Below the pieces are notes generated by a model. The model was not told the DNA's origin, made no database searches, and saw only the letters and a program-made list of their open reading frames with translations. Shown here piece by piece: positions 1 to 64,000 of a stretch of 64,000 nt of DNA. Each line of letters opens with the position of its first letter. Position 1 is the stretch's first letter. The DNA is from Faecalibacterium sp. I4-3-84 (lineage in GTDB: Bacteria; Bacillota; Clostridia; Oscillospirales; Ruminococcaceae): positions 2,046,001 through 2,110,000 of the forward strand of contig NZ_CP094466.1 in NCBI RefSeq assembly GCF_023347255.1, in the 5' to 3' direction. A program made the position numbers and the translations under genes.

Positions 1-450
1 CTCAGCTGTGAATACAAGCTGGACGACGGCGAGCTGTGCATGCGGGGCGACCCCATCATGCTGGGCTACTACAAGGACCCGGAAGGCACTGCAGAAGTCA
101 TCGATGCAGACGGCTGGTTCCATACCGGCGACATTGCCCGGGTGGAAGAGGATGGCTACATGTACCTGACCGGCCGCAAGAAGAACGTGATCATTCTGGA
201 CAGCGGCGAGAACGTGAGTCCCGAGGAGCTGGAAAAGCTGCTGGTACCCTGTGCGGACATTCAGGAGTGCATCGTGAAGGAAAAGGACAAAAAGATCTGC
301 GCTGTCATCTACTGTGACCCTGCAAAGCAGGAAACTGTGAAGGAGTTCGTCACTGGGGTCAACCGCGGCCTGCCGCTGTACAAGCGCATGGTGCCGGAGC
401 TCAGCGCACAGCCGCTGCCCCGCAACGCCATGGGAAAACTGCTGCGCTGA
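1..450 (+). CDS. AMP-forming acyl/aryl ligase, 3' part only (cut by window start)
   Basis: This is the C-terminal 149 residues of an ANL-superfamily adenylating enzyme; the frame is open back to base 1, so the start lies outside the window. Visible motifs are GWFHTGD (hinge region), GRKKNVIILDSGENVSPEE (A8, start of the mobile C-terminal domain) and the A10 lysine in NAMGKLLR near the end. Such enzymes activate a carboxylate as acyl-AMP and pass it to CoA or a carrier-protein thiol. The visible part is very similar to the C-terminus of the next gene, so the two look like a tandem duplication. The next start follows after 20 bases with a good ribosome site, so they are co-transcribed. Substrate cannot be told from the tail. 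Confidence 0.9.
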   Translation, partial: LSCEYKLDDGELCMRGDPIMLGYYKDPEGTAEVIDADGWFHTGDIARVEEDGYMYLTGRKKNVIILDSGENVSPEELEKLLVPCADIQECIVKEKDKKICAVIYCDPAKQETVKEFVTGVNRGLPLYKRMVPELSAQPLPRNAMGKLLR

Positions 451-470
451 ACACAGGAGGAAGCAGAACA

Positions 471-1943
471 ATGCGTAAGATCAGAGTGCTGGATAATGTC
501 TACGACCTTATCACCATCAACATGGAAGACCGCTTCAAGGATAATGTGGCCTTCCGCTTCTACGACACCGCAAACGATGCCGTGACCACCATCCTCTATA
601 AGGATTATGTGCAGGATATCCGCAAGGCGGTGAATTACTTCCAGTCCACCATCCCGGAGATCAAGGGCAAAAAGATCTGCCTGCTCACCAAGAACAGCTA
701 CGAGTATGCCGTGAACACCTTTGGCGTGGTGGCGGCCGGTGCGGTGCTGGTGCTGCTGAACCAGCGCAAGAGCTGGGACGAGCTGAGCTACGAGCTGGGC
801 CTTGTGGAGCCGGACGCCATCCTGACCGACGGCGACGACTACGGCTTCAACGACCAGCTCAAGGCTGCCTACGGCGATATCCTCCGCCCCATGGATGGCT
901 TCCGAAGCTATGAGCCTGCGCAGCTGACCCGCTGCATCGACCACGAAGCCCTGATGATCCTGATGTTCACCTCCGGTACCACGGGCCGCAGCAAGGGCGT
1001 GATGCTGAGCGAGAAGAATTTCTTCTCGGTGATGCGTGCCCACACCCAGATCGGTGAGCACATGATGGCGTATAAGCACGAACCGGACCTCGTCATGAGC
1101 CAGTACACCGTGCTGCCCATGTTCCATCTTGGCGCTTTCATCTGCCTGTTCTCCTGGGCCCACGCAGGCTGGGCGCTGAACGTCAGCAGCGACATCCGCA
1201 ACTTCTATAAAGAGGTAAAGCGGATGCCCAGTCAGGCCATGGCGGTGGTGCCGGTCATCATGAACTCGCTCCACCACGATGTGATGCGCGGCCGCAAGGA
1301 CCGTCTGGGTGAGCTGTGGGTGCCTATCTGCTCCTCTGCCATGTTCGACCCGCAGGTGATGCTGGATATGGCGGAACACGGCATGTTCGTGGTGCAGACC
1401 TACGGCAGCACCGAGACCTGCGGCGACGGCATCATCAACTACGCACAGGACGCAAAGCACATTGGCGCTGTGGGTCAGGGCAACGATTATCTGGACTACA
1501 AGATCGCCGAGGACGGCGAGCTGTGTATGCGCGGCGACAGCATCATGCTGGGCTACTACAAGGACCCGGAGGCCACCGCCGAGGTCATTGACGCGGACGG
1601 CTGGTTCCACACTGGCGATCTGGCCCGCAAGGACGAGGACGGCTACTATTTCCTGACCGGCCGCAAGAAGAACCTCATCATTCTGGACAGCGGCGAGAAC
1701 ATCAGCCCCGAAGAGCTGGAAGGCATCGTGGGCAAGTGCGAAGCCGTGAAGGAATGTGTTGTAAAAGAGATGGGCAAGAAGATCGGCGTGGTGGTCTATT
1801 GCGATGAGGACAAACAGCAGCAGGTGCGGGACTTTATCACCGAGGCAAACCGCACCCTGCCGCTGTACAAGCGTATGAGCGCAGTGGAGTTCAGCACTGA
1901 GCCGCTGCCGCGCAACGGTGCAGGCAAGCTGCTGCGCCAGTAA
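471..1943 (+). CDS. AMP-forming acyl/aryl ligase (ANL superfamily)
   Basis: A 490-residue stand-alone adenylation enzyme. It has the P-loop-like A3 motif TSGTTGRSKG (residues 167-176), the A5 motif YGSTETCG, the hinge GWFHTGD, the A8 motif GRKKNLIILDSGENISPEE and the A10 catalytic lysine in GAGKLLRQ at the C-terminus. All residues needed for adenylation appear present. Length fits an acyl-CoA synthetase or discrete NRPS-like A domain rather than a multidomain synthetase. The start ATG has an AGGAGGAAG ribosome site 8-10 bases upstream. It sits between a near-duplicate ligase and a free acyl carrier protein, so loading of that carrier is the simplest role. The substrate (fatty, aryl or amino acid) is not evident. 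Confidence 0.88.
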   Translation: MRKIRVLDNVYDLITINMEDRFKDNVAFRFYDTANDAVTTILYKDYVQDIRKAVNYFQSTIPEIKGKKICLLTKNSYEYAVNTFGVVAAGAVLVLLNQRKSWDELSYELGLVEPDAILTDGDDYGFNDQLKAAYGDILRPMDGFRSYEPAQLTRCIDHEALMILMFTSGTTGRSKGVMLSEKNFFSVMRAHTQIGEHMMAYKHEPDLVMSQYTVLPMFHLGAFICLFSWAHAGWALNVSSDIRNFYKEVKRMPSQAMAVVPVIMNSLHHDVMRGRKDRLGELWVPICSSAMFDPQVMLDMAEHGMFVVQTYGSTETCGDGIINYAQDAKHIGAVGQGNDYLDYKIAEDGELCMRGDSIMLGYYKDPEATAEVIDADGWFHTGDLARKDEDGYYFLTGRKKNLIILDSGENISPEELEGIVGKCEAVKECVVKEMGKKIGVVVYCDEDKQQQVRDFITEANRTLPLYKRMSAVEFSTEPLPRNGAGKLLRQ

Positions 1944-2130
1944 TCCGGATGCGATCGAATGCCCGGATGCATAAATGGGCCGGCAGACCGGCAGACTGAA
2001 AACAGGAGTTCCGACAAAAAACAAAGCTTTGTTGCCGGAACCCTTGCGCACAGGAGAGAATCAGGGTATTATTATGGAAAGGCATAGGAGATTGTGCCTA
2101 TTATCCGTCACGGAAAGGAAGAAAAATTCT

Positions 2131-2373
2131 ATGGAACGAGCAGAGATCATTTCCCAGATCCTGGCCATCCTGGAGGATGTTGCCGAGGTCTCTCCCGAAG
2201 ATGTGAATGAGAACAGCGTCCTGATGGACGATCTGGATCTGTCCTCAATGGAGATCCTGACCATTGTGGCAGACCTCGAGGAGACCTTCGGCCTGCGCAT
2301 CCCTGAAAAGGAGCTGCGCAACTTTGTGACCATAGGGGATCTGGTGGATTATCTGGCGGCAAACGCGGGGTAA
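2131..2373 (+). CDS. Discrete acyl/peptidyl carrier protein
   Basis: An 80-residue acidic four-helix carrier protein. The phosphopantetheine attachment site is the second serine of DLDLSSMEIL (around residue 36), matching the D-S-[LM] core of ACP/PCP proteins. The start was set at 2131 because GGAAAGGAA lies about 10 bases upstream; an in-frame ATG at 1975 would add about 50 residues unlike any carrier protein. It lies downstream of two adenylating ligases and 6 bases upstream of a condensation-fold gene. It is therefore probably a dedicated carrier for this operon, comparable in logic to DltC, and not the fatty-acid synthase ACP. Holo-form requires a phosphopantetheinyl transferase not seen here. 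Confidence 0.85.
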   Translation: MERAEIISQILAILEDVAEVSPEDVNENSVLMDDLDLSSMEILTIVADLEETFGLRIPEKELRNFVTIGDLVDYLAANAG

Positions 2374-2379
2374 CAGTTC

Positions 2380-3591
2380 ATGAATGAGTCGCAGCGCTCG
2401 ACGGAGTACATCTTTCAGGGAACGATGTACTTCTTCCGTCGGGAGAAGATCCTGTGTCGGTACCAGTTTGCACTGCAGGATGCGGTGGAACCCTCTCTTT
2501 TGCAGCGCGCACTGGAGGCGGCGCTTTCGGCCGCACCGTACTATCGGGTACAGCTGGTGCAGGAAAAGCGGAGCTTTTTTCTGGAGCCGAACCCGAACCC
2601 CTGTCTTGTGTATCAGGGCAGTGCACAGCGCGATATCCCGGAGGAAACGAACGGCTATCTTTTCAGCGTGAGCTGTGAGGGGGACACCGTCTATTTTGAC
2701 TGGTATCATTTCCTCATGGACGGCCACGGGGTGTCGCCCTTCCTCACCCGCATTCTGGAACAGTACTGCAACCTGCGCTATGGCACGGCGTTTGCAAACA
2801 CGCCCATCGTGTGCAGCCCGGCCTATGACATCGAGGCCATGATGGAAAAATATCCACCCCTCACAGCCACCGAGAGCACGATGCAGAGGGATGTGGTGCA
2901 GACCTACGAGGGCAGGATGCGCCGCACCCGGGTGCGGCTGACCAAGCAGAGCCTTGTGGACCGGGCAGTGGAGAACGGCGTCAAGCCCTTTACAGCGCTG
3001 GCCGGTTTGCTGAACCTTGCGCTGCGCAACTATCTGGGCAAAGACGAGATCCAGTATTCCTACTCGGCAGATACCCGCAGGGAAGCGGGCGTGCCGGATG
3101 CCCTTTACAACTGCGTGTGCTCCTTCCAGAGCGGCGTGAAGCTGAACGATGACACCCGCCTTGCGGACATCGTGCCGGAAATGGATGCCGAGGTGCTCCG
3201 CACCCTGCAGCCGGAGGCAAAGCTGCGCCAGATGGTCCAGCAAATGAGCTGGGTCTACAAGGTAGACCAGCAGAAAGCGCCCCTGCGCATCAAGCAGAGG
3301 GTGTTCCAGATGGGTGAGTACATCAGCGGTGTCTCGGCGGATTTCTGGCTCAGCTATCTGGGCAATCCGCTGCTGCCGGCTACGCCGGAGCTTCAGAAGT
3401 ACACCAAAGACTTCAACGTCTGGGTCCCGCCGGATGGCGGCTCCATGGGTGTGGAAGCCTCCAGCCTGAATGGCATCATCACCCTGTGCATCGAGAACAA
3501 GGCCGAAATGCCAGGCCTTGCCGGGATGATCCGCACCGCCTTTGAAAAAGAGGACATCACGGTGCTGGAAGCCGTGGATCTGGATACATAA
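2380..3591 (+). CDS. Condensation-fold acyltransferase (HxxxDG family)
   Basis: A 403-residue single-domain protein of the chloramphenicol-acetyltransferase/condensation superfamily. The key evidence is the HxxxDG motif HFLMDG (about residue 110) in a typical context, after an N-terminal segment resembling alcohol acetyltransferases (AYY-type RVQLV strand). The histidine is the expected general base for transfer of a carrier- or CoA-bound acyl group to an amine or alcohol. It starts 6 bases after the carrier-protein stop and ends just before a strong terminator, so it closes the operon. No transmembrane segment or signal peptide is seen. It could make an acyl amide, ester or lipopeptide; the acceptor is unknown. 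Confidence 0.75.
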   Translation: MNESQRSTEYIFQGTMYFFRREKILCRYQFALQDAVEPSLLQRALEAALSAAPYYRVQLVQEKRSFFLEPNPNPCLVYQGSAQRDIPEETNGYLFSVSCEGDTVYFDWYHFLMDGHGVSPFLTRILEQYCNLRYGTAFANTPIVCSPAYDIEAMMEKYPPLTATESTMQRDVVQTYEGRMRRTRVRLTKQSLVDRAVENGVKPFTALAGLLNLALRNYLGKDEIQYSYSADTRREAGVPDALYNCVCSFQSGVKLNDDTRLADIVPEMDAEVLRTLQPEAKLRQMVQQMSWVYKVDQQKAPLRIKQRVFQMGEYISGVSADFWLSYLGNPLLPATPELQKYTKDFNVWVPPDGGSMGVEASSLNGIITLCIENKAEMPGLAGMIRTAFEKEDITVLEAVDLDT

Positions 3592-3602
3592 GTGCAGAAC
3601 AT

Positions 3603-3640
3603 AAAAAGCACTCTTTCCGGGCAGGAAAGGGTGCTTTTTT
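3603..3640 (+). terminator. Intrinsic terminator of the ligase/carrier/condensation operon
   Basis: A stem of AAAGCACTCTTTCC and GGAAAGGGTGCTTT closes a short loop and runs straight into TTTTTT. It starts about 10 bases after the condensation gene stop. On the minus strand the same hairpin also ends in a T run, so it can stop birA transcripts coming the other way. Confidence 0.9.
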
Positions 3641-3645
3641 GCGTC

Positions 3646-4608
3646 TTATTCGGTCCGTGCAGGCCGTGTGGTCACTTCGCCGCAGCGCAGAGCTTCCTGT
3701 CGGCCGTTCTCCCGCTGGATGACCAGCCGCCCTTCCTCGTCGATGGCAAGGGCCTTTGCGGCGTAGGTCTCGGTCTCGGCACACACTGTCACCCAGTGGC
3801 CGGGCACAAAGCACCGGGCGCGGTACTCATCCAGACAGTCAAACGCCGGGCAGAGGGCCAGCAGCTCCCGGGCAATGGCCCCGGCCAGTGCGGCCCGGCT
3901 CACCGGGGCAGGCCCGCCGGGGTACAGGCTCCCGGCCTTGCGGGCCAGCTCCTCCGGCCAGTCGGCGGCGGTGGAGGTAAGGTTCAGCCCGATGCCGACC
4001 ACCAGCCATTCCAGCTGTCCGCTCTCGAGGTCGGTCCCCGCTTCGGTCAGGATGCCGCAGACCTTTCTGCCCTGATAGTACAGGTCGTTGACCCACTTGA
4101 CGGCAAGCTCCAGCCCGCAGAGCTTTTTCACGGCACGGCAGACCGCCACCGCGGCGCTGATGGTAGCGGTCTGGGCATTGGCGGCGGGCATTTCCGGGCG
4201 CAGCAGCACCGAGCAGTAAACGCCCTTGCCTGCCGGGCTTTCAAATCTCCGGCCCAGCCTGCCGCGTCCGGCGCTCTGGTGGGCGGTGAGCACCAGCGTG
4301 CCATGGGGTGCACCATCCAACGCCAGCAGCTTTGCCGTGCGGTTGGAGCTTTCCAGCGTGTCATATAAATAGATGGGTGCAGGGTAGTCCCCGATGGCTT
4401 CGGTGCAGAACGGGTCGCCGCCTGCCAGCCGGTAGCCCCGGCGGGGCGCAGCTTCCAGCGCGTACCCTTGGGCCGTGAGGGCCGCAGCGGCCTTGTGCAC
4501 GGCAGCGCGGCTCACGCCGAGGGTCTCGGCCAGCTGCTGGCCGGAAACGTAGCTGCCCCCGGCAGCGGAAAGTGCCTGCAAAAGTGCCTGACGGGTACTG
4601 ACAGCCAT
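3646..4608 (-). CDS. birA: Biotin--protein ligase / biotin operon repressor
   Basis: A 320-residue bifunctional BirA. The N-terminal winged helix-turn-helix (about residues 5-65, containing TLGVSRAAVHKAAAAL) would bind a biotin operator. The ligase core carries the GRGRLGR biotinyl-AMP loop (about 114-120), KWVNDLYYQGRKVCGILTE and a C-terminal SH3-like domain. It activates biotin with ATP and attaches it to carboxyltransferase carrier proteins such as acetyl-CoA carboxylase BCCP. An AAGGAGG ribosome site sits 9 bases upstream of the ATG. The gene is convergent with the preceding operon and divergent from the sigma-factor gene. No biotin biosynthesis gene is in the window. Confidence 0.95.
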   Translation of the reverse strand: MAVSTRQALLQALSAAGGSYVSGQQLAETLGVSRAAVHKAAAALTAQGYALEAAPRRGYRLAGGDPFCTEAIGDYPAPIYLYDTLESSNRTAKLLALDGAPHGTLVLTAHQSAGRGRLGRRFESPAGKGVYCSVLLRPEMPAANAQTATISAAVAVCRAVKKLCGLELAVKWVNDLYYQGRKVCGILTEAGTDLESGQLEWLVVGIGLNLTSTAADWPEELARKAGSLYPGGPAPVSRAALAGAIARELLALCPAFDCLDEYRARCFVPGHWVTVCAETETYAAKALAIDEEGRLVIQRENGRQEALRCGEVTTRPARTE

Positions 4609-4642
4609 GGCCGAATGCCTCCTTTTGTGCTATACTACTTCT

Positions 4643-4671
4643 ATTGTATCATAAAAATAAAAGTTTTTGCA
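4643..4671 (-). promoter_or_regulatory. Candidate birA promoter
   Basis: On the minus strand a TACAAT -10 box (4643-4648) lies 17 bases from a weak -35 (TGCAAA, 4666-4671) in an A/T-rich stretch upstream of birA. The -10 is good and the -35 poor. Confidence 0.4.
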
Positions 4672-4769
4672 GGATTTTGAACGGCTGTTTCGTATGAATG
4701 TGCAGAAGGGCAGCGCAGGGGCTGCACTTCGTCGGACCGGGACGAAACTGAAAGGAGGTGGGCAGGCCG

Positions 4770-5309
4770 TTGACGACCTTGGAATTCAGCGCGATGGTGC
4801 AGAAATACCAGTCGCTCGTATATACGGTCTGCCACCAGCTGGTGCCGGATGCCGGCGATGCGCAGGACCTGACGCAGGAGACCTTTCTGGCGGCATGGCG
4901 GGCCATTGACCGCTGCCCGTCCGGGTTTGAAAAACAGTGGCTGGCACGCATCGCTGCCAACAAGGCAAAGGACTATCTGCGCAGCGCATGGGTGCGCAGG
5001 GTGAACATTCCCGGCGACGATGTGCTGGCGCTGGAAGGTGCGCCGCCCGGCACCCAGCCGGAACAGCAGGTGCTGGATGCTCTGGGCGAGGAAGAGCTCA
5101 CCACCATGATTCTGGACCTGCGGGAGCCCTACAGAACGCCTTGCCGTCTGGTGCTGCTGGAACAGCACACCATGGCCGAGGCGGCACAGCTGTGCGGCCG
5201 CCCGCCCAAGACGGTGGAAGCACAGATCTACCGGGCAAAAAAGATGCTGGCACAGCAGATACTACAGCGTGAAAACGATGGAAAGGAGTGCGTACATGGA
5301 ACTGTTTGA
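4770..5309 (+). CDS. ECF-like sigma-70 family RNA polymerase sigma factor
   Basis: A 179-residue sigma factor with region 2 (residues about 5-75, DAQDLTQETFLAAW) and region 4 (about 105-165, AAQLCGRPPKTVEAQIYRAKKML), and no region 3, as in ECF factors. It redirects RNA polymerase to a small regulon. The start is placed at a TTG at 4770, 11 bases after AAAGGAGG (4751-4758); an in-frame GTG at 4758 overlaps that ribosome site and is unlikely. It overlaps the anti-sigma gene by 14 bases, implying translational coupling. The inducing signal is unknown, but membrane proteins downstream suggest an envelope role. Confidence 0.87.
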   Translation: MTTLEFSAMVQKYQSLVYTVCHQLVPDAGDAQDLTQETFLAAWRAIDRCPSGFEKQWLARIAANKAKDYLRSAWVRRVNIPGDDVLALEGAPPGTQPEQQVLDALGEEELTTMILDLREPYRTPCRLVLLEQHTMAEAAQLCGRPPKTVEAQIYRAKKMLAQQILQRENDGKECVHGTV

Positions 5310-5862
5310 CAAAAACGGCTGTCTGACCGACGAAGGCCTGCAGGCCCTGCAGGCAGGCGGGCTGGATGAGCTGGGCCGGCTGGAAACCGCCGAGCATTTA
5401 TCCTACTGCGATAAATGCATGGACCGCTACACCGCTCTGCTGACGGCAGATGCGCTGGAAACGCCGCCCCACTCCGCGCACAAGGCGGTGATGGCCGCCA
5501 TCTGGGTGCGGCTGATGCAGAACACATGGGGCCGTGCCGCAGTGGCCGGTGTGGCGGCGGTGCTGGCCTTTACCATGTGGCGCTCCGGCACCATAGACCA
5601 GCTGCTGAATTTCCGGCAGGAGCTGCACACATGGACACCGGAGACCAGCCAGAGCCAGACCGAAGAAGCCTTGCAGCTGGGCAAGCCGGTGGAAGATGGC
5701 CGACCGTCCGCCCAGCCGGAAATACTGGGAAAGCCAATGGACGACGACAAGCCGAAGCAGCAGGCTTCGCTGGCAAAAGCACTCAATGACCTGCTGTTCG
5801 GAGCCGGCGGCCCTGCAGCAGAAAAATACAAAAATTCGCCACTTGCAGATCAAACAAAATAA
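5296..5862 (+). CDS. Membrane anti-sigma factor with zinc-type motif
   Basis: A 188-residue protein with an N-terminal HLSYCDKC stretch (H-x3-C-x2-C, residues about 35-42), the signature of zinc anti-sigma (ZAS) domains. A single transmembrane segment follows around residues 80-97 (AAVAGVAAVLAFTMW), then an extracytoplasmic tail rich in Pro, Glu and Lys. It should hold the upstream sigma factor inactive at the membrane. The start at 5296 has GGAAAGGAG 8 bases upstream; an earlier in-frame ATG at 5269 lies before this ribosome site. The C-terminus is low complexity and shows no obvious sensor domain. Confidence 0.8.
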   Translation: MELFDKNGCLTDEGLQALQAGGLDELGRLETAEHLSYCDKCMDRYTALLTADALETPPHSAHKAVMAAIWVRLMQNTWGRAAVAGVAAVLAFTMWRSGTIDQLLNFRQELHTWTPETSQSQTEEALQLGKPVEDGRPSAQPEILGKPMDDDKPKQQASLAKALNDLLFGAGGPAAEKYKNSPLADQTK

Positions 5863-5873
5863 GGAGATCGATT

Positions 5874-6557
5874 ATGATGAAAAACGGAATCCTGACCTTC
5901 CTCTTCGCCTTTTGCCCGGGCGCAGGCCAGATGTATCAGGGCTACATGAAGCGCGGCCTTTCGCTCATTACGATGTTCTGCGTGGCCTTTGGTGCGGGCA
6001 CTCTGCTGGAAGTTTTGTATGTAGCCATGCCCATTGTGTGGATGTACAGCTTCTTTGACACCTTCAATCTCCGGGCGCAGATCGGCGCAGGCACCGCCCC
6101 GCAGGACGATTATCTGGTGCACATCAACTGGCACGACCAGCGCATGGAACAGTTCATGCTGGACAGCCACAAGCTGCTGGGGTGGGGCCTGATCGCGCTG
6201 GGCGCGCTGGTGGCCTACCAGAACATCCTTATGAACACGCTGGGGGATATCGTGTGGCGCTGGGGCCAGAGCAGCCCCTTCTTCCGTGCACTTTACCTGA
6301 TGATGGATCAGCTGCCGGAGGTGGTGGTCTGCGTGGCCTTGATTATCTGCGGTGCGTGGCTGGTGCGCGGCCCCAAGGGCAGAAAGCAGAAGCCGCAGAA
6401 CGATGCCGAAGATTTTACCGAGTATACTGCACAGGATGCGCAGGCGGAGCCGGAAGCAAAGGGCTTTGCCATGCCCAAGCTCTCGGCTCTGCTGGGCAAG
6501 CCCGTGACCCCGGACGATGAGACGGAGGATGCCGACGATGGACGAGACGAGAAATGA
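5874..6557 (+). CDS. Multi-pass membrane protein, TM2-like N-terminus
   Basis: A 227-residue protein with hydrophobic segments near residues 4-20, 25-50, 100-125 and 145-165, followed by a charged cytoplasmic tail (about 170-227) rich in Glu, Asp and Lys. The start FAFCPGAGQMYQGYMKRG resembles TM2-domain proteins (P-G-x-G-x-x-Y-x-G). It lies 11 bases after the anti-sigma gene and overlaps the next gene by about 20 bases, so it belongs to the sigma operon. Function unknown; such proteins are often envelope-stress targets. Confidence 0.65.
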   Translation: MMKNGILTFLFAFCPGAGQMYQGYMKRGLSLITMFCVAFGAGTLLEVLYVAMPIVWMYSFFDTFNLRAQIGAGTAPQDDYLVHINWHDQRMEQFMLDSHKLLGWGLIALGALVAYQNILMNTLGDIVWRWGQSSPFFRALYLMMDQLPEVVVCVALIICGAWLVRGPKGRKQKPQNDAEDFTEYTAQDAQAEPEAKGFAMPKLSALLGKPVTPDDETEDADDGRDEK

Positions 6558-7386
6558 TGCGCCGCTGACCGGTGAAGCACCGCAGACTGCAAAACCGCAG
6601 CCGCTGCGCCGGGTGGGCAGCTTTACGCTGGGCGTATGCCTGATCGCAGCGGGCATCTTCTTTCTGCTTGCCTATTTTGTGCCGGGCGTTGACTGGAAGC
6701 TGATGCTCAAGATCGCCCCGGCGGCAGGGCTGATCCTGCTGGGCGGCGAGGTGCTCTTTTTTGCCGCCCGCCCGGGGCGCTGGAAGTACGATTTCTGGTC
6801 GGTGCTGATCTGCCTTGTGCTCATGGGCGGGTGCTTCTGTCTGTCGCTGCTGCCGGTCGTGTGGGATGAACTCGGCCCGGAGCGGAATCAGGCAAGCATG
6901 AAGCTGGGGCAGGAATATACGACAGAAGCCTATGACAAGATCAAACAAACAGCCCCGGATATCCGTGTGAAGAATATCAGCGGAAACGCCTACCTGTACA
7001 GCAGTGAGGCGAAAACGCTGCGGGATGTGAATGCCGGAAACGGCTATCTGAGCCTGACTGTGGAGCTGTTTGGCGGCTATGACAGCGTACAGGCCTTTGC
7101 GCAGGACTGCCGCAGCGTGACCGATGCCGTGCAGCAGTGCAGCGCACAGCCGGATGAGCTGCGCATTACATGGTCGCCGGAGAACGACCCGGGCCAGAGT
7201 CTTGCCTCCGGTAGCCTGCAGAATGTGGAGCAGTACACGCTGGAGCTGGTGGGCATTGCACAGCTGGACTGGACGGCTGACCAGATGGCAAAGCAGACCG
7301 AGGTGCAGTACCTGCTGGACGAAGAAAACGAAAAACCGGCGGAGTCCGAAGCTTTTTCCGAGGAAAGTTCGGAGCTGAGCGAGTGA
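6538..7386 (+). CDS. Membrane protein with four N-terminal TM segments and an extracytoplasmic domain
   Basis: A 282-residue protein. Hydrophobic stretches at about residues 25-45, 50-65, 68-80 and 92-112 form a compact membrane unit resembling the LiaF/LiaI-type N-terminus. A soluble domain follows (about 115-265), then an acidic Ser/Glu tail. The start at 6538 is preferred over 6517, but both overlap the previous gene by 20 bases or more, so the exact start is uncertain. It is the last gene of the sigma operon and ends at a strong terminator. Its function is not recognised; its position suggests that it senses or responds to envelope state. Confidence 0.6.
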   Translation: MDETRNDAPLTGEAPQTAKPQPLRRVGSFTLGVCLIAAGIFFLLAYFVPGVDWKLMLKIAPAAGLILLGGEVLFFAARPGRWKYDFWSVLICLVLMGGCFCLSLLPVVWDELGPERNQASMKLGQEYTTEAYDKIKQTAPDIRVKNISGNAYLYSSEAKTLRDVNAGNGYLSLTVELFGGYDSVQAFAQDCRSVTDAVQQCSAQPDELRITWSPENDPGQSLASGSLQNVEQYTLELVGIAQLDWTADQMAKQTEVQYLLDEENEKPAESEAFSEESSELSE

Positions 7387-7388
7387 AA

Positions 7389-7427
7389 CAAAAAATGCTT
7401 CCGTGCGACGCACGGAAGCATTTTTTA
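7389..7427. terminator. Bidirectional intrinsic terminator
   Basis: ATGCTTCCGTGC and GCACGGAAGCAT form a 12-bp stem with a three-base loop. It is flanked by an A run on one side and a T run on the other, so it works for the sigma operon (+) and for purC (-). Confidence 0.92.
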
Positions 7428-7446
7428 TACGTTTATACGGCCGATC

Positions 7447-8316
7447 TTACAGCTTTTTGCCGGTGAGCAGCTCGTAAGCTTCCAGATACTTGGCAATGGT
7501 CTTGTCGATCACGTCCTGCGGCAGATCGTAGTTGCTGTCGGGGTTGGCCTTGAGCCAGTCGCGAACGAACTGCTTATCAAAAGAGGGCTGGCTGTGGCCC
7601 GGCTCGTAGCCCTCCAGCGGCCAGAAGCGGGAGGAATCCGGGGTGAGCATCTCGTCGCCCAGCACCACGTTGCCGTTCTCATCCAGACCAAACTCAAACT
7701 TGGTGTCGGCAATGATGATGCCGCGGGAGAGCGCATATTCAGCACACTTCTTATACAGGGCAATGGTGTAGTCGCGCAGCTTGGTGGCGTACTCCTCGCC
7801 GTGGCCAGGGAACTGCTTTTCCAGCACCTCGATGCTCTTTTCGTAGGAGATGTTCTCGTCGTGGTCGCCGATCTCGGCCTTGGTGGAGGGAGTGTAGATA
7901 GGCTCGGGCAGCTTGTCGGATTCCTTCAGGCCCTCGGGCAGCTGAATGCCGCACACCTTGCCGGTCTTCTGGTAGCTGGCCCAGCCGCTGCCGGTGATGT
8001 AGCCGCGCACGATGCACTCGATGGGCAGCATGGTCAGCTTGCGGCACATCATGCTGTTGCCGTCGAACTGCGGCTGCTGGAAGAACTCCGGCATATCCTT
8101 CACGTCCACGCTCAGCATATGGTTGGGCAGCAGATCGCGGGTGTAATCGAACCAGAACTTGCTCATCTGGGTCAGAACGGTGCCCTTTTTGGTGACCTTG
8201 TTTTTCAGGATGACATCAAACGCGGAAATGCGGTCGGTAGCAACCATGATGAGGCTGTCACCGTTATCATAGATCTCACGAACCTTGCCTTCTTTAATGG
8301 GCTTGAACTCAGTCAT
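7447..8316 (-). CDS. purC: Phosphoribosylaminoimidazole-succinocarboxamide synthase
   Basis: A 289-residue SAICAR synthetase of de novo purine synthesis, joining aspartate to CAIR with ATP. Typical stretches are IKEGKVREIYD near the N-terminus, DRISAFDV, LPIECIVRGYITGSGWASY and the C-terminal DEMLTPDSSRFW. The start MTEFKP at 8316 is chosen because GGAG lies 9 bases upstream; an ATG at 8331 overlaps that site. Length matches the longer bacterial PurC form. It is monocistronic here, without other pur genes. Confidence 0.96.
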   Translation of the reverse strand: MTEFKPIKEGKVREIYDNGDSLIMVATDRISAFDVILKNKVTKKGTVLTQMSKFWFDYTRDLLPNHMLSVDVKDMPEFFQQPQFDGNSMMCRKLTMLPIECIVRGYITGSGWASYQKTGKVCGIQLPEGLKESDKLPEPIYTPSTKAEIGDHDENISYEKSIEVLEKQFPGHGEEYATKLRDYTIALYKKCAEYALSRGIIIADTKFEFGLDENGNVVLGDEMLTPDSSRFWPLEGYEPGHSQPSFDKQFVRDWLKANPDSNYDLPQDVIDKTIAKYLEAYELLTGKKL

Positions 8317-8569
8317 AATCAAACACTCCATTTTCCAATGCCGAAAAAGCGGCGGTGTATCTTACCTGATTATTGTACCATGTCTGCGGACAGTTTGAAA
8401 GAAACAGAATGAAAGGAAAATCAGGCCGTTTTTGCATTTTTCTCGTGAAAAATGTACGAAAAATAGAATCAAAATTCGGCGATTTGACGATAAAAGTCGT
8501 ACTTTCACAACAATGAAGCACCTTTTTGTAAAATGTAGGCATGGACATTCCAGCGATTGTGCGGTATCT

Positions 8570-8575
8570 TATAAT
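8570..8575 (+). promoter_or_regulatory. Candidate -10 box for the GH1 gene
   Basis: A perfect TATAAT lies 30 bases upstream of the GH1 start. No good -35 stands at 16-18 bases; TGGACA at 8542-8547 is too far (22 bases). The 8317-8604 gap holds nothing else that I recognise, so the promoter may need an activator. Confidence 0.35.
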
Positions 8576-8586
8576 TAACAAATTAA

Positions 8587-10044
<1,458 letters not shown>

Positions 10045-10085
10045 AATTTGCGAGAAAATAAATTTGTGAGAAAGAATTGGAATTT

Positions 10086-11060
10086 ATGACACCTGAGATC
10101 ATTGCACACCGCGGCGCGTCCTATCTTGCGCCGGAAAATACCCTTTCTGCGTTCCGCAAGGCGATGGAGATCGGCGCGGACGGCGTGGAAATGGACGTAC
10201 AGCAGACCAGAGATAAAAAGCTGGTGATCCACCACGATTTTGTCATTGACTGGCACACCGATATGCGTGGCCAGATCTACGACATGACCGAGGGCGAGCT
10301 GAAGGCGCTGGACTTTGGCAGCTGGAAGGATGTGAACTATCAGAACGAGAGGATCGCTACCCTGCAGGAGGCACTGGCTCTGTGCAGGGAAATGGAAGGT
10401 ACCATCGTTCAGCTGGAAATGAAGGCCACCATCGATGACGACCCGGATTTTGTCCCCCGCGTGATCGAGGAGGTGCGTGCAGCAAACATTACTGACCGGC
10501 TGGTGGTGATCTCGTTCAACCACGACCTGCTGCGGCAGGCAAAGCAGCTGATGCCGGAGCTGAAGGTGGGCGTGCTGGTCTACGGTGCGTTGGAGACCAT
10601 GGCGCTGCCCACTAGCACATGGGAAATGCTTGGCCTGCAGAACGGGCTGGAAGAGGATGATTTTCCACAGCTGCCGCCGCTGTCGGTGGAAAATGTGGAT
10701 GACGAAAACTGCAGCTGGGCCCTGCGCTGGATGGGCAACCAGATCAGTATGCTGCAGGCGAACTTTCCGGGCAAGAGTCTGGTAGAGGTAGCCCAGCGCC
10801 TGCTGGAACAGCGGGACCCGGTAAAGTATGTGCAGACGCTGGACTTCAAGCCGGACTGGGTGAGCTGTGAATATCACACCGCTTACCAGCAGCCCAGCAT
10901 GGTGCAGAAGCTGCATGATCTGGGCATCAAGGCGGCATACTGGACGGTGGACGGGGAACAGGCCGTGAAAGACCTTTGGCCCCTGCAGCCGGATGCCATC
11001 GTCACAAACCGCCCGGACCGCGTGCGGGAATGGATCTCTGAACTGGAAATGACAGAATAA
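10086..11060 (+). CDS. Glycerophosphodiester phosphodiesterase
   Basis: A 324-residue GDPD-family TIM-barrel enzyme. HRGASYLAPENT at the N-terminus gives the catalytic His-Arg and the metal-binding E-N; GVEMDVQQTRDKKLVIHHD supplies the remaining metal and catalytic residues (E/D and second His). It hydrolyses glycerophosphodiesters to glycerol-3-phosphate and an alcohol. No signal peptide is visible, so it acts inside, unlike secreted GlpQ; it is closer to UgpQ. The ATG at 10086 is chosen over a TTG at 10077; the upstream ribosome site is weak (GAGAAAGA). A stretch at about residues 180-260 is unusually long for the family. Confidence 0.9.
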   Translation: MTPEIIAHRGASYLAPENTLSAFRKAMEIGADGVEMDVQQTRDKKLVIHHDFVIDWHTDMRGQIYDMTEGELKALDFGSWKDVNYQNERIATLQEALALCREMEGTIVQLEMKATIDDDPDFVPRVIEEVRAANITDRLVVISFNHDLLRQAKQLMPELKVGVLVYGALETMALPTSTWEMLGLQNGLEEDDFPQLPPLSVENVDDENCSWALRWMGNQISMLQANFPGKSLVEVAQRLLEQRDPVKYVQTLDFKPDWVSCEYHTAYQQPSMVQKLHDLGIKAAYWTVDGEQAVKDLWPLQPDAIVTNRPDRVREWISELEMTE

Positions 11061-11117
11061 AGGGCAGAAGCTGCATCCCTTCGGTGCGGCCTGATTCCCC
11101 AAGCAACATCTGAAAAG

Positions 11118-11153
11118 CAAACAGCGGACAGCCTGCAGGCCGTCCGCTGTTGT
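11118..11153. terminator. Hairpin between convergent genes
   Basis: AACAGCGGAC and GTCCGCTGTT pair around an inner GCC-TGCA-GGC. The plus-strand tail is poor in T; the minus-strand tail reads TTGCTTTTC, so it serves mainly the AEC transporter gene and probably both convergent genes. A near-identical hairpin lies at 21161-21196. Confidence 0.7.
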
Positions 11154-11168
11154 GCTATGCAAAAGATG

Positions 11169-12131
11169 TTATAAAATATATCCGAGGCTCCGCAGCACGA
11201 ACAGCCAGAAGGTCAGGCTGAATGCGCTGAACAGGGTGGTGGTAACGCACACGCTGCCGGTAAGCACACCTTCGTGGCCCATCTGCTTTGCCATAACGTA
11301 GCACGCCGGGGTGGTGATGCTGCCCAGCATCACCAGCAGGGCCACCAGCTTTTCGTCGGTAAAGCCAAAGCGCACAGCCAGCGGCAGGAACAGCGCAGGC
11401 AGCACCATCAACTTGACCACAGTAGCCACAGCAGTAGGCTTGAGGTATCCCAGAGCTTTTTGGCCCTTGAAGCCTGCACCAATGGCAAGCAGGGCCAGAG
11501 GGCTGGTCAGACCGGCCACATTGGAAAGGGCCTTATCCAGCATGGCAGGCATGGAAATGTGCAGCATGCTCCACGCAAAGCCCGCTGCAATGCCCAGAAG
11601 GATGGGGTTCGTCAGGATGCCTTTCACACTCTTTTTGAGCTTTTCGGCCATATTGCCGGTCTGAGCCTGCGCAGTGGGCGCTTCCAGCATCAAAATGACC
11701 ACTGCCATGATGTTATACAGCGGCACACTGCCAAGGATCATCAGGCTGGACATGCTGGCATCGCCGTAGATGCTCTGCAGAAAAGCCGAGCCGAGGATGG
11801 CAGCCGACGAGCGGTAACACACCTGAACGAACTCGCCCACAAGGCCGGTGCCCTTTAAAAACAGCTTTGCCAGCGCCCAGATCACAAGGATGCACGCCAG
11901 TGTGACCGCAAAACAGAACAGCACATACCGGCCATCGAAGGTGGCGCGGACATCGTTTTTGCCAAGGTCGCGGAACAGCTGCACCGGCAGTGCCACATAA
12001 AACACGAACTTGTTGGCCCCGGCCACAAACGCATCGCTCAGAAAACCGGTGCGGTGCAGCACATAGCCCAGCAGCATGATAAAGAACAGCGGCATGGTGC
12101 TGTTCATGCTGAACAGAAGATTTTCCAGCAT
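11169..12131 (-). CDS. AEC (auxin efflux carrier) family transporter
   Basis: A 320-residue integral membrane protein with about ten hydrophobic segments. It opens with a hydrophobic segment (PLFFIMLLGYVLHRTGFLS) and carries paired repeats with N/G-rich discontinuous helices, including PALFLPLAVRFGF and GSITTPACYVMAKQMG near the C-terminus, as in AEC/malonate-type carriers. Family members export or exchange carboxylates in bacteria; the substrate here is unknown. It starts 3 bases after the MoxR-like gene stop, so it is the last gene of the LRR-VWA-MoxR transcript, although its role in that set is unclear. Confidence 0.87.
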   Translation of the reverse strand: MLENLLFSMNSTMPLFFIMLLGYVLHRTGFLSDAFVAGANKFVFYVALPVQLFRDLGKNDVRATFDGRYVLFCFAVTLACILVIWALAKLFLKGTGLVGEFVQVCYRSSAAILGSAFLQSIYGDASMSSLMILGSVPLYNIMAVVILMLEAPTAQAQTGNMAEKLKKSVKGILTNPILLGIAAGFAWSMLHISMPAMLDKALSNVAGLTSPLALLAIGAGFKGQKALGYLKPTAVATVVKLMVLPALFLPLAVRFGFTDEKLVALLVMLGSITTPACYVMAKQMGHEGVLTGSVCVTTTLFSAFSLTFWLFVLRSLGYIL

Positions 12132-12134
12132 GGC

Positions 12135-13673
12135 TCACACCCCGCCGTGGCGGCGCTGCTCTGCCGCCAGCTCCTGCTGCAGGGCAGCTTTGCGGTGGTC
12201 CAGCAGCAGGTCTTTGTTGTACTTGAAGTAGCGCTCGCAGCCGTTCTCGGTGAGGAAGGCGTGGGACACCGGGTCCACCGTCAGCTCGGTGACGAACACC
12301 ACCATCTCCTGGCTTTCGGCAAAGGCCTGTTCCATAAAGTCGAAAGCGGCTTCCAGCGCGGCGCTGGCGGTCTGCTGGGCCTTTTCGCGCTCATCGGCAA
12401 GGGACTGGAACTGCCCGCGCAGCAGGTCGAAGGCTTCCTGTGTACCGGCGGCGTTGGCACGGCGCAGTTCGCCTTCCCAGCCGCGCAGCACGGCCAGCAC
12501 CTGCAGGCGGGTGGTCAGAGCATCTTTGCTCAGCAGCCCGGCGGCACGCTTTTGCTGTGTTTCGGTGTCGTGATCCATGATCTGCTGGTGGAACATTTCT
12601 GCCGAGCCGTCCGGGATATCCTCCGGAACGGTGGCAAGGGCTTTTTTGGTCTCCCGCAGAAAGGCATAGCAGCTGTCGGCCACTGCATCTGCCTGACGGG
12701 AGGCCGTGAACCGGGTGCCGAGGCCTGCAAGGATCAGGCTGACCAGCGAAAGCCGCTCGTCGAAGGGGGCCTGCAGCAGCCGTGCGAACACGGCGGGCTT
12801 TGCCTGTCCGGCCAAGATCTCCTCTACGCCGTAGTCGTCGCGGTACTTATAGTAAAGGTCGAGGTAGGCGGAGAAGTCCTCTGCGATCTTCGGGTGCTGG
12901 ATGTACTCGCGGATCAGGTCTTCATCGGCCTGCAGACCCAGTGTTTCGTAGGTGTCCAGCAGATTGGAAAGATCTTCCCAGCCGCGGGCGGTCACGAACT
13001 GGGTGCCGTCCACATCGGCGTTGATCTGGTAGAAGTTCTGCGGGTGCAGCTCCAGATAGCTCAAAATGGCGCTGTGGATGTGGGCAGCGCGGGCATAGTC
13101 CTTCCACACGGGCAGGTCCGGCTCAATGTCCATGCGGCGCACGCGGTCCAGCGTAACGATATCAAAGTCGCGCACAGATTTGTTATATTCCGGTGGGTTG
13201 CCTGCCGCCACGATCACCCAGCCCGCAGGTACGGCCTGATTGCCAAAGGTCTTGCATTGCAAAAATTGCAGCATGGTGGGGGCCAGCGTTTCCGACACAC
13301 AGTTGATCTCGTCGATGAACAGAATGCCCTCGGAGAGGCCGGTGGCCTCCATCTTGGCGTAGATGCTGGCAATGATCTCGCTCATGGTGTATTCGGTCAC
13401 GGAGACATCTTTGCCGCCGTAGTTGCGCTGGCGGATGAAGGGCAGGCCCACGGCGCTCTGGCGGGTGTGGTGGGTGATGGTGTAGGCCACCAGAGCCACG
13501 CCGCACTCCCGGGCTACCTGCTCCATCACCTGCGTCTTGCCAATGCCCGGAGGCCCCATGAGCAGAATGGGACGCTGCCGGATGGCCGGGATGGCGTATT
13601 CGCCCAGAGCATCCTTGGCAAGGTAGGCTTTTACGGTGTGTTCAATTTCTTCTTTGGCTCGTTTGATATTCAT
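12135..13673 (-). CDS. MoxR-type AAA+ ATPase
   Basis: A 512-residue AAA+ protein. Walker A is GPPGIGKT (around residue 40), Walker B is GILFIDEIN, sensor 1 is IVAAGNPPEY and an arginine-finger region follows (LDRVRRMDI). After about residue 270 comes a helical region of 240 residues with coiled-coil character. MoxR ATPases act as chaperones that load or remodel partners carrying VWA domains, and the upstream gene is exactly such a partner. The ATG at 13673 has AGGGA 7 bases upstream; an in-frame GTG at 13688 overlaps the upstream stop and is less likely. Confidence 0.9.
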   Translation of the reverse strand: MNIKRAKEEIEHTVKAYLAKDALGEYAIPAIRQRPILLMGPPGIGKTQVMEQVARECGVALVAYTITHHTRQSAVGLPFIRQRNYGGKDVSVTEYTMSEIIASIYAKMEATGLSEGILFIDEINCVSETLAPTMLQFLQCKTFGNQAVPAGWVIVAAGNPPEYNKSVRDFDIVTLDRVRRMDIEPDLPVWKDYARAAHIHSAILSYLELHPQNFYQINADVDGTQFVTARGWEDLSNLLDTYETLGLQADEDLIREYIQHPKIAEDFSAYLDLYYKYRDDYGVEEILAGQAKPAVFARLLQAPFDERLSLVSLILAGLGTRFTASRQADAVADSCYAFLRETKKALATVPEDIPDGSAEMFHQQIMDHDTETQQKRAAGLLSKDALTTRLQVLAVLRGWEGELRRANAAGTQEAFDLLRGQFQSLADEREKAQQTASAALEAAFDFMEQAFAESQEMVVFVTELTVDPVSHAFLTENGCERYFKYNKDLLLDHRKAALQQELAAEQRRHGGV

Positions 13674-13684
13674 AGCAAATTCCC

Positions 13685-15127
13685 TCACGAATTGTTCAGG
13701 TCACGGTACAGGTCGTCCTCTTCGGCCAGCGCGTCGGCAAGGGTGCTTTGCGGGCGGGCTGCTGCACCGGTAAATTCTTCTTCATCCAGAACCACCTTCA
13801 TGGCCCACGGCGGTACATTGGCATCGTCGAACCGCTCCCCCAGAAACAGAAAAGCGGTGTCGTAGGCCGGGCGCTTGGCGGGGTAGGTGCCCATGCCGTC
13901 GGTGAAGTACAAAAGGCCCCGCAGGTTGGAGAACTTCTTCTCGGCGCACAGCTGGTTCACGTATTCAAAGGCCGGGCGGAAGTCTGTTCCGCCGCCGCCC
14001 CGCAGCTCAAAGTGGTTCATGGCGTGGATCAGCTCGTCCTCATTGTGGATCAGGATATCCTGCCGGATGGCGTTATCGGCCTGGATCAGGTGCAGGTTCA
14101 TCCGGTGGAAAAAGTTCTCCTGTCCTTTCAGCAGAGTGTAGGTCTCCGCAAGGAACGCCCGCACCAGTTCACCGGAGGTGGAGTAGCTGGTGTCGATGAC
14201 AAGGGCCAGCTCCTCGATCTTTTTGCTCTCCCGGCTTTCCAGAGGCTCGATGAGGGGCAGGTTTCCGTACACCGAAAGGCCGTAGGTGTAGAAGTTCAGG
14301 TCGAACTCGTCCGGGTCCAGCTTTACTTCCTCCCGCAGCACGCAGAACCGGCGCAGAAAATCCCGGTAGCTGCGGCGGCTGCGGTTGGCGGCTTTTACCT
14401 GCTGCTTCAGGGCATCGGCACCGTCCCCGGCTTCCTTATCCCGTAGGTCCAGCTCTGTCTGCATCCGCTCCCCGATCTTCTGCCACGTTTTCTGGGGCAG
14501 CGGCGTGGGCATCTGCTGGGGCTGGTCGGGAGCGTCCTTGGGCCACAGGCGGTGGTCGTCGGTCACGAACTCCCGCTCCAGCTGGCGCAGCACACCGGGG
14601 GTCTGCCGGGTGAGCCACCGATACACCGGCGCGGCTGCCACCACGGTTTCCTCGGCGGTGATCTGCTGGTAGGCGTTCTGGCGCACATAGGTCAGCGGGC
14701 GCTTGACGCTGGTGCGGTTCAGGCTGTCGATAACGTTTTCCACTGCGATATCACAGGCAAGGCTCCACAGCTGCGGCTCCCGGCGGCCTTTCAGCCACAA
14801 ATGCCGGAATACGCAGTGGAATATGGTGTGTAGATACAACCGGTTGAGATATTTTGGATTGTCCTGATAGAGCCGCAGCAGGTGGCTGGGCTGATAAAAC
14901 AGGACCTGACCGTCCGTAGCCAGCACCCGGCAGCGCTCGTCCGGGGCGGGGGACAAGGCACTGAGCGCCATATCCAGAAAGCGGAAGTCCAGATACAGCC
15001 CGCTGCGCACCACCGCCAGCACCTCGCCGCCCATGCGTGCCTGCCACTCCTCGTGGGTCTCCGGCCGCTGGGACTGGAACGGCTTGCGCGGGTCAAAAAA
15101 TTTTTCTTTTTGGATCGTTTGGGGCAA
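13685..15127 (-). CDS. VWA-domain protein with metallopeptidase-like N-terminal domain (DUF2201-like)
   Basis: About 480 residues. The N-terminal half has an HTIFHCVFRH stretch (H-x3-H-type, zinc-peptidase-like, around residue 100). The C-terminal half is a von Willebrand A domain beginning LALVIDTSYSTSG, whose D-x-S-x-S is the MIDAS metal site. This layout is the usual client of MoxR ATPases. The start is uncertain: the frame stays open to 15181, but that extension runs into a palindromic repeat (15166-15300). I favour the TTG at 15127, 6 bases after GAGGTG; a GTG at 15136 is the alternative. It lies 11 bases upstream of the MoxR gene. Confidence 0.82.
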   Translation of the reverse strand: MPQTIQKEKFFDPRKPFQSQRPETHEEWQARMGGEVLAVVRSGLYLDFRFLDMALSALSPAPDERCRVLATDGQVLFYQPSHLLRLYQDNPKYLNRLYLHTIFHCVFRHLWLKGRREPQLWSLACDIAVENVIDSLNRTSVKRPLTYVRQNAYQQITAEETVVAAAPVYRWLTRQTPGVLRQLEREFVTDDHRLWPKDAPDQPQQMPTPLPQKTWQKIGERMQTELDLRDKEAGDGADALKQQVKAANRSRRSYRDFLRRFCVLREEVKLDPDEFDLNFYTYGLSVYGNLPLIEPLESRESKKIEELALVIDTSYSTSGELVRAFLAETYTLLKGQENFFHRMNLHLIQADNAIRQDILIHNEDELIHAMNHFELRGGGGTDFRPAFEYVNQLCAEKKFSNLRGLLYFTDGMGTYPAKRPAYDTAFLFLGERFDDANVPPWAMKVVLDEEEFTGAAARPQSTLADALAEEDDLYRDLNNS

Positions 15128-15165
15128 AAGTGTCACCTCACTTAGAACCCTCTCAGCCTCGCTGC

Positions 15166-15300
15166 AAACTCCCCCAGTCATCGCTGCGCGATGCCAGCCC
15201 CCTCAGGGATGGGGCCTCTGGCGAAACCGGAAGCTTACCCTTACTGCCAAAGGCTTCCTCTTAGAGGGAGCTGGCGCACGAAGTGCGACGGAAGGAGTTT
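15166..15300. repeat. Palindromic MITE-like repeat, copy 1
   Basis: About 135 bases bounded by AAACTCC and GGAGTTT. Near the right end is a GACGGA box next to a small hairpin (GCACGAAGTGC), followed inward by a CTGG/GGGAG box; the left end has its own mini-hairpin (CGCTGCGCG). The same box order appears in the repeats at 44606 and 55753, with different hairpin sequences. It sits between the LRR and VWA genes and supplies the spurious upstream extension of the VWA frame. Confidence 0.65.
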
Positions 15301-15308
15301 TCTGCTGT

Positions 15309-16412
15309 TTAAAAATCAAAATCGTACCGCTGCTTTTTGGGCTGAGGAACATACTTTTTGTGCTCCGCATCCGCCAGCAGAGCGGCGGCAGCGGCGTTCC
15401 CAGCCTTGGCGGCAAGGGCTGAAGCTTCGGCAAAGCCGTCTTTGTCCAGCACATCCAGCGCAATGAGTGCACGCACGGCATCATTGTCCTGCGCCTTCAG
15501 CAGGCGGGCCAGCACCCGGCCTGTGTTGGCTGCCAGAAATGCCCGGTAGTGCCCGGCAGCGGCTTCGGTCAGCTGCCACGGATACCGCAGCCGGTCAAAG
15601 CAGAGCATTGCCATCACATTGGCATCGTCGGCATCGTGGCCCTGCGGGAAGATCGCGTCGTATTCTGCGGGGAGGAATTTGTTCTCTAAAAAACACTGCC
15701 GGTAATGATATCCTTGGCCGGAAAAGGTGTGCAGAAGGATGTGGGCGGGGGTTTCCTCGATATCCTCCCAGTAGGCGGGATACCAAAGCGCCGCCAGCGG
15801 GGCTGCTGTACCGGCAGGGCAAAACTCAGCCCGCACCGCTTCGGTGATGTTGTTCACAAGGGCAAACAGGCCGGTAGGTTCTTCAGGGCCTGCCTGCACC
15901 CGGATGGTCTCCAGCGCAAAGCAGTTCAAAAACACATCGCTGCCCATGGTCAGGCTGCCCGTGCCCACCGTGAGCAGACGCAGCTTGCGGCAGTTGTAGA
16001 ATGCGCAGCTGCCGACGACCTGTAAGCTGTCCGGCAGGGTCAGCTCTTCGAGAAAGTTCCCACACACCGGGTGCAGGTCGTCTGCATCCGAGCCGGCAGC
16101 GGGCGCGTCAAAGTCGAAGTCGTACCGGCGGCAGGTGCCGCCTACCGCCTGCCCAAAGGCCCGAGTCAGCCGCGCCGTGCCGTTCGGGGCCGCCTCGTAG
16201 CGGCAGGTCTTGTCTGCCGCAGGCAGGCTGCGCGGCTTTTCGGAAAAGCAGTAGTCGCCCAGTTCGGTAACAGCAAAGCTGCCGCCCTCCGGTGCTGGCA
16301 GGGTGCCGGGCAGCGCGATACACGGCTCTGTGCCGTACACCCGCACCAGCCGGGCTGTGTCTGCCGAAAGCGGCAGGATGTCCAATGTAAGGGCGTTTTC
16401 CGGATATGCCAT
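15309..16412 (-). CDS. Leucine-rich-repeat protein (BspA/LRR_5 type)
   Basis: A 367-residue protein without signal peptide or membrane segment. Around residues 115-170 there are two to three LRR_5-type repeats (LPDSLQVVGSCAFYNC, then GSDVFLNCFALETIRV). The C-terminal 140 residues are Ala-rich helices resembling ankyrin- or HEAT-like packing (LLKAQDNDAVRALIALDVLD). The ATG has GAGGT 7 bases upstream. It is first in an operon with the VWA and MoxR genes and has its own promoter. LRR modules usually bind proteins, so it may be the recognition subunit of that set; this is inference. Confidence 0.75.
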   Translation of the reverse strand: MAYPENALTLDILPLSADTARLVRVYGTEPCIALPGTLPAPEGGSFAVTELGDYCFSEKPRSLPAADKTCRYEAAPNGTARLTRAFGQAVGGTCRRYDFDFDAPAAGSDADDLHPVCGNFLEELTLPDSLQVVGSCAFYNCRKLRLLTVGTGSLTMGSDVFLNCFALETIRVQAGPEEPTGLFALVNNITEAVRAEFCPAGTAAPLAALWYPAYWEDIEETPAHILLHTFSGQGYHYRQCFLENKFLPAEYDAIFPQGHDADDANVMAMLCFDRLRYPWQLTEAAAGHYRAFLAANTGRVLARLLKAQDNDAVRALIALDVLDKDGFAEASALAAKAGNAAAAALLADAEHKKYVPQPKKQRYDFDF

Positions 16413-16449
16413 GTTCTGACCTCGTTTTCCTGCAATTCATTCAAGGTTC

Positions 16450-16479
16450 AGTATACCGCGAACAGGGGGTGATTGTCCA
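16450..16479 (-). promoter_or_regulatory. Promoter of the LRR-VWA-MoxR operon
   Basis: On the minus strand TGGACA (16474-16479) and TATACT (16450-16455) are 18 bases apart, about 38 bases upstream of the LRR gene start. Both boxes differ from the sigma-A consensus by one base. Confidence 0.65.
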
Positions 16480-16491
16480 GAGCGGAGAAGA

Positions 16492-16537
16492 GAAAAGGAG
16501 CCGCCGCACGGCGGTGTGCCGGTACGGCGGCTCTTTT
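16492..16537 (-). terminator. Intrinsic terminator of the ABC exporter operon
   Basis: GAGCCGCCG (16498-16506) pairs with CGGCGGCTC (16525-16533); the minus-strand tail is CCTTTTCTC. It lies 20 bases after the second ABC gene. Confidence 0.75.
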
Positions 16538-16555
16538 GAGAAGGCAGAAAAACGC

Positions 16556-18475
16556 TTAGTTTTCGGCCAGATTGCCGGTGTACAGCTGGTAATACTTGCC
16601 CTTCTTGGCGATCAGCTCGTCGTGACTGCCGCGCTCGATGATGCGGCCCTGCTCCAGCACCACGATGCAGTCTGCATTGCGGACGGTGGACAGGCGGTGC
16701 GCAATGACAAAGCTGGTGCGGCCGTACATCAGGCCGTCCATGCCGCGCTGCACCAGCGCTTCGGTGCGGGTATCGATGGAGGAGGTGGCCTCGTCCAGGA
16801 TCAGCACCGGGGGATCTGCCACGGCGGCACGGGCGATGGCCAGCAGCTGGCGCTGGCCCTGCGAGAGGTTGGCACCATCGCCGGTGAGCATGGTGTTGTA
16901 GCCCTCCGGCAGGCGCTTGATGAAGCCATCCGCGTTGGCAAGGCGGGCGGCGGCGATACACTCTTCATCGGTGGCATCCAGCCGGCCGTAGCGGATGTTC
17001 TCCATCACCGTGCCGGTGAACAGATGGGTGTCCTGCAGCACGATGCCCAGAGAACGGCGCAGATCGGCCTTTTTGATCTTGTGGATGTTGATGCCGTCGT
17101 AGCGGATCTTGCCGTCCTGAATGTCGTAGAACCGGTTGATGAGGTTGGTGATGGTGGTCTTACCGGCACCGGTAGAGCCGACAAAGGCGATCTTCTGGCC
17201 CGGACGGCCATACAGGTTGATATCGTGCAGGACGGTTTTTTCCGGCACATAGCCAAAGTCTACATCGGTAAAGGTGATGCTGCCTTCCAGCTTGTGGTAG
17301 GTGGTAGTGCCGTCGTGGTGCGGGTGCTTCCATGCCCACAGGCCGGTGCGCTCGTCCGTCTCCACCAGCTGGTCGTTGCGGTCGTACTTGGCGTTGACCA
17401 GCGTGACATAGCCCTCGTCGGTCTCGCTCTCTTCGTCCATCATCTTGAAGATACGCTCGGCACCGGCCAGAGCCATGATGATGCTGTTGGCCTGCATGGA
17501 CACCTGACTGATGGGCATGTTGAAGCCCTTGTTCAGGCTCAGGAAAGCCACCACCGTGCCAAGGGTCGTGCCGCCCATGCCGCTCACGGCCATGGCTGCG
17601 CCTGCCAGCGCGCAGACGGCATAGCTGATATTGCCCAGCTGGGCGTTGACCGGCATCATGATGTTGGCAAAGCTGTTGGCTTTGTTGGCGCTGTCCTTCA
17701 GCTGGTCGTTCAGCTCGCGGAAGCCGGCCAGAGCCTTCTGTTCGTGGGTGAACACCTTGACGACCTTCTGGCCCTCCATCATCTCTTCGATATAGCCGTT
17801 CAACTTGCCCAGATCCCGCTGCTGCTGGATGAAGTATTTGCCGGACTGCTGGGTGATCTTTTTGGAGCAGAACATCATCAGCGCCACCATCAGCATGGTA
17901 ACGATCGTCAGCTGCCAGCTGAGCATGCACATGCTGAAGAACACCGAAACAATGGTAATGGCGCTGGACACCAGCTGCGGGATGCTCTGGCTGAGCATCT
18001 GGCGCAGGGTATCCACGTCGTTGGTGTACACGGACATGATGTCGCCGTGGGGATGCTGGTCAAAATACTTGATGGGCAGGCTCTCCATGTGGGTGAACAG
18101 CTGGGTGCGCAGGTTGCGCAGGGTGCCCTGCGTCACGTTGACCATGATGCGGGCGTTGAGCCATGCGGCCAGAATGCCGATAACGTAGATGATGCCTACC
18201 CGCAGCAGAGCCGCAGCCAGCGGGGCAAAATCCGGGTCCTGCTGCTGGGTCATGGGCACGATGTAATCGTCCATCAGGGTCTTTAAGAACAGACTGGCCT
18301 GAACGTTTGCCAGCGCGCTGACCACGATGCAGACAAGTACAAGGATGCAATGGGGCAGATAGTGCCGGAATACCTCATCCATGATGCGCTTCAGCAGCTT
18401 GCCCGGGTTTTCCACTTTGGGCCGGGGGCCGCCCATGCGGGGGCCGGGGCCGCGAACTTCTTTTGCCTGAGCCAT
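16556..18475 (-). CDS. ABC exporter half-transporter, consensus ATPase site
   Basis: A 639-residue type IV (ABC-B) exporter: six TM helices (about residues 30-330) followed by a nucleotide-binding domain. Walker A is GSTGAGKT, the signature is the altered LSQGQ, and Walker B is VLILDEATSSID with the catalytic Glu present. A G/P-rich N-terminal tail precedes TM1. Its start overlaps the partner stop by one base (TAATG), so the two half-transporters are made together and should form a heterodimer like BmrCD or TM287/288. With a MarR gene upstream, export of a drug or toxic metabolite is likely; the substrate is unknown. Confidence 0.92.
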   Translation of the reverse strand: MAQAKEVRGPGPRMGGPRPKVENPGKLLKRIMDEVFRHYLPHCILVLVCIVVSALANVQASLFLKTLMDDYIVPMTQQQDPDFAPLAAALLRVGIIYVIGILAAWLNARIMVNVTQGTLRNLRTQLFTHMESLPIKYFDQHPHGDIMSVYTNDVDTLRQMLSQSIPQLVSSAITIVSVFFSMCMLSWQLTIVTMLMVALMMFCSKKITQQSGKYFIQQQRDLGKLNGYIEEMMEGQKVVKVFTHEQKALAGFRELNDQLKDSANKANSFANIMMPVNAQLGNISYAVCALAGAAMAVSGMGGTTLGTVVAFLSLNKGFNMPISQVSMQANSIIMALAGAERIFKMMDEESETDEGYVTLVNAKYDRNDQLVETDERTGLWAWKHPHHDGTTTYHKLEGSITFTDVDFGYVPEKTVLHDINLYGRPGQKIAFVGSTGAGKTTITNLINRFYDIQDGKIRYDGINIHKIKKADLRRSLGIVLQDTHLFTGTVMENIRYGRLDATDEECIAAARLANADGFIKRLPEGYNTMLTGDGANLSQGQRQLLAIARAAVADPPVLILDEATSSIDTRTEALVQRGMDGLMYGRTSFVIAHRLSTVRNADCIVVLEQGRIIERGSHDELIAKKGKYYQLYTGNLAEN

Positions 18476-20226
18476 TACTGTTCACCTCCCTGTTTGTCAA
18501 AGTCGCCGCTGCCCTGGGTCTGGCTGTTGTAAACTTCCTGATAGATGGCGTTGGTCTTGAGCAGCTCTTCGTGGGTGCCCAGACCATCGATTTTACCGTT
18601 ATCCAGCACAAGGATGCGGTCGGCATCCTGCACCGAGGAAATGCGCTGTGCAATGATGATCTTGGTGGTGCCGGGAATCTCCTCCCGGAATGCCTTGCGG
18701 ATCTTGGCATCGGTAGCGGTATCCACGGCGCTGGTGGAGTCGTCCAAAATCAGAACCTTGGGCTTGCGCAGCAGGGCGCGGGCGATGGTCAGGCGCTGCT
18801 TCTGGCCGCCGGACACGTTGGAGCCGCCCTGCTCGATCCATGTATTGTATTTGTTCGGGAAGCGCTCGATGAACTCATCGGCGCAGGCAAGCTTTGCCAC
18901 ACGGATGCACTCTTCCTCGCTGGCGTTCTCGTCGCCCCAGCGCAGGTTATCGAGAATGGTGCCGCTGAACAGCACGTTCTTCTGCAGCACCATGGACACC
19001 TCGCGGCGCAGCACGTCGAGGTTGTAGTCGCGCACATCCACGCCGCCCACCTTCACGGTGCCGGTCTCGGCATCATACAGGCGGGGGATCAGCTGCACAA
19101 GGCTGGATTTTGCGCTGCCAGTGCCGCCGATGATGCCCAGCGTCTCACCGGGCTTGATGCTGAAGGTGATATCATTCAGCACCGGCTGGCCGCTGCCGTG
19201 CTTATACTTGAAGGTGACATGCTCGAACTCGATGCCGCCGTCCTTCACCTGCTGCACCGGCTGCTTTGCGGGGTGCAGGTCGGTGGTCTCGTCCAGTACT
19301 TCCACAATACGCTTTGCGGAAGCGGCAGACATGGAGATCATGACAAAAGCCATGCTCAGCATCATCAGGGCCATGAGGATGTTCATGATGTAGCCGAACA
19401 GAGCGTTCAGCTGGCCGGTGGTGATGGCGCCATGCAGAACGTACTTGGCACCCAGCCAGCTCAGGGCGATGTTGCAGCCGTAAACGGCGGTGAGCATGGC
19501 AGGGTTATTGAAGCTCAGGCGGCTCTCAGCGTTCACAAACTGGTCGTACAGGCTCTGGCAGGCTTTGGTGTACTTCTCGTTTTCAAAGCCCTCGCGCACG
19601 AAGCTCTTCACTACGCGGATGGCGGAGACATTTTCCTGCACGGAAGCGTTCAGGGCATCGTAGTTTTTGAACACCCGGTCAAAGATGTGGAAGGTGGGCA
19701 CCATGATGCCTGCCAGCACCGCCACCAGAAAGACCACAGCCACCACGAAGATCAGTGACAGCGGGCCGCCGATCATCACGGCCATGAACAGGGCGAACAC
19801 CAGATGCACCGGGGCGCGCACGCACATGCGCTCGATCATCTGGAATGCGTTCTGCACGTTGGTCACGTCGGTGGTCATACGGGTGACAAGGCCCGCAGTG
19901 GAGAACTTATCAATGTTGGAAAAAGAATAATGCTGGATGTTCTCATACATGGCATCGCGCAGGTTGCCGGCAAAGCCGGTGGATGCCTCGGCGGCGTATT
20001 TGCCGGCCAGAACGCCCAGCGCCAGCGCGACCACAGCCACCAGAAAGGTGAGCAGGCCGTACTTGAGGATGGCGTTCATATCGCCCTTTTCAATGCCCTG
20101 ATCGATGATAAAGGCCATGATGGTGGGCAAAAGCACATCCATCACGGCTTCCAGAGCGGCAAAGAGCGGTGTCAGGACTGCGGCGCGTTTATACTCGCCC
20201 AGATGCGACACTAACTTTTTGATCAT
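18475..20226 (-). CDS. ABC exporter half-transporter, degenerate ATPase site
   Basis: A 583-residue ABC-B exporter half. TM domain at about residues 15-310, then a nucleotide-binding domain with Walker A GGTGSAKSS (Ala in place of the usual Gly before Lys), a consensus signature VSGGQ and Walker B VLILDDSTSAVD, where Asp replaces the catalytic Glu. That pattern, paired with a partner that has a good Walker B but a poor signature, is typical of asymmetric heterodimeric exporters. AGGAGGGAA lies about 5 bases upstream of the ATG. It has its own promoter, 44 bases upstream. Confidence 0.92.
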   Translation of the reverse strand: MIKKLVSHLGEYKRAAVLTPLFAALEAVMDVLLPTIMAFIIDQGIEKGDMNAILKYGLLTFLVAVVALALGVLAGKYAAEASTGFAGNLRDAMYENIQHYSFSNIDKFSTAGLVTRMTTDVTNVQNAFQMIERMCVRAPVHLVFALFMAVMIGGPLSLIFVVAVVFLVAVLAGIMVPTFHIFDRVFKNYDALNASVQENVSAIRVVKSFVREGFENEKYTKACQSLYDQFVNAESRLSFNNPAMLTAVYGCNIALSWLGAKYVLHGAITTGQLNALFGYIMNILMALMMLSMAFVMISMSAASAKRIVEVLDETTDLHPAKQPVQQVKDGGIEFEHVTFKYKHGSGQPVLNDITFSIKPGETLGIIGGTGSAKSSLVQLIPRLYDAETGTVKVGGVDVRDYNLDVLRREVSMVLQKNVLFSGTILDNLRWGDENASEEECIRVAKLACADEFIERFPNKYNTWIEQGGSNVSGGQKQRLTIARALLRKPKVLILDDSTSAVDTATDAKIRKAFREEIPGTTKIIIAQRISSVQDADRILVLDNGKIDGLGTHEELLKTNAIYQEVYNSQTQGSGDFDKQGGEQ

Positions 20227-20269
20227 CTGAGTTCCCTCCTGTTACTTTTTATTTGTTTGGTACAGAACA

Positions 20270-20297
20270 ATTTTATACAAAACATTTTAATTGTCAA
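20270..20297 (-). promoter_or_regulatory. Promoter of the ABC exporter genes
   Basis: On the minus strand TTGACA (20292-20297) and TAAAAT (20270-20275) are 16 bases apart in the gap between marR and the exporter genes. Confidence 0.75.
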
Positions 20298-20315
20298 GAC
20301 GTTTCAAAAAATGTT
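20281..20315. promoter_or_regulatory. Inverted repeat over the exporter promoter, candidate MarR operator
   Basis: AACATTTT (20281-20288) and AAAATGTT (20308-20315) are perfect inverted arms spanning the spacer and -35 box of the exporter promoter. Their position fits an operator for the adjacent MarR protein; not proven. Confidence 0.45.
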
Positions 20316-20356
20316 CATAATTACTAATTTAACAACCCAAAATTTAGCAAACTGCA

Positions 20357-20842
20357 TTACTGCAGCGCTTCCCGCAGCTTGTTTAAAAGCCGCAGCAGCT
20401 CGGTATTTTCCTCCGCTGTCAGCAGCCCGGCCACATAGTCGTCGGTCTGGTGGAAGCAGAGCATCGTCTTTTCGTGGAAGCAGATGCCCTCTTCGGTGAG
20501 CACCAGCTGCTTGAGCCGGGCGTCCTGCGGAACACTGCGCCGCTCAATATAGCCCTTGCGCTCCATCAATTGCAGGATGTTGGTCACGGTGGAGCGGGTG
20601 ATGGAAAACTCCCGCTCAATGTCCCGCTGGAACACGGGGGTGTCCCGGTGGCGGTAGAGATACCCAATGATCCACCCGTGCATGGGGGTGGCCTGCTCCA
20701 CGTCATTTTCGCGGGCAAACTGGTTGATCTTGCGGAAGATCAGGTTGTCCACCCGGCGGATCTGCGCCGGGATGACCTGTGGGCCTTCCCAAGGGGGATC
20801 GGCGTGATTGCAGCACTCGTTTTTGGTTTCGTCACACATCAT
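20357..20842 (-). CDS. MarR-family transcriptional regulator
   Basis: About 161 residues with a winged helix-turn-helix (FSITRSTVTNILQLMERKGYIERR) and the wing DARLKQLVLTEEG. It should repress the downstream ABC exporter until a ligand binds. The frame is open to 20908, but a strong promoter ends at 20909, so that start is impossible in a normal leader. The ATG pair at 20842/20839, 7 bases after AAGGA, is the best start. The N-terminus then begins MMCDETKNECCNH, a Cys/His-rich segment that could sense redox or metal. Confidence 0.88.
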   Translation of the reverse strand: MMCDETKNECCNHADPPWEGPQVIPAQIRRVDNLIFRKINQFARENDVEQATPMHGWIIGYLYRHRDTPVFQRDIEREFSITRSTVTNILQLMERKGYIERRSVPQDARLKQLVLTEEGICFHEKTMLCFHQTDDYVAGLLTAEENTELLRLLNKLREALQ

Positions 20843-20908
20843 GGTTTTGTCCTTCATGGTTGTTTTGGCATTGAACAGTTTCAAATAAAACTGTTTGATA
20901 GCATACAT

Positions 20909-20936
20909 ATTATACAGCAGTCAAAGTGAATGTCAA
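20909..20936 (-). promoter_or_regulatory. marR promoter
   Basis: On the minus strand a perfect TTGACA (20931-20936) and a perfect TATAAT (20909-20914) are 16 bases apart. This is the best sigma-A match in the window and helps to set the marR start downstream. Confidence 0.85.
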
Positions 20937-20956
20937 GGGGAAGGGAACGATTTTAA

Positions 20957-20981
20957 ATGCCCTCCGCTTTGCTCTGGGCAT
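20957..20981 (+). repeat. Structured 3' module, hairpin copy A
   Basis: ATGCCC and GGGCAT pair around the 13-base loop TCCGCTTTGCTCT. Twenty-eight bases later comes the terminator hairpin at 21010. No gene precedes it on this strand. Copies B (21226) and C (24329) share loop and spacing. Confidence 0.7.
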
Positions 20982-21009
20982 AAAATAATGAAATATTATT
21001 TTTTATATT

Positions 21010-21050
21010 GCAAACCAGCCAAGCCTGCGGGCTTGGCTGGTTTGCTTTTT
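21010..21050 (+). terminator. Intrinsic terminator without an upstream gene
   Basis: GCAAACCAGCCAAGCC and GGCTTGGCTGGTTTGC form a perfect 16-bp stem with a TGCG loop, followed by TTTTT. The plus strand upstream carries only hairpin copy A, so the gene it once served may be lost. The rest of 20909-21260 holds no coding frame I can support. Confidence 0.8.
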
Positions 21051-21160
21051 CACGGAAGGGGCCGTAGTTGCAAGCGGCATATTTTCCGGTTACGCGGTCA
21101 TTTCCGAAGGAAATAAGCGCAACAGATGGAGTTTACCTTTTGGGCCATTACTGTGAAAAT

Positions 21161-21196
21161 GCAACAGCAGACAGCCCGCAGGCTGTCTGCTGTTGC
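21161..21196 (-). terminator. Terminator hairpin after the DedA-family gene
   Basis: A perfect 16-bp stem (GCAACAGCAGACAGCC with its complement) and CGCA loop. The minus-strand tail is ATTTTCAC, so termination may be moderate. It follows hairpin copy B by 29 bases. Confidence 0.75.
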
Positions 21197-21225
21197 CCTA
21201 TTATAAAAATATTTTTCCGCTAAAT

Positions 21226-21251
21226 ATGCCCAGAGCGAATGTGGAGGGCAT
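21226..21251 (-). repeat. Structured 3' module, hairpin copy B
   Basis: On the minus strand ATGCCC and GGGCAT close the loop TCCACATTCGCTCT, then ATTTAGCGGAAAAAT. It starts 10 bases after the DedA-family stop and precedes the terminator at 21196. Confidence 0.7.
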
Positions 21252-21260
21252 TCTGAATTA

Positions 21261-21851
21261 TTATTCCAGATTGTGTTTTTTACAGAACTGTTTGCTCACC
21301 CAGTACATCCCGCCCCACAGCAGAACGGCCAGCACCAGATACACCGGGTTCTTCATGGAACTGACCAGCGACTGCCCAAACACTGCCATCATGGCGATCA
21401 TCACGCCCTTGCCCAGCAGCATGGTAATGAGATAGCGCTTTTCGTCAAAGTCCGAGATGCCAAAGGCCAGATGCATAAAGGAGCTTGGCGCGAAGGGCAG
21501 CAGCATGAGCATGAACAGCGACGAAGTGTCAAAGCGGTTCACCCACTGCTGAGCCTTTTCCAGCTTGGGCGAGCGGGAGGCAAACTTCCAGAAAAAGCGC
21601 TTGACCACCCGCCGCCAGAACAGGAACATGATGCTGCCACCCAGTGCCACACCGGCCCAGCTGTACAGAAAACCCAGAATGCTGCCGTGAGCCGCTACAT
21701 TCAGCGCCACAATGGCAATGAGCGGCAGCGGCGGAAAAAACGACTCCACCATGGCCAGCGTGATGGGGGCAATGGGGCCAAGGTTGCCAAAACTGTCCAG
21801 CAGAGTTTCCCAGAACTCCAGCGTTCCCAGCTGGCGCAGCCAAAAGTTCAT
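21261..21851 (-). CDS. DedA/TVP38-type (VTT domain) membrane protein
   Basis: A 196-residue inner-membrane protein. The N-terminal re-entrant region holds GPIAPITLAMVESFFPPLPLI, with the E-x3-P-P-L-P pattern of DedA/VTT proteins, and further TM segments lie at about residues 50-75, 115-140 and 160-185. Relatives act as lipid scramblases or flippases and affect membrane potential. The ATG at 21851 gives the usual N-terminus; in-frame ATGs at 21860 and 21887 exist, and the site GGAAGGG fits 21860 almost as well. Confidence 0.8.
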   Translation of the reverse strand: MNFWLRQLGTLEFWETLLDSFGNLGPIAPITLAMVESFFPPLPLIAIVALNVAAHGSILGFLYSWAGVALGGSIMFLFWRRVVKRFFWKFASRSPKLEKAQQWVNRFDTSSLFMLMLLPFAPSSFMHLAFGISDFDEKRYLITMLLGKGVMIAMMAVFGQSLVSSMKNPVYLVLAVLLWGGMYWVSKQFCKKHNLE

Positions 21852-22006
21852 TGTGCACATCCATCCCTTCCGCCTGCGCTTTCCCATCCGCAGGTTCCTC
21901 TATCCGTAGTATATCCATATTGTATGACACAAGCATGAACACAAAGCGACATTTTTTTGCCCTGTGCACAGTCTCCTTGGGATACTACGAAGCTGCCGGT
22001 GCTGTT

Positions 22007-22996
22007 TTACTCCGCAGCCTGCTTTTCTGCGCGGGCCTTCATACGCTCCAGCTGGGCGGTGCGCTGCTTTTCCCACCGGGCAAGAGAAGCATCGTCCGGG
22101 ATCTGCAGGCAGCGGGCGTAGCTCCAGTGCAGGCCGTCGCGGCGGGCCAGCTTGTAGCGCTGGAACACACCCTTGCCTGCGGCATTGCTGCTGCCGGCGC
22201 AGTGGGGGCACTGGCTCAGGGTGTACCAGCTGTTGCTGCCCTTTTTCAACCATACATCATCGGGCTTGAGCGGTGCGCCGCACTCCGGGCAGCTCATGGT
22301 GTAAATTTTGGGGTCGGTGCGCCAGGTGTACTGCTCCACATAGCCGCGGAAGACCTCAAAATCCCGGTAATCGCCGGGGGTGGGGCACAGGCTGGCCCGC
22401 AGGGATTCCTCCTCAGTGGGGTAGGCCGCAAGACCGGCCCGCAGGTCGAGCATCCGGCAGACATCGGCGGTGTACAGCGTGTCGGAAAGGGCATCGTGGA
22501 ACTGCCGCTCCATGGGCAGCCCTAAGCGGGTGACGACGCTTTCCAGCGTCATGCCCTCGCCCTCTTTGCGGGGATGCTCCCGCAGGAACACCTGCTGCAG
22601 GTCGTACCAGACGGTGGGCTTTGATTCGTCGATGTTGCACAGGTACAGGTTCTGCTTGAGCACCGGTACGTCATCCATGCCCCACTCGGCAAATTCGGCA
22701 TCCGGGCCGCACCACTGCATAAAGCGGCGCAGGCCCTGCACGATGGGCTCACCCTTGTCCAGATCGGCCTGCGTCAGGCCGGTGACTTTAGCAATGTGAT
22801 GCTGCAGCTTGCGGAAGATGCGGGGCCGCAGATGGATGGAAAAGGTGTCCAGCACGTTGGCATCCTCGTCAATCTTCACGGCACCGATCTCCACAATCTC
22901 GCCCCGGAAGGTCTGCTGCACGCCATGGTAATTAAAGGTATACGGCTGGTAGCCGATATTCCATTCCAGATCAAATAAAACCAGATTGCGTGGCAT
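22007..22996 (-). CDS. DEDDh 3'-5' exonuclease with C-terminal zinc ribbon
   Basis: A 329-residue RNase T/DnaQ-fold exonuclease. Exo I is LFDLEWN (D9, E11), exo II is in EWGMDDVPVL and exo III is FHDALSDT (His and Asp), so the DEDDh set is complete. Residues 1-190 form the nuclease; about 240-275 is a zinc ribbon (CPECG ... CPHC), and the tail is charged. KapD-like relatives act on RNA or DNA 3' ends; the substrate is unknown. GAGGA lies 9 bases upstream of the ATG. It begins 18 bases after the HAD gene stop, so both share a promoter. Confidence 0.88.
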   Translation of the reverse strand: MPRNLVLFDLEWNIGYQPYTFNYHGVQQTFRGEIVEIGAVKIDEDANVLDTFSIHLRPRIFRKLQHHIAKVTGLTQADLDKGEPIVQGLRRFMQWCGPDAEFAEWGMDDVPVLKQNLYLCNIDESKPTVWYDLQQVFLREHPRKEGEGMTLESVVTRLGLPMERQFHDALSDTLYTADVCRMLDLRAGLAAYPTEEESLRASLCPTPGDYRDFEVFRGYVEQYTWRTDPKIYTMSCPECGAPLKPDDVWLKKGSNSWYTLSQCPHCAGSSNAAGKGVFQRYKLARRDGLHWSYARCLQIPDDASLARWEKQRTAQLERMKARAEKQAAE

Positions 22997-23014
22997 TGTT
23001 TTGCGTTCCTCTCG

Positions 23015-23830
23015 TTACTTTAAAATAAACTTCTCCACAGCCTCGGCCACACCGTCGTGGTCGTTGTCGGCGGCAGTCACATAGTCGGCCACGGTCTTTA
23101 CCGGCTCTTCAGCGTTCTGCATGGCCACGCCCACACCGGCGTACTCGATCATGGAGCGGTCATTCAGGCCGTCGCCGCAGGCCATCAGGTTTTCGCGGCC
23201 AAGGCCCATGTGCTCCAAAAGGGCGGCAAGGCTGCCGTCCTTGGCAACGCCCAGCGGCACGGCTTCAATAAAGAACGGGCTGGAGGGGTACAGGTCGATG
23301 CGGCCGTCAAACTGCTTTTTGCCGGCGGCCCACACCTCGTCCCGGCGGGCGGGGTCCAGCGTGATGAGCATTTTGCAGATGGGGTAATCCACATACTTGG
23401 CCAGATCGTCCACGCCGGTCATGGGCAGTTTGCAGGTAAAGCACTCGCGCAGTGCCCACTTGTCGTCCGGGTGCTCGGTGACAACGCCCTCTTTATTATA
23501 GGTGATAATGGTCACGTTCTGTGCGGCGGCAAAGGCGCACAGCTCGGGTACGTACTGGGCATCCAGCTGTTTCTGGTACAAAGTCTCGCCGGTGCGGCAG
23601 TCGATGATCTTGCCGCCGTTGTAGGAAAGGATGCAGCCGCCCTTTTTATCCAGCCCCAGTTCCTTTGCCAGCGGCAGCACGCCCGCGGTGGGACGGCCGG
23701 ATGCCAGCACGATGGTGACACCCTTTGCAATTGCGGCATCCAGTGCGGCGCGGGTGCGGGGTGTAACTTCCTTCTGGCTGTTGGTCAGGGTGCCATCCAG
23801 ATCCAGTGCCAGAACTTTGATCTCTGCCAT
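23015..23830 (-). CDS. HAD-IIB (Cof-type) sugar phosphatase
   Basis: A 271-residue Cof-family hydrolase. Motif I is LDLDGTLTNS (nucleophile and acid Asp), motif II the SGRPTAG region, motif III the lysine before the cap end, and motif IV GDGLNDRSMIEYAG. Such enzymes dephosphorylate sugar phosphates, FMN or pyridoxal phosphate; the specificity is not readable. The start at 23830 has GAGAGGA 7 bases upstream; the frame is open further but unlike the family. Confidence 0.9.
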   Translation of the reverse strand: MAEIKVLALDLDGTLTNSQKEVTPRTRAALDAAIAKGVTIVLASGRPTAGVLPLAKELGLDKKGGCILSYNGGKIIDCRTGETLYQKQLDAQYVPELCAFAAAQNVTIITYNKEGVVTEHPDDKWALRECFTCKLPMTGVDDLAKYVDYPICKMLITLDPARRDEVWAAGKKQFDGRIDLYPSSPFFIEAVPLGVAKDGSLAALLEHMGLGRENLMACGDGLNDRSMIEYAGVGVAMQNAEEPVKTVADYVTAADNDHDGVAEAVEKFILK

Positions 23831-23878
23831 ATAAAATCCTCTCAATTTATATAAAGGTAAAAAAGCACTTACTCTCTT

Positions 23879-23908
23879 ATTGTACAATGAAATGCCATCA
23901 TCTTTCAA
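23879..23908 (-). promoter_or_regulatory. Promoter of the HAD-exonuclease operon
   Basis: On the minus strand TTGAAA (23903-23908) and TACAAT (23879-23884) are 18 bases apart, about 50 bases upstream of the HAD start. Confidence 0.65.
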
Positions 23909-23979
23909 CCCTTGCAGAGACGTTTGTGGAAAAAGTGGTGGCACTTGAGCAGGATTTTACATCCCTTTCCGGCTTTTTA

Positions 23980-24172
23980 CGTTGGCGCGGATGCCGCAGC
24001 CGACGAGGAGAACTGCCTGCTGGGCCTGTTCCAGAAACCCAAGTACATCTTCCTGTTCATCGGCGACGGCATGGGCACTGCCCAGATCCAGTCTGCCCGC
24101 TTCTACAAGGACACCGTGGACAACAACGGCGCTGTGACCGAGGCCGACTTCCACATTTTCCCGGATAAAGTA
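23980..24172 (+). pseudogene. Alkaline phosphatase remnant (N-terminal fragment)
   Basis: This reading frame encodes an alkaline-phosphatase N-terminus: LGLFQKPKYIFLFIGDGMG, in which the GDGMG Asp is a metal ligand, then AQIQSARFYKDT and VTEADFHIF. Homology stops after about 60 residues at FPDKV and the sequence runs directly into a terminator hairpin, so the rest of a protein of roughly 450-550 residues is missing. No recognisable signal peptide or start codon with a ribosome site precedes it. It looks like an internal deletion that left the 5' end and the terminator. A short expressed peptide cannot be ruled out. Confidence 0.75.
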
Positions 24173-24225
24173 AAACCTCCCCGCTCTGGAACCGCAGCGA
24201 CTGCGGCCGGGCAGGGAGGTTTTGC
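24173..24225 (+). terminator. Terminator after the alkaline phosphatase remnant
   Basis: AAACCTCCC and GGGAGGTTT form the base of a branched hairpin that also holds CCGCAG-CGA-CTGCGG, followed by TTTGCG. It is probably the original terminator of the deleted gene. Confidence 0.65.
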
Positions 24226-24261
24226 GTTGATTATGCTGTTTGCCTTTGCGGCTCCGCGGGT

Positions 24262-24302
24262 GAAAAAACAAATCGGGAAAGTCCGCAGACTTTCCCGATT
24301 TG
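24262..24302 (-). terminator. Intrinsic terminator of mscL
   Basis: CAAATCGGGAAAGTC and its complement make a perfect 15-bp stem with a CGCA loop (CGCA/TGCG depending on strand); the minus-strand tail is TTTTTTC. It follows hairpin copy C by 26 bases. Confidence 0.85.
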
Positions 24303-24328
24303 TAATTTAGAAAATGATTCCGCTGAAT

Positions 24329-24353
24329 ATGGCCAGAGCAAAGCGGAGGCCAT
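24329..24353 (-). repeat. Structured 3' module, hairpin copy C
   Basis: On the minus strand ATGGCC and GGCCAT close the loop TCCGCTTTGCTCT, followed by ATTCAGCGGAATCAT. Relative to copies A and B, the fourth stem pair has changed on both sides (C-G to G-C). It begins 8 bases after the mscL stop. Confidence 0.7.
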
Positions 24354-24360
24354 TCAAAAT

Positions 24361-24813
24361 TTAATTGTTGATCTCCGGGAAGCCCTCCAGCTTGCTGGTG
24401 CAGTGGGGGCAGCGCACTGCCTTGATAGAGATCTCACTCTGGCAGTAGGGGCACACCTTGGTGGTGGGCTCTGCGGGAGCTTCCGGCTCAGCAGGTTTCT
24501 TGTGCAGGGCGTTGATGGTCTTGATGACCACAAACAGCACAAAGGCCACGATCAGGAAGTTGATGATGGCGGTGATAAATGCACCAATGCCGATCATCAC
24601 ATCACCCACATGGATGCCCACTTCCGAGAAATCTGCGTTGAAGAACAGGCCGATGAGGGGGTTGATGATATCACCCACCAGCGAGTTGACGATGGCCGTG
24701 AACGCACCGCCGATCACAACACCGACTGCCATATCCAGCACGTTGCCGCGCATGGCGAAGGCCTTGAATTCTTCAAAAAACTTTTTGATGCCTTTCACTT
24801 CTTTTTCTGCCAT
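24361..24813 (-). CDS. mscL: Large-conductance mechanosensitive channel with C-terminal zinc ribbon
   Basis: A 150-residue MscL. The N-terminal amphipathic helix and TM1 (FAMRGNVLDMAVGVVIGGAF) and TM2 (about residues 70-100, FITAIINFLIVAFVLFVVI) are canonical. It opens under membrane tension to release solutes during osmotic downshock. After the bundle region, residues about 118-143 form a CPYCQSEISIKAVRCPHC zinc ribbon, an addition seen in some Firmicutes MscL proteins and absent from E. coli. The ATG at 24813 has AAGGAGTG 10 bases upstream. Confidence 0.95.
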   Translation of the reverse strand: MAEKEVKGIKKFFEEFKAFAMRGNVLDMAVGVVIGGAFTAIVNSLVGDIINPLIGLFFNADFSEVGIHVGDVMIGIGAFITAIINFLIVAFVLFVVIKTINALHKKPAEPEAPAEPTTKVCPYCQSEISIKAVRCPHCTSKLEGFPEINN

Positions 24814-24867
24814 AAGAAAATCCACTCCTTTACTCCCTTTATGCCGCAAGGAAACGTATTTGCTTCT

Positions 24868-24896
24868 ATGATAGCGAATTTTTGGCGTGATTGCAA
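24868..24896 (-). promoter_or_regulatory. mscL promoter
   Basis: On the minus strand TTGCAA (24891-24896) and TATCAT (24868-24873) are 17 bases apart, 55 bases upstream of the start. Confidence 0.6.
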
Positions 24897-24929
24897 GGGA
24901 AAATGACAGCCTCAGCCCTCTTTTGGAAA

Positions 24930-24967
24930 AAAATAAAACGGGAAAGTCCTGCAGACTTTCCCGTTTT
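24930..24967 (-). terminator. Intrinsic terminator of the lipoprotein gene
   Basis: AAAACGGGAAAGTC and its complement make a 14-bp stem with a TGCAG loop; the minus-strand tail is ATTTTTTTCC. The upper stem (CGGGAAAGTC) is the same as in the mscL terminator at 24269. Confidence 0.88.
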
Positions 24968-24985
24968 GCAAGGATGAAACAGTTT

Positions 24986-25477
24986 TTACTTTTCCGGTGC
25001 AGTAAAAGCGATGGGGGTAGCACCTGCAGCGGCATCCACACTCAGCAGGGAGATGGGAGCGACCTCGTAGTGCAGGGTCTCAAAGCTCTGGGTCTGGCCG
25101 TCCTCGGTGGTGAACTCCAGAATGTAGGTCACGTCGGACTGCTTGTCAGCCTCCACGTCGCGGGTGATGACGATGTTCTCGCCGTCAGCCAGACCGTTCT
25201 CACCGGCCAGATTGTCGCCCTTCTCGTCGCTGCCTGCATCGTACAGGTACAGCTCGGTGACGGTAGAACCGGTGGTGTTGTACACAGTGTACTCAGCGGT
25301 GGTGGGCTCAGCAGCTTCGCTGGAAGCAGCCTCAGAGCTTGCAGCCTCGGAAGAAGCGGCAGCAGAAGAAGCCACAGAAGAGGAAGCGGCGGTGGAGGAT
25401 GCAGAAGAACCGCAGGCGGTCATGCCAACAGCCAGTGCTGCAGCGGCAGCAACGATCGCAATGTTCTTGAGTTTCAT
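24986..25477 (-). CDS. Small lipoprotein with Ser/Ala-rich linker
   Basis: A 163-residue exported protein. Signal peptide residues 1-21 end in GMTAC, a plausible lipobox with Cys22 as lipid anchor. Residues 24-57 are a low-complexity spacer with repeats of SSEAA. Residues about 60-160 form a small beta-rich domain (YTVYNTTGSTVTELYLYDAGS ... YILEFTTEDGQ). Function unknown; a surface or substrate-binding accessory role is possible. AAAGGAG lies about 8 bases upstream, and it is monocistronic with its own promoter and terminator. Confidence 0.85.
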   Translation of the reverse strand: MKLKNIAIVAAAAALAVGMTACGSSASSTAASSSVASSAAASSEAASSEAASSEAAEPTTAEYTVYNTTGSTVTELYLYDAGSDEKGDNLAGENGLADGENIVITRDVEADKQSDVTYILEFTTEDGQTQSFETLHYEVAPISLLSVDAAAGATPIAFTAPEK

Positions 25478-25547
25478 GTGAAATATACTCCTTTGAATTT
25501 ACTTCGTATTCAGATCAACCAACAGGGTGTGATGGATGATGAAGACG

Positions 25548-25576
25548 ATTATACGGGAATTTCGACAAAAAATCAA
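25548..25576 (-). promoter_or_regulatory. Promoter of the lipoprotein gene
   Basis: On the minus strand TTGATT (25571-25576) and a perfect TATAAT (25548-25553) are 17 bases apart, giving a leader of about 65 bases. The rest of 25478-25781 holds only the terminator at 25699. Confidence 0.75.
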
Positions 25577-25698
25577 GACGCCTGTGTGCATTTTCAACGA
25601 CGAAACAGGAACTGTTACCAATTCGACATGAAATTGGAACATTTTAACATGAGTTCACATGAAGCAAAGTTTTGTAGGAAAGGCCGCTTGCCGCTTCG

Positions 25699-25743
25699 TA
25701 AAAAGACAGCCCCATGCAGATCTTGGTCTGCACAGAGCTGTCT
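25699..25743 (-). terminator. Terminator of the kdg/kdu operon
   Basis: AGACAG and CTGTCT enclose an inner GCAGA/TCTGC stem; the minus-strand tail is TTTTTAC. It lies about 40 bases after the kduD stop. Confidence 0.75.
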
Positions 25744-25781
25744 GGTCGGAAGGTTGAAGAAGACGCAGTGCCCAAATGGCT

Positions 25782-26582
25782 TTACTTGGGCTGGCGGCCG
25801 ATGTAAGCCAGAATGCCGCCGTCGGCGTACAGGATCTGGCCGTTCACAAAGTCGGAAGCGTGGCTTGCAAGGAACACGCAGGGGCCCACCATGTCGTCCG
25901 GCTCACCCCAGCGGCCTGCGGGGGTCTTGGCAGTGATGAACTGGTCGAAGGGGTGGCGGCTGCCGTCCGGCTGCACCTCCCGCAGAGGTGCGGTCTGGGC
26001 AGTGGCAATGTAGCCGGGGCCCATGCCGTTGCACTGGATGTTGTACTCGCCGTACTCGGAGGCAATGTTCTTGGTGAGCATCTTCAGTGCACCCTTGGCG
26101 GCAGCGTAGGCGGAGACGGTCTCGCGGCCCAGCTCGCTCATCATGGAGCAGATGTTGATGATCTTGCCCTCGCGTTTTTCCATCATGTCCGGCAGAACGG
26201 CCTTGGAGCAGTTGAAGGCACCGCCTACATGCACATCGATGACCCGCATAAAGTCGGCGTGGCTCATCTCGGTCATGGGCACGCGCTTCATCAGACCGGC
26301 ATTGTTTACCAGAATGTCCACAGGGCCGACCTCGGCCTTGATCTTTGCAACCATGGCGTTCACAGCGTCCTCATCGGACACGTCGGCCACATAGCCGTGT
26401 GCGTCGATGCCGGCTGCCTTGTATGCTGCAAGGCCCTTTTCAAGGCTTGCTTCGGAAGAGCAGTTGAAGCAGATGGCGGCACCGCACTTGGCCATGCCTT
26501 CGGCGATGGAAAAACCGATGCCGTGGGCACCGCCGGTGATCAGAGCCACCTTGCCCTGCAGGTTGAAAGCGGAAAGATCCAT
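25782..26582 (-). CDS. kduD: 2-dehydro-3-deoxy-D-gluconate 5-dehydrogenase-like SDR
   Basis: A 266-residue short-chain dehydrogenase. It has the GGAHGIG NAD(P)-binding loop (residues 17-23), NNAG (about 92-95), and the catalytic Ser and Y-x3-K in SAYAAAKG. In the uronate pathway KduD reduces 2,5-diketo-3-deoxygluconate to KDG. The symbol rests mainly on context, immediately downstream of kduI; gluconate 5-dehydrogenases are close in sequence. It is separated from kduI by a terminator-like hairpin, so it is probably expressed at a lower level. Confidence 0.82.
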   Translation of the reverse strand: MDLSAFNLQGKVALITGGAHGIGFSIAEGMAKCGAAICFNCSSEASLEKGLAAYKAAGIDAHGYVADVSDEDAVNAMVAKIKAEVGPVDILVNNAGLMKRVPMTEMSHADFMRVIDVHVGGAFNCSKAVLPDMMEKREGKIINICSMMSELGRETVSAYAAAKGALKMLTKNIASEYGEYNIQCNGMGPGYIATAQTAPLREVQPDGSRHPFDQFITAKTPAGRWGEPDDMVGPCVFLASHASDFVNGQILYADGGILAYIGRQPK

Positions 26583-26611
26583 GATGTTCTCCTTCTCAAG
26601 TTAAATTTTTA

Positions 26612-26652
26612 GCAAAAAGCCCCGTACCGGTGGACCCGGTACGGGGCTTGTG
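26612..26652 (-). terminator. Intra-operon terminator between kduI and kduD
   Basis: AAGCCCCGTACCGG pairs with CCGGTACGGGGCTT around a 4-5 base loop; the minus-strand tail is TTTTGC. It lies 12 bases after the kduI stop and would cut off most transcripts before kduD. Confidence 0.8.
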
Positions 26653-26663
26653 TATGGTGCTTT

Positions 26664-27512
26664 TTAGCGCAGGTCAGTGGTAGCGATGTTGTCCATGTCG
26701 TCAAACTCCATGTTCTCGCCGCCCATTGCCCAGATAAACGTATAGTTCGAGGTGCCTACGCCGCTGTGAATGCTCCAAGAAGGGCTGATGACAGCATCCT
26801 CGTTGTGCATCACGATGTGGCGGGTCTGGGTAGGCTCGCCGCACATGTGGAACACCACCTGCCCCTCGGGCAGTTCAAAGTAGGTATAAATTTCCATGCG
26901 CCGCTCGTGGGTGTGGCTGGGCATCGTGTTCCAGTTGGAACCGGATTCCAGTTCGGTCATACCCATGCTGAGCTGGCAGGTCTTCAGAACATCCGGGTGG
27001 ATGAACTGATTGATGGTGCGCTTATTGCAGGTCTCGACGCTGCCCAGAGGACGATGGTTTGCATCGGCCATCTTGATCAGGCGGGTCTCGTAAGAGCAAT
27101 GTGCGGGAGCGGATACCATGTAGAACTTGGCGGGATGCTCCGGGTCGGCGGAAGCAAAGGTGACTTCCTTGGTGCCCTTGGTGATGTACAGGCAGTCCTT
27201 ATAGCCCAGCTCGTACTTTACGCCGTCGGCCACCACGATACCGGTGGAATCCTTGCCGATGTTGAACATGCCGATCTCGCGGCGCTCCAGAAAGTAGTGG
27301 GTGCCGAAGTTTGCCCACACGTCGATGCCCTTGTCGATGGACACGGTCTCGTGCACCGGCATGCAGCCCAGCGTGACCATGCGGTCCACATGGCTGTACA
27401 CAGCAACGACCTCATCGGCCTTGTACAGGCCGGTGATAAGCATTTCGTCCCGCATTTCCTCGGTGGTATAGCGCTTGAAATCCTTCTGGTTGCAGGAGTA
27501 GCGGATATCCAT
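26664..27512 (-). CDS. kduI: 5-dehydro-4-deoxy-D-glucuronate isomerase
   Basis: A 282-residue cupin-type isomerase that converts 5-keto-4-deoxyuronate, from unsaturated uronides of pectin or glycosaminoglycans, to 2,5-diketo-3-deoxygluconate. The zinc site is visible in MPSHTHERRMEIY (two His and Glu), and the N-terminus MDIRYSCNQKDFKRY and VDRMVTLGCMPV match KduI. Length is normal (about 280). It lies 19 bases after kdgK in the same transcript. Confidence 0.95.
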   Translation of the reverse strand: MDIRYSCNQKDFKRYTTEEMRDEMLITGLYKADEVVAVYSHVDRMVTLGCMPVHETVSIDKGIDVWANFGTHYFLERREIGMFNIGKDSTGIVVADGVKYELGYKDCLYITKGTKEVTFASADPEHPAKFYMVSAPAHCSYETRLIKMADANHRPLGSVETCNKRTINQFIHPDVLKTCQLSMGMTELESGSNWNTMPSHTHERRMEIYTYFELPEGQVVFHMCGEPTQTRHIVMHNEDAVISPSWSIHSGVGTSNYTFIWAMGGENMEFDDMDNIATTDLR

Positions 27513-27531
27513 TCTGGACTCCTCCCTGCTC

Positions 27532-28557
27532 TTAGCGCTGAATACGGCCGGAACCGTCGCCGCCAGCCAGCTTCTCGACCTCGGACACGGTCATCATGTT
27601 GTAGTCGCCCTCGATGGAGTGCTTCAGAGCAGAAGCAGCAACAGCGAACTCAACAGCTTCCTGAGTGGTCTTGCCGGTCAGCAGGCTGTAGATCAGGCCG
27701 CCGCCGAAGGAGTCGCCGCCGCCAACGCGGTCGATGATGTGCAGGTCGTACTTCTTGGAGAAGCAGTACTCATTGGAAGCAACATCGTACAGCATAGCGC
27801 TCCAGCCGTTGTCGAAGGCGCTGTGGCTCTCACGCAGGGTGATAGCGACCTTCTCAAAGTGGAACTTGTCAGCCAGCTGCTTAGCCACGCTCTTGTAGCC
27901 CTCGGCATTCAGCTTGCCGCCGTAGATATCGGTAGCCTCGGCCTCGATGCCGAACACGTCCTTTGCGTCCTCCTCGTTGGAGATGCACACGTCAACGTAC
28001 TGGCACAGATCGGTCATGGCAGCGCGGGCCTGCTCACGGGTCCACAGCTTGCCGCGGTAGTTCAGGTCGCAGCTGATCTTCACGCCGTGAGCCTTAGCAG
28101 CCTTGCAGGCCTCGCGGCAGATCTCGACGACATTCTCGCCCAGAGCCGGGGTGATGCCGGTGAAGTGGAACCAGTCCACGCCCTCGAAGATCTTATCCCA
28201 ATCAAAGTCGGAGGGCTGAGCCAGCTGGATGGCACTGTTGGCACGGTCGTAGATGCAGACGGAACCACGCTGAGAAGCACCCTTCTCGTTGTAGTAGATG
28301 CCAACGCGATCGCCGCCGCGGGTGATCATGCTGGTGTCAACGCCGTAACGGCGCAGGCTGTTGACAGCGGCCTGACCGATTGCGTGTGCGGGGAGCTTCG
28401 TGACGAAAGCTGCGTCCAGACCGTAGTTGGCCAGAGAAACAGCAACGTTTGCCTCGCCGCCGCCGAAGGTGAACTCCAGGCTGTTAGCCTGAACGAAACG
28501 CTCGTAGTTGAACGGCTGCAGACGGACCATCAGTTCGCCAAAAGTAACGACTTTCAT
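27532..28557 (-). CDS. kdgK: 2-dehydro-3-deoxygluconokinase (PfkB family)
   Basis: A 341-residue PfkB-family kinase phosphorylating KDG to KDPG. The N-terminal signature region is FTFGGGEANVAVSLANYG; the C-terminal signature with catalytic Asp is DRVGGGDSFGGGLIYSLL. AAGGAG is 8 bases upstream of the ATG. It acts between kduD and the KDPG aldolase encoded upstream. A strong hairpin without a U tail (28596-28623) lies in its leader, between eda and kdgK. Confidence 0.93.
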   Translation of the reverse strand: MKVVTFGELMVRLQPFNYERFVQANSLEFTFGGGEANVAVSLANYGLDAAFVTKLPAHAIGQAAVNSLRRYGVDTSMITRGGDRVGIYYNEKGASQRGSVCIYDRANSAIQLAQPSDFDWDKIFEGVDWFHFTGITPALGENVVEICREACKAAKAHGVKISCDLNYRGKLWTREQARAAMTDLCQYVDVCISNEEDAKDVFGIEAEATDIYGGKLNAEGYKSVAKQLADKFHFEKVAITLRESHSAFDNGWSAMLYDVASNEYCFSKKYDLHIIDRVGGGDSFGGGLIYSLLTGKTTQEAVEFAVAASALKHSIEGDYNMMTVSEVEKLAGGDGSGRIQR

Positions 28558-28595
28558 TGGTTATTCTCCTTTTATTTACAGGTGTTTATGACCTT

Positions 28596-28623
28596 CTGCT
28601 GCGGGGCATCCCCGGCGCAGCAG
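28596..28623 (-). other. Hairpin in the eda-kdgK spacer
   Basis: CTGCTGC and GCAGCAG enclose a GGGG-ATG-CCCC stem. There is no T run after it, so it is more likely an mRNA stability or processing structure than a terminator. Confidence 0.45.
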
Positions 28624-28650
28624 GGCTTTCACGGATAAGGGGGCCGGAGC

Positions 28651-29613
28651 TCAGGCCTGAACCAGGTGGAATGCGAAGCCGCCGATCTCGTCTGCAAAGT
28701 AGCAGGCGATGGTCTTGCCGTTCTTCACGACCTTGCTGTCCAGATCGAACTTGGCACCGCGCTGAGACAGGTGATAGATGGCACGATCCACGTTGTTGCA
28801 GCCGATGGCGATGTGGCCATTGGTGCCGCGGCCGACCTTCTTCATGATCTCGAACTCCTTGTTGCCGACGAAGATGCTGGAGTTGCCGGGAGCGACCTTC
28901 ATGTTCAGCAGGCTGCCGATGATGTTTGCCACCTTCATGGCCTCTTCCTCGTTCTCGGTGTTGATGCCAATGTGCATCAGCTTCAGGCCCAGCATGGTGT
29001 CAACAGCTTCCTTGCTCTGAGCAGTGATCTTTGCCCAGTCGCCGGCTTTGATCACGTCACTCTTGCACATCCAGGTGCCGCCCACAGCAAAGATCTGGTC
29101 GTAGCCCAGATAATCGTTGACGTTCTTTGCGTTGACACCGCCGGTGCACATCCAGCGTGCGCTCTTCAGGGCAGCGCCGATGTTCTTCAGCATGCCGACA
29201 CCGCCGTTTGCCTCAGCGGGGAAGAACTTCAGGGCCTCGCAGCCCATGTTCATAGCCTGCTGCATCTCGCCTGCAGAGCAGGTGCCGGGCATCATGATGC
29301 CGCCCTTGTCGATAACGTGCTTGCAGACTTCGGGGTCGAAGCCGGGAGCAACGATGAAGGAAGCACCAGCTGCCATTGCACGGTCAGCCTGCTCGGTGGT
29401 CAGGACAGTGCCTGCGCCCAGCAGCATCTCGGGCATCTCCTCGTGGATCTTGCGGATGCACTCCTCAGCACATGCGGTGCGGAAGGTGACCTCAGCTGCG
29501 GGCAGACCGCCGTCAGCCAGAGCCTTGCACAGGGGCAGGGCCTCATCAACGCTGTTAAAAGCGATAACAGGGATAATGCCGATCTGATAGACCTTTTCTA
29601 CGATGGGATTCAT
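28651..29613 (-). CDS. eda: KDPG/KHG aldolase fused to a VOC (glyoxalase-like) domain
   Basis: A 320-residue two-domain protein. Residues 1-205 are a class I KDPG aldolase: base E41 in AEVTFRT, GAGTVLT, and the Schiff-base K129 in ALKFFPAE. It splits KDPG to pyruvate and glyceraldehyde-3-phosphate. Residues about 210-320 are a VOC-fold domain (LKLMHIGINTENEEEAMKVA ... AIYHLSQRGAKFD). Plain Eda is about 210 residues, so this is a fusion. The extra domain may bind a related oxo-acid or modulate the aldolase. AAGGAG is 10 bases upstream of the ATG; it is first in the operon. Confidence 0.93.
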   Translation of the reverse strand: MNPIVEKVYQIGIIPVIAFNSVDEALPLCKALADGGLPAAEVTFRTACAEECIRKIHEEMPEMLLGAGTVLTTEQADRAMAAGASFIVAPGFDPEVCKHVIDKGGIMMPGTCSAGEMQQAMNMGCEALKFFPAEANGGVGMLKNIGAALKSARWMCTGGVNAKNVNDYLGYDQIFAVGGTWMCKSDVIKAGDWAKITAQSKEAVDTMLGLKLMHIGINTENEEEAMKVANIIGSLLNMKVAPGNSSIFVGNKEFEIMKKVGRGTNGHIAIGCNNVDRAIYHLSQRGAKFDLDSKVVKNGKTIACYFADEIGGFAFHLVQA

Positions 29614-29692
29614 AACGCATTTCTCCTTTTAGTTTGAACTCTCTTGGTGCGCGTGGGCTGCCGTTTGGGCATGGTGCACCCACTGTGCGCTC

Positions 29693-29708
29693 ATATTATT
29701 AGTATAAA
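29693..29708 (-). promoter_or_regulatory. kdg operon -10 region with a GntR-like half palindrome
   Basis: On the minus strand TATACT is overlapped by ATACTAATAA, which matches 8 of 10 positions of the ATACTAGTAT palindrome in front of the GntR gene at 31665. No good -35 was found. Confidence 0.4.
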
Positions 29709-29824
29709 CGACGGAAATGAGTTTGGAAATGCTCAACAAGCACAATGTTTTGCATAAGAGCTTGTATACATTGCACAAAAATGACGAATGACCTGAAAAT
29801 TGGGGCTGTTTTGACCCTGTTTGC

Positions 29825-30736
29825 TCAAATACCAAGCCTGCCGAACAGCTCTGCAACGCCGTCGTGGTCGCAGTCGGCTTCGCTCACAATGCTGCCAATG
29901 GCCTTGATCTGGGGCATTCCGTTGGCCATAACAGCGGCGATCCCTGCCTTTTCCAGCATGGCGCGGTCGTTCTCGCTGTCGCCCACGGCAAGGGTGTTCT
30001 CGTGGGGGATGCCCAGCAGGTCGGCCAGAGCCAGCAGGGCACTGCCCTTATCCACACCGGCAGCAGTCACTTCAATGTTATCCGGCGAACCCTGCACCAC
30101 GGACACGCCCGGGATAGCCTGAAACTTTGGCAGGGCAGCGGCGGTCTTTTCGGTGCTGTCGAAGAACATGCACAGTTTTTCAATCTCGTGCGCATGGCGG
30201 GACATCCAGCTCTCGATGCCGGGAATGACGGTAAAGCGGCCGTCGGTCAGGTTCTGCCGCGCCTCGGAGGAGAGAAAGTGGGCGGTGCGGGAGGTGAGCT
30301 TTGCAATGCCCTCCGGAGTCTTGATGGCAAGGCCGTCGCTGAATACGCTCAGCTCGCCATCGTACTGCTGGAACAGGTCAAAAGCTTCCCGTGCCACTTC
30401 TGCCGGCATCAGGCGGTGCATCAGGCAGGCGGGCTCACTGGTATGGCGCTGGGCGGCATTGGCATAGCGGCTGTGCACAGCACCCATGGGGTCATCGCCA
30501 AGGTCCCACACGGCGGCACCGTTGGAGGTGATGGCATACCGGATGCCGGGCAGCTTTGCCACAACAGGCGGCAGGCTGGCCAGCGGGCGGCCTGTGGCGG
30601 GCACCACCACCACGCCATGCTCTACAGCGCGGGCAATGGCTTGACGGGTGGCAAGGGTGACCTCGTTGTTCCGGTTCAGCAGGGTGCCGTCCAGATCCAG
30701 CGCGGCAAGGCGGACAGGGGGAAAGCTTTGCAACAT
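29825..30736 (-). CDS. HAD-IIB (Cof-type) phosphatase
   Basis: A 303-residue Cof-family hydrolase with motif I ALDLDGTLLNR, motif II PATGRPLASL and motif IV AVGDSENDRAMLEKAG. The cap domain spans roughly residues 90-200. It differs clearly from the HAD at 23015 and is not a recent duplicate. The start at 30736 has AGGAG 5 bases upstream; the frame extends further without a ribosome site. Substrate unknown; its position next to the kdg operon might suggest a sugar phosphate, but it is about 210 bases away and has no shared transcript. Confidence 0.88.
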   Translation of the reverse strand: MLQSFPPVRLAALDLDGTLLNRNNEVTLATRQAIARAVEHGVVVVPATGRPLASLPPVVAKLPGIRYAITSNGAAVWDLGDDPMGAVHSRYANAAQRHTSEPACLMHRLMPAEVAREAFDLFQQYDGELSVFSDGLAIKTPEGIAKLTSRTAHFLSSEARQNLTDGRFTVIPGIESWMSRHAHEIEKLCMFFDSTEKTAAALPKFQAIPGVSVVQGSPDNIEVTAAGVDKGSALLALADLLGIPHENTLAVGDSENDRAMLEKAGIAAVMANGMPQIKAIGSIVSEADCDHDGVAELFGRLGI

Positions 30737-30818
30737 AATGGCTCCTTTTATAATAGATACGCTCAAAAACAGAGCGCAGGTTTACAACACTCTTTTTATT
30801 TTATCGCACCGGAAAGGT

Positions 30819-30847
30819 TTGCGCAAGATGGCGTGATGTGGTATAAT
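30819..30847 (+). promoter_or_regulatory. Promoter of the PAP2 gene
   Basis: TTGCGC (30819-30824) and TATAAT (30842-30847) are 17 bases apart, with TGG directly before the -10 (extended -10). Confidence 0.75.
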
Positions 30848-30883
30848 CATACGTCATCACATTGAAAATATAGGAGAAATACC

Positions 30884-31519
30884 ATGAATCCCAAACAATT
30901 GTGGAGCCGGCGCCGCCCGCACCTGTGGTTCCAGCTGTACTGGGTGGTGTATCTGATCTGGTTCTTCTGGCTGGATCTGACCATCAAAGATCCCCAATAT
31001 ATCATCCACGCCCCGCTTGATGATCTGATCCCCTTCAATGAGTGGTTCATTTTTCCGTATTGCAGCTGGTTTGTGCTGCTGGCTGGTGTGACGGCCCTGC
31101 TGTGGTGGTGCGACACCCAAAGCTACGATAAGCTCTGCCTGACCATGTTTTCCGGCATGACCTTCTGCCTGATCCTGTACATGCTGCTGCCCAACGGTCT
31201 GGATATCCGCCCCACAGTGGATGCGGTGGGCCGCAGCAACATTGCAATGAGCATCATGCAGCTGATCTGGAGGGCGGACGCCTCGGTCAATGTGTGCCCG
31301 TCCATCCATTGCCAAAGCACGGCCTGCATGGCAATGGCGTTCAGCCACAGCAAGCTGGCAAAGGAGCGCCCGGCCCTGAAAATTCTGGCCTGGGTGTGGG
31401 CTGCACTGATCTGTGCGTCCACCGTGTTCACCAAGCAGCACTCCATCATTGATGTGGTGTGCGGTCTGGCCGTGGCCTTTGTGTGGGCGCCGGTGGTGTA
31501 CCGTTCCGCTAAAAAGTAA
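30884..31519 (+). CDS. PAP2-superfamily membrane phosphatase
   Basis: A 211-residue membrane protein with about five TM segments. The PAP2 catalytic motifs are CPSIH (around residue 143) and TKQHSIIDVVCG (His nucleophile helper and Asp, around 185-196). The first K-x6-RP motif is not obvious, so catalysis should be tested. Relatives dephosphorylate phosphatidic acid, undecaprenyl pyrophosphate or inositol phospholipids. TAGGAG is 8 bases upstream of the ATG. It is a single-gene unit closed by a hairpin at 31523. Confidence 0.83.
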   Translation: MNPKQLWSRRRPHLWFQLYWVVYLIWFFWLDLTIKDPQYIIHAPLDDLIPFNEWFIFPYCSWFVLLAGVTALLWWCDTQSYDKLCLTMFSGMTFCLILYMLLPNGLDIRPTVDAVGRSNIAMSIMQLIWRADASVNVCPSIHCQSTACMAMAFSHSKLAKERPALKILAWVWAALICASTVFTKQHSIIDVVCGLAVAFVWAPVVYRSAKK

Positions 31520-31522
31520 ACG

Positions 31523-31559
31523 CAGCAAAAGCCCTTCACCCGGAGGGCTTTTGTGCTGC
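31523..31559 (+). terminator. Terminator after the PAP2 gene
   Basis: AAAAGCCCT and AGGGCTTTT pair around TCACCCGG, extended by GCAGC/GCTGC; the T tail is short (TTTTG). Confidence 0.7.
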
Positions 31560-31619
31560 CATGAGGCCTGTCTTGACAAAACAGAGAAAAATGTTGGCGA
31601 TTTTTAGTTGCAGCTACAC

Positions 31620-31648
31620 TTGACAGCCGCCCTGTGGTTGGGTAATAT
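31620..31648 (+). promoter_or_regulatory. Promoter of the GntR-family gene
   Basis: A perfect TTGACA (31620-31625) and TAATAT (31643-31648) are 17 bases apart. Confidence 0.7.
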
Positions 31649-31664
31649 GGTCTTGATAACTTCA

Positions 31665-31674
31665 ATACTAGTAT
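31665..31674. promoter_or_regulatory. Candidate GntR operator
   Basis: ATACTAGTAT is a perfect 10-base palindrome 17 bases downstream of the -10, in the leader of the GntR gene. The position suits autorepression. An 8/10 match overlaps the kdg operon -10. Confidence 0.55.
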
Positions 31675-31718
31675 ATCAATTTTTGTTTTACACCGGAGGT
31701 TGAAGGGAGAGAGACCAC

Positions 31719-32393
31719 ATGTCATCACTGAGTGCGCGCGAAACGGCATACCAGACTATCCGCAGCCGGATCATCACGATGGAGCTGAAGCCCGGTGATC
31801 CGCTGAATGACCGGGAGCTGGCCGAAGAGCTGGGCATCAGCCGCACGCCCATGCGGGAGGCTTTGCTGATGCTCAATCTGGCCCGCATGGTGGACATCAA
31901 ACCGCAGAGCGGCACCCATGTGGCACCCATCAACCTGAAGTTGATGGAGATGGAGCAGTTTGCCCGCTATACACTGGAAAAAGAGATCCTGAACCGGCTG
32001 CGCGGCCATGTGACACCCCGGCAGGAGGAAGAATACCGCAGCAACATTGAGACATACCGTGAGCTGGAAGCGGATATGAGCCAGCCGGACCGCACTGCCC
32101 GTATGCTGGAGCTGGATAATGCATTCCACCGCAAATCCTTTGAGTTGTGCGGCATGGAAGCTCACTACGACCACATGCTGGCCAGCCTGCAGCATGTGGA
32201 GCGCATCCGCAAGTTCAGCCTGCAGACCGAGGAAAACAAGTCGGTCTGCTCCTCGCACACGGCAATTCTGGAAGCACTGCTGCACGGCAGCGCGGACGAC
32301 GTGAGCGAAGCGCTGGAAAGCCACCTGAGCCGGTATAAGCAGTCGGTGGCGCAGGCCCGCAGCGTCCACCCGGAATATTTTATTGATGAATGA
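31719..32393 (+). CDS. GntR-family (FadR/FCD) transcriptional regulator
   Basis: A 224-residue regulator. The N-terminal winged HTH (about residues 8-70) contains DRELAEELGISRTPMREALL, and the C-terminal all-helical FCD domain (about 85-215) has the D-x3-H metal-site residues in ELDNAFHRKSF and further His residues (HTAILEALLHG). FCD regulators often bind sugar acids through a metal ion. The nearest catabolic operon is kdu/kdg/eda, whose promoter carries a similar palindrome, so it is the best candidate regulator of that pathway (inference). AAGGGAGAG is 8 bases upstream of the ATG. Confidence 0.88.
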   Translation: MSSLSARETAYQTIRSRIITMELKPGDPLNDRELAEELGISRTPMREALLMLNLARMVDIKPQSGTHVAPINLKLMEMEQFARYTLEKEILNRLRGHVTPRQEEEYRSNIETYRELEADMSQPDRTARMLELDNAFHRKSFELCGMEAHYDHMLASLQHVERIRKFSLQTEENKSVCSSHTAILEALLHGSADDVSEALESHLSRYKQSVAQARSVHPEYFIDE

Positions 32394-32477
32394 ACTTGAG
32401 GGAGAAACCGCTGGAAGAGGGCAGGTTCCTCTTTTTTGCATAAAATGTAAAAAAATTGAATTACTTGAATCACGTTA

Positions 32478-32506
32478 TTGACCAAAACAGCGTTTTGCGG
32501 TAAAAT
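32478..32506 (+). promoter_or_regulatory. Promoter of the exported-protein gene
   Basis: TTGACC (32478-32483) and TAAAAT (32501-32506) are 17 bases apart, giving a leader of about 90 bases. Between the GntR stop and this promoter is only a weak AGGTTCCTC-TTTTTT terminator-like end near 32440. Confidence 0.7.
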
Positions 32507-32603
32507 CGAGGCACAACAGGCATGGTATCATGCCGGTTCCCGACGCAGCGTGCCGTGGGGCGTGGCTGTGCGATCCCTTTACAGAATAAGGAGGTCTTAA
32601 GCA

Positions 32604-33533
32604 ATGAAGGCCAAACGATTGATAGCTCTTGCACTGGCAGCAGTGTTCATGCTCAGCGCGGCAGCAACGCCGGTGTTTGCCGCAGCAGCTCTGCCGCAGG
32701 AAAATGCAGCGCTGGAGCAGCAGAATGATATGGTTTCCATCCGGCTCAAAGCCACGGGCGACCTTGTTTATGGCTCCAACTACAAGCTGGAGGTGCAGAC
32801 CAACCCTGCCGATACCCAGTATATCGGTGTTGTGGTGGGCGTTGGCGGCGAAGCGAATGGCTATGTGACGCTGGTGCTGTCGGATAAGATCCGCACGCTG
32901 CTCAAGATGATCCCGCTGCCCAAGAAGATGTCCAAGACACCGGATCAGGCAGAGGAGTTCAATGTGTACAGCTACCTCAAGCAGCTGATCGACGGCAACG
33001 ATGTCAGCGTGCTGCTGCGGGTGGCCGATGAGGCCGTCTCGGTGATGGATGTGCTGCACTTCTATGTACCTACCATCGATCAGGTGTCCAACGGCCTGCG
33101 CCTTGCGCTGAACCTGATCCGCAAGTATCTGCCGGAGGGCGCGTTCAGCCGTATTTATCTGGACGAGCAGCCGGTGGATGCCGGCAACTATGTGGCCGGT
33201 GCACTGGCGCTGGAAAGCAGCGATATGAACACCGCAGGCTTTGCCATGTTCAAGATCAAGCCCAAGACAAACGGCGTGCGCATGTACTGGGCACAGCAGG
33301 CCGAAAAGCCCATGACCGCCGAAGAGCTGCAGAGCTTCAATGAAGCGGCTGTGCTGGAAGTGGATGGTCAGGTGGTGCCCACCGATAAGATCCGCTACAG
33401 CTACAAGAAGTCCGGCTGGGGCTGTGATGCCACCAGCGAGCTGCCCACAGAGCCGGGCACCTATGTGCAGACGGCAGAGATCGGCGGCAATTACTCCTGC
33501 AGCAAGATCAGCCGCAACATCACCGTAAAGTGA
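32604..33533 (+). CDS. Secreted protein of unknown function
   Basis: A 309-residue exported protein. A classical signal peptide covers residues 1-27 (KAKR, hydrophobic core, cleavage after VFA). There is no lipobox or sortase motif and no later TM, so it is probably secreted. The mature part has beta-rich ends (MVSIRLKATGDLVYGSNYKLEV; TYVQTAEIGGNYSCSKISRNI, Ig-like) and a helical centre (about 75-180). No catalytic motif recognised. AAGGAGG is 9 bases upstream of the ATG. It has its own promoter and shares a terminator with the convergent DnaJ operon. Confidence 0.75.
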   Translation: MKAKRLIALALAAVFMLSAAATPVFAAAALPQENAALEQQNDMVSIRLKATGDLVYGSNYKLEVQTNPADTQYIGVVVGVGGEANGYVTLVLSDKIRTLLKMIPLPKKMSKTPDQAEEFNVYSYLKQLIDGNDVSVLLRVADEAVSVMDVLHFYVPTIDQVSNGLRLALNLIRKYLPEGAFSRIYLDEQPVDAGNYVAGALALESSDMNTAGFAMFKIKPKTNGVRMYWAQQAEKPMTAEELQSFNEAAVLEVDGQVVPTDKIRYSYKKSGWGCDATSELPTEPGTYVQTAEIGGNYSCSKISRNITVK

Positions 33534-33543
33534 TGTCGTAAAG

Positions 33544-33582
33544 CAAAAACAAGACCCCGCACCAGAAGGTACGGGGTCTTGC
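33544..33582. terminator. Terminator between convergent genes
   Basis: CAAGACCCCG and CGGGGTCTTG pair around a 12-base loop. The minus-strand tail TTTTTGC is good, the plus-strand tail poor, so it mainly ends the DnaJ operon. Confidence 0.75.
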
Positions 33583-33605
33583 TGTATCTTATGAGAAAAA
33601 CGGGA

Positions 33606-34352
33606 TCACATGCGGAACCGGAAGCCCCAGCCGCCGCAGCAGCAGTTGCAAAGCAGGTTCAGCAGGATCATGCTCCAGCACCACTGCATCAGGCCGCCGG
33701 GGCTGGTGTAGGTGGCCTGTGTGGTGCGGTAGGTCTGGCCGGGGTTCTGCATCCGGCGCAGGTGCATCTGGTACTCGGTGTTGCCCGGGTCCAGCTGCAC
33801 GGCACGGCGGGCATCCTGCAGCGCATCGATGCGGTTGCCCAAGCCCTGATTTGCGAGGGAGGAAAGATAATACCACCGGGCATTGCGGCCGGTCATGCCG
33901 TCCAGCACGCGGCGGGCCTCCGCATAGCGGCCATTGGCCACAAAGTTGCGGGCGGCCTGCATCTCCGGGCTGTCGGAGCCGGAATAGCTTGCGCCCTGCT
34001 GGCCATAACCCTGCTGGTAGCCGCCAAAGCCAAACCCGAAACCGAACGGGTCAAAGCCATCGAATCCGTCAAAACCGCCGTAACCGTTCTGATAACCCTG
34101 CTGCTGGTAGCTCTGCTGGCCGTAACTCTGTTGTTGGTAGCTGCCGTAGGGATTTCCGCCCATCTGGGGGCCGGTCTCGCCCTTGGTAATGGCATCGTAA
34201 GCCGCCTGCACTTCCTTGAAGTGCTCCTCGGCGGTAGGATCGTTGGGGTTCAGGTCCGGGTGCCAGCGCTTGCACTTGGCGCGGTATGCTTTTTTGATCT
34301 CGTCATCGCTTGCGCCGCGCGAAACGCCCAGCACCTCATAGGGGTCTCTCAT
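33606..34352 (-). CDS. J-domain protein with Gln/Tyr/Gly-rich region and TPR-like repeats
   Basis: A 248-residue J protein. The J domain (residues 1-60) has the HPD tripeptide in RWHPDLN, so it should stimulate DnaK ATPase. Residues about 65-125 are low complexity (Q, Y, G, S, F), prion-like in composition. A TPR-like helical region follows (about 125-210, [18 protein letters not shown] ... [15 protein letters not shown]), then a hydrophobic Cys-rich tail ([12 protein letters not shown]) that may insert in the membrane or bind metal. It lacks the zinc-finger domain of true DnaJ, so it is a specialised co-chaperone. Last gene of a three-gene operon. Confidence 0.88.
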
Positions 34353-34450
34353 GGATATACTTCCTCACGTCTCATTTCGCGCAGCCACAGTGCCGCGCAA
34401 TGTTTATAGTCTACCGTATTGCCGTGGAAAAATCAAGACAAAGCCGCCAT

Positions 34451-35290
34451 TCAGCCACGGCTGCGGGCCTGCTTGGCGGTTTTGCAGTTGTATTTGAGCC
34501 ATACGCCGGAGTAAAGGATGTTGCGCAGCAGGTCTGCGTCCTCCACGCAGGGCAGGCGTTCAAAGCTCTGGGCACACTGCGCCAGCAGCAGCTCAAAGAT
34601 CTCTTTCATCTCTTCCTCATAGCCGGGCTGCTGGCTGAGTGCTTTCAGCGGATTGTAGGCCCCCTTGCGCTGGTCGTGCTCCAGATCGTCATAGGCATCC
34701 AGCAGGTAGATGAACTTGCCCAGATGGAAGCCGATGCTGCGCAGCTCCGGTGACCAGTGATCCTGTCGGTAGTCGAACAGCTCTGCCATCAGCTCGCCAA
34801 AGCAGCCGGACACGGCATCCAGATCTTCGCTCCCGGCAGCTTCATATTCTGCCAGCCTGTCCAGACAGGTGCGGATGGCGCTGCACTGACGGGGCCAGCG
34901 GCTCTCGGCAGCCTGCTTACAGCCGGTAAGCAGCTTTTCATATCCAAGGCCCAACAGGCTGCGGTCGTCCTTCCACTTATCCTCGGCGTTGTAGTAGTGC
35001 AAGGCTACGCTCAGATCTGCACAGTAATCGGTGGGGGAGGCCGCCCGCCATTCCACACCGCCCAAGGGGTGGATGGGGCACCGGTCGTGGCCGGAAGAAG
35101 CTTCGGTCTCGCCCTCGTACAGGCTGCACAGCAGCAGGTTCAGGAAGGTGAGGTCATAGCTCAGCGTAAAGCGGCCCCGCAGGCCGTGCAGTGCGTCGAT
35201 GCGGCGGCACAGCCCGCAGTAGGCGGTGCGGTAGCGCTTTTGTGCTTCGTCCGAAAGCGCGGCCTGATTGGGCACAACATAACCAAACAT
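34451..35290 (-). CDS. DUF5685-like protein
   Basis: A 279-residue soluble, mainly helical protein beginning MFGYVVPNQAALSDEAQKRYR and containing YCGLCRRID near residue 25, plus a later CPIHPLGG. The N-terminal pattern matches what I know as DUF5685 proteins, often encoded beside J-domain genes. The Cys pairs could bind a metal. Function unknown. It lies 6 bases after the zinc-ribbon membrane protein and about 100 bases before the J-protein gene. Confidence 0.7.
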   Translation of the reverse strand: MFGYVVPNQAALSDEAQKRYRTAYCGLCRRIDALHGLRGRFTLSYDLTFLNLLLCSLYEGETEASSGHDRCPIHPLGGVEWRAASPTDYCADLSVALHYYNAEDKWKDDRSLLGLGYEKLLTGCKQAAESRWPRQCSAIRTCLDRLAEYEAAGSEDLDAVSGCFGELMAELFDYRQDHWSPELRSIGFHLGKFIYLLDAYDDLEHDQRKGAYNPLKALSQQPGYEEEMKEIFELLLAQCAQSFERLPCVEDADLLRNILYSGVWLKYNCKTAKQARSRG

Positions 35291-35296
35291 GGCTGC

Positions 35297-35692
35297 TCAG
35301 CTCTTTTTGATGAACTGGGTGCCGCAGCGCGGGCAGGAGATCTGGATGCGGCCGCGGCCACGGGGCACACGCAGCTTCTGGCGGCACTTGGGGCAGCGGT
35401 AGTAGTGGTAGAGCTTGCGGTTGGCCCACTGATCCTTCAGACCGCGGAACTTACGGTCTACGCGGTCCTTCAGGGCATAGTACTGGTAGTTCTCCTCCGT
35501 GCGCTTGGAAATGTTGCGGCTGAGCGAGCGGTAGTAGCACAGCACCAGCAGCACCAGACCCAGCCATGTGAACAGGCTGAAGCGGGTGAGCAGCGAGATC
35601 AGCAGCAGCACGATGGACGCGATGCTCAAAAACTGGTTCAGGCCATCGGTACCGTAGCGGCCGATCATAAACTGACGGAATTTTTCTCTCAT
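35297..35692 (-). CDS. Small membrane protein with C-terminal zinc ribbon
   Basis: A 131-residue protein with two TM segments (about residues 22-37 and 40-54), a basic helical linker, and a zinc ribbon CPKC ... CPRCG at about 97-124. It is the first gene of the operon with the DUF5685-like and J-domain genes and has its own promoter. A membrane-anchored adaptor for the chaperone pair is possible but unproven. Confidence 0.72.
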   Translation of the reverse strand: MREKFRQFMIGRYGTDGLNQFLSIASIVLLLISLLTRFSLFTWLGLVLLVLCYYRSLSRNISKRTEENYQYYALKDRVDRKFRGLKDQWANRKLYHYYRCPKCRQKLRVPRGRGRIQISCPRCGTQFIKKS

Positions 35693-35740
35693 AACTCCTG
35701 CATCCTTTGTTTTGGAATCAAAGCGGGCGCGCCCGCCGTT

Positions 35741-35768
35741 ATTTTACAGTTCTTAGGATACCAGTCAA
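35741..35768 (-). promoter_or_regulatory. Promoter of the J-protein operon
   Basis: On the minus strand TTGACT (35763-35768) and TAAAAT (35741-35746) are 16 bases apart. A GC-rich palindrome (GCGGGCGCGCCCGC, 35724-35737) follows in the leader. Confidence 0.7.
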
Positions 35769-35818
35769 CCATGATGAAATTTTGAACAGAGTGCAAATCT
35801 ATCATGAAGGGACGGAAA

Positions 35819-38206
35819 TTAAGCTTCCCGGCAACGGATGGTCACCACGGCATCGGTATCCAGCGCACCTTCCATGCGGCAGTGCAGCACGGCGCGGCCC
35901 GCTTCGCCGGTGGTGGCAAGGTAGGTGCCCGCCATGCCGCCGCGCAGCGGCACCACGCTGGGACCAATGATCTTCAGCGGGCCGTCCACGCTCAGCTGAA
36001 CGGCTTCGCCGCAGTAGGGCAGCAGGCTGCCGTTCTGGTCGATGGCGCGCAGGCTGACAGCGGCGCAGTCCCAGGTGGGGCCGTCGGTGAGGATGGGGTT
36101 GTGCACGGTGCATTCCAGCCGGACGCTCTGCACCGGTTCCCGCACCACGGTGCGCACGGCGCGGCCATGCCACACGGCTTCAAAACGGTAGGCTGCGCAC
36201 GGTGTGCCAAGCACGCCGATGTATTTGTAATACATGCGGGCTACCTCGTTCCAGCTCAGCCGCAGCGAAAGCATCCGCGCCTTGGAAAGCGGCGAAAGCT
36301 CCATGGCATCCCGGCGCATCTCGTTCAGGATAGCGGCTGTCATCTGGGCGGAGGCCAGGTCCATGCCCTCGTACTTTTCCAACAAAGAACCTACAAAATC
36401 GTTGATTTCAATGGGCGGATGCGTCATGGCGGCAAAACGGCCGTGCCGGTCAGGCGTGAACTCGGCAATGTAGTCGTTGCCGCGGTACAGCCGCACGCTT
36501 TCGGCGTTGGTGAACACCCAGCAGGCCGTGGGAACGCCGCCGGGCAGGTCGCCCAGTGCCATGCCGGAAGAGACTTCCAGCACGATGTCCGAGGGGGAAC
36601 GCGGCGTTTTCTGGCTTGCATATACCGCCGCCGAAAGTTTCGGGTTGCGGAACATATCCATCACACCGTGGTAGCAGATGCGGTCGCCGCTGCCAAATTC
36701 CCGGTGGGTGTTGTAATCAGCCATGCACCAGCCAAAGCTGCCGGCCACACCCTGCTGCGCAATGGAATCGTTGATCCCGGCGGCATAGCGCAGAGCCTGC
36801 ACCAGCCGGTGGGTCTCGTCGTCAAAGGGCTTGGTGGGCAGCTGCTGCCCGCCGAATTCGCTGATGAGATAGCCCTTGCGGGGATCGGAAGTCACTGCGG
36901 CGCGGGCTTCGCAGGCGGCACCGCGCCCACGGTAAGAGTAATCGTTGTAGGCGTAAACATCCTCCAGCAGCTGGCTCTTGCGGTGGTTCCGCGCGCCTGC
37001 CGTGGGGCGGGTGGGGTCCAGCCGGTGGATGGCCTCGTTGGTGCGCTTATAAAACGCTTCGTCGTCGGCGCTGTTGTTCACACGGGCACCCCACAAAAAG
37101 ATGCTGGGGTGGTTGCGGCACTGGCACACCATCTCGCGGCAGTTCTGCAGGGCCTGCGCCTTCCAGCTCTCGTCGCCGATGTACCGCCAGCCGGGCATCT
37201 CGGTGAACACCAGCAGGCCCAGCTCATCGCAGGCATCCAGAAACGCCGGGCTCTGGGGGGAATGGCTGGTGCGCACTGCGTTGCAGCCAAGGTCTTTTTT
37301 CAGGATCTGAGCATCCAGCCGCTGGATGCTGTCCGGCATGGCATAGCCCTGATAGGCGTAGCTCTGGTGGCGGTTCAGGCCCCGCAGCTCCACGCGCTGA
37401 CCGTTCAGGTACAGCCCGCCTGCCACGAACTGCACGGTGCGGAAGCCGAAGCGGATGGTCTTTTCGTCCAGCACACGGTCCGGCAGACCGGCAGAGCCGG
37501 GACGGATCAGCTGTACGGTGAGGGTGTACAGGGTGGGATGCTCGATGCTCCACGGGTGCACACCGTTCAGCACGCCGGTGATGGGCAGGGAAAGCTCGCC
37601 GCTGTAGGCGGCGCGGCTGCCGGAAGGGCTGCGGATCTCGGCCTGCAGTGTGCAGCCTACCGTCTCACCCACGGTGGAGGTATAGATGCGGAAATCGCCC
37701 TCGGCCTTTGCCTCGATGAACACATCCCGCAGGTAAGCGGGCTCCTTGATGTCCAGACTGACGGCACGGTAGATGCCGCCGTAGGTCAGGTGATCGATCT
37801 GCCCGCCAAAGGGCGGAATGTTCAGATCCTCGCGGCTGTCGCAGCGCACAGCCACCACGTTATTCTGACCCAGATGCAAAGCGCTGGTCAGATCTACCGT
37901 GAAGGCGGTGTAGCCGCAGGCGTGGTGGAACAGCCGCCGCCCGTTGCAGAACACGGTCGCGTCATGGGCAACGGCACCAAAGGTAAGCAGAACAGTGCGG
38001 CCTGCCCACTCTCTGGGTGCAAAAAACTCCCGCCGGTAGCCGCACAGGCACTGGTATTCATTTTCGTTGCAGTAATTGTAGGGCAGCACCCGCACAGTGT
38101 GGGGGATGCGCACCGGTTCCAGTTCCAGTCCGCACTCCGGCCGCACCAGTGCCGGGTCGAACCGGGGCGTGAACAGCCAGCCTTCGTTCCAATCGTAGTG
38201 TTCCAT
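35819..38206 (-). CDS. GH2 glycosidase-like protein with altered acid/base residue
   Basis: A 795-residue family 2 glycoside hydrolase: N-terminal jelly-roll (about 1-170), Ig-like domain (170-270), TIM barrel (270-570) and an extra C-terminal Ig-like region. The nucleophile Glu is present at 450 in LISEFGG. At the acid/base position, where relatives usually read W-G-x-R-x-N-E-S, this protein has WGARVNNS, so Glu is replaced by Asn378 (AAC, 37073-37075). It is intracellular (no signal peptide). By fold it would be a beta-galactosidase or beta-glucuronidase type enzyme; with Asn its activity may be low, altered or lost. Single-gene unit, no frameshift. Confidence 0.85.
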   Translation of the reverse strand: MEHYDWNEGWLFTPRFDPALVRPECGLELEPVRIPHTVRVLPYNYCNENEYQCLCGYRREFFAPREWAGRTVLLTFGAVAHDATVFCNGRRLFHHACGYTAFTVDLTSALHLGQNNVVAVRCDSREDLNIPPFGGQIDHLTYGGIYRAVSLDIKEPAYLRDVFIEAKAEGDFRIYTSTVGETVGCTLQAEIRSPSGSRAAYSGELSLPITGVLNGVHPWSIEHPTLYTLTVQLIRPGSAGLPDRVLDEKTIRFGFRTVQFVAGGLYLNGQRVELRGLNRHQSYAYQGYAMPDSIQRLDAQILKKDLGCNAVRTSHSPQSPAFLDACDELGLLVFTEMPGWRYIGDESWKAQALQNCREMVCQCRNHPSIFLWGARVNNSADDEAFYKRTNEAIHRLDPTRPTAGARNHRKSQLLEDVYAYNDYSYRGRGAACEARAAVTSDPRKGYLISEFGGQQLPTKPFDDETHRLVQALRYAAGINDSIAQQGVAGSFGWCMADYNTHREFGSGDRICYHGVMDMFRNPKLSAAVYASQKTPRSPSDIVLEVSSGMALGDLPGGVPTACWVFTNAESVRLYRGNDYIAEFTPDRHGRFAAMTHPPIEINDFVGSLLEKYEGMDLASAQMTAAILNEMRRDAMELSPLSKARMLSLRLSWNEVARMYYKYIGVLGTPCAAYRFEAVWHGRAVRTVVREPVQSVRLECTVHNPILTDGPTWDCAAVSLRAIDQNGSLLPYCGEAVQLSVDGPLKIIGPSVVPLRGGMAGTYLATTGEAGRAVLHCRMEGALDTDAVVTIRCREA

Positions 38207-38337
38207 ACAAGGGTCTCCATCCTGCTAAAATCACTTTACATCTTATAGTAACACAAACTTATGAACGAAAAAAGAAGCGGAAGGCGCTTTGAAAAAGGTT
38301 TTTTGCTGTTTTTGGCACGAAATGGTGTGGACTGCAA

Positions 38338-38378
38338 AGAAAAAGAGGCTCAGAGCAGCTTACGGACTGTTCTGGGCC
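38338..38378 (-). terminator. Terminator after the flavoprotein gene
   Basis: GGCTCAGAGCAG and CTGTTCTGGGCC pair with two G-U pairs; the minus-strand tail is TCTTTTTCTTT. Confidence 0.7.
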
Positions 38379-38403
38379 TTTGGATCAGAAATTGATTTTC
38401 CGA

Positions 38404-39024
38404 TCAGCGGATAAAATTGGTCATGGGGCGCTTGGGGTTCTGCGGGTGTTCAAAGCCTGCGGCCCTGCCTGCTTCGATGCAGTGCAGCAGCCATGCCATG
38501 TTGCGGCCCAGCTCCTGCATTACGGCGCAGCCCTCGGCATCCTGCAGCACCTGCTCGGTGTTGGAGCCGTGCACCATGGCCCAGTAGGAGCTGTTCACCA
38601 GCGGCATGTGGAAGAACTGCGGGTACTTTACCAGCTGGTCCAGCGTGGTAGTGGTGCCGGCGCGGCGGGCCGAGCAGCAGATGGCGGCAGGCTTGTAGGC
38701 CAGATATCTGCCGCCCGCGTAGGCAAGGCGGTCCATGAAGCTGGTCATGTTGCCGGATGCGGATGCATAGTGCACCGGGCTGCCGAACACGAAGCCATCG
38801 GCAGTTTTGGCCTTCTCGATGGCCTCGTTGACCACGCCGCCAAACACGCAGCCATTGCCTGCGGCACAGCCGCCGCAGCCGATGCAGCCGCCCACGGGTT
38901 TGCCGCCGACATGCAGGATCTCGGTGTCCACACCGGCGTCGTTCAGTTCCTTTGCAATGAGCGAAAGGGCGGTATAGGTGCAGCCTTTTTCGTGCGGGCT
39001 GCCGTTGATGAGCAGAACTTTCAT
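38404..39024 (-). CDS. NADPH-dependent FMN reductase / iron-sulfur flavoprotein family
   Basis: A 206-residue flavodoxin-fold protein. The FMN phosphate loop is NGSPHEKGCTYTAL (residues 7-20), and a Cys cluster CIGCGGCAAGNGC (about 47-59) resembles the 4Fe-4S site of archaeal-type iron-sulfur flavoproteins. GSPVHYASASGNMTSFMDR is the second FMN loop. It probably transfers electrons or reduces quinones or xenobiotics. The rest is typical in length and intact. It has its own promoter and terminator. Confidence 0.88.
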   Translation of the reverse strand: MKVLLINGSPHEKGCTYTALSLIAKELNDAGVDTEILHVGGKPVGGCIGCGGCAAGNGCVFGGVVNEAIEKAKTADGFVFGSPVHYASASGNMTSFMDRLAYAGGRYLAYKPAAICCSARRAGTTTTLDQLVKYPQFFHMPLVNSSYWAMVHGSNTEQVLQDAEGCAVMQELGRNMAWLLHCIEAGRAAGFEHPQNPKRPMTNFIR

Positions 39025-39081
39025 GGGAATACTCTCCTTTTATGCCAGAATGCGCCGCAAAAGCCCGGCGCTGCCGGTTTT

Positions 39082-39110
39082 ATTGTAGCACAAACCGCCA
39101 GACGGCGCAA
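39082..39110 (-). promoter_or_regulatory. Promoter of the flavoprotein gene
   Basis: On the minus strand TTGCGC (39105-39110) and TACAAT (39082-39087) are 17 bases apart. Confidence 0.6.
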
Positions 39111-39120
39111 CGCGCGGCCC

Positions 39121-39149
39121 TTGACAAGAATATGCAGTTGGGTGATAAT
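39121..39149 (+). promoter_or_regulatory. rsmD promoter
   Basis: A perfect TTGACA (39121-39126) and GATAAT (39144-39149) are 17 bases apart, divergent from the flavoprotein promoter. Confidence 0.7.
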
Positions 39150-39212
39150 AAAGTGATACAAAAAACGTGTTTGCAGCCACATCTTCCGGCTGCAAGGAGG
39201 AGGAAAGAGAAC

Positions 39213-39800
39213 ATGCGCGTGATCGCAGGAGAAGCCCGGGGCCGCAGTCTGGAGGCCCTGCCGGGGACCGACGTGACCCGGCCCACCCTTTCGCAGGTAA
39301 AGGAGGCGATGTTCAGCATCGTCCAGTTCGACCTGCCCGGCGCACGGGTGCTGGACCTGTATGCGGGCAGCGGCCAGCTTGGCATTGAAGCACTGAGCCG
39401 CGGCGCGGCGCGCTGCGTGTTTCTGGACGAGAACCGCGAGGCGGTGAACATCATCATGCGCAACTGCAAGGCCTGCGGCGTGTTCGACCGCAGCCGCGTC
39501 AATATCGGCGAGGCTGCGCGGTATCTTTCCGCCTGCCGCGAGCAGTTCGACATCGTACTGCTGGACCCGCCCTTCCGCAATGGTACACTGGAAAAGATCC
39601 TGCCTGCGGTGGATAAATGCACCGCGCCCGGCGGCATCGTGCTGTGCGAGAGCGAGACCGGCATCGTGCTGCCGGCCGAAGCTGGCGGCCTGACCCTGAA
39701 AAAACAGTACAAGTACGGCAGGGTGCTGCTGTGGAAATACACAAAGCCCATGCAGAACACAGACCCTGCCGAGAACGAACCGAAGGGAGAAGCACTATGA
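39213..39800 (+). CDS. rsmD: 16S rRNA (guanine966-N2)-methyltransferase
   Basis: A 195-residue SAM-dependent methyltransferase acting on 16S rRNA G966. The SAM loop is VLDLYAGSGQLGIEALSRGA (motif I) and the catalytic motif is LLDPPF. The N-terminus MRVIAGEARGRSLEALPG and RPTLSQVKEAMFSI are typical of RsmD. AAGGAGGAGGAAAG lies just upstream of the ATG. It overlaps the next gene by ATGA. In many Firmicutes coaD follows rsmD; here a coiled-coil gene does. Confidence 0.94.
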   Translation: MRVIAGEARGRSLEALPGTDVTRPTLSQVKEAMFSIVQFDLPGARVLDLYAGSGQLGIEALSRGAARCVFLDENREAVNIIMRNCKACGVFDRSRVNIGEAARYLSACREQFDIVLLDPPFRNGTLEKILPAVDKCTAPGGIVLCESETGIVLPAEAGGLTLKKQYKYGRVLLWKYTKPMQNTDPAENEPKGEAL

Positions 39801-40258
39801 ACGTGAACGAACTTTTGGATACCATTGAGGACGCTCTGGAGGAAGGCGCCAATGTGCCCCTTTCCGGCGGCAAAAAGATCGTGGATGTGGAGCAGATCCG
39901 GGATTATCTGGACGAGATCCGCGCAAACCTGCCCGGAGAGCTGCGGCAGGCCCAGCAGATCGTGAACGACCGCGCTCAGATCGTGGAGACGGCCAACGCA
40001 CAGGCGCAGGCCATTGTGAAAAAGGCTGAGGAGCGGGCGCGCATTCTGGTGAGTGAAGCCGAGATCGTGAAGGCTGCACAGCAGCGCGCCGGGGAAATCA
40101 CCACTGCAGCCCAGAACGAGGCCCGCACCCTGCGCCAGACCGTGACCGACTATTGCGACAACATGCTCAAGAACACCGAGGAAACAATGGTGGAAAATGC
40201 GGCACAGGTAAAGAATGTGCGCGCAAATCTGCGCCAGAACGCCAAGAAAAACGGCTGA
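39797..40258 (+). CDS. Coiled-coil protein (V-ATPase subunit H / DivIVA-like)
   Basis: A 153-residue almost wholly helical protein with a long coiled coil (about residues 50-150), rich in Ala, Gln, Glu and Arg, resembling ATP-synthase b/H-type stalk segments. Its N-terminal 45 residues (LLDTIEDALEEGANVPLSGGKKIVDVEQIRDYLDEI) are acidic. It is translationally coupled to rsmD and precedes the division cluster, so a role in division or cell-pole organisation is possible. No enzyme motif. Confidence 0.68.
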   Translation: MNVNELLDTIEDALEEGANVPLSGGKKIVDVEQIRDYLDEIRANLPGELRQAQQIVNDRAQIVETANAQAQAIVKKAEERARILVSEAEIVKAAQQRAGEITTAAQNEARTLRQTVTDYCDNMLKNTEETMVENAAQVKNVRANLRQNAKKNG

Positions 40259-40301
40259 AGACAGCCTTTTTCACACACAAATTACACATACGGCAAAAAC
40301 C

Positions 40302-40346
40302 AAAGTTCCTGCAGGCAGAAATGACGGCCGACAGGGACTTTTTTTG
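40302..40346 (+). terminator. Terminator after the coiled-coil gene
   Basis: AAAGTTCCTG and CAGGGACTTT form a 10-bp stem with one G-U pair over a 20-base loop, then a T run. Confidence 0.7.
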
Positions 40347-40380
40347 TTGCATTTTGCGGCAAAAACGGGAGCACAAACCC

Positions 40381-40409
40381 TTGCAATCAGGGGCCTGATT
40401 TGTTAAAAT
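40381..40409 (+). promoter_or_regulatory. Promoter of the dcw cluster
   Basis: TTGCAA (40381-40386) and TAAAAT (40404-40409) are 17 bases apart, about 90 bases upstream of rsmH. No mraZ gene lies between. Confidence 0.65.
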
Positions 40410-40497
40410 AAAACTGTGTTATCGGGTAAAAGTGTGCGCTGTGTGCACAGTGCCCGGAACACGGAAAGCTTATGAACTGAGAAAGGAGGCCGCAGCG

Positions 40498-41463
40498 ATG
40501 GAACTTGAAACACAAGCAGCCTTTGACCCGGCCTCGTTTGAGCATATCCCCGTTCTGCTGAACGAGTGTCTGGAGGGTCTTTCCATTGATCCGGCCGGCA
40601 CCTACCTTGACGGCACTGCAGGCGGCGCGGGACATTCCCGCCAGATCGCCTTGCGGCTGGATGCAGAAAAGGGCGGCAGGCTGATCTCGCTGGATCAGGA
40701 CCCGGACGCGGTGCAGACCGCGCGTGCCCGCCTTGCGGGCCTGCCTGCCACGGTGGTGCAGATCAACTTCCGCTATGCCGGACAAGCTCTGGAAAGCCTT
40801 GGCATCGACAAGGTCAACGGCGCGCTGCTGGATCTGGGCGTTTCCAGCCATCAGCTGGACGATGCGGCCCGCGGCTTTTCCTACCGTGCGGATGCACCGC
40901 TGGACATGCGGATGAGCCAGCAGGGCGAAACGGCAGCGGACCTTGTGAACACCGAGAGCCGCGAAGAGCTGGCACGCATTCTGCGGGATTACGGCGAAGA
41001 ACCTTTCGCATGGCAGATCGCGGGCAGGATCGTGGAGGCAAGGGAGAATTCTCCCATCGAAACGACCCTGCAGCTGGCAGACATCGTGGCCAGCGCCATG
41101 CCCCCGGCGGAACGCCGCAAAAACAAGAACCCTTCCCGCCGCACCTTTCAGGCGCTGCGCATTGCAGTGAACCATGAACTGGATGCGCTGGAAGAAGGCC
41201 TGGATACCATTTTCGATCACCTTGCGCCGGGCGGCCGGCTGTGCGTGATCACCTTCCACTCGCTGGAGGACCGGCTGGTGAAGAACAAATTCCGCCGCTG
41301 GTCCACCGCGTGCACCTGCCCGCCGGAGTTTCCGGTGTGCGTATGCGGCGGCAAAGCCAAAGCGAAGCTGATCACCCGCAAACCCATTGAAGCAAACAGT
41401 CAGGAATTGGAAGAGAACCGGCGCAGCCGGTCCGCCCACCTGAGAGTTTTGGAAAAATGCTGA
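40498..41463 (+). CDS. rsmH: 16S rRNA (cytosine1402-N4)-methyltransferase
   Basis: A 321-residue RsmH (MraW). Motifs: HIPVLLNECLEGL, the SAM loop YLDGTAGGAGHS, LLDLGVSSHQLDDAARGFSYR and ITFHSLEDRLVKNKF near the C-terminus. It methylates C1402 of 16S rRNA. The ATG at 40498 follows GAAAGGAGG by 8 bases. It is the first gene of the division/cell-wall cluster, as in most bacteria, but without mraZ upstream. Confidence 0.95.
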   Translation: MELETQAAFDPASFEHIPVLLNECLEGLSIDPAGTYLDGTAGGAGHSRQIALRLDAEKGGRLISLDQDPDAVQTARARLAGLPATVVQINFRYAGQALESLGIDKVNGALLDLGVSSHQLDDAARGFSYRADAPLDMRMSQQGETAADLVNTESREELARILRDYGEEPFAWQIAGRIVEARENSPIETTLQLADIVASAMPPAERRKNKNPSRRTFQALRIAVNHELDALEEGLDTIFDHLAPGGRLCVITFHSLEDRLVKNKFRRWSTACTCPPEFPVCVCGGKAKAKLITRKPIEANSQELEENRRSRSAHLRVLEKC

Positions 41464-41499
41464 ACGGCAGAAGCCGTTGTGTGAGGAGGAGAGCAAACC

Positions 41500-41979
41500 A
41501 TGGGTCAGGCAGCATATGATTATAACGCGGTACGCCGCAGAAAAGCCCCGCAGACACAGCGCAAGGCAGATCTGCGGGTAGCAAAGGGCGGCAAGCGTCG
41601 GCTTTCACCGCTGCAGGCAGCGGTGCACAACGCCATGCATCTGGTAGCAGCAGCACTGCTGGTGGGGTTTGCCATCAGCCTGCTGTGGAGCGAGTCCAAG
41701 CTGGTGGAGCTGAACGACCAGATTCAGGACGCAAAGGCTCAGCTGGTCAGCGAGCAGAGCCAGTATACTTACTATAACAGCACCCTGAACAGCAAGACCA
41801 ACATCACCAGCGTGGAAGAGACGGCCGGCAGGCTGGGCCTGATGAAAATTGATCAGAGCCAGATCACCTACATCCGTTTGGGCGAGAGCGACACGCTGGA
41901 GCGCACCCAGTCCGCTGTGCGGCAGTGGACCGACTTTATCTACAACGGTGCCGTGAACATTCTTGGCACTGTAAAGTGA
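41500..41979 (+). CDS. ftsL: FtsL-like cell division protein
   Basis: A 159-residue bitopic protein: basic cytoplasmic tail (1-38), one TM (about 45-62, LVAAALLVGFAISLLW), then a leucine-zipper-like coiled coil (ESKLVELNDQIQDAKAQLVSEQ) and a short extracytoplasmic domain. This layout and the place after rsmH identify FtsL, which with FtsB and DivIB activates the septal synthase FtsW-PBP. Sequence conservation in the family is low, so the call rests on topology and position. Confidence 0.82.
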   Translation: MGQAAYDYNAVRRRKAPQTQRKADLRVAKGGKRRLSPLQAAVHNAMHLVAAALLVGFAISLLWSESKLVELNDQIQDAKAQLVSEQSQYTYYNSTLNSKTNITSVEETAGRLGLMKIDQSQITYIRLGESDTLERTQSAVRQWTDFIYNGAVNILGTVK

Positions 41980-41990
41980 ACCAAATACGG

Positions 41991-42016
41991 GAAAGCGTGC
42001 GGCAGCGCACGCTTTT
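41991..42016 (+). terminator. Hairpin between ftsL and the transpeptidase gene
   Basis: AAAGCGTGC and GCACGCTTT pair around a 5-base loop and run into TTTTTC. It may attenuate transcription within the dcw cluster. Confidence 0.6.
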
Positions 42017-42106
42017 TCGGTTTATACACCCTGTTTGCAGGGCAGTTCCAAATTTGACAAAAGCGCGGCAGAAGGCAGCAAATGCCCGCTGCCGCAGGAG
42101 CATACC

Positions 42107-44590
42107 ATGTCGAAATTCTTCCGAAAATTCATCAAAAAAATAAAAGGCCCCTGGCCGGAAACCAGCACCGGTGCCCGCATGAACCCCAGAACCAGTCTGA
42201 TCTGCGGCGGTCTGGCCCTTGTGGTCATGGGCCTTGCTGCGGCCCGTGTGACCTACAGCCTGTATGATATCCAGATCAAAAACGGTGACACCTACCGCCA
42301 GCTGGCCGCAAAGCAGCAGCTGCTGGATACCACCATCAAGGCCACCCGCGGCGAGATCTACGATACCTCCGGCATCACGCTGGCCTCCACCAGCGTGGTG
42401 TGGACCATCTGGGCCGACCCGGACAACAGCAAAATCTTATATGCCACCACCGGTAAGGATGAGGATGCGGTGCGCACGCTGGACACGGCCATGTGCGCCG
42501 AGGTCAGCCGGGAACTGACCCTGCGCCTGCTTTCCGGCGACGGCGAAAGTCTGGACGCGGTGGACACTTCCTCGGAAGCGTACCAGACCCAGTACCAGAA
42601 GGTTTACGATGCACTTTCCAAGACGGACACCAAGTATCAGGTGCTGGCCACCAAGGTGAACAACGCTGTCAAGCTGTCCATCGAATCCTACGTTTCCCAG
42701 TTCAACAAGGCACACAAGCGTGCCACTGAGACCTCCCGCAAGGGCAACATCTCGGTCGGCAGCGAGAAGAGCTTCCAGCGCAATTACCCCTACGGAGCGT
42801 TTGCAGCGGCAGTGCTGGGCTTTACCGATGCGGACGGCATTGGTACTTACGGTCTGGAAAAATCCTATCAGTCCACGCTGGCCGGTGTGGATGGCCGCAC
42901 CATTACCCAGCGCAATGCCTACGGCAACGCCATTGCGGACGAGAATGCCACCACCTTTGCCGCCAAGGATGGCTCCAATCTGGTGCTTTCGCTGGATGTG
43001 AATGTGCAGGAGATCGTGGAACGGTATCTGAACGAAGCCATTGCAGCCAACACGGTGGAGAACCGCGGCTGCGCCATCGTGATGAACGTCAAGACCGGTG
43101 CCATCCTTGCCATGGCTTCCAAGCCGGATTTTGACCCCAACGACCCGCTGGACTACAGCGCAAATCTGGATTACCTCAACGAGCTGGTGCGCGCTGAGCC
43201 GGAGCTGTACGGCATCTACAAAAAGGATGAGAACGGCAACGAGCTGAAGGATGCAAACGGCAACCGCATTCTGGACGAGGAGGCCGATTACTCCGGCTAC
43301 TTCCGCGATATCCAGTGGAAAAACAAGACCATCACCGAGTTGTACTACCCCGGCAGTGTGTTCAAGGTGATCACCTCGGCCATGGGCGTGGACTCCGGCC
43401 TTGCAAACATCAACACCACCTTTACCTGCGCCGGTGCTTACGGCGTGGCAAAGGAGACCTACCACTGCGCAGGCCACAAAGCCCACGGCACCATCACACT
43501 GGCCGAAGCTCTGCGCCAGAGCTGCAATATCTACTATATCCAGCTGGGCCAGCGCGTTGGCTCCCAGACCTTCTATAACTACTTCGATGCCTTTGGCTTT
43601 ACCAGCCGCACCGGCGTGGACCTGCCCAGTGAGACGGGCTTCATGCAGTATTATAAGGCCAACCAGCTGGGCGAAGTGCAGCTGGCTTCCTCGGCCTTTG
43701 GTCAGGCAATGGCCATCACCCCGCTGCAGATGTGCACCGCTGTGGCCGCAGCCGTCAACGGCGGCTATCTGGTCACGCCCCATGTGGTGGATAAGATCAC
43801 CGATGCAAATGGCAACGTGATCGAGGAGATCGGTGCCAATGTGCGCCGTCAGGTCATCAGCGAGAGCACCAGCAATGTGATCCGCCAGATCATGGAATAT
43901 GAGGTGGGTGCCGGTACCGGCGGCGGCAAGTATGCCTATGTGTCCGGCTACCGTATCGGCGGCAAGTCCGGCACTTCCGAACAGTTGAACATGGATCGCC
44001 GTGCCGACGGTGACTACAAGAAGGTGGCATCCTTTGCCGCTGTCCTGCCCGCTGACGACCCGGAGATCATCGTCTATGTGATGCTGGATGACCCCAACAA
44101 CGCCAGAACGGACTACTCGTCCCTGCTGGCAGCGCCCGTTGTGGGCAACATCATCAGCGAGATCGCACCTTACCTTGGCATTGCCGCCGACGGCGAGGAT
44201 CGCAGCCAGACTGTGGTCACTGTGCCGAATCTGGTGGGCACCGAGTGGAGCAGTGCGCAGGTGCAGCTGAACATCAAGGGCCTCAGGCATCAGCTGGCCG
44301 AAAGCACCACCAGTCAGGCGGCAGCAGCTGTCACTTACCAGTATCCGCACGCGGGTGCAAAGGTGGCCTACGGCACCACCGTGTACCTGTATACCGATAC
44401 CTATGAGGGCAGCCATACCGATGTGCCGGATGTGACCGGCAAGAGCGCGGACTTTGCCCGCCAGATGCTGTCTGCCGCCGGATTGAACTGTGTGGTGGAG
44501 GGCAATGCGAACGGCACCGTGCAGGCCCAGAGTGCAGACCCCGGTTCCAGTGTGCAGCGCGGCACCGTCGTGACCATTACCTGTGGATGA
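42107..44590 (+). CDS. Class B penicillin-binding protein with PASTA domains (FtsI/SpoVD type)
   Basis: An 827-residue transpeptidase anchored by one TM (about residues 30-50). The catalytic motifs are S417-x-x-K in PGSVFK, S472-C-N and K620-S-G-T. Two C-terminal PASTA domains begin near TVPNLVGTEW and DVPDVTGKSA, the second ending in VTITCG. It cross-links septal (or spore cortex, if SpoVD) peptidoglycan with FtsW. The ATG at 42107 has CAGGAG 8 bases upstream. Whether this is the vegetative FtsI or the sporulation SpoVD cannot be settled from sequence; its position with FtsL and FtsW favours division. Confidence 0.93.
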   Translation: MSKFFRKFIKKIKGPWPETSTGARMNPRTSLICGGLALVVMGLAAARVTYSLYDIQIKNGDTYRQLAAKQQLLDTTIKATRGEIYDTSGITLASTSVVWTIWADPDNSKILYATTGKDEDAVRTLDTAMCAEVSRELTLRLLSGDGESLDAVDTSSEAYQTQYQKVYDALSKTDTKYQVLATKVNNAVKLSIESYVSQFNKAHKRATETSRKGNISVGSEKSFQRNYPYGAFAAAVLGFTDADGIGTYGLEKSYQSTLAGVDGRTITQRNAYGNAIADENATTFAAKDGSNLVLSLDVNVQEIVERYLNEAIAANTVENRGCAIVMNVKTGAILAMASKPDFDPNDPLDYSANLDYLNELVRAEPELYGIYKKDENGNELKDANGNRILDEEADYSGYFRDIQWKNKTITELYYPGSVFKVITSAMGVDSGLANINTTFTCAGAYGVAKETYHCAGHKAHGTITLAEALRQSCNIYYIQLGQRVGSQTFYNYFDAFGFTSRTGVDLPSETGFMQYYKANQLGEVQLASSAFGQAMAITPLQMCTAVAAAVNGGYLVTPHVVDKITDANGNVIEEIGANVRRQVISESTSNVIRQIMEYEVGAGTGGGKYAYVSGYRIGGKSGTSEQLNMDRRADGDYKKVASFAAVLPADDPEIIVYVMLDDPNNARTDYSSLLAAPVVGNIISEIAPYLGIAADGEDRSQTVVTVPNLVGTEWSSAQVQLNIKGLRHQLAESTTSQAAAAVTYQYPHAGAKVAYGTTVYLYTDTYEGSHTDVPDVTGKSADFARQMLSAAGLNCVVEGNANGTVQAQSADPGSSVQRGTVVTITCG

Positions 44591-44605
44591 AAAGAGATAA
44601 ACATG

Positions 44606-44739
44606 CTCGCCCTCTCAGGCTGCTTCGCGTCCAGCTCCCCCAAAGGGGGGACCTTGGAAAAAGATGAAGCCTGCGTGGCCTGCAAAGGCCGCTCACTTTG
44701 AGAGAGGTGGCACGGCGTAAGCCGTGACGGAGAGGGCGA
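44606..44739. repeat. Palindromic MITE-like repeat, copy 2 (inside the dcw cluster)
   Basis: 134 bases starting CTCGCCCTCTC and ending GAGAGGGCGA, i.e. 10-base terminal inverted repeats. Inside the right end is a mini-hairpin CACGGCGTAAGCCGTG next to ACGGAGAGGG; inside the left end are CTCCCCC/GGGGGG arms. It fills the gap between the transpeptidase gene and murF. No clear target duplication is seen. Confidence 0.75.
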
Positions 44740-44774
44740 ACCAGCTGATAAAATAACGAGAGGGGACATGAACA

Positions 44775-46157
44775 ATGGAAAAAATTTCTGCAAGCAAGCT
44801 TCTGGCAGGGCTGGTGCCCGCAGACTTCATCCGGGAAGAGGTGCAGGTGGAACTGGTGACCACCGACAGCCGCGAGGTGCGGCCCGGCTGCATTTTTGTA
44901 GCGTTCCCGGGTGAAAAATTTGACGGCCACGATTTTGCGGCCAAAGCACTGGAGAACGGTGCTGTTTATGTGGTGGTGAACCACCCGGTGGAGGGCGTGC
45001 CTGCGGAAAAGGCCATCCTCTGCCCGGACAGCTACCACGCCATGATGGTGATGGGTGCCAACTACCGCAGCCAGTATCACCCCAAGATGGTGGGTGTGAC
45101 CGGCAGCGTGGGCAAGACCACCACCAAGCAGATGACCTACGCCGCCCTTGCAGGCTTTGGCGAGACCATCAAGACCGAGGGCAACCAGAACAATGAACTG
45201 GGCATGCCCCGCACCCTGATGCGGCTGGAAAGCAGCACTGAGTATGCCGTGATCGAGATGGGCATGAGCCATGCGGGCGAGATCGACCGTCTGGCCCGGG
45301 CCGCACGCCCGGATGTGGGCATCATTACCTGCATCGGTGTGTCCCACATCGGCAATCTGGGGAGTCAGGAGAACATCTGCAAGGCAAAGCTGGAGATCTG
45401 CAACGGCCTGCCGGAGGGTGCACCGCTGGTGCTGAACTATGATGATAAGTTCCTGCGCGCCGCAAAGCTGCCCGCCCACGTGAAGCCGGTATGGTTCAGT
45501 CTGGCAGATGAGAACGCTGATGTGTGTGCACTGTCCATCCGGCAGGAAGAGGACGGCATGAGCTTTGTGCTGGAAGATCAGGAAGAGGGCACCTTTGTGG
45601 TCAAGATCCCGGCCATGGGCAAGCACAATGTGGCAAACGCTCTGGCTGCCTACTGCGCCGCCACCCGCTTGGGCTGCGACCCGCGCGGTGTCATCAAGGG
45701 GCTTTCCAATTTTGAGCAGACCGGCCGCCGCCAGAAGGTGGTGCACAGCAAGGGCGTTACCGTCATTGAGGATTGCTACAATGCAAACCCCGACAGCATG
45801 AAGGCCGCGCTTGCCATGTTCAAGGAATTCCCCTGCAAGCGCCGCTTTGCCCTGCTGGGCGATATGCTGGAGCTGGGCGAGCTGTCCCGCGAAGCCCACG
45901 AGGAGCTGGGCCGTCTGGCTGCGGAGAGTGATCTGTACTGCCTTGTGACCTACGGCGAAAACGCAAAGCGCACGGCTGTGGTGGCTGCGGCCAAGGGGGT
46001 CAAGACCCTCCATGCCAACAACTACCGCGAGGCAGCGGATGCTCTGCTGAACCGGATAGAGCCGGGCGATGCCCTGCTGGTGAAGGCAAGCCGCGGCATG
46101 GCGCTGGAAAAAGTGCTGGAAATTTTCTACGCAGAGCAGAAAGATGCCGAAGAATAA
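44775..46157 (+). CDS. murF: UDP-MurNAc-tripeptide--D-alanyl-D-alanine ligase
   Basis: A 460-residue Mur ligase adding D-Ala-D-Ala to the UDP-MurNAc-tripeptide in the cytoplasm. The ATP loop is GVTGSVGKTTTKQM (about residues 106-119), with EMGMSHAGEI and HNVANALAAYCAATRLG as central and C-terminal signatures and DCYNANPDSMKAAL typical of MurF. The ribosome site GAGAGGGGA is just upstream. All domains are present. Confidence 0.95.
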   Translation: MEKISASKLLAGLVPADFIREEVQVELVTTDSREVRPGCIFVAFPGEKFDGHDFAAKALENGAVYVVVNHPVEGVPAEKAILCPDSYHAMMVMGANYRSQYHPKMVGVTGSVGKTTTKQMTYAALAGFGETIKTEGNQNNELGMPRTLMRLESSTEYAVIEMGMSHAGEIDRLARAARPDVGIITCIGVSHIGNLGSQENICKAKLEICNGLPEGAPLVLNYDDKFLRAAKLPAHVKPVWFSLADENADVCALSIRQEEDGMSFVLEDQEEGTFVVKIPAMGKHNVANALAAYCAATRLGCDPRGVIKGLSNFEQTGRRQKVVHSKGVTVIEDCYNANPDSMKAALAMFKEFPCKRRFALLGDMLELGELSREAHEELGRLAAESDLYCLVTYGENAKRTAVVAAAKGVKTLHANNYREAADALLNRIEPGDALLVKASRGMALEKVLEIFYAEQKDAEE

Positions 46158-46186
46158 CCCTTTGGCATGAATTTGGAGATTGAAAA

Positions 46187-47197
46187 ATGATTCGTTTCGC
46201 CTTGGTCGTCGCGTCGGTGCTGGGTTTTGTGCTGACTGCGGCGCTCGGCAATATGATGGTGCCGCTGTTGCGGGAGCTGCAGCGTGCGGCACGCGGCACA
46301 CAGCCGGACAGCGATGCTCCGGACAGCCCGGTGCCTACCATGGGCGGGCTGTGCCTGATGGTGGGCACCCTTGCCGCTGTGGGCGTGGGCTGGCTGGCCG
46401 CATGTGCTGCACAGCCTTCCCTGCTTGGCAGCGACCGGCAGATGACCTCCCGCCTGCTCATTGCACTGCTGGGGTCGCTGGCCTTTGGCGCAGTGGGGCT
46501 GGCCGATGATCTGGCCCGCATCCGCGGCCGCTACCCGAACGGTTTGGGCCTTGGCCTGCGCTGCACACAGCGCCTTGCACTGGAATGCATCGCTGCAGCG
46601 CTGGTGCTGGGCCTGCTGGCACTGAACGGGTGCCTGCCCACAGGGCTGATCCTGCCGGGAGCATATTATGTGAAATGTACGCTGGCACCGCTGCTGTGGG
46701 CTGTGCTGCTGGTGGCGATGGCCGAGGCGGCCCGCGTGGCCGACGGTGCCGACGGCACGGTGTGCGGCGCGGCCTTTGTAGCTATGCTGGGCCTGATGAT
46801 GCTGGAAACGCAGATGGGCTGGTTTCCGCTGGCAGTATTCCCGGCGGCACTGGCCGGTGCACTGATGGCCTTTCTGCTGTGGGATTTTCCACCGGCAAAG
46901 CTGCACCCCGGCCGGTGCGGCTGCTTGTATGCAGCGGGAGCCATTGGCTGCATCCCGCTGTGCATTGGCTACGCAGAGCTGAGCATCCCGCTGGCACTGC
47001 CCTTCTGGGTGGAGGGCGGCATGGTGCTGCTGCAGGTCCTGTTCTGCCGCTGGAAGGGCAGGCCGCTGTTTGCGGCGGCACCGCTGCACCGCTGGCTGGA
47101 AAAGCGCGGCATGAGTGCAGTGAATATTTTTTACAGCCTGTGCGCACTGAGCGTGTGCGGGCTGGCGCTGGCCGTGCGTCTGGCACGCTGGGCCTGA
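46187..47197 (+). CDS. Divergent MraY-like protein with lost catalytic residues
   Basis: A 336-residue protein with about ten TM segments in the MraY position of the dcw cluster. It keeps PTMGG (50-54), the Asp pair GLADDL (107-108) and an equivalent of the first His in PLH (301). It lacks several signature residues: the NxTDG Asn (here RVADG), the Asp of the GD-x-GS motif (here PGRCGC, Arg243), and the second and third His of HHHFE (here HRWLE). MraY links phospho-MurNAc-pentapeptide to undecaprenyl phosphate; the GDxGS Asp binds Mg. This copy may be inactive or changed. The frame is intact, so it is under some selection. Confidence 0.75.
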   Translation: MIRFALVVASVLGFVLTAALGNMMVPLLRELQRAARGTQPDSDAPDSPVPTMGGLCLMVGTLAAVGVGWLAACAAQPSLLGSDRQMTSRLLIALLGSLAFGAVGLADDLARIRGRYPNGLGLGLRCTQRLALECIAAALVLGLLALNGCLPTGLILPGAYYVKCTLAPLLWAVLLVAMAEAARVADGADGTVCGAAFVAMLGLMMLETQMGWFPLAVFPAALAGALMAFLLWDFPPAKLHPGRCGCLYAAGAIGCIPLCIGYAELSIPLALPFWVEGGMVLLQVLFCRWKGRPLFAAAPLHRWLEKRGMSAVNIFYSLCALSVCGLALAVRLARWA

Positions 47198-47229
47198 GCG
47201 CCTGATTCTGAAAATAAGGGGGCGTGGCA

Positions 47230-48558
47230 ATGGCAGCCACCCGCAGACAACATAAAAACCAAAAAGAAAGTGCATGGGTGCCGCCGCTGCAGCGGGACCC
47301 GGGACCGTGGAACCGGCTGCTGCTCAACTGGCTGGCAACGCTGGCCATTATCATGGTGTTCGGCCTTGTAATGCTGTACAGCGCAAGCTACACCACCGGC
47401 TACCTGCGCATGGGCGACAGCCTGCACTACATCAAGCAGCAGGCTATCTGCATGGCCATTGGCATTGGCTGTATGGTAGTCATGAGCTATGTGGATCACC
47501 GCTTCCTGCGCTGGGCGAGCAAGCCGCTGTACTGGGTGGTGCTGGCCATGCTGGCCGTCACGCTGACCTTTGCACCGCTGAACGGCTGCCGCCGCTGGAT
47601 CCGTCTGGGCGGCCTGACTCTGCAAACCTCTGAGGTGGCAAAGTTTGAGATGATCCTGCTCTCGTCCCATCTGGCGGCAAGTGCGCCGCAGATCGGCCGG
47701 TTCAGCCCGTCGCTGAGAGAAAAGATCAAGCCAAAGGATTGGCTGTTCATCCGCATCGTAAGGCAGCTGATCGTGCCGGTGCTGCCGCTGGTGCCGGTGG
47801 TGTTGCTGCTGTTTTTAGAGCCGCACATGTCCGGCATCCTGCTGACCACCGCCATCGTGGGCACCATCCTCATGCTGACCGGCTGCGGCGGTGTATTGAC
47901 ATGGTGCGGGGCCGCAGCGGCGGCTCTGCTGCTGAAACCGGCCCTGACGCTGGTGGAATCCATTGGCTATCTGCAGGACCGCCTGAACACATGGTCCGAT
48001 GATCTGGAAGCGCTGAACGACCAGACCAAGCAGAGCTTGTACGCCATCGGCTCCGGCGGACTGAAGGGCCTTGGCCTTGGCAACAGCGTGGAAAAGCAGC
48101 TCTGGCTGCCGGAAAGCACCAACGACTTCATCTTCAGTGTGGTGTGCGAAGAATTGGGCTTCATCGGTGCGGTGCTCATCATCGTGCTGTTCATACTGCT
48201 CATAGCGCAGGGCCTGATGATCGCCTATAAGGCCGAGAACCAGTTCTGCACCATGGTGGGGATTGGCATTATGGCGCAGATCGCCTGGCAGGTGTTCTGC
48301 AACATCGCCGTGGTCACCAACACCATCCCGAATACCGGCATCAGCCTTCCGTTTTTCTCGTCCGGCGGCACCAGTCTGATCTTGCTGCTGGCAGAAATGG
48401 GCGTGATGGTGAACATTGGGCGCAACGGAGAGCGGGCGGCGCAGCAGAGGGCGGCGGCCCACGCACAGCGGCAGGCTGCAAAGGCTCAGCGTGATGCGGA
48501 GCTGAAGGACCGTACCATCAATCTGGACGATGCCCGCCGTGCGCGCGATGAACTGTAA
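47230..48558 (+). CDS. ftsW: SEDS-family peptidoglycan glycosyltransferase
   Basis: A 442-residue protein with about ten TM segments. SEDS hallmarks are visible: NGCRRWIRLGGLTLQTSEVAK, PHMSG with the conserved catalytic-region Asp replaced in context by LEPHMSG, GSGGLKGLGLGNS, and PNTGISLPFFSSGGTSL. It polymerises lipid II at the septum with the class B PBP upstream. The C-terminus carries a 55-residue charged Ala/Arg-rich tail. ATG at 47230 follows AAGGGGG by 7 bases; the GTG at 47224 is inside that site. Spore-type SpoVE is the alternative name. Confidence 0.93.
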   Translation: MAATRRQHKNQKESAWVPPLQRDPGPWNRLLLNWLATLAIIMVFGLVMLYSASYTTGYLRMGDSLHYIKQQAICMAIGIGCMVVMSYVDHRFLRWASKPLYWVVLAMLAVTLTFAPLNGCRRWIRLGGLTLQTSEVAKFEMILLSSHLAASAPQIGRFSPSLREKIKPKDWLFIRIVRQLIVPVLPLVPVVLLLFLEPHMSGILLTTAIVGTILMLTGCGGVLTWCGAAAAALLLKPALTLVESIGYLQDRLNTWSDDLEALNDQTKQSLYAIGSGGLKGLGLGNSVEKQLWLPESTNDFIFSVVCEELGFIGAVLIIVLFILLIAQGLMIAYKAENQFCTMVGIGIMAQIAWQVFCNIAVVTNTIPNTGISLPFFSSGGTSLILLLAEMGVMVNIGRNGERAAQQRAAAHAQRQAAKAQRDAELKDRTINLDDARRARDEL

Positions 48559-48638
48559 CGACTGTTTTGAGGGCGCAGGCCAGTGGGGAGCTCCCCGATG
48601 GCCTGCCCAGATGCACTAATAATAGAGGAGGAATCGTC

Positions 48639-49763
48639 ATGCGAGTTCTGATTGCTGCCGGCGGCACTGCCGGCCATATCAACCCGGCACTTGCCATTGC
48701 AGGTGCTATCAAAAAGGCAGACCCTTCTGCCGAGATCCACTTTGCCGGCCGCAAGGAGGGCATGGAGTACCGTCTGGTAGGACAGGCGGGCTATCCCTTC
48801 CACCATATCGAGATCACCGGTTTCCAGCGCAGGCTGTCGCTGAACAACATCAAGCGCAACATCGTTACGCTGTGGAATCTGGCCCTCTCTGGCCCCAAGG
48901 CAAAGGCCATTATGAAGGAGGTCAAACCCGATCTTGTGATCGGCTGCGGCGGCTATGTGTCCGGCCCGGTGGTGCGCTGTGCCGCCAAAATGGGCATCCA
49001 CACCGCCATTCATGAGCAGAACGCCTTCCCCGGCGTGACCAACAAGCTGCTGGCACCGGATGTGGATCTCGTGTTTGCCGCCGTGCCTGCTGCTGTGGAA
49101 AAGCTGGGCGCACCTGATAAGACCATCGTGGTGGGCAATCCGGTGCGCCCGGAGGTGTTCACCAAGGCAAAGGACCGCGATGCCATCCGCGCTGAGCTGG
49201 GCGCGGGCGACCGCACGGTGATCCTTTCCTTCGGCGGCAGCCTTGGCGCACGCCGCGTCAACGAGGTGGTGGCCGACCTGTGTGCATGGGAACAGCACGA
49301 GAAGAAGCCGGTGCTGCATCTCCACGCTACCGGCCAGTACGGTGTGCAGCTGTTCAAGGATCTGGAAAAGGAAAAGAACTTCGCGGAAGGCGACGGCCTT
49401 GTGGTGAAGGAATACATCAACAATATGCCGGAACTGCTGGCTGCGGCAGACCTTGTCATCAGCCGCGCCGGTGCGCTGACGCTGGCCGAGCTGGAAGCTG
49501 TTGGCCGTGCAGCCGTGCTCATCCCCAGCCCCAATGTGGCTGAGAACCACCAGTACTTCAATGCCATGGAACTGCAGAAGGCCGATGCCGCTGTGGTGAT
49601 CGAGGAAAAAGATCTGACCGGCGAAAAGCTGGTGAGCACGGTGTCCGACATGCTGGCACAGCCCGGCAAGCTGGCTGAGATGGGCAAAAATGCCCGCAGC
49701 CTGTCGGTGGATGACAGCCTTGACCGTATTGCAGACGCTCTGATGAAACTGGTGCAGAAGTAA
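48639..49763 (+). CDS. murG: UDP-N-acetylglucosamine--undecaprenyl-PP-MurNAc-pentapeptide GlcNAc transferase
   Basis: A 374-residue GT28 enzyme making lipid II from lipid I on the inner membrane face. Motifs: GGTAGHINPALAIA at the N-terminus, HEQNAFPGVTNK, SFGGSLGARRVNE and the UDP-binding ISRAGALTLAELEAVGRAAVLIPSP. AGAGGAGGAAT is just upstream of the ATG. It follows ftsW and precedes the FtsQ-type gene. Confidence 0.96.
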   Translation: MRVLIAAGGTAGHINPALAIAGAIKKADPSAEIHFAGRKEGMEYRLVGQAGYPFHHIEITGFQRRLSLNNIKRNIVTLWNLALSGPKAKAIMKEVKPDLVIGCGGYVSGPVVRCAAKMGIHTAIHEQNAFPGVTNKLLAPDVDLVFAAVPAAVEKLGAPDKTIVVGNPVRPEVFTKAKDRDAIRAELGAGDRTVILSFGGSLGARRVNEVVADLCAWEQHEKKPVLHLHATGQYGVQLFKDLEKEKNFAEGDGLVVKEYINNMPELLAAADLVISRAGALTLAELEAVGRAAVLIPSPNVAENHQYFNAMELQKADAAVVIEEKDLTGEKLVSTVSDMLAQPGKLAEMGKNARSLSVDDSLDRIADALMKLVQK

Positions 49764-49796
49764 AACAAAACCTAAACCGGAAAGGAGGTGTGCGCC

Positions 49797-51338
49797 ATGC
49801 AGCAATACCGCAATAACAGAAACAACGGCAATATCTACGACCTGCGGAAAGACCTGCAGCATACTCCGCCGCCTTCACAACAAAAAGGATCTTCCGGCAG
49901 TGCGGACGGGCGCTATGGCTTCAACGGGGAACCGCTGAGCTTTGCGCCGGACCGCACCGCCAATGGTACGGTGCGCCGCACCCGTACCGATAATAGCATC
50001 GAGTTCCCTTCGCAGCCGCGCCGCACCGAACAGAGCGGCACCCGGCGCACCAGCGGCCAGAACCGGAACCGTACCGCGCAGCGATGCCGCACGGCCCAGC
50101 CGGAACAGCGTGCATCCGGCACGGCCCGCAAGCCGCAGCAGCGCCGTTCACAGGGACAGAAGCCGCGCAAGACAGCGGCTCAGGCAGCGCAGCAGCGCTA
50201 CAAAAACCAGCGTCTGCGCCCGGCACAACAGCAGCCACGCGACCCGGTACAGCGGGAAAAACGCAAGAAGCGCCGCCTAACCCGCGCTGCACTGAAGCGG
50301 CGGCGGATGCTGCGGCGGCTGATGGCCTTTGTGACCCTGCTGGCCGTGATCGCCGCCGGTGTTTACCTGACCATGACCATGCTGTTTAAGATCGGCACCA
50401 TTCAGGTGCAGACGGCGGACGGCACCGTGGTGCAGGAGGTGGGCGGCTATTCCAGCAGCCAGATCCTGCAGGCACTGGGTGTGCAGACCGAAGAGAACAT
50501 TTTCAGCTTTGACCCTGCCGCCAAGGAAGCGGAACTGGAAAAGCAGTTCCCGCTGCTGGAATCCATCAGGGTGGTTCGGGATTACCCCAACACGGTGGTG
50601 GTGCAGGTGACCGAGGCGGTGCCTACCTATGCCATGCAGACGAAGAGCGGCTGGCTGACCCTCTCGGATCAGTTCAAGATCCTGGCCTGCGAGTCTGCCC
50701 AGCCGGAAGAACTCAAGACCCTATACGGCGGCGAGCCGGTGTCGGTGACACCCGGCGACCAGCTGACCTTTGCAGCGCAGGCAGACCCGGCGGCATCGGA
50801 TGCATCCGGTTCGGCAGCAGCTTCGGCAGCGGTGCAGACGGACGACCGTCTGGATGCGCTGAATGAGCTGCAGGCAAAGCTGGAAGAGTATGGGATGCTG
50901 GACGATGTGACCCGCATGGAATTTGCGGACACCGACCAGATGGCATTTTTGTATCAGGATCGTGTCAGTGTGCTTCTGGGTACACGGAACGATCTGGATT
51001 ATAAGCTGGACCGCGCACGCTATGTGCTGACCAATGCCGACGGCAAGGGTTGTGCCCCTACCGACACCGGCAGACTGGATTTCAGCCATGTCAGCGCGGG
51101 CAGCACCCGTAAAATTTACTTTGCACAGGGCCAGCCGACCCTGCCCTCCGGTTATGTTGTGCCGGAAAAGACCGTGCCGGAAGAGCCTGACACCTCTGCT
51201 GCCGAGGATACTGCGGCAGACGGTGCAGAGGATGCCGCTGCGGCCCAGCCTGCGGACGATACGGCGGCAGCTGCGGAAGAAACACCGCTGACCGACCCCG
51301 CCCGCATGACCACAAATAACGAAGAAAACCCCATGTGA
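49797..51338 (+). CDS. FtsQ/DivIB-type division protein with long disordered tails
   Basis: A 513-residue bitopic protein. Residues 1-175 are a basic, Gln/Arg/Pro-rich cytoplasmic region; a TM lies at about 178-200 (LMAFVTLLAVIAAGVYLTM); a POTRA domain follows (about 204-275, IGTIQV ... SIRVVRDYPNTVVVQVTEA) and an FtsQ beta domain to about 430. The last 80 residues are an acidic Ala/Asp/Glu tail. Typical DivIB is near 260 residues, so both ends are extended. It stabilises FtsL-FtsB at the septum. ATG at 49797 follows AAAGGAGG by 8 bases. Confidence 0.88.
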   Translation: MQQYRNNRNNGNIYDLRKDLQHTPPPSQQKGSSGSADGRYGFNGEPLSFAPDRTANGTVRRTRTDNSIEFPSQPRRTEQSGTRRTSGQNRNRTAQRCRTAQPEQRASGTARKPQQRRSQGQKPRKTAAQAAQQRYKNQRLRPAQQQPRDPVQREKRKKRRLTRAALKRRRMLRRLMAFVTLLAVIAAGVYLTMTMLFKIGTIQVQTADGTVVQEVGGYSSSQILQALGVQTEENIFSFDPAAKEAELEKQFPLLESIRVVRDYPNTVVVQVTEAVPTYAMQTKSGWLTLSDQFKILACESAQPEELKTLYGGEPVSVTPGDQLTFAAQADPAASDASGSAAASAAVQTDDRLDALNELQAKLEEYGMLDDVTRMEFADTDQMAFLYQDRVSVLLGTRNDLDYKLDRARYVLTNADGKGCAPTDTGRLDFSHVSAGSTRKIYFAQGQPTLPSGYVVPEKTVPEEPDTSAAEDTAADGAEDAAAAQPADDTAAAAEETPLTDPARMTTNNEENPM

Positions 51339-51365
51339 CAAAATGTTTTGAGGAGCGTGTGCAGT

Positions 51366-52844
51366 ATGAAACTGGAACAGTTATTGGAAGGCGTGCCCTT
51401 TACCCTTGCGCAGGGCAGTCTGGACACCGAGATCTCGGATATCATCTACGACAGCCGCAAGGCGGCACCGGGCCTTTTGTTCGTGTGCATCGTGGGCACC
51501 CAGCGTGACAGCCATGAGTTTGCCGCCGACTGTGCGGCAAAGGGTGTCAGCGCACTGGTCATCCAGCACGACATCGACCTTTCCACCCTGCCGGGCGTGA
51601 CTGTGGTCAAGGTGGAAAGCAGCCGCTATGCCATGGCTCTGATGAGCGCGAACCTCTTCGGCAACCCGTCCCGCAAGATGACCATGATCGGTGTGACCGG
51701 CACCAAGGGCAAGACCACTACCACCCACATGATCAAGAGCGTGCTGGAAGCTGCAGGCCGCAAGGTGGGCATGATCGGCACCAACGGCATTTATTATATG
51801 GGCCGCCACAAGGAAACTGCCAACACCACCCCGGAAAGCTACGAGCTGCAAAAGACCTTTCGAGAATTTCTGGATGCAGGCTGCGACACCGCGCTGATGG
51901 AAGTTTCCAGCCAGGGCCTGATGATGGACCGCGTGGCCGGTGTGCACTACAATGTGGGCGTGTTCACCAACCTTTCGCCGGATCACATCGGCCCCGGCGA
52001 GCACAAGACCTTTGAGGAGTACCGCAGCTGGAAGGGCCAGCTGTTCAAGCGCTGCGACGTGGGCGTGGTGAACATTGACGATGAGAATACCGAAGCACTT
52101 CTGGAAGGCCACACCTGCCGCCTTGTCACCTATGGCCGCGCTGAGCAGGCGGACTACCGCGAGACCGGCTTTGAACTGCTGCGCACCCACGATTTTCTGG
52201 GCGTGAAGTTCCATGTGACCGGCAAGGACGAGATGGATGTGAAGGTGAACATGCCCGGCGAGTTCAGCGTGTACAACGCGCTGGCAGCTCTGGCGGTGGG
52301 CAAGGTGCTGGGCCTGCCGGATCAGGCAATCCACGACGGCCTTGGCAAGTGCGTGGTCAAGGGCCGCGTGGAGCTGGTGCCCATCAGCAAGAAGTTCACC
52401 ATCCTGCTGGACTACGCCCACAACGAGGTGTCCACCGAAAGCCTGCTCACCACTCTGCGGGCCTACAAGCCCCACCGTCTGGTGGTGGTGTTCGGCTGCG
52501 GCGGCAACCGCTCCAAGCTGCGCCGCTACGGCATGGGCGAGATCTGCGCCAAAATGGCCGATTTCTCCATCCTTACCGAGGACAACAACCGCTTTGAAAA
52601 GGTGGAGGACATCCTTGCTGATATCCGCGTGGGCATGAACAAGGGCAACCCGGACGCAAAGTTCGTGGAGATCCCCGACCGTCTGGATGCGCTGCACTAC
52701 GCAGTGGATCACGCGCAGGAGGGCGACCTGATCGCCGTCATTGGCAAGGGCCACGAGACCTACCGTGACCGCGAGGGTGTCAAGACCCCGTTCCTGGAGC
52801 GGGAGCTGCTGGAAGAGTATGCACAGCAGATCGGGCTGGAATAA
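51366..52844 (+). CDS. murE: UDP-MurNAc-L-Ala-D-Glu--meso-diaminopimelate ligase
   Basis: A 492-residue Mur ligase adding the third peptide residue. The ATP loop is GVTGTKGKTTTTHMI; the central TTPESYELQ and HIGPGEHKTFEEY motifs are present. The specificity loop reads TEDNNRFE, matching D-N-x-R of meso-DAP enzymes but with Asn for the usual Pro; Lys-adding enzymes lack the Arg. So DAP is most likely. It lies last in the cluster, after the FtsQ gene, rather than in the usual place before murF. GAGGAG is 10 bases upstream of the ATG. Confidence 0.93.
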   Translation: MKLEQLLEGVPFTLAQGSLDTEISDIIYDSRKAAPGLLFVCIVGTQRDSHEFAADCAAKGVSALVIQHDIDLSTLPGVTVVKVESSRYAMALMSANLFGNPSRKMTMIGVTGTKGKTTTTHMIKSVLEAAGRKVGMIGTNGIYYMGRHKETANTTPESYELQKTFREFLDAGCDTALMEVSSQGLMMDRVAGVHYNVGVFTNLSPDHIGPGEHKTFEEYRSWKGQLFKRCDVGVVNIDDENTEALLEGHTCRLVTYGRAEQADYRETGFELLRTHDFLGVKFHVTGKDEMDVKVNMPGEFSVYNALAALAVGKVLGLPDQAIHDGLGKCVVKGRVELVPISKKFTILLDYAHNEVSTESLLTTLRAYKPHRLVVVFGCGGNRSKLRRYGMGEICAKMADFSILTEDNNRFEKVEDILADIRVGMNKGNPDAKFVEIPDRLDALHYAVDHAQEGDLIAVIGKGHETYRDREGVKTPFLERELLEEYAQQIGLE

Positions 52845-52849
52845 CAGAT

Positions 52850-52895
52850 AAAAAATAACGCCGTGTCGAATGTTCAGACACGGCGTTATTTTTTG
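52850..52895. terminator. Bidirectional terminator closing the dcw cluster
   Basis: AATAACGCCGTGTC and GACACGGCGTTATT form a 14-bp stem with a 9-base loop between an A run and a T run; it serves murE and the convergent P-type ATPase gene. Confidence 0.92.
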
Positions 52896-52901
52896 CGGTA
52901 A

Positions 52902-55004
52902 TTATGCTTTCAGCTGCGGAGCCTTGTTCTCCGGCAGGAGATTGGTCATGCTCTTCAGGCTGATGCCGATGGTGGAGAGATTATGCAGCATGGCAGAGGA
53001 GGCCGGCTGCAGGATGCCCAGAGCACCCAGTGCGATGAGGGCCGAGTTGAAGGTGAGCACGAAGCGGTAGTTTGCGTGCACGCGCTTTTGCAGAGAGTTG
53101 GCGATGGCCTTGAGGGCCACCAGCTCCTCCAGACTGTCGGCTTTGATGGTCACGTCTGCAATCTCGCGGGCGATGGCAGCACCGGAGTTGATGGCAATGC
53201 CAATGTCGGCAGCGGACAGGGCGGGGGAGTCGTTGATGCCGTCACCGATCATCACCACGGTGTGGCCCTCGGCCTTGGCCTGCTGGACGAAGTTTGCCTT
53301 GTCCTCGGGCAGCACCTCGGCAAAGAAGCGGTCCACGCCCACCTGCTTTGCAATGGCGGCAGCGGTGCGCTCGCTGTCGCCGGTCATCATGACGGTGTTC
53401 CGGATGCCCAGCGCACGCAGGCCGTTCAGCACAGCGGCGGCTTCCGGGCGCAGCGGGTCGGAAATGCAGATCACGCCCACCAGCTGCCCGCTGGCAGCCA
53501 TGTACAGGTGCGAATACGCGGGCTTGAGGGCATCGAACTTCTGCTGCTCGGCTGTGGGGATGGTACACTTTTCATCCTCAAAGACAAAGTGGTGGCTGCC
53601 GATGACCACGCGCTCGCCGCCCACGCGGCTTGCAATGCCGTGGGCCACGATGTATTCCACCTCGGAGTGCATCTCCTCATGGGAAATGCCGCGCTCTTTG
53701 GCGGCACGCACCACGGCGTTGGCCATGGAGTGGGGGAAATGCTCCTCCAGACAGGCGGCCAGCTGCAGAACTTCGCGCTCGTTGCAGCCGGAGAAGGGCA
53801 CGACCTCCACCACCTGCGGGGTAGCGCGGGTGAGGGTGCCGGTCTTGTCGAACACGATGGTGTCTGCCTTGGACAGGGCTTCCAGATACTTGCCGCCCTT
53901 GACGGTGATGTGGTAGCTGCCGCACTCGCGCATGGCGGAAAGCACGGCCAGCGGCATGGAGAGCTTGAGCGCGCAGGAGAAATCCACCATCAGGCAGGAG
54001 ATGGCGCGGGTGGCGTTGCGGGTGAGCAGATAGGTGACCACCGTTGCGCCCAGACACCATGGCACCAGCTTGTCGGCCAGCACCAGCGCACGGTTCTCGG
54101 TGCTGGACTTGAGCTTTTCGGATTCCTCGATCATGGCCACGATCTTATCGTAGCGGTTGGAACCGCCCTCGGCCTTGGCGATAAAGACACACTCGCCCTC
54201 CTCCACAACGGTGCCGGCATAGAGGGTGGCCCCCTCTGCCTTGCGCACCGGCATAGCTTCGCCGGTCAGGGCAGCTTGATTCACCATGGCTTCGCCTTCC
54301 AGCACGGTGCCGTCCAGCGGGATCATATTGCCGCTGCGCACGACCACCTCATCGCCGGAGCGTACTTTGGTCAGAGGCACCAGCACTTCGGTGCCTTGGC
54401 TGCGCACCCACACCTTGTCCACGTTCAGGGCCATGCTGCGGGCCAGATCGTCCAGACTCTTCTTGCGGGTCCACTCTTCCAGCAGAGAGCCCAGATTCAG
54501 CAGGAACATGACAGAACCGGCGGTGCCAAAGTCGCCGCGCAGCAGCGAGACGCCGATGGACAAAGCGTCCAGCACCTCCACTTCCAGCCTGCGGCTCAGC
54601 ACGCAGCGCACACCCTTCCAGAGAAAGCGGAAGGAGCGGAAGGCGGTGTAGGCAGCGTCAAGGGGTGCGGGCAGGAACAGCTTGCGCAGGCAGCGGCCTG
54701 CCACCAGATCGAACATTTTATCCTGATATTCCCGGTTCAGCCTGCGGCTGTCGGCGGAGGTGACCAGAGCGTCATACTCGGCCACATCGAACTTATAGCC
54801 TGCCAGAATGGCAATGGCGGCGGTGCGCTTGCCGGTATAGGTAATGACCACATCGCCGGTGCGCTCGTAAACGGCGGCATGGACGATGGCATCATGGTGG
54901 TTCAGATAAGCTTCCAGCACATCGGCACGGTGCAAAGTCATGCGGACTTTTTCCACATGCACGCGCATCCGGCCTTTGCCTTCATGCAGAATGGTACATT
55001 TCAT
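52902..55004 (-). CDS. P1B-type heavy-metal ATPase with SCALK metal site
   Basis: A 700-residue P-type ATPase. It has the phosphorylation motif DKTGT, TGEAMP (A domain), HP motif in EEHFPHSMANAV, and GDGINDSPALSAADIGIAI. In the TM helix that binds metal, the usual CPC is replaced by SCALKLSMP, which marks a different metal class, perhaps Mn or Fe export. The N-terminus (1-70) is HMA-like (GRMRVHVEKVRM) but lacks the CxxC pair. Tail residues are ordinary. It is the second gene of an operon with the small protein upstream. Confidence 0.9.
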   Translation of the reverse strand: MKCTILHEGKGRMRVHVEKVRMTLHRADVLEAYLNHHDAIVHAAVYERTGDVVITYTGKRTAAIAILAGYKFDVAEYDALVTSADSRRLNREYQDKMFDLVAGRCLRKLFLPAPLDAAYTAFRSFRFLWKGVRCVLSRRLEVEVLDALSIGVSLLRGDFGTAGSVMFLLNLGSLLEEWTRKKSLDDLARSMALNVDKVWVRSQGTEVLVPLTKVRSGDEVVVRSGNMIPLDGTVLEGEAMVNQAALTGEAMPVRKAEGATLYAGTVVEEGECVFIAKAEGGSNRYDKIVAMIEESEKLKSSTENRALVLADKLVPWCLGATVVTYLLTRNATRAISCLMVDFSCALKLSMPLAVLSAMRECGSYHITVKGGKYLEALSKADTIVFDKTGTLTRATPQVVEVVPFSGCNEREVLQLAACLEEHFPHSMANAVVRAAKERGISHEEMHSEVEYIVAHGIASRVGGERVVIGSHHFVFEDEKCTIPTAEQQKFDALKPAYSHLYMAASGQLVGVICISDPLRPEAAAVLNGLRALGIRNTVMMTGDSERTAAAIAKQVGVDRFFAEVLPEDKANFVQQAKAEGHTVVMIGDGINDSPALSAADIGIAINSGAAIAREIADVTIKADSLEELVALKAIANSLQKRVHANYRFVLTFNSALIALGALGILQPASSAMLHNLSTIGISLKSMTNLLPENKAPQLKA

Positions 55005-55080
55005 ATATCAAATATCCTTCTCTATCTTTTTGCCGCAGCGTCAGGCTGCTATACCCTGCACGCCTGCGGCCCCACTCTCA

Positions 55081-55107
55081 CAAAAAAGAGCCGCCCGAAG
55101 GCGGCTC
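55081..55107 (-). terminator. Attenuator-like terminator between the small protein and ATPase genes
   Basis: GAGCCGCC and GGCGGCTC close a CGAA/TTCG tetraloop; the minus-strand tail is TTTTTTG. Read-through is needed to express the ATPase from the upstream promoter. Confidence 0.85.
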
Positions 55108-55148
55108 GAAAGCCACGTTGGGGCTTTCAATGCTTTACGAACCGAAAA

Positions 55149-55430
55149 TTACTCAGCGGTCTCTTCGGTGGTCTCGGCAGCTGCATCCTCGATCACAGCA
55201 GCCTCGGCTTCAACAGCACGAGCCTCGTTGATGGCCTTTGCATCGGCCAGAATGTCACCGGCCTGCTCCTGAACCTTGCTGACGGTCTCCATGGTGGAGT
55301 CCTTCATGCGCAGCACGGCAGCAGTGGTCTGGGTGTAGACCTTCTTGGCGTCCTTGCTGGACAGCAGCTTGAAACCGGCAGAACCGAACAGCGTGCCGGC
55401 GGCGAACAGTGCGATCTTCTTGATATCCAT
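55149..55430 (-). CDS. Small DUF6110-like protein, partner of the P-type ATPase
   Basis: A 93-residue protein: KKIALFAAGTLFGSAGFKLLSSKDAKKVYTQTTAAVLR forms a hydrophobic N-terminus and conserved core, followed by a coiled segment and an acidic Ala/Glu/Thr tail. I know this pattern as DUF6110, usually encoded next to heavy-metal P-type ATPases. Start 55430 has GGGAAG 6 bases upstream; the frame extends further without support. Role probably tied to metal export; mechanism unknown. Confidence 0.75.
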   Translation of the reverse strand: MDIKKIALFAAGTLFGSAGFKLLSSKDAKKVYTQTTAAVLRMKDSTMETVSKVQEQAGDILADAKAINEARAVEAEAAVIEDAAAETTEETAE

Positions 55431-55549
55431 AGTAACTTCCCTACCTTTTCTATTTCCTGTCAGAGGCCCTGCATCCGCAGGACCTGTAAGATGAATATAC
55501 CGGCCCAAAAGCCGGAGAACAGGGTGGACATTTCCCTTCTGTCGAGCCT

Positions 55550-55577
55550 ATTGTAGCACAGAATTTACCATTTTCAA
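55550..55577 (-). promoter_or_regulatory. Promoter of the ATPase operon
   Basis: On the minus strand TTGAAA (55572-55577) and TACAAT (55550-55555) are 16 bases apart. Of the 55431-55929 gap, the rest is A/T-rich sequence, one repeat (55753) and the serA terminator. Confidence 0.65.
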
Positions 55578-55752
55578 GCTTTTTCTTGAATGTTAATACG
55601 TGTAAACTTTTTACGATGCGTAGTTAGAAAAAGCTATCTCTAACGCGTTTTTCAAGACAAACTACAGTTTGTAAATAAAAACTAACCGGCAGATGGGACG
55701 AGAAAGAATTTCCAGTTTGTAAAAATGCAGTTTACCACATAAGTCAGACGGC

Positions 55753-55836
55753 CTCGCCCTCTCAGTCTCGCATTGGCTGCCAAAGGCTCTCCCCGTGGGA
55801 GAGGTGGATTTGCGAAGCAAAGACGGAGAGGGCGAG
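55753..55836. repeat. Palindromic MITE-like repeat, copy 3
   Basis: 84 bases with perfect 11-base terminal inverted repeats, CTCGCCCTCTC and GAGAGGGCGAG. The right end holds the mini-hairpin TTTGCGAAGCAAA between GGTGGA and GACGGAGAGGG. It shares termini with the 44606 copy but is shorter inside. Confidence 0.8.
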
Positions 55837-55845
55837 CACATTAAA

Positions 55846-55920
55846 ATAAAAGCATCCGCAATAAAACTTTCCAAACTTTTTGAAGCTCAGAAATGCTTTT
55901 TGCAGATGCTTTTCATTTTT
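55846..55920 (-). terminator. Terminator of serCA
   Basis: AAAAGCATC and GATGCTTTT pair (extended by GCAA/TTGC with a bulge) over a long A/T-rich loop; the minus-strand tail is TATTTTAA. Confidence 0.55.
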
Positions 55921-55929
55921 TGACAGTTT

Positions 55930-57090
55930 TTACAGGATGCGCACCCGGACCACGGCGGGGATGGCAGCCAGCTTTTCGGCCAGCTTTTTGTCCACAGCAC
56001 CGGTAGCATCCAGCATGGTGTAGGCCATGTTCTTTTTGCTCTTGTTCACCATGTTCTCGATGTTCAGGCCGGCTTCGGTGGTCAGGGCGGTGATCTGGCT
56101 GATCATGCCCGGCTCGTTTTTGTGGATGATGCAGATGCGCTTGCCGCCGGCTCTGGGCTGGTTGACCTCCGGCATGTTCACCGAGTGGATGATGTTGCCG
56201 TTCTTCAGGTAGTCGCTCAGCTCCTTTGCAGCCATCACGGCGCAGTTGTCCTCGGCTTCCGGAGTGGAAGCACCCAGATGCGGGGTGCACACGATGCCGG
56301 GCTTGCCCAGAATGGCCTCAGACGGGAAGTCGGTCATGTAGCCGGACACCTTGCCGGTCTCCATGGCTTCCAGCAGGGCTTCGGTGTTCACCAGTTCGCC
56401 GCGGGCGTAGTTCAGGATCTTCACGCCGTCCTTGCACAGGGCAAGGGTCTGGGTGTTGATGGTGTCCCTGGTGGTGGGCAGGTAGGGCACATGGATGGTG
56501 ATGTAGTCGCACAGGGGTAGCATGTCGTTCAGGTTCACGCAGTGGTGTACCTGACTGCTCAGGTTCCAGGCGGCGTCAATGGAGATGTAGGGGTCGTAGC
56601 CGTAGACCTCCATGCCCAGCTCAATGGCGCAGTTGGCCACGCGGGAGCCGATGGCACCCAGACCGATGACACCCAGCGTCTTGCCCTTGATCTCGTTGCC
56701 CACGAACTGCTTCTTGCCCTTTTCCACGGTCTTTGCCATGGCGGGGTCGCCGGTCAGGCCCTGACACCACTGGGCAGCAACAGCCACATTGCGGCTTCCG
56801 GCGATCAGCATACCGATTACCAGCTCGGCCACAGCGTTGGCGTTGGCACCGGGGGTGTTGAACACCACGATGCCCTGCTCACTGCAGCGGTCCAACGGGA
56901 TGTTGTTCACGCCGGCACCGGCGCGGGCGATGGCCAGAAGATTGTCGTTGAAGGCGGTATTCAGCATGTCGGCGCTGCGCACAAGGATGCCGTCCGGGGC
57001 ATCGGTGTCCACAGCCACCTCAAACTGCTTGTTGTTCAGCTTTGCCAGACCCACCGGGCTGATGGCGTTCAAAGTTTTGATCGTATACAT
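55930..57090 (-). CDS. serA: D-3-phosphoglycerate dehydrogenase with C-terminal ACT domain
   Basis: A 386-residue NAD-dependent dehydrogenase that starts serine synthesis. The NAD loop is GVIGLGAIGSRVANCA, the substrate Arg lies in NYARGELVN and the catalytic His in TPHLGAST. Residues about 315-386 form an ACT domain (ICIIHKNEPGMISQITAL), the usual site of serine feedback. It lies 15 bases after serC, one transcript. Confidence 0.95.
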   Translation of the reverse strand: MYTIKTLNAISPVGLAKLNNKQFEVAVDTDAPDGILVRSADMLNTAFNDNLLAIARAGAGVNNIPLDRCSEQGIVVFNTPGANANAVAELVIGMLIAGSRNVAVAAQWCQGLTGDPAMAKTVEKGKKQFVGNEIKGKTLGVIGLGAIGSRVANCAIELGMEVYGYDPYISIDAAWNLSSQVHHCVNLNDMLPLCDYITIHVPYLPTTRDTINTQTLALCKDGVKILNYARGELVNTEALLEAMETGKVSGYMTDFPSEAILGKPGIVCTPHLGASTPEAEDNCAVMAAKELSDYLKNGNIIHSVNMPEVNQPRAGGKRICIIHKNEPGMISQITALTTEAGLNIENMVNKSKKNMAYTMLDATGAVDKKLAEKLAAIPAVVRVRIL

Positions 57091-57105
57091 ATCTGAATTC
57101 CCCTC

Positions 57106-58188
57106 TTATGCATTTGCCTTGCGGAACTTCTCCATGAAGTCCACCAGCTTGTCCACGCCCTCGGCGGGCATTGCGTTGTAAATGGAAGCGCGCATACCGC
57201 CTACCAGACGGTGGCCCTTCAGGTTCACGAAGCCTGCTTCTGCAGCTTCGGCGCAGAACTTCTTGTCCAGATCTGCATTGGGGCTGGTGAAGGTGACATT
57301 CATGGTGCTGCGGTAGCGGTGCTCCACAGGATTCGTGAAGAAGCCCTGACCGTCCAGATAGTCGTACAGCACTTTGGCCTTGGCTTCGTTGATCTTCTGC
57401 ATGTTGGCAAGACCGCCGATGTCGTTTTCCAGATACTTGAGCACCAGACCGGTCATATAGATACACCAGCAGGGGGGCGTGTTGTACATGCTGTCCTTGC
57501 CCAGCAGGGTGGTGTAGTTCATCATGGTGGGCACATTGTCGGCGGCATGGCCCAGCAGGTCGTCGCGGACGATGGCAATTGCCATGCCGGCGGGAGCTAC
57601 ATTCTTCTGCACGCCGAAGTAGATGCAGCCGTACTTGGTCACATCCACCGGCTTGGAGAGGATCATGGAGCTCATGTCGGCTACCAGAGGGACGCCCTCC
57701 ACCTGCGGCACCTCGACAAACTGAGTGCCGAAGATGGTGTTGTTCTGGCAGATGTGGATGTAGCTGGCATCCTTGTCATAGTTGATGGCGTTCACGTCCG
57801 GGATGTAGGTGAAATTTTTATCCTTGCTGGAAGCAACGATGTTCACCTCACCGAATTTGGCGGCTTCCTTGGCGGCAAGGTTCGAGAAATTGCCGGTGAC
57901 AAGGTAATCTGCTTTGCCGGTGGTCATGAAATTCAGCGGGACCATGGCAAACTGCTGGGTCGCACCGCCCTGAAAGAAACCGACCTTGTAGTTGTCGGGA
58001 ATGTTCATTACCCGGCGCAGGGTGGCCTCGGTGTCCTTGATGATGGCATCGAACCACTTGCTGCGGTGGCTCATCTCCATCACGCTCTGACCGCTGTCGC
58101 CGTACTCGAGCAGCTCTGCCTGTGCCTGCTTGAGCACCTTCTCGGGCAGCATGCTGGGGCCTGCGCTGAAGTTGTAAACTCGTGCCAT
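57106..58188 (-). CDS. serC: Phosphoserine aminotransferase
   Basis: A 360-residue PLP enzyme converting 3-phosphohydroxypyruvate to phosphoserine. N-terminus YNFSAGPSMLPEKVLKQAQ, SHRSKWF, FFQGGATQQFAMVP and the PLP lysine in FGVQKNVAPAG are characteristic. The ATG at 58188 has GGGAGAG 8 bases upstream. No serB is in the window. Confidence 0.96.
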   Translation of the reverse strand: MARVYNFSAGPSMLPEKVLKQAQAELLEYGDSGQSVMEMSHRSKWFDAIIKDTEATLRRVMNIPDNYKVGFFQGGATQQFAMVPLNFMTTGKADYLVTGNFSNLAAKEAAKFGEVNIVASSKDKNFTYIPDVNAINYDKDASYIHICQNNTIFGTQFVEVPQVEGVPLVADMSSMILSKPVDVTKYGCIYFGVQKNVAPAGMAIAIVRDDLLGHAADNVPTMMNYTTLLGKDSMYNTPPCWCIYMTGLVLKYLENDIGGLANMQKINEAKAKVLYDYLDGQGFFTNPVEHRYRSTMNVTFTSPNADLDKKFCAEAAEAGFVNLKGHRLVGGMRASIYNAMPAEGVDKLVDFMEKFRKANA

Positions 58189-58262
58189 AATGAACTCTCC
58201 CTTTCCTGTATCGCACAGCACCGCGGTTTTCTGCGGTGCGTTCTGTTGATTGCTGTAGCCGT

Positions 58263-58292
58263 AGTATACCGGTTTTGCAGGGATGAAAACAA
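58263..58292 (-). promoter_or_regulatory. serCA promoter
   Basis: On the minus strand TTGTTT (58287-58292) and TATACT (58263-58268) are 18 bases apart. Confidence 0.5.
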
Positions 58293-58375
58293 GAGCATCT
58301 TTGCACAAAGATACGGCGCAAAAGCCCCTGCGCAGGCACAAAGCACACAAATGTCCTTAACAGAAAGACAAAAAC

Positions 58376-58391
58376 AAAGACAAGTGTAAAA
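58376..58391. promoter_or_regulatory. Candidate BlaI-type operator, distal copy
   Basis: AAAGACAAGTGTAAAA, with an ACA-n2-TGT core, differs at one position from the copy at 58469. BlaI/CopY operators have a TACA-n-TGTA core. Confidence 0.45.
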
Positions 58392-58431
58392 TAGAGCTGA
58401 AAAAGCCTGATTTCATCGGCGTTTCCGGCTC

Positions 58432-58460
58432 TTGCGCTTTAGCGCAGAAATTGGTATAAT
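58432..58460 (+). promoter_or_regulatory. Promoter of the BlaI-type gene
   Basis: TTGCGC (58432-58437) and a perfect TATAAT (58455-58460) are 17 bases apart, with TGG before the -10 (extended -10). Confidence 0.75.
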
Positions 58461-58468
58461 AATAAAAC

Positions 58469-58484
58469 AAAGACAAATGTAAAA
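58469..58484. promoter_or_regulatory. Candidate BlaI-type operator, proximal copy
   Basis: AAAGACAAATGTAAAA starts 8 bases after the -10 box, covering the transcription start, as expected for autorepression. Confidence 0.5.
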
Positions 58485-58519
58485 GCAAAAAAGATGCCAA
58501 AAGGAGGGAGAACAGCAGG

Positions 58520-58942
58520 ATGTACGGCATCCCGGACAGTGTAAAGCCGCTTTCGGCGGCAGAGGAGCAGGTCATGCTGGCGGTGTGGGCCTGCCGTGCG
58601 CCCGTCACCCGACGGGACATCGACGCAAAGCTGCGCGCAAAGGGCTGGGCACCGGCGACCGTGCTCAACTTTCTTTACCGGCTGGAAGAAAAGGGTTGGG
58701 TGAAAAGCGGCAAGGATGGCAACCGCAATACCTACACTCCGGCCATCACCCAGCGCGCCTATAATGTGTGGAGCATGCGCGAACGGCTGGACACCCTCTT
58801 TGGCGGCGACCTTGCGGCAGCGGTGCGCGCGCTGGTCAGCGAAAGCGGCTGCGGCCAGAGCGAGCTGGAACAGGCCATGAAGGTGCTGGAGGAAAAGCAT
58901 CTGGAAGCGGAAGAATATGATCTGTATGACCCTTATGGGTAA
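58520..58942 (+). CDS. BlaI/MecI/CopY-family repressor
   Basis: A 140-residue winged-helix repressor: LSAAEEQVMLAVWACRAPVTRRDI, then WAPATVLNFLYRLEEKGWVKSGKDGNRNTYTP, and a dimerisation helix region near the C-terminus. Family members control beta-lactamase or copper genes and are inactivated by a BlaR1-type protease or by metal. No blaR1 or beta-lactamase gene is adjacent. It precedes rlmD by 15 bases, so it may co-regulate that gene. GGAGGGAG lies 11 bases upstream of the ATG. Confidence 0.87.
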   Translation: MYGIPDSVKPLSAAEEQVMLAVWACRAPVTRRDIDAKLRAKGWAPATVLNFLYRLEEKGWVKSGKDGNRNTYTPAITQRAYNVWSMRERLDTLFGGDLAAAVRALVSESGCGQSELEQAMKVLEEKHLEAEEYDLYDPYG

Positions 58943-58957
58943 AAAGGAGAGCGGAAG

Positions 58958-60385
58958 ATGGATTGCAAACTGCGTGCCAAAAACTGCGGCGGCTGCCCGA
59001 TGCTGGGCATGGACTACGCCGCACAGCTGAAACAGAAAGAAGAGACCGTGAAAAAGCTGCTGGGCAGATTCGGCCCGGTGGAGCATATCCGGGGCATGGA
59101 AACGCCGTACCACTATCGGAACAAGGTGATCTCCACCTTTACCACCGGCTGGGGTGGAAAACTTACCTCCGGCATCTACGCGGCAAACAGCCACAAGGTG
59201 CTGCCGGTGGAAAGCTGCCTTTTGCAGGACGAAGTGCTGGATAAGACCATGCTGGCCGTGCGTGCGGCAGCGGGCACCTGCCATTACCAGCCTTTTAATG
59301 AGGATAAGGGCACCGGCCTTCTGCGTCACTGCCTGCTGCGGCGCGGTGTTATGACCGGGCAGGTGATGGTGGTGCTGGTGACAGCTCAGCCGGTGCTGCC
59401 GGGGGCCAAGAACTTTGTCAAAGCCCTGCTGACCGAAGCCGGAAAGCAGGGCGTGGCCATCACCACCATTGTCCAGAACGTGAACGACCGCAAAACCAGC
59501 GTGGTGCTGGGCGATATGGAAAAGGTGCTGTACGGCAAGGGATTCATTCTGGATACCCTCTGCGGCAAGACCTATGCCATCAGCCCACGCAGCTTTTATC
59601 AGATCAATCATACCCAGACCGAAGTGCTGTACGGCCTTGCAGTGGACGCGGCGCATCTCACCGGCAAAGAAGTGGTGCTGGATGCCTACTGCGGCATCGG
59701 AACCATCGGCCTGACCGCCGCCGATCATGCAAAGCAGGTAGTGGGCGTGGAGGTGAACCGCGACGCCGTGCACGATGCCATTGGCAATGCAAAGCACAAC
59801 GGCGTGAAGAACGCCCGCTTCTTTGCCGCGGATGCCACCCGATGGATCGGCGAAGCCGCTGCGGCTGGTGAACGCGCAGACGTGATCTTTATGGACCCGC
59901 CGCGGGAGGGTTCTACGCCGCAGTTTATCGAAAGTGTGGCCCGCATGGCCCCGAAACGTGTGGTCTATGTGAGCTGCAACCCGGTCACACTGGCCCGGGA
60001 TCTGGAGCTGCTGACGAAGAAAGGCTACAAGGTGGAGTGCAGCACGCCGGTGGATATGTTCCCCCACAGTGAGCATGTCGAGACGGTAGTATTATTGTCC
60101 AAACTCAAAGTCGACCATCATATCGAAATAGAACTTAAGATGGATGAGTTGGATTTAACGGCGGCGGAAAGTAAAGCAACCTACGATGAAATCAAAGCTT
60201 ATGTTTTGAACAAGTACGGACTAAAAGTAAGCCAGCTTTATATCGCTCAGATAAAAAGAAAGTGTGGAATCATCGAAAGAAAAAATTATAACGTATCCAA
60301 AAAGGAAGATGCGAAAGTACCGCAGTGCCCGCCAGAGAAAGAGGCAGCGATTATGGACGCATTAAAGCATTTTCAAATGATTTGA
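58958..60385 (+). CDS. rlmD: 23S rRNA (uracil-5-)-methyltransferase, 3' end replaced by a mobile element
   Basis: A 475-residue RumA/RlmD-type enzyme. The 4Fe-4S cysteines are CKLRAKNCGGC, the SAM loop is DAYCGIGTIGLTAAD, the catalytic region is MDPPREG and the Cys nucleophile lies in VSCNPVTLARD. The usual protein ends soon after the HVETV stretch (residues about 378-382). Here about 95 extra residues follow, and codon use turns A/T-rich at about 60090. The added tail (MDELDLTAAESKATYDEIK ... ALKHFQMI) is probably supplied by an element integrated at this site. The fused frame is intact, so the enzyme is likely active. Confidence 0.92.
   Translation: MDCKLRAKNCGGCPMLGMDYAAQLKQKEETVKKLLGRFGPVEHIRGMETPYHYRNKVISTFTTGWGGKLTSGIYAANSHKVLPVESCLLQDEVLDKTMLAVRAAAGTCHYQPFNEDKGTGLLRHCLLRRGVMTGQVMVVLVTAQPVLPGAKNFVKALLTEAGKQGVAITTIVQNVNDRKTSVVLGDMEKVLYGKGFILDTLCGKTYAISPRSFYQINHTQTEVLYGLAVDAAHLTGKEVVLDAYCGIGTIGLTAADHAKQVVGVEVNRDAVHDAIGNAKHNGVKNARFFAADATRWIGEAAAAGERADVIFMDPPREGSTPQFIESVARMAPKRVVYVSCNPVTLARDLELLTKKGYKVECSTPVDMFPHSEHVETVVLLSKLKVDHHIEIELKMDELDLTAAESKATYDEIKAYVLNKYGLKVSQLYIAQIKRKCGIIERKNYNVSKKEDAKVPQCPPEKEAAIMDALKHFQMI
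60074..60100 (+). other. Probable left attachment junction of the conjugative element
   Basis: At the codons for H-V-E-T-V-V-L-L the base composition switches from GC-rich chromosomal to A/T-rich sequence in an intact frame. rumA-type genes are known targets of Gram-positive integrative elements. The core site sequence is inferred, as the right end is outside the window. Confidence 0.55.
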
Positions 60386-60426
60386 AAAATTTTATAAATA
60401 CGCCGTTTTCGGACGGCGCTCACTTC

Positions 60427-60461
60427 AAAAGGTGTTGCTTTCGGGCAGCGCCTTTTGTTTT
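60427..60461 (+). terminator. Terminator after rlmD
   Basis: AAAAGGTGTTGC and GCAGCGCCTTTT pair with two G-U pairs around TTTCGG, then GTTTTG. Confidence 0.65.
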
Positions 60462-60490
60462 GCCGGTCTGAGAGAAAAGGGGGTGAAAAC

Positions 60491-61396
60491 ATGGCCGAGC
60501 CGGGTGCATTGGATTACTTTTACGGAACGGAGGCAGAACAATATACCTTTTACCGGATTCCGAAGGTGTTGTTTACCGACCCCGGCTTCCGGCGTATAAC
60601 AGCAGACGCGAAAATCCTGTACGGCCTGATGTTAGACCGCATGGGGCTGTCCATACGCAACGGCTGGCTGGACGAACAGGAGCGCGTGTTCATCTACTTC
60701 ACGTTGGAAGAAACGATGGACGCGATGTGCTGTGGCCATAATAAGGCGGTGTCCCTGTTCACCGAGTTAGACAAGGTGGGCCTGATCGAGCGCAAGAAGC
60801 AGGGCCAGGGCCGCCCCACAAAAATCTATGTCAAGAACTTTATCCGGAAAGAGGAAGTCAAGACTTCCGAAAACCGGAAGTCTGCACTTCCCGAAACCGG
60901 AACTCTTGACTTCCGAAAATCGGACACAATCAATACTGATAAGAATAAGACTGATAGGAACGATACTGATCCATCTATCCATCCGGCGGCGCAGCCTTCG
61001 GAGGATAGACCGCCTACGGCGGCTGATGCGATGGATACGATACGGGCCTATCGGGAGATTTTGAAGGAGAATATTGAGTATGACATTCTCCGGAAAAACC
61101 TGGGCTATGACTGCGACCTGCTGGATGAAATTCTGGACATTCTGGTAGATACGGTATGCAGCACCCGAAAAATGATCCGCATTGGAGGCGAGGACTACCC
61201 AAAGGAGGTTGTGAAAAGCAGACTGCTGAAGCTGGACTCCGGCCACATCGAGTATGTGATCAGCAGCCTGCATGAGAATACGACGAAGGTGCGGAACATT
61301 CGTGCCTACCTTCTGACCTCCCTCTACAATGCCCCTACCACCATCAACAGTTACTACACCGCACTTGTCAATCACGATATGTACGGCAGCGGGTAA
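60491..61396 (+). CDS. Replication initiator protein A of a conjugative element
   Basis: A 301-residue RepA-type protein. Residues about 8-115 form the winged-helix RepA N-terminal domain (FYRIPKVLFTDPGFRRITADAKILYGLMLDRM ... VSLFTELDKVGLIERKKQG). A polar linker (about 120-185) leads to a C-terminal helical domain of DUF6017 type (about 190-300). Such proteins are common near the ends of Gram-positive ICEs and permit plasmid-like replication after excision. AAAAGGGGGTG is 5-6 bases upstream of the ATG. Base use is more A/T-rich than in the chromosomal genes. Confidence 0.85.
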   Translation: MAEPGALDYFYGTEAEQYTFYRIPKVLFTDPGFRRITADAKILYGLMLDRMGLSIRNGWLDEQERVFIYFTLEETMDAMCCGHNKAVSLFTELDKVGLIERKKQGQGRPTKIYVKNFIRKEEVKTSENRKSALPETGTLDFRKSDTINTDKNKTDRNDTDPSIHPAAQPSEDRPPTAADAMDTIRAYREILKENIEYDILRKNLGYDCDLLDEILDILVDTVCSTRKMIRIGGEDYPKEVVKSRLLKLDSGHIEYVISSLHENTTKVRNIRAYLLTSLYNAPTTINSYYTALVNHDMYGSG

Positions 61397-61418
61397 CTGT
61401 TTTTTCATACTCAAATGA

Positions 61419-61451
61419 GGGCGGCGAGCCGGTCTTATCCGGCCCGCCCTT
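61419..61451 (+). terminator. Hairpin after repA
   Basis: GGGCGG, GCCGG and CCGGC, CCGCCC form a two-part GC stem around TCTTAT, with only a short TT tail. Confidence 0.5.
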
Positions 61452-61486
61452 GGTTACCAATCTGCAAATGAACGGCACTGTGTCAA

Positions 61487-61507
61487 GAACGCGCACGGTG
61501 CGCGTTC
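61487..61507. repeat. Perfect palindrome upstream of the DUF7768-like gene
   Basis: GAACGCGCAC and GTGCGCGTTC flank a single G. It lies between GTCAAGAA and TTCTTGAC, which extend the symmetry. It could be a regulatory or replication-related hairpin of the element. Confidence 0.55.
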
Positions 61508-61573
61508 ATTTCATTCTTGACGCGGGGCCGTTGGTTTGCCACCCGGCACGAAGCCGGAGAAAGGAGCGACCCC

Positions 61574-61924
61574 ATGAAGAAACCGTTTGCTTACATTTCT
61601 GCCGCCTGGAGCGGCCAGGAATTTACCGACACCGACCAGGCGGTGGTCTACTGCCGCAAGGTCTATCAGGCCGGTTTTACCCCGATCTGTCCCGTCCTCT
61701 ATCTGCCGCACTTCCTCAATGACTCCATCCCCGCCGAACACAAGGACGGGATTGATATGGCGCGGGAGCTGCTGCGGCGCAGCCATGTGTTGATTGTCTG
61801 CGGCGACGAGGTGGACGAAGCCGTAAAGAACGATATTGCTGTGGCGCAGCGGCTTGGCATTACGGCCACCACGCTGGACGGCATTTTGAAAATCCGGAGC
61901 CAGGGCCATGAAGAAGCCCGTTGA
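61574..61924 (+). CDS. DUF7768-like nucleoside-deoxyribosyltransferase-fold protein
   Basis: A 116-residue protein starting KKPFAYISAAWSGQEFTDTDQAVVYCRKVYQAG, with ARELLRRSHVLIVCGDEVDEAVKNDIAVAQRLG. The layout suggests the NDT/DUF4406-like fold found in phage and ICE cargo. The role is unknown. AAAGGAGCG is 5 bases upstream of the ATG. It overlaps a tiny frame at 61908. Confidence 0.65.
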   Translation: MKKPFAYISAAWSGQEFTDTDQAVVYCRKVYQAGFTPICPVLYLPHFLNDSIPAEHKDGIDMARELLRRSHVLIVCGDEVDEAVKNDIAVAQRLGITATTLDGILKIRSQGHEEAR

Positions 61925-61979
61925 TTTCTTTCACCGGCGGCTGCGTTTCCTGCTGCACCGACTGGTGGTGCCGCCTTAG
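61908..61979 (+). CDS. Possible 23-residue basic peptide
   Basis: A short frame overlapping the previous gene by 17 bases encodes MKKPVDFFHRRLRFLLHR-type sequence with an amphipathic basic helix. There is no strong ribosome site (CCGGAGCCAGGGCC upstream is weak). Included because similar tiny genes occur between ICE genes; it may be chance. Confidence 0.25.
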   Translation: MKKPVDFFHRRLRFLLHRLVVPP

Positions 61980-62023
61980 TATTCTGCTTTCCATTTCCAC
62001 CCTGCCGGAAAGGAGGATAGCCC

Positions 62024-62506
62024 ATGCAGGAAGAATTGGAACAAAAATCTGTGGCGATCAGCATTAAAGCGGGAAAGCTGACCGCAAATCTCTTGAAAAA
62101 GGCCCTGGAAAAAGCCCTGGCAGAAATGACAAAAAGCCAGAAGAACCCGAAAATTTATAAGGGCAAGCAGAGTGTGAAGCACCTTGTCCGGCAGGGCGCA
62201 GGCGTTTCCAATATCGAGATCACAGATGGTAACATCAAGTCCTTTGAGCGTGTTGCCCGTAAATACGGTGTTGATTTCGCACTGAAAAAGGACACCACAA
62301 GCCAGCCCCCCCGCTATCTGGTCTTTTTCAAGTCACGGGACGCGGATGCGCTGACCGCCGCTTTTGCGGAATATTCCGGCAAGGTGGTAAAGCGCCAATC
62401 CCAGGAAAAGCCGTCGGTTCGCCGTCAGCTTACACAGCTTCAGGAGGTTGTCCGGAAAATGGCGCAGTCTCTCTCCCGCAACAAACAGCAGGAGGTGACG
62501 CGATGA
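62024..62506 (+). CDS. PcfB-family conjugation protein (DUF3801)
   Basis: A 160-residue protein: QEELEQKSVAISIKAGKLTANLLKKALEKAL, then KGKQSVKHLVRQGAGVSNIEI and a C-terminal helical region. PcfB is the enterococcal pCF10 accessory protein that binds the coupling protein and relaxosome during transfer. AAAGGAGGATAG is just upstream. It overlaps the coupling-protein start by 4 bases (ATGA), the normal order pcfB-T4CP. Confidence 0.85.
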   Translation: MQEELEQKSVAISIKAGKLTANLLKKALEKALAEMTKSQKNPKIYKGKQSVKHLVRQGAGVSNIEITDGNIKSFERVARKYGVDFALKKDTTSQPPRYLVFFKSRDADALTAAFAEYSGKVVKRQSQEKPSVRRQLTQLQEVVRKMAQSLSRNKQQEVTR

Positions 62507-62808
62507 AGAACCTGCCAAAAATCAATCCGTCAAAGGCACTCAAAGCCAGCCTTCCCTACCTGATTGCCGGTCTGCTCTGCACGAAGCTGGGGGAAGCCTA
62601 CCGGCTGACTACCGGTGGCGATGTGATTGACCGGCTACTGGCAGCATTTACAAAGCTGGGGCTGGTATTTCAAAACCCGTTTCCCAGCCTTCATCCCTTT
62701 GACCTGCTGGTGGGCGCAGCGGCGGCTGTGCTGCTGCGTCTGGTGGTCTGGTCGAAGATCAAGAATCATCAATTTTATCCTTGTCATTTGGGGCGTTGTT
62801 ACTCTTAG
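62503..62808 (+). pseudogene. Type IV coupling protein (VirD4/TraG-type), truncated after the N-terminal TM region
   Basis: The first about 85 residues (ALKASLPYLIAGLLCTKLGEAYR ... HPFDLLVGAAAAVLLRLVVWSK) match the two-TM N-terminus of Gram-positive coupling proteins. After VVWSK (about 62757) the expected GSARWG and Walker motifs are missing; the frame runs into ABC-permease DNA and stops 16 codons later. So the gene was cut by a recombination or insertion, or the assembly joins unrelated pieces here. A working conjugative element needs this ATPase. Confidence 0.78.
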
Positions 62809-63676
62809 TTTCTGCCTGCAAGTTTTCACTGGAACCGATCCGGCAGAGATGATTGTCCGCAAGGTCAATGTCTTTGCAACAGAGGAGCAGATTCAGGCTG
62901 TGCGAGAGGAGCTGGGACTGGACGCTCCCTTTCTGGAACGCTACACCGACTACATAAAGGGCGTGTTGACCGGTGACCTTGGAACCGCAATCACAAACCG
63001 TCAGCCGGTCATCGAAAATATCAAAGATGCCCTTCCTGTAACCTGTATGCTGGTAGTTATGGCAATGGCTTGGGTCATCATCTTCACGGTACTGATTGCC
63101 GCCATCTCTGTCATACGAAAAGGCGGGATTTTCGATAATGTCATGCGGATTATCTGTATCATTGGAATTTGCGTGCCGAGCTTTTGGCTGGCGCTGATCC
63201 TGCTGACCGCCTTCGCGGTTCAAATCCCCATTTTCAGCGTGATCTCGGACGGTAGTTTCAAATCTTTGATTTTGCCATCGGTGGCAATGGCGGTCCCTAT
63301 CATCTGCATTGCGGCCAGAGTGTTGCGGGCGGCAGTGCTGAATGAACTCAAAAGTGACTATGTGACCTATGCCAGAGCAAGGGGATTCTCCAATACCAAA
63401 ATCGTGTATGGTGAGGTGTTGCGAAACGCCCTCCCCGCAGCCATTACGCTTTTCGCTCAATACTGTGCTGCGCTTTTTGGAACCTCCGCGTTGGTGGAGA
63501 GCGTTTTCTCCATCCAGGGACTTGGTATTTACCTGATGGAGTCCTGCGAGAGTATGGACATCTATGGGATTTCTGGCTCCATCCTGGTGTGCGGCGTGTT
63601 GTTCGTCCTGCTCAACACCCTGGCAGATCTGCTTTCGAGTGCTATCTGCCCTGCATATAGGAGGAAAGCGGTATGA
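62760..63676 (+). CDS. Dipeptide/nickel-type ABC permease (DppB/NikB), 5' end lost
   Basis: Homology starts at IINFILVIWGVVTLSF, the first TM of a DppB/NikB permease, and continues through five or six TM segments to the stop. The EAA loop is ARARGFSNTKIVYGEVLRNALP. A few codons of the normal N-terminus, including the start, are missing at the junction with the coupling-protein gene. The only in-frame start upstream is a TTG at 62627 inside coupling-protein DNA, without a ribosome site. It overlaps the next permease by ATGA, as in intact opp/dpp/nik operons. Confidence 0.8.
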
Positions 63677-64000
63677 AACGAAAAGGGCAAATCATTATTG
63701 GACTGGCTCTGATCCTGATTTTTATTCTTATGGCACTGGCGGCTCCGGTGTTGGCTCCCAATGATCCGAATGCCACAAACCTTGCGCTGAAAAACGCTCC
63801 GCCTTCTGCGGAGTATCCCCTTGGCTGTGACCAGATGGGCCGCTGTGAACTTTCAAGGCTTCTGTATGGTGCAAGATACTCTATGGGATTGACCATCCCG
63901 GTGTTGATTATACTGGCTGCCTTCGCTCTGTTCGTGGGATGCTATTCCAGTTATAAAGGCGGCCTGCTGGATGAAGTAATGAGGATACTTTGCGACATCC
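63673..64000 (+). CDS. Dipeptide/nickel-type ABC permease (DppC/NikC), 5' part only (window end)
   Basis: The first 109 residues of a DppC/NikC permease: TM1 (IIIGLALILIFILMALAAP), the periplasmic VLAPNDPNATN, then YPLGCDQMGRCELSRLLYGARYSMG, the conserved LGTDxxGRDxxSR-type loop in this family (Cys for Thr-Asp pair altered), and TM2. GAGGAAAG is 6 bases upstream. It pairs with the upstream NikB-type permease; substrate peptide, nickel or siderophore is undetermined. Confidence 0.85.
   Translation, partial: MKRKGQIIIGLALILIFILMALAAPVLAPNDPNATNLALKNAPPSAEYPLGCDQMGRCELSRLLYGARYSMGLTIPVLIILAAFALFVGCYSSYKGGLLDEVMRILCDI

Follow-up and report, generated by a model that had tools for sequence, protein, structure and literature searches.

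The systems closest to the repeat described here are SPRITE, the REP/REPIN/BIME elements, the prokaryotic MITEs and the IS-derived mobile attenuators. SPRITE, as far as its available description goes, comprises 30 copies with one 18-bp duplex, a long U-rich tract and AAAA/TTTT ends. Available sections of the REP literature report that REPs located at most 15 nt from stop codons reduce translation and that BIMEs act as bidirectional terminators (PMC3116915, PMC12306157, PMC2965389), and an excerpt on REPs mobilised by RAYT transposases gives as a rule that one of the ends carries a GTAG or CGTC tag (PMC3733652). The repeat analysed here is from Faecalibacterium sp. I4-3-84 (GCF_023347255.1, NZ_CP094466.1, forward strand 2,046,001 to 2,110,000; the window is this whole stretch of 64,000 nucleotides). 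It appears to represent a new family within an already known class of repeats, and in Faecalibacterium it probably constitutes a family of small, non-autonomous, mobile-looking elements of REPIN/SPRITE/MITE-like character that supply terminators.

A sequence-only reading of the window had pointed to three copies of a hairpin with a terminator behind it, and all three are present: A at 20957-20981 on the plus strand, and B at 21226-21251 and C at 24329-24353 on the minus strand. The motif is hairpin 1 of a larger unit of ~120 nt; C is a lone half, while A faces B and the two form a single inverted-repeat element. Convergent covariance-model matches to A and B define this palindromic full element of 315 bp (20947..21261, no strand assigned), its halves facing inwards, which is flanked by a marR-like gene on one side and a VTT/DedA gene on the other and which also stands at this place in L087 and in the same-species genome G150. 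Half A (20947..21067, plus strand; model R1, 121.9 bits, E 1.1e-27) is antisense to its nearest upstream gene and carries hairpin 1, ATGCCC-TCC-GC-TTT-GC-TCT-GGGCAT (-9.3 kcal/mol folded as drawn), and a terminator hairpin (21010..21045, plus strand; terminator scan and fold) of 16 pairs with a UGCG loop, followed by TTTTTCAC. Between half A and the MarR-family gene (20357..20908, minus strand; Pfam PF12802, E 4.9e-14) the promoter scan found that gene's promoter-like TTGACA-16-TATAAT (20936-20909).

Half B (21139..21261, minus strand; R1, 114.1 bits, E 8.5e-26) begins on the last base of the stop codon of the VTT (DedA-type) gene (21261..21887, minus strand; Pfam PF09335, E 7.6e-17). Its terminator hairpin (21161..21196, minus strand; sequence and fold) again has 16 pairs and a UGCG loop, followed by ATTTTCAC; the stem is not listed in the terminator scan and its T-tract is short (4 T, compared with 5 in A and 6 in C). 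In a single-sequence fold of the whole half, other pairings are preferred over hairpin 1. Half C (24246..24363, minus strand; R1, 116.4 bits, E 2.4e-26) is single and overlaps the stop codon of the mscL ORF (24361..25041, minus strand; Pfam PF01741 with E 6.8e-38, matching from residue 88 on), inside which the true mscL start probably lies. Sequence and fold agree on its hairpin 1, ATGGCC...GGCCAT, and the terminator scan and fold on its terminator hairpin (24268..24303, minus strand; 16 pairs, UGCG loop, then TTTTTTCAC). Hairpin B begins 9 nt and hairpin C 7 nt past the respective stop codon (about 10 bases in the sequence-only reading), and the terminators follow hairpin 1 at 28 (A), 29 (B) and 25 nt (C), close to the 26-29 bases proposed. 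Behind mscL the element is absent in L088-L090, and in L087 hairpin 1 alone is missing. A further hairpin behind the gene preceding mscL (24935..24967, minus strand; TGCA loop, no hairpin 1), within a weak model match at 24911-25033 (34.8 bits), is a probable decayed relative; its counterparts in L088-L090 score 53-60 bits with the covariance model, also lack hairpin 1, and retain the linker, the hairpin and the T-tract together with a stretch rich in purines, GGAAAA or similar to CAGCGGAAAA.

Across copies the unit measures ~120-140 nt and reads, in order, an ACGATTT edge, hairpin 1, AGCGGAA, an A/T-rich linker, the terminator hairpin and a TTTTCAC tail. The edge consensus of 69 copies is ACGATTT(A/T)(A/G)A, and the 5' edge is sharp, with at most 0.17 bits per position across the 30 positions preceding ACGATTT. 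Hairpin 1 is mismatched around a conserved 3x3 internal loop, UCC/UCU. The terminator hairpin has a 16-bp stem, different in sequence in nearly every copy, under a C(UGCG)G loop, which we take to be a UNCG-type RNA tetraloop and which appears as CTGCGG in 51 of the 69 copies. As in intrinsic (Rho-independent) terminators, this GC-containing stem-loop runs directly into a T-tract; the shortness of such tracts (TTTTCAC) weighs against a terminator-supplying role.

The C-G to G-C flip reported between copies is real, with outer stems ATGCCC/GGGCAT in A and B and ATGGCC/GGCCAT in C, and the conservation claimed for the loop applies to the UCC/UCU internal loop, along with the GC/GC pairs; the apical loop varies. 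Near-fixed spacing and covariation were sustained on up to 80 matches. In a set of 25 copies, paired cells make up 94.5% and two-sided change occurs in 17 of 24 pairs; in all 80 matches, a structure-fitted set in which 4 rows are short echoes of terminator palindromes, the values are 97.0% and 23 of 24. The smaller set was drawn from 31 core-pattern hits by dropping L001 (a chance match in coding sequence), one hit without a locus, and L008, L012, L014 and L017, which have no usable tail. This covariation is decisive. A pseudoknot that would pair the loop of hairpin 1 (UCCGCU) with AGCGGA further downstream, examined by eye, was unsupported, since copies altered on one side (loop variants GACGC and GCC, downstream variants AGAGGAA and AAAGGAA) keep the other side unaltered.

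Chance is excluded as the origin of the motif, because the core pattern CCTCCN{3,10}GCTCTGG occurs 31 times in the genome against 5 times for the reversed control, and because A, B and C score 114-122 bits with a model whose training copies include them. A fixed-spacing pattern allowing up to 3 mismatches had given 0 hits in the window because its spacing was wrong, and a gapped pattern was used instead. The covariance-model search of relatives that the sequence-only reading had proposed returned many further copies in the genus. The Faecalibacterium sp. I4-3-84 genome has 74 matches with E<=1e-4, scattered over the chromosome, and G150 has 91; elsewhere in the genus, six genomes have from 108 to at least 150 each and three further ones 1-3 each, with none among the matches listed for the 20 remaining same-genus genomes. 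The repeat was thus seen in one genus only, and patchily within it. Among 57 IMG/VR stretches with the core pattern the model matched only L301, and a phage origin was rejected. Rfam 15, also suggested for comparison, gave 0 matches to the window at gathering thresholds, two matches at E<=5 in the element region, both lying outside the element, and, over 20 loci, a sole match to an unrelated T-box. No paper on this repeat was found in a literature search covering material other than subscription journals and supplements (such as the PMC8040213 supplement on microbiome RNAs).

Comparison of strains shows sites that are polymorphic within the species. When 13 site pairs were inspected between our genome and G150, the element was present in one genome only at 9; the L212/L248 site, for example, measures 283 bp versus 1 bp between the two. 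Different copies occupy the same gene ends in our genome and in G007 (L027/L067), and at L250/L185 and L246/L196 G150 has an element where, by eye, our genome has an ordinary hairpin and T-tract. At two sites the terminator part is kept and hairpin 1 is lost. L236/L253, considered as an empty site, was left out of the counts because our genome seems to retain a remnant there. About half of the copies (34/69) lie in convergent pairs within 500 bp; 13 of these 17 pairs span 256-321 bp and four span 368-518. Paired copies have long inverted ends, and the end match of single halves is, by eye, only a short AAATGCC/GGCATTT. Because half of the copies are in inverted pairs and 9 of 13 sites differ in presence, the repeat is dispersed and mobile-looking and not an ancestral 3'-UTR regulator, which bears out the earlier suggestion of a dispersed repeat that carries terminators.

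That the repeat is a regulatory RNA conserved in 3'-UTRs, or an sRNA derived from 3' ends, with a common role across many mRNAs is improbable: its strong covariation, conserved internal loop and location directly past stop codons would suit such an RNA, but inspected sites in close relatives lack the element or hold another copy or other filling, the copies form inverted pairs, the terminator stem varies in nearly all of them, and Rfam offers no match. The term 3'-UTR element fits where most copies lie but does not mark them as a conserved regulator, and the sRNA suggestion has no support. Several site differences resemble replacement of a whole intergenic region, and therefore homologous exchange between strains could explain them without transposition. 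Neither a transposase (searched with PF01797) nor an autonomous copy was found, and comparison of filled with empty sites by eye showed no evident target-site duplication. One wider convergent pair in our genome, L130 (1.2 kb), was considered as an autonomous element and rejected; its 217-aa ORF, presumably Nudix-like from its motif, is no evident transposase.

Placement relative to genes was assessed on 69 copies of at least 55 bits, from 76 of at least 34 bits (80 were listed, including the 4 palindrome echoes), with ORFs called by a home-made caller based on codon usage. Of the 51 copies that have a gene of their own strand upstream, 40 start between -9 and +13 nt relative to its stop codon, compared with 5.6 expected and a maximum of 13 over 10,000 uniform placements; an antisense ORF was called over mscL, so that copy C counts as a miss in this figure. 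In 18 of the 69 copies the upstream gene is on the opposite strand. Singles between tandem genes show a weak excess of sense over antisense orientation (18 vs 7, p=0.043). Antisense single halves (median 109.6 bits, n=7) score as well as sense ones (98.5, n=28; p=0.13), so that there is no sign of better-kept sense copies.

These comparable scores, together with the pairs, patchiness and polymorphism, the REP-like mismatched hairpin and the 18 copies lacking a same-strand gene before them, would fit a purely parasitic repeat that moves or is exchanged, uses its hairpins for mobility and terminates incidentally, gene 3' ends being tolerated because insertions elsewhere are lost. We consider this rather unlikely, since placing copies uniformly over the available gap fails to produce such tight pinning to stop codons, the UGCG loop and T-tract are what an RNA terminator requires, ordinary terminators are replaced at some sites, and the terminator is retained despite loss of hairpin 1.

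Two more specific origins fare worse. A true REPIN family mobilised by a resident RAYT (Y1 transposase) would share the imperfect palindrome, the inverted doublets and the extragenic position near stops, and copies adjoin Y1 genes or fragments in L161, L171 and L174. However, G006 and G150, both rich in copies, lack any Y1_Tnp (PF01797) match, some copy-free genomes have one, no copy lies beside 13 of 17 Y1 loci (the model matches at 4 of 17, one of them weakly), and the edge carries no GTAG/CGTC tag, all of which makes this origin very improbable. Integron attC-like recombination sites, likewise structured and behind stop codons, with constant structure and variable sequence, and with gene ends exchanged between genomes at or near the stop codon, are hardly credible here: the sharp edge, the inverted pairs and the chromosome-wide scatter argue against them, and they are largely refuted by the missing IntI-type gene, the integron integrase TIGR02249 being above its family cut-off in 0 of 31 genus genomes. 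The best trace, in G150, is a match both partial and broken, at 87 bits against the cut-off of 265, and at loose E-values all 14 control genomes give matches, which makes the search uninformative below the cut-off.

Our preferred reading, a terminator-supplying mobile-looking repeat, suggests the following course. The complete form is the inward-facing two-half palindrome, mostly of 256-321 bp, and single halves are probably remnants. The repeat may spread through some transposase or through recombination and persists mainly at gene 3' ends, where a half may stop transcription of the preceding gene and the full palindrome transcription arriving from either side. Hairpin 1, which in most cases lies no more than 25 nt away from the stop codon, would probably cap the mRNA 3' end or, in the manner of E. 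coli REPs, hinder the ending ribosome. A more speculative proposal, which we hold as a minority possibility, is that gene 3' ends in Faecalibacterium are a slot where several unrelated families of repeats, with this one foremost, swap terminator cassettes at stop codons between same-species strains, and that palindrome-templated DNA repair, not RNA selection alone, rewrites both arms of the 16-bp stem and so keeps it paired as its sequence diverges from copy to copy; terminators and mRNA 3' ends would then be horizontally exchanged parts.

Faecalibacterium is among the commonest human gut bacteria, and to our knowledge little is known of its post-transcriptional biology. A repeat that varies between strains and provides terminators at dozens of gene ends in each genome would change where transcripts stop and how much read-through occurs, with most coding sequence untouched, and would offer a natural experiment in which the same gene bears a different terminator within one species. 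The repeat would also mislead searches for conserved 3'-UTR RNAs.

Judged by the portions of the sources available for each system, SPRITE is similar in its small size and interspersed distribution, its terminator-like hairpin, its position near gene 3' ends, its enrichment between convergent genes and its confinement to close relatives, and in having no known transposase or clear target duplication. In contrast, the Faecalibacterium repeat reaches 74 to at least 150 copies per copy-rich genome and has an extra mismatched hairpin, a UGCG-looped stem of 16 bp that varies freely in sequence, an arrangement in inverted pairs, stop-codon pinning, an ACGATTT end and a TTTTCAC tract. With REP/REPIN/BIME elements, as excerpted, it shares imperfect palindromes, extragenic location, and inverted doublets with singlet remnants (PMC3116915, PMC12306157, PMC2965389); it differs in holding its own separate, full intrinsic terminator in a unit of ~120-140 nt, in that no Y1 transposase was detected in two of its copy-rich genomes, and in the missing GTAG/CGTC tag. 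Prokaryotic MITEs, in the part of the source available, resemble it in their short inverted repeats, intergenic position and nested insertions (PMC10969869), whereas for the Faecalibacterium repeat neither a parent transposase (PF01797 search) nor a target-site duplication (by eye) was identified. Finally, IS-derived mobile attenuators, in the accessible account, are also terminators spread by mobile DNA and then re-used, but they lie upstream of genes (PMC2965389), and the Faecalibacterium repeat lies mainly behind them.

The three hairpins and following terminators named by the sequence-only reading lie where it placed them, by inspection of the sequence, and alignment of copies revealed that they belong to a repeat unit several times longer than the motif it described. 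The motif as first written has 0 matches with up to 3 mismatches because the spacing differs; a gapped core, CCTCCN{3,10}GCTCTGG, has 31 matches in the 3.12 Mb Faecalibacterium sp. I4-3-84 genome (hereafter the own genome), where the window occupies C1:2046001-2110000, vs 5 for a reversed control. The unit begins with ACGATTT(A/T)(A/G)A, upstream of which conservation ends abruptly. Hairpin 1 follows, with six pairs in its outer stem, a 3x3 internal loop (UCC/UCU), two pairs further in, and an apical loop that varies. After CAGCGGAA and a linker rich in A/T comes the terminator hairpin, mostly 16 pairs long, whose UGCG loop is closed by a C-G pair; TTTTCAC and a tail resembling nGGAAGGGYCGTAA, which continues to roughly GGCAT, follow it. 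Model matches place copies A (20947-21067, +) and B (21139-21261, -) as two halves face to face at 20947-21261, and copy C as a lone half at 24246-24363 (-). Among the 69 strong own-genome copies (≥55 bits), pairs (n = 17) span 256-321 bp in 13 cases and 368-518 in four, and many copies show by eye an extra hairpin mid-palindrome. For the exonuclease gene that lies between the copies, the best relatives found come from Faecalibacterium, the closest being that of F. prausnitzii CNCM I 4541 (94% protein identity).

A covariance model built from element copies matched the own genome 83 times at E ≤ 0.1 (74 at E ≤ 1e-4) and G150, a genome of the same species, 98 times at E ≤ 0.01 (91 at E ≤ 1e-4). 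At E ≤ 1e-4, other genomes of the genus hold 134 (G003), at least 150 (G006), 145 (G022), 123 (G026), 108 (G028), and 133 (G029) copies, and three hold few (G007, 3; G020, 2; G025, 1). In a scan of 150 genomes limited to the 23 top candidates of each and to strict filters, so that a few weak copies may be missed, matches were obtained in ten genomes, the own included, all from Faecalibacterium, and in neither the other 20 same-genus genomes listed nor the remaining 120, which are taken to belong to other genera because the tally shows 106 genera. The sequence-only reading had proposed this search of relatives together with one of Rfam; the relatives carry copies, and Rfam returned no family corresponding to the element in the window and element loci searched. 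A T-box leader RNA (Rfam RF00230, 104.9 bits) lies close to one own-genome copy (locus L128, 522-784). A paired copy is also present near the end of one viral-collection contig (IMGVR_UViG_3300018472_000384; L301, 11004-11312), possibly in the host flank of a provirus.

The covariation proposed from three copies was seen on 25 copies and again on 80 model-aligned matches. In a MAFFT alignment of 25 copies, chosen by a pattern that itself fixes part of hairpin 1, 94.5% of cells are paired, vs 70.0% with shuffled partners and 35-45% when slid, and 17/24 pairs show two-sided change. The 80-match alignment, which is model-fitted and hence favours structure, and which takes in 4 short echoes, gave 97.0% paired cells and two-sided change in 23/24 pairs; in its helix 3, change is two-sided in 429 cells and one-sided in 16, and 40 are unpaired. 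By an alignment-free test, an outer stem of at least five pairs occurs in 26/39 copies not picked by pattern vs 4.3 expected from mononucleotide shuffles, and in 25/25 pattern-picked copies vs 2.3 expected. The arms differ in 46 of the 47 copies with a best hairpin of at least 14 unbroken pairs. Scarcity of one-sided changes can arise from selection or from DNA repair copying one arm into the other, and covariation alone is therefore no proof of an RNA role. The terminator loop does point to such a role: it reads C(UGCG)G in 51/69 copies, which we take to be a UNCG-type RNA tetraloop. Folded as single sequences, A, B, and C are each far stabler than shuffles (z -5.3 to -6.2), the fold of B lacking hairpin 1 as drawn.

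The upstream ORF lies on the same strand for 51 of the 69 strong copies and on the opposite strand for 18, and convergent pairs hold 34 of the 69. The element edge falls -9 to +13 nt from the stop codon in 40 of those 51 copies, vs 5.6 on average and a maximum of 13 under uniform placement in the free gap (10,000 trials); the stop codons at the 40 copies are TGA (22) or TAA (18), and many overlap the edge. In 30/51 copies no more than 15 nt, and in 40/51 no more than 25 nt, separate the foot of hairpin 1 from the stop. Between tandem genes, 18 single halves are sense and 7 antisense (p = 0.043), with model scores of antisense singles not lower than those of sense singles. Such a gene-end bias would follow from any of three causes, insertion preference, loss of copies elsewhere, or use as a terminator, and the data speak for something beyond simple tolerance. 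If used as a terminator, the element would end transcripts of the preceding gene at its T-tract, and the full palindrome would do so for convergent neighbours. Hairpin 1, just behind the stop, would by analogy with REPs shield the 3' end or slow the ending ribosome; in E. coli, REPs <16 nt from the stop are reported to lower translation, according to a paper that cites earlier work (PMC12306157).

Behind mscL, the own genome has half C, relatives' loci L088-L090 are without the element, and CNCM I 4541 keeps the terminator and tail of half C but is missing ~46 nt including hairpin 1. Behind the gene preceding mscL, hairpin 1 is absent from L088 (2498-2610), L089 (2493-2597), and L090 (2038-2150), which score 53-60 bits and show a run rich in purines (CAGCGGAAAA in L088 and L090), then linker, hairpin, and T-tract, the loop being TGCG in L088 and L089 and TACG in L090; L087 (2457-2567) and the window (24935-24967, -) have a more decayed version with the stem paired differently (32-35 bits). 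This terminator part is common to several species, with differing stem sequences. Thus, some element sites are common to different species, and the terminator is the part that lasts there.

Between strains, 54/70 G150 loci match own copy-bearing loci or the window, so the majority of sites are common to both genomes. Among 13 own-vs-G150 site pairs, drawn from part of the remaining G150 loci and part of the own sites, the copy is in G150 alone at seven (L184, L185, L176, L196, L212, L218, L243) and in the own genome alone at two (L005, L004), with flanks 96.5-99.5% identical at these one-genome-only sites. Elsewhere, different copies lie in opposite orientations (L009/L258), one copy is interrupted by another repeat (L260/L013), or the copy is seemingly in both genomes and the difference lies downstream of it (L191/L132); L236/L253 was entered in none of these classes. 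At L250 and L246 the own gene end is, by eye, a plain hairpin and T-tract in place of the G150 element. Where own L005 and L004 have the element, another repeat family (ACTCCCCCAGTCTGC...GGAGTTT) starts at the gene end in G150 (L188, L257), and at window 55725-55929 a CTCGCCCTCTCAGTC...GAGAGGGCGAG repeat stands where G150 has an element copy (L218). Gene ends are therefore swapped between these genomes as modules. In wider comparisons, L065 (G029) and the own L156 (flanks 95.5% and 96.0% identical) differ, 664 bases with a pair standing against 70; at L027 and L067 (G007; flanks 93.9% and 84.6%) the gene ends are the same but the copies there differ; and L010 and L074 (G029) share a nearly identical pair. 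The L065 vs L156 difference and L212/L248 (283 bases vs 1 base) look like insertion, others like replacement; turnover may proceed by transposition or by recombinational swapping.

No mobiliser was found in the families searched, Y1_Tnp and integron integrase. Y1_Tnp (PF01797) is present in 11/31 genus genomes, with no match in the copy-rich G006 and G150, and 4/17 Y1 loci have a model match, one of them weak; integron integrase is above cut-off in 0/31, and no target duplication was seen at element sites. G150 has integron-integrase-like pieces (C1:2474714-2475522; 87 and 80 bits vs a cut-off of 265) with an internal TAG. In the own genome, a 44-kb segment (C1:2318798-2363277; L143, L052) with Y1 transposase gene fragments near both ends lies between two halves that adjoin in G150 (946107+/946267-). 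In several copies (L155 1996-2103, +; L152 1867-1995, +; L154 2058-2145, -; L212 and L243 in G150), the loop of the terminator hairpin contains a second repeat family (GGAGCTTGTCGGGG...CCATCTGC...GAAAGCCCCACTGGGGCTTTC), as if that family targeted the loop.

Our literature searches found no description of this repeat family, of which structure, number, place, and turnover are shown here. The element is nearest in kind to SPRITE of pneumococcus and nearest in architecture to REPIN/BIME, and strictly belongs to neither.
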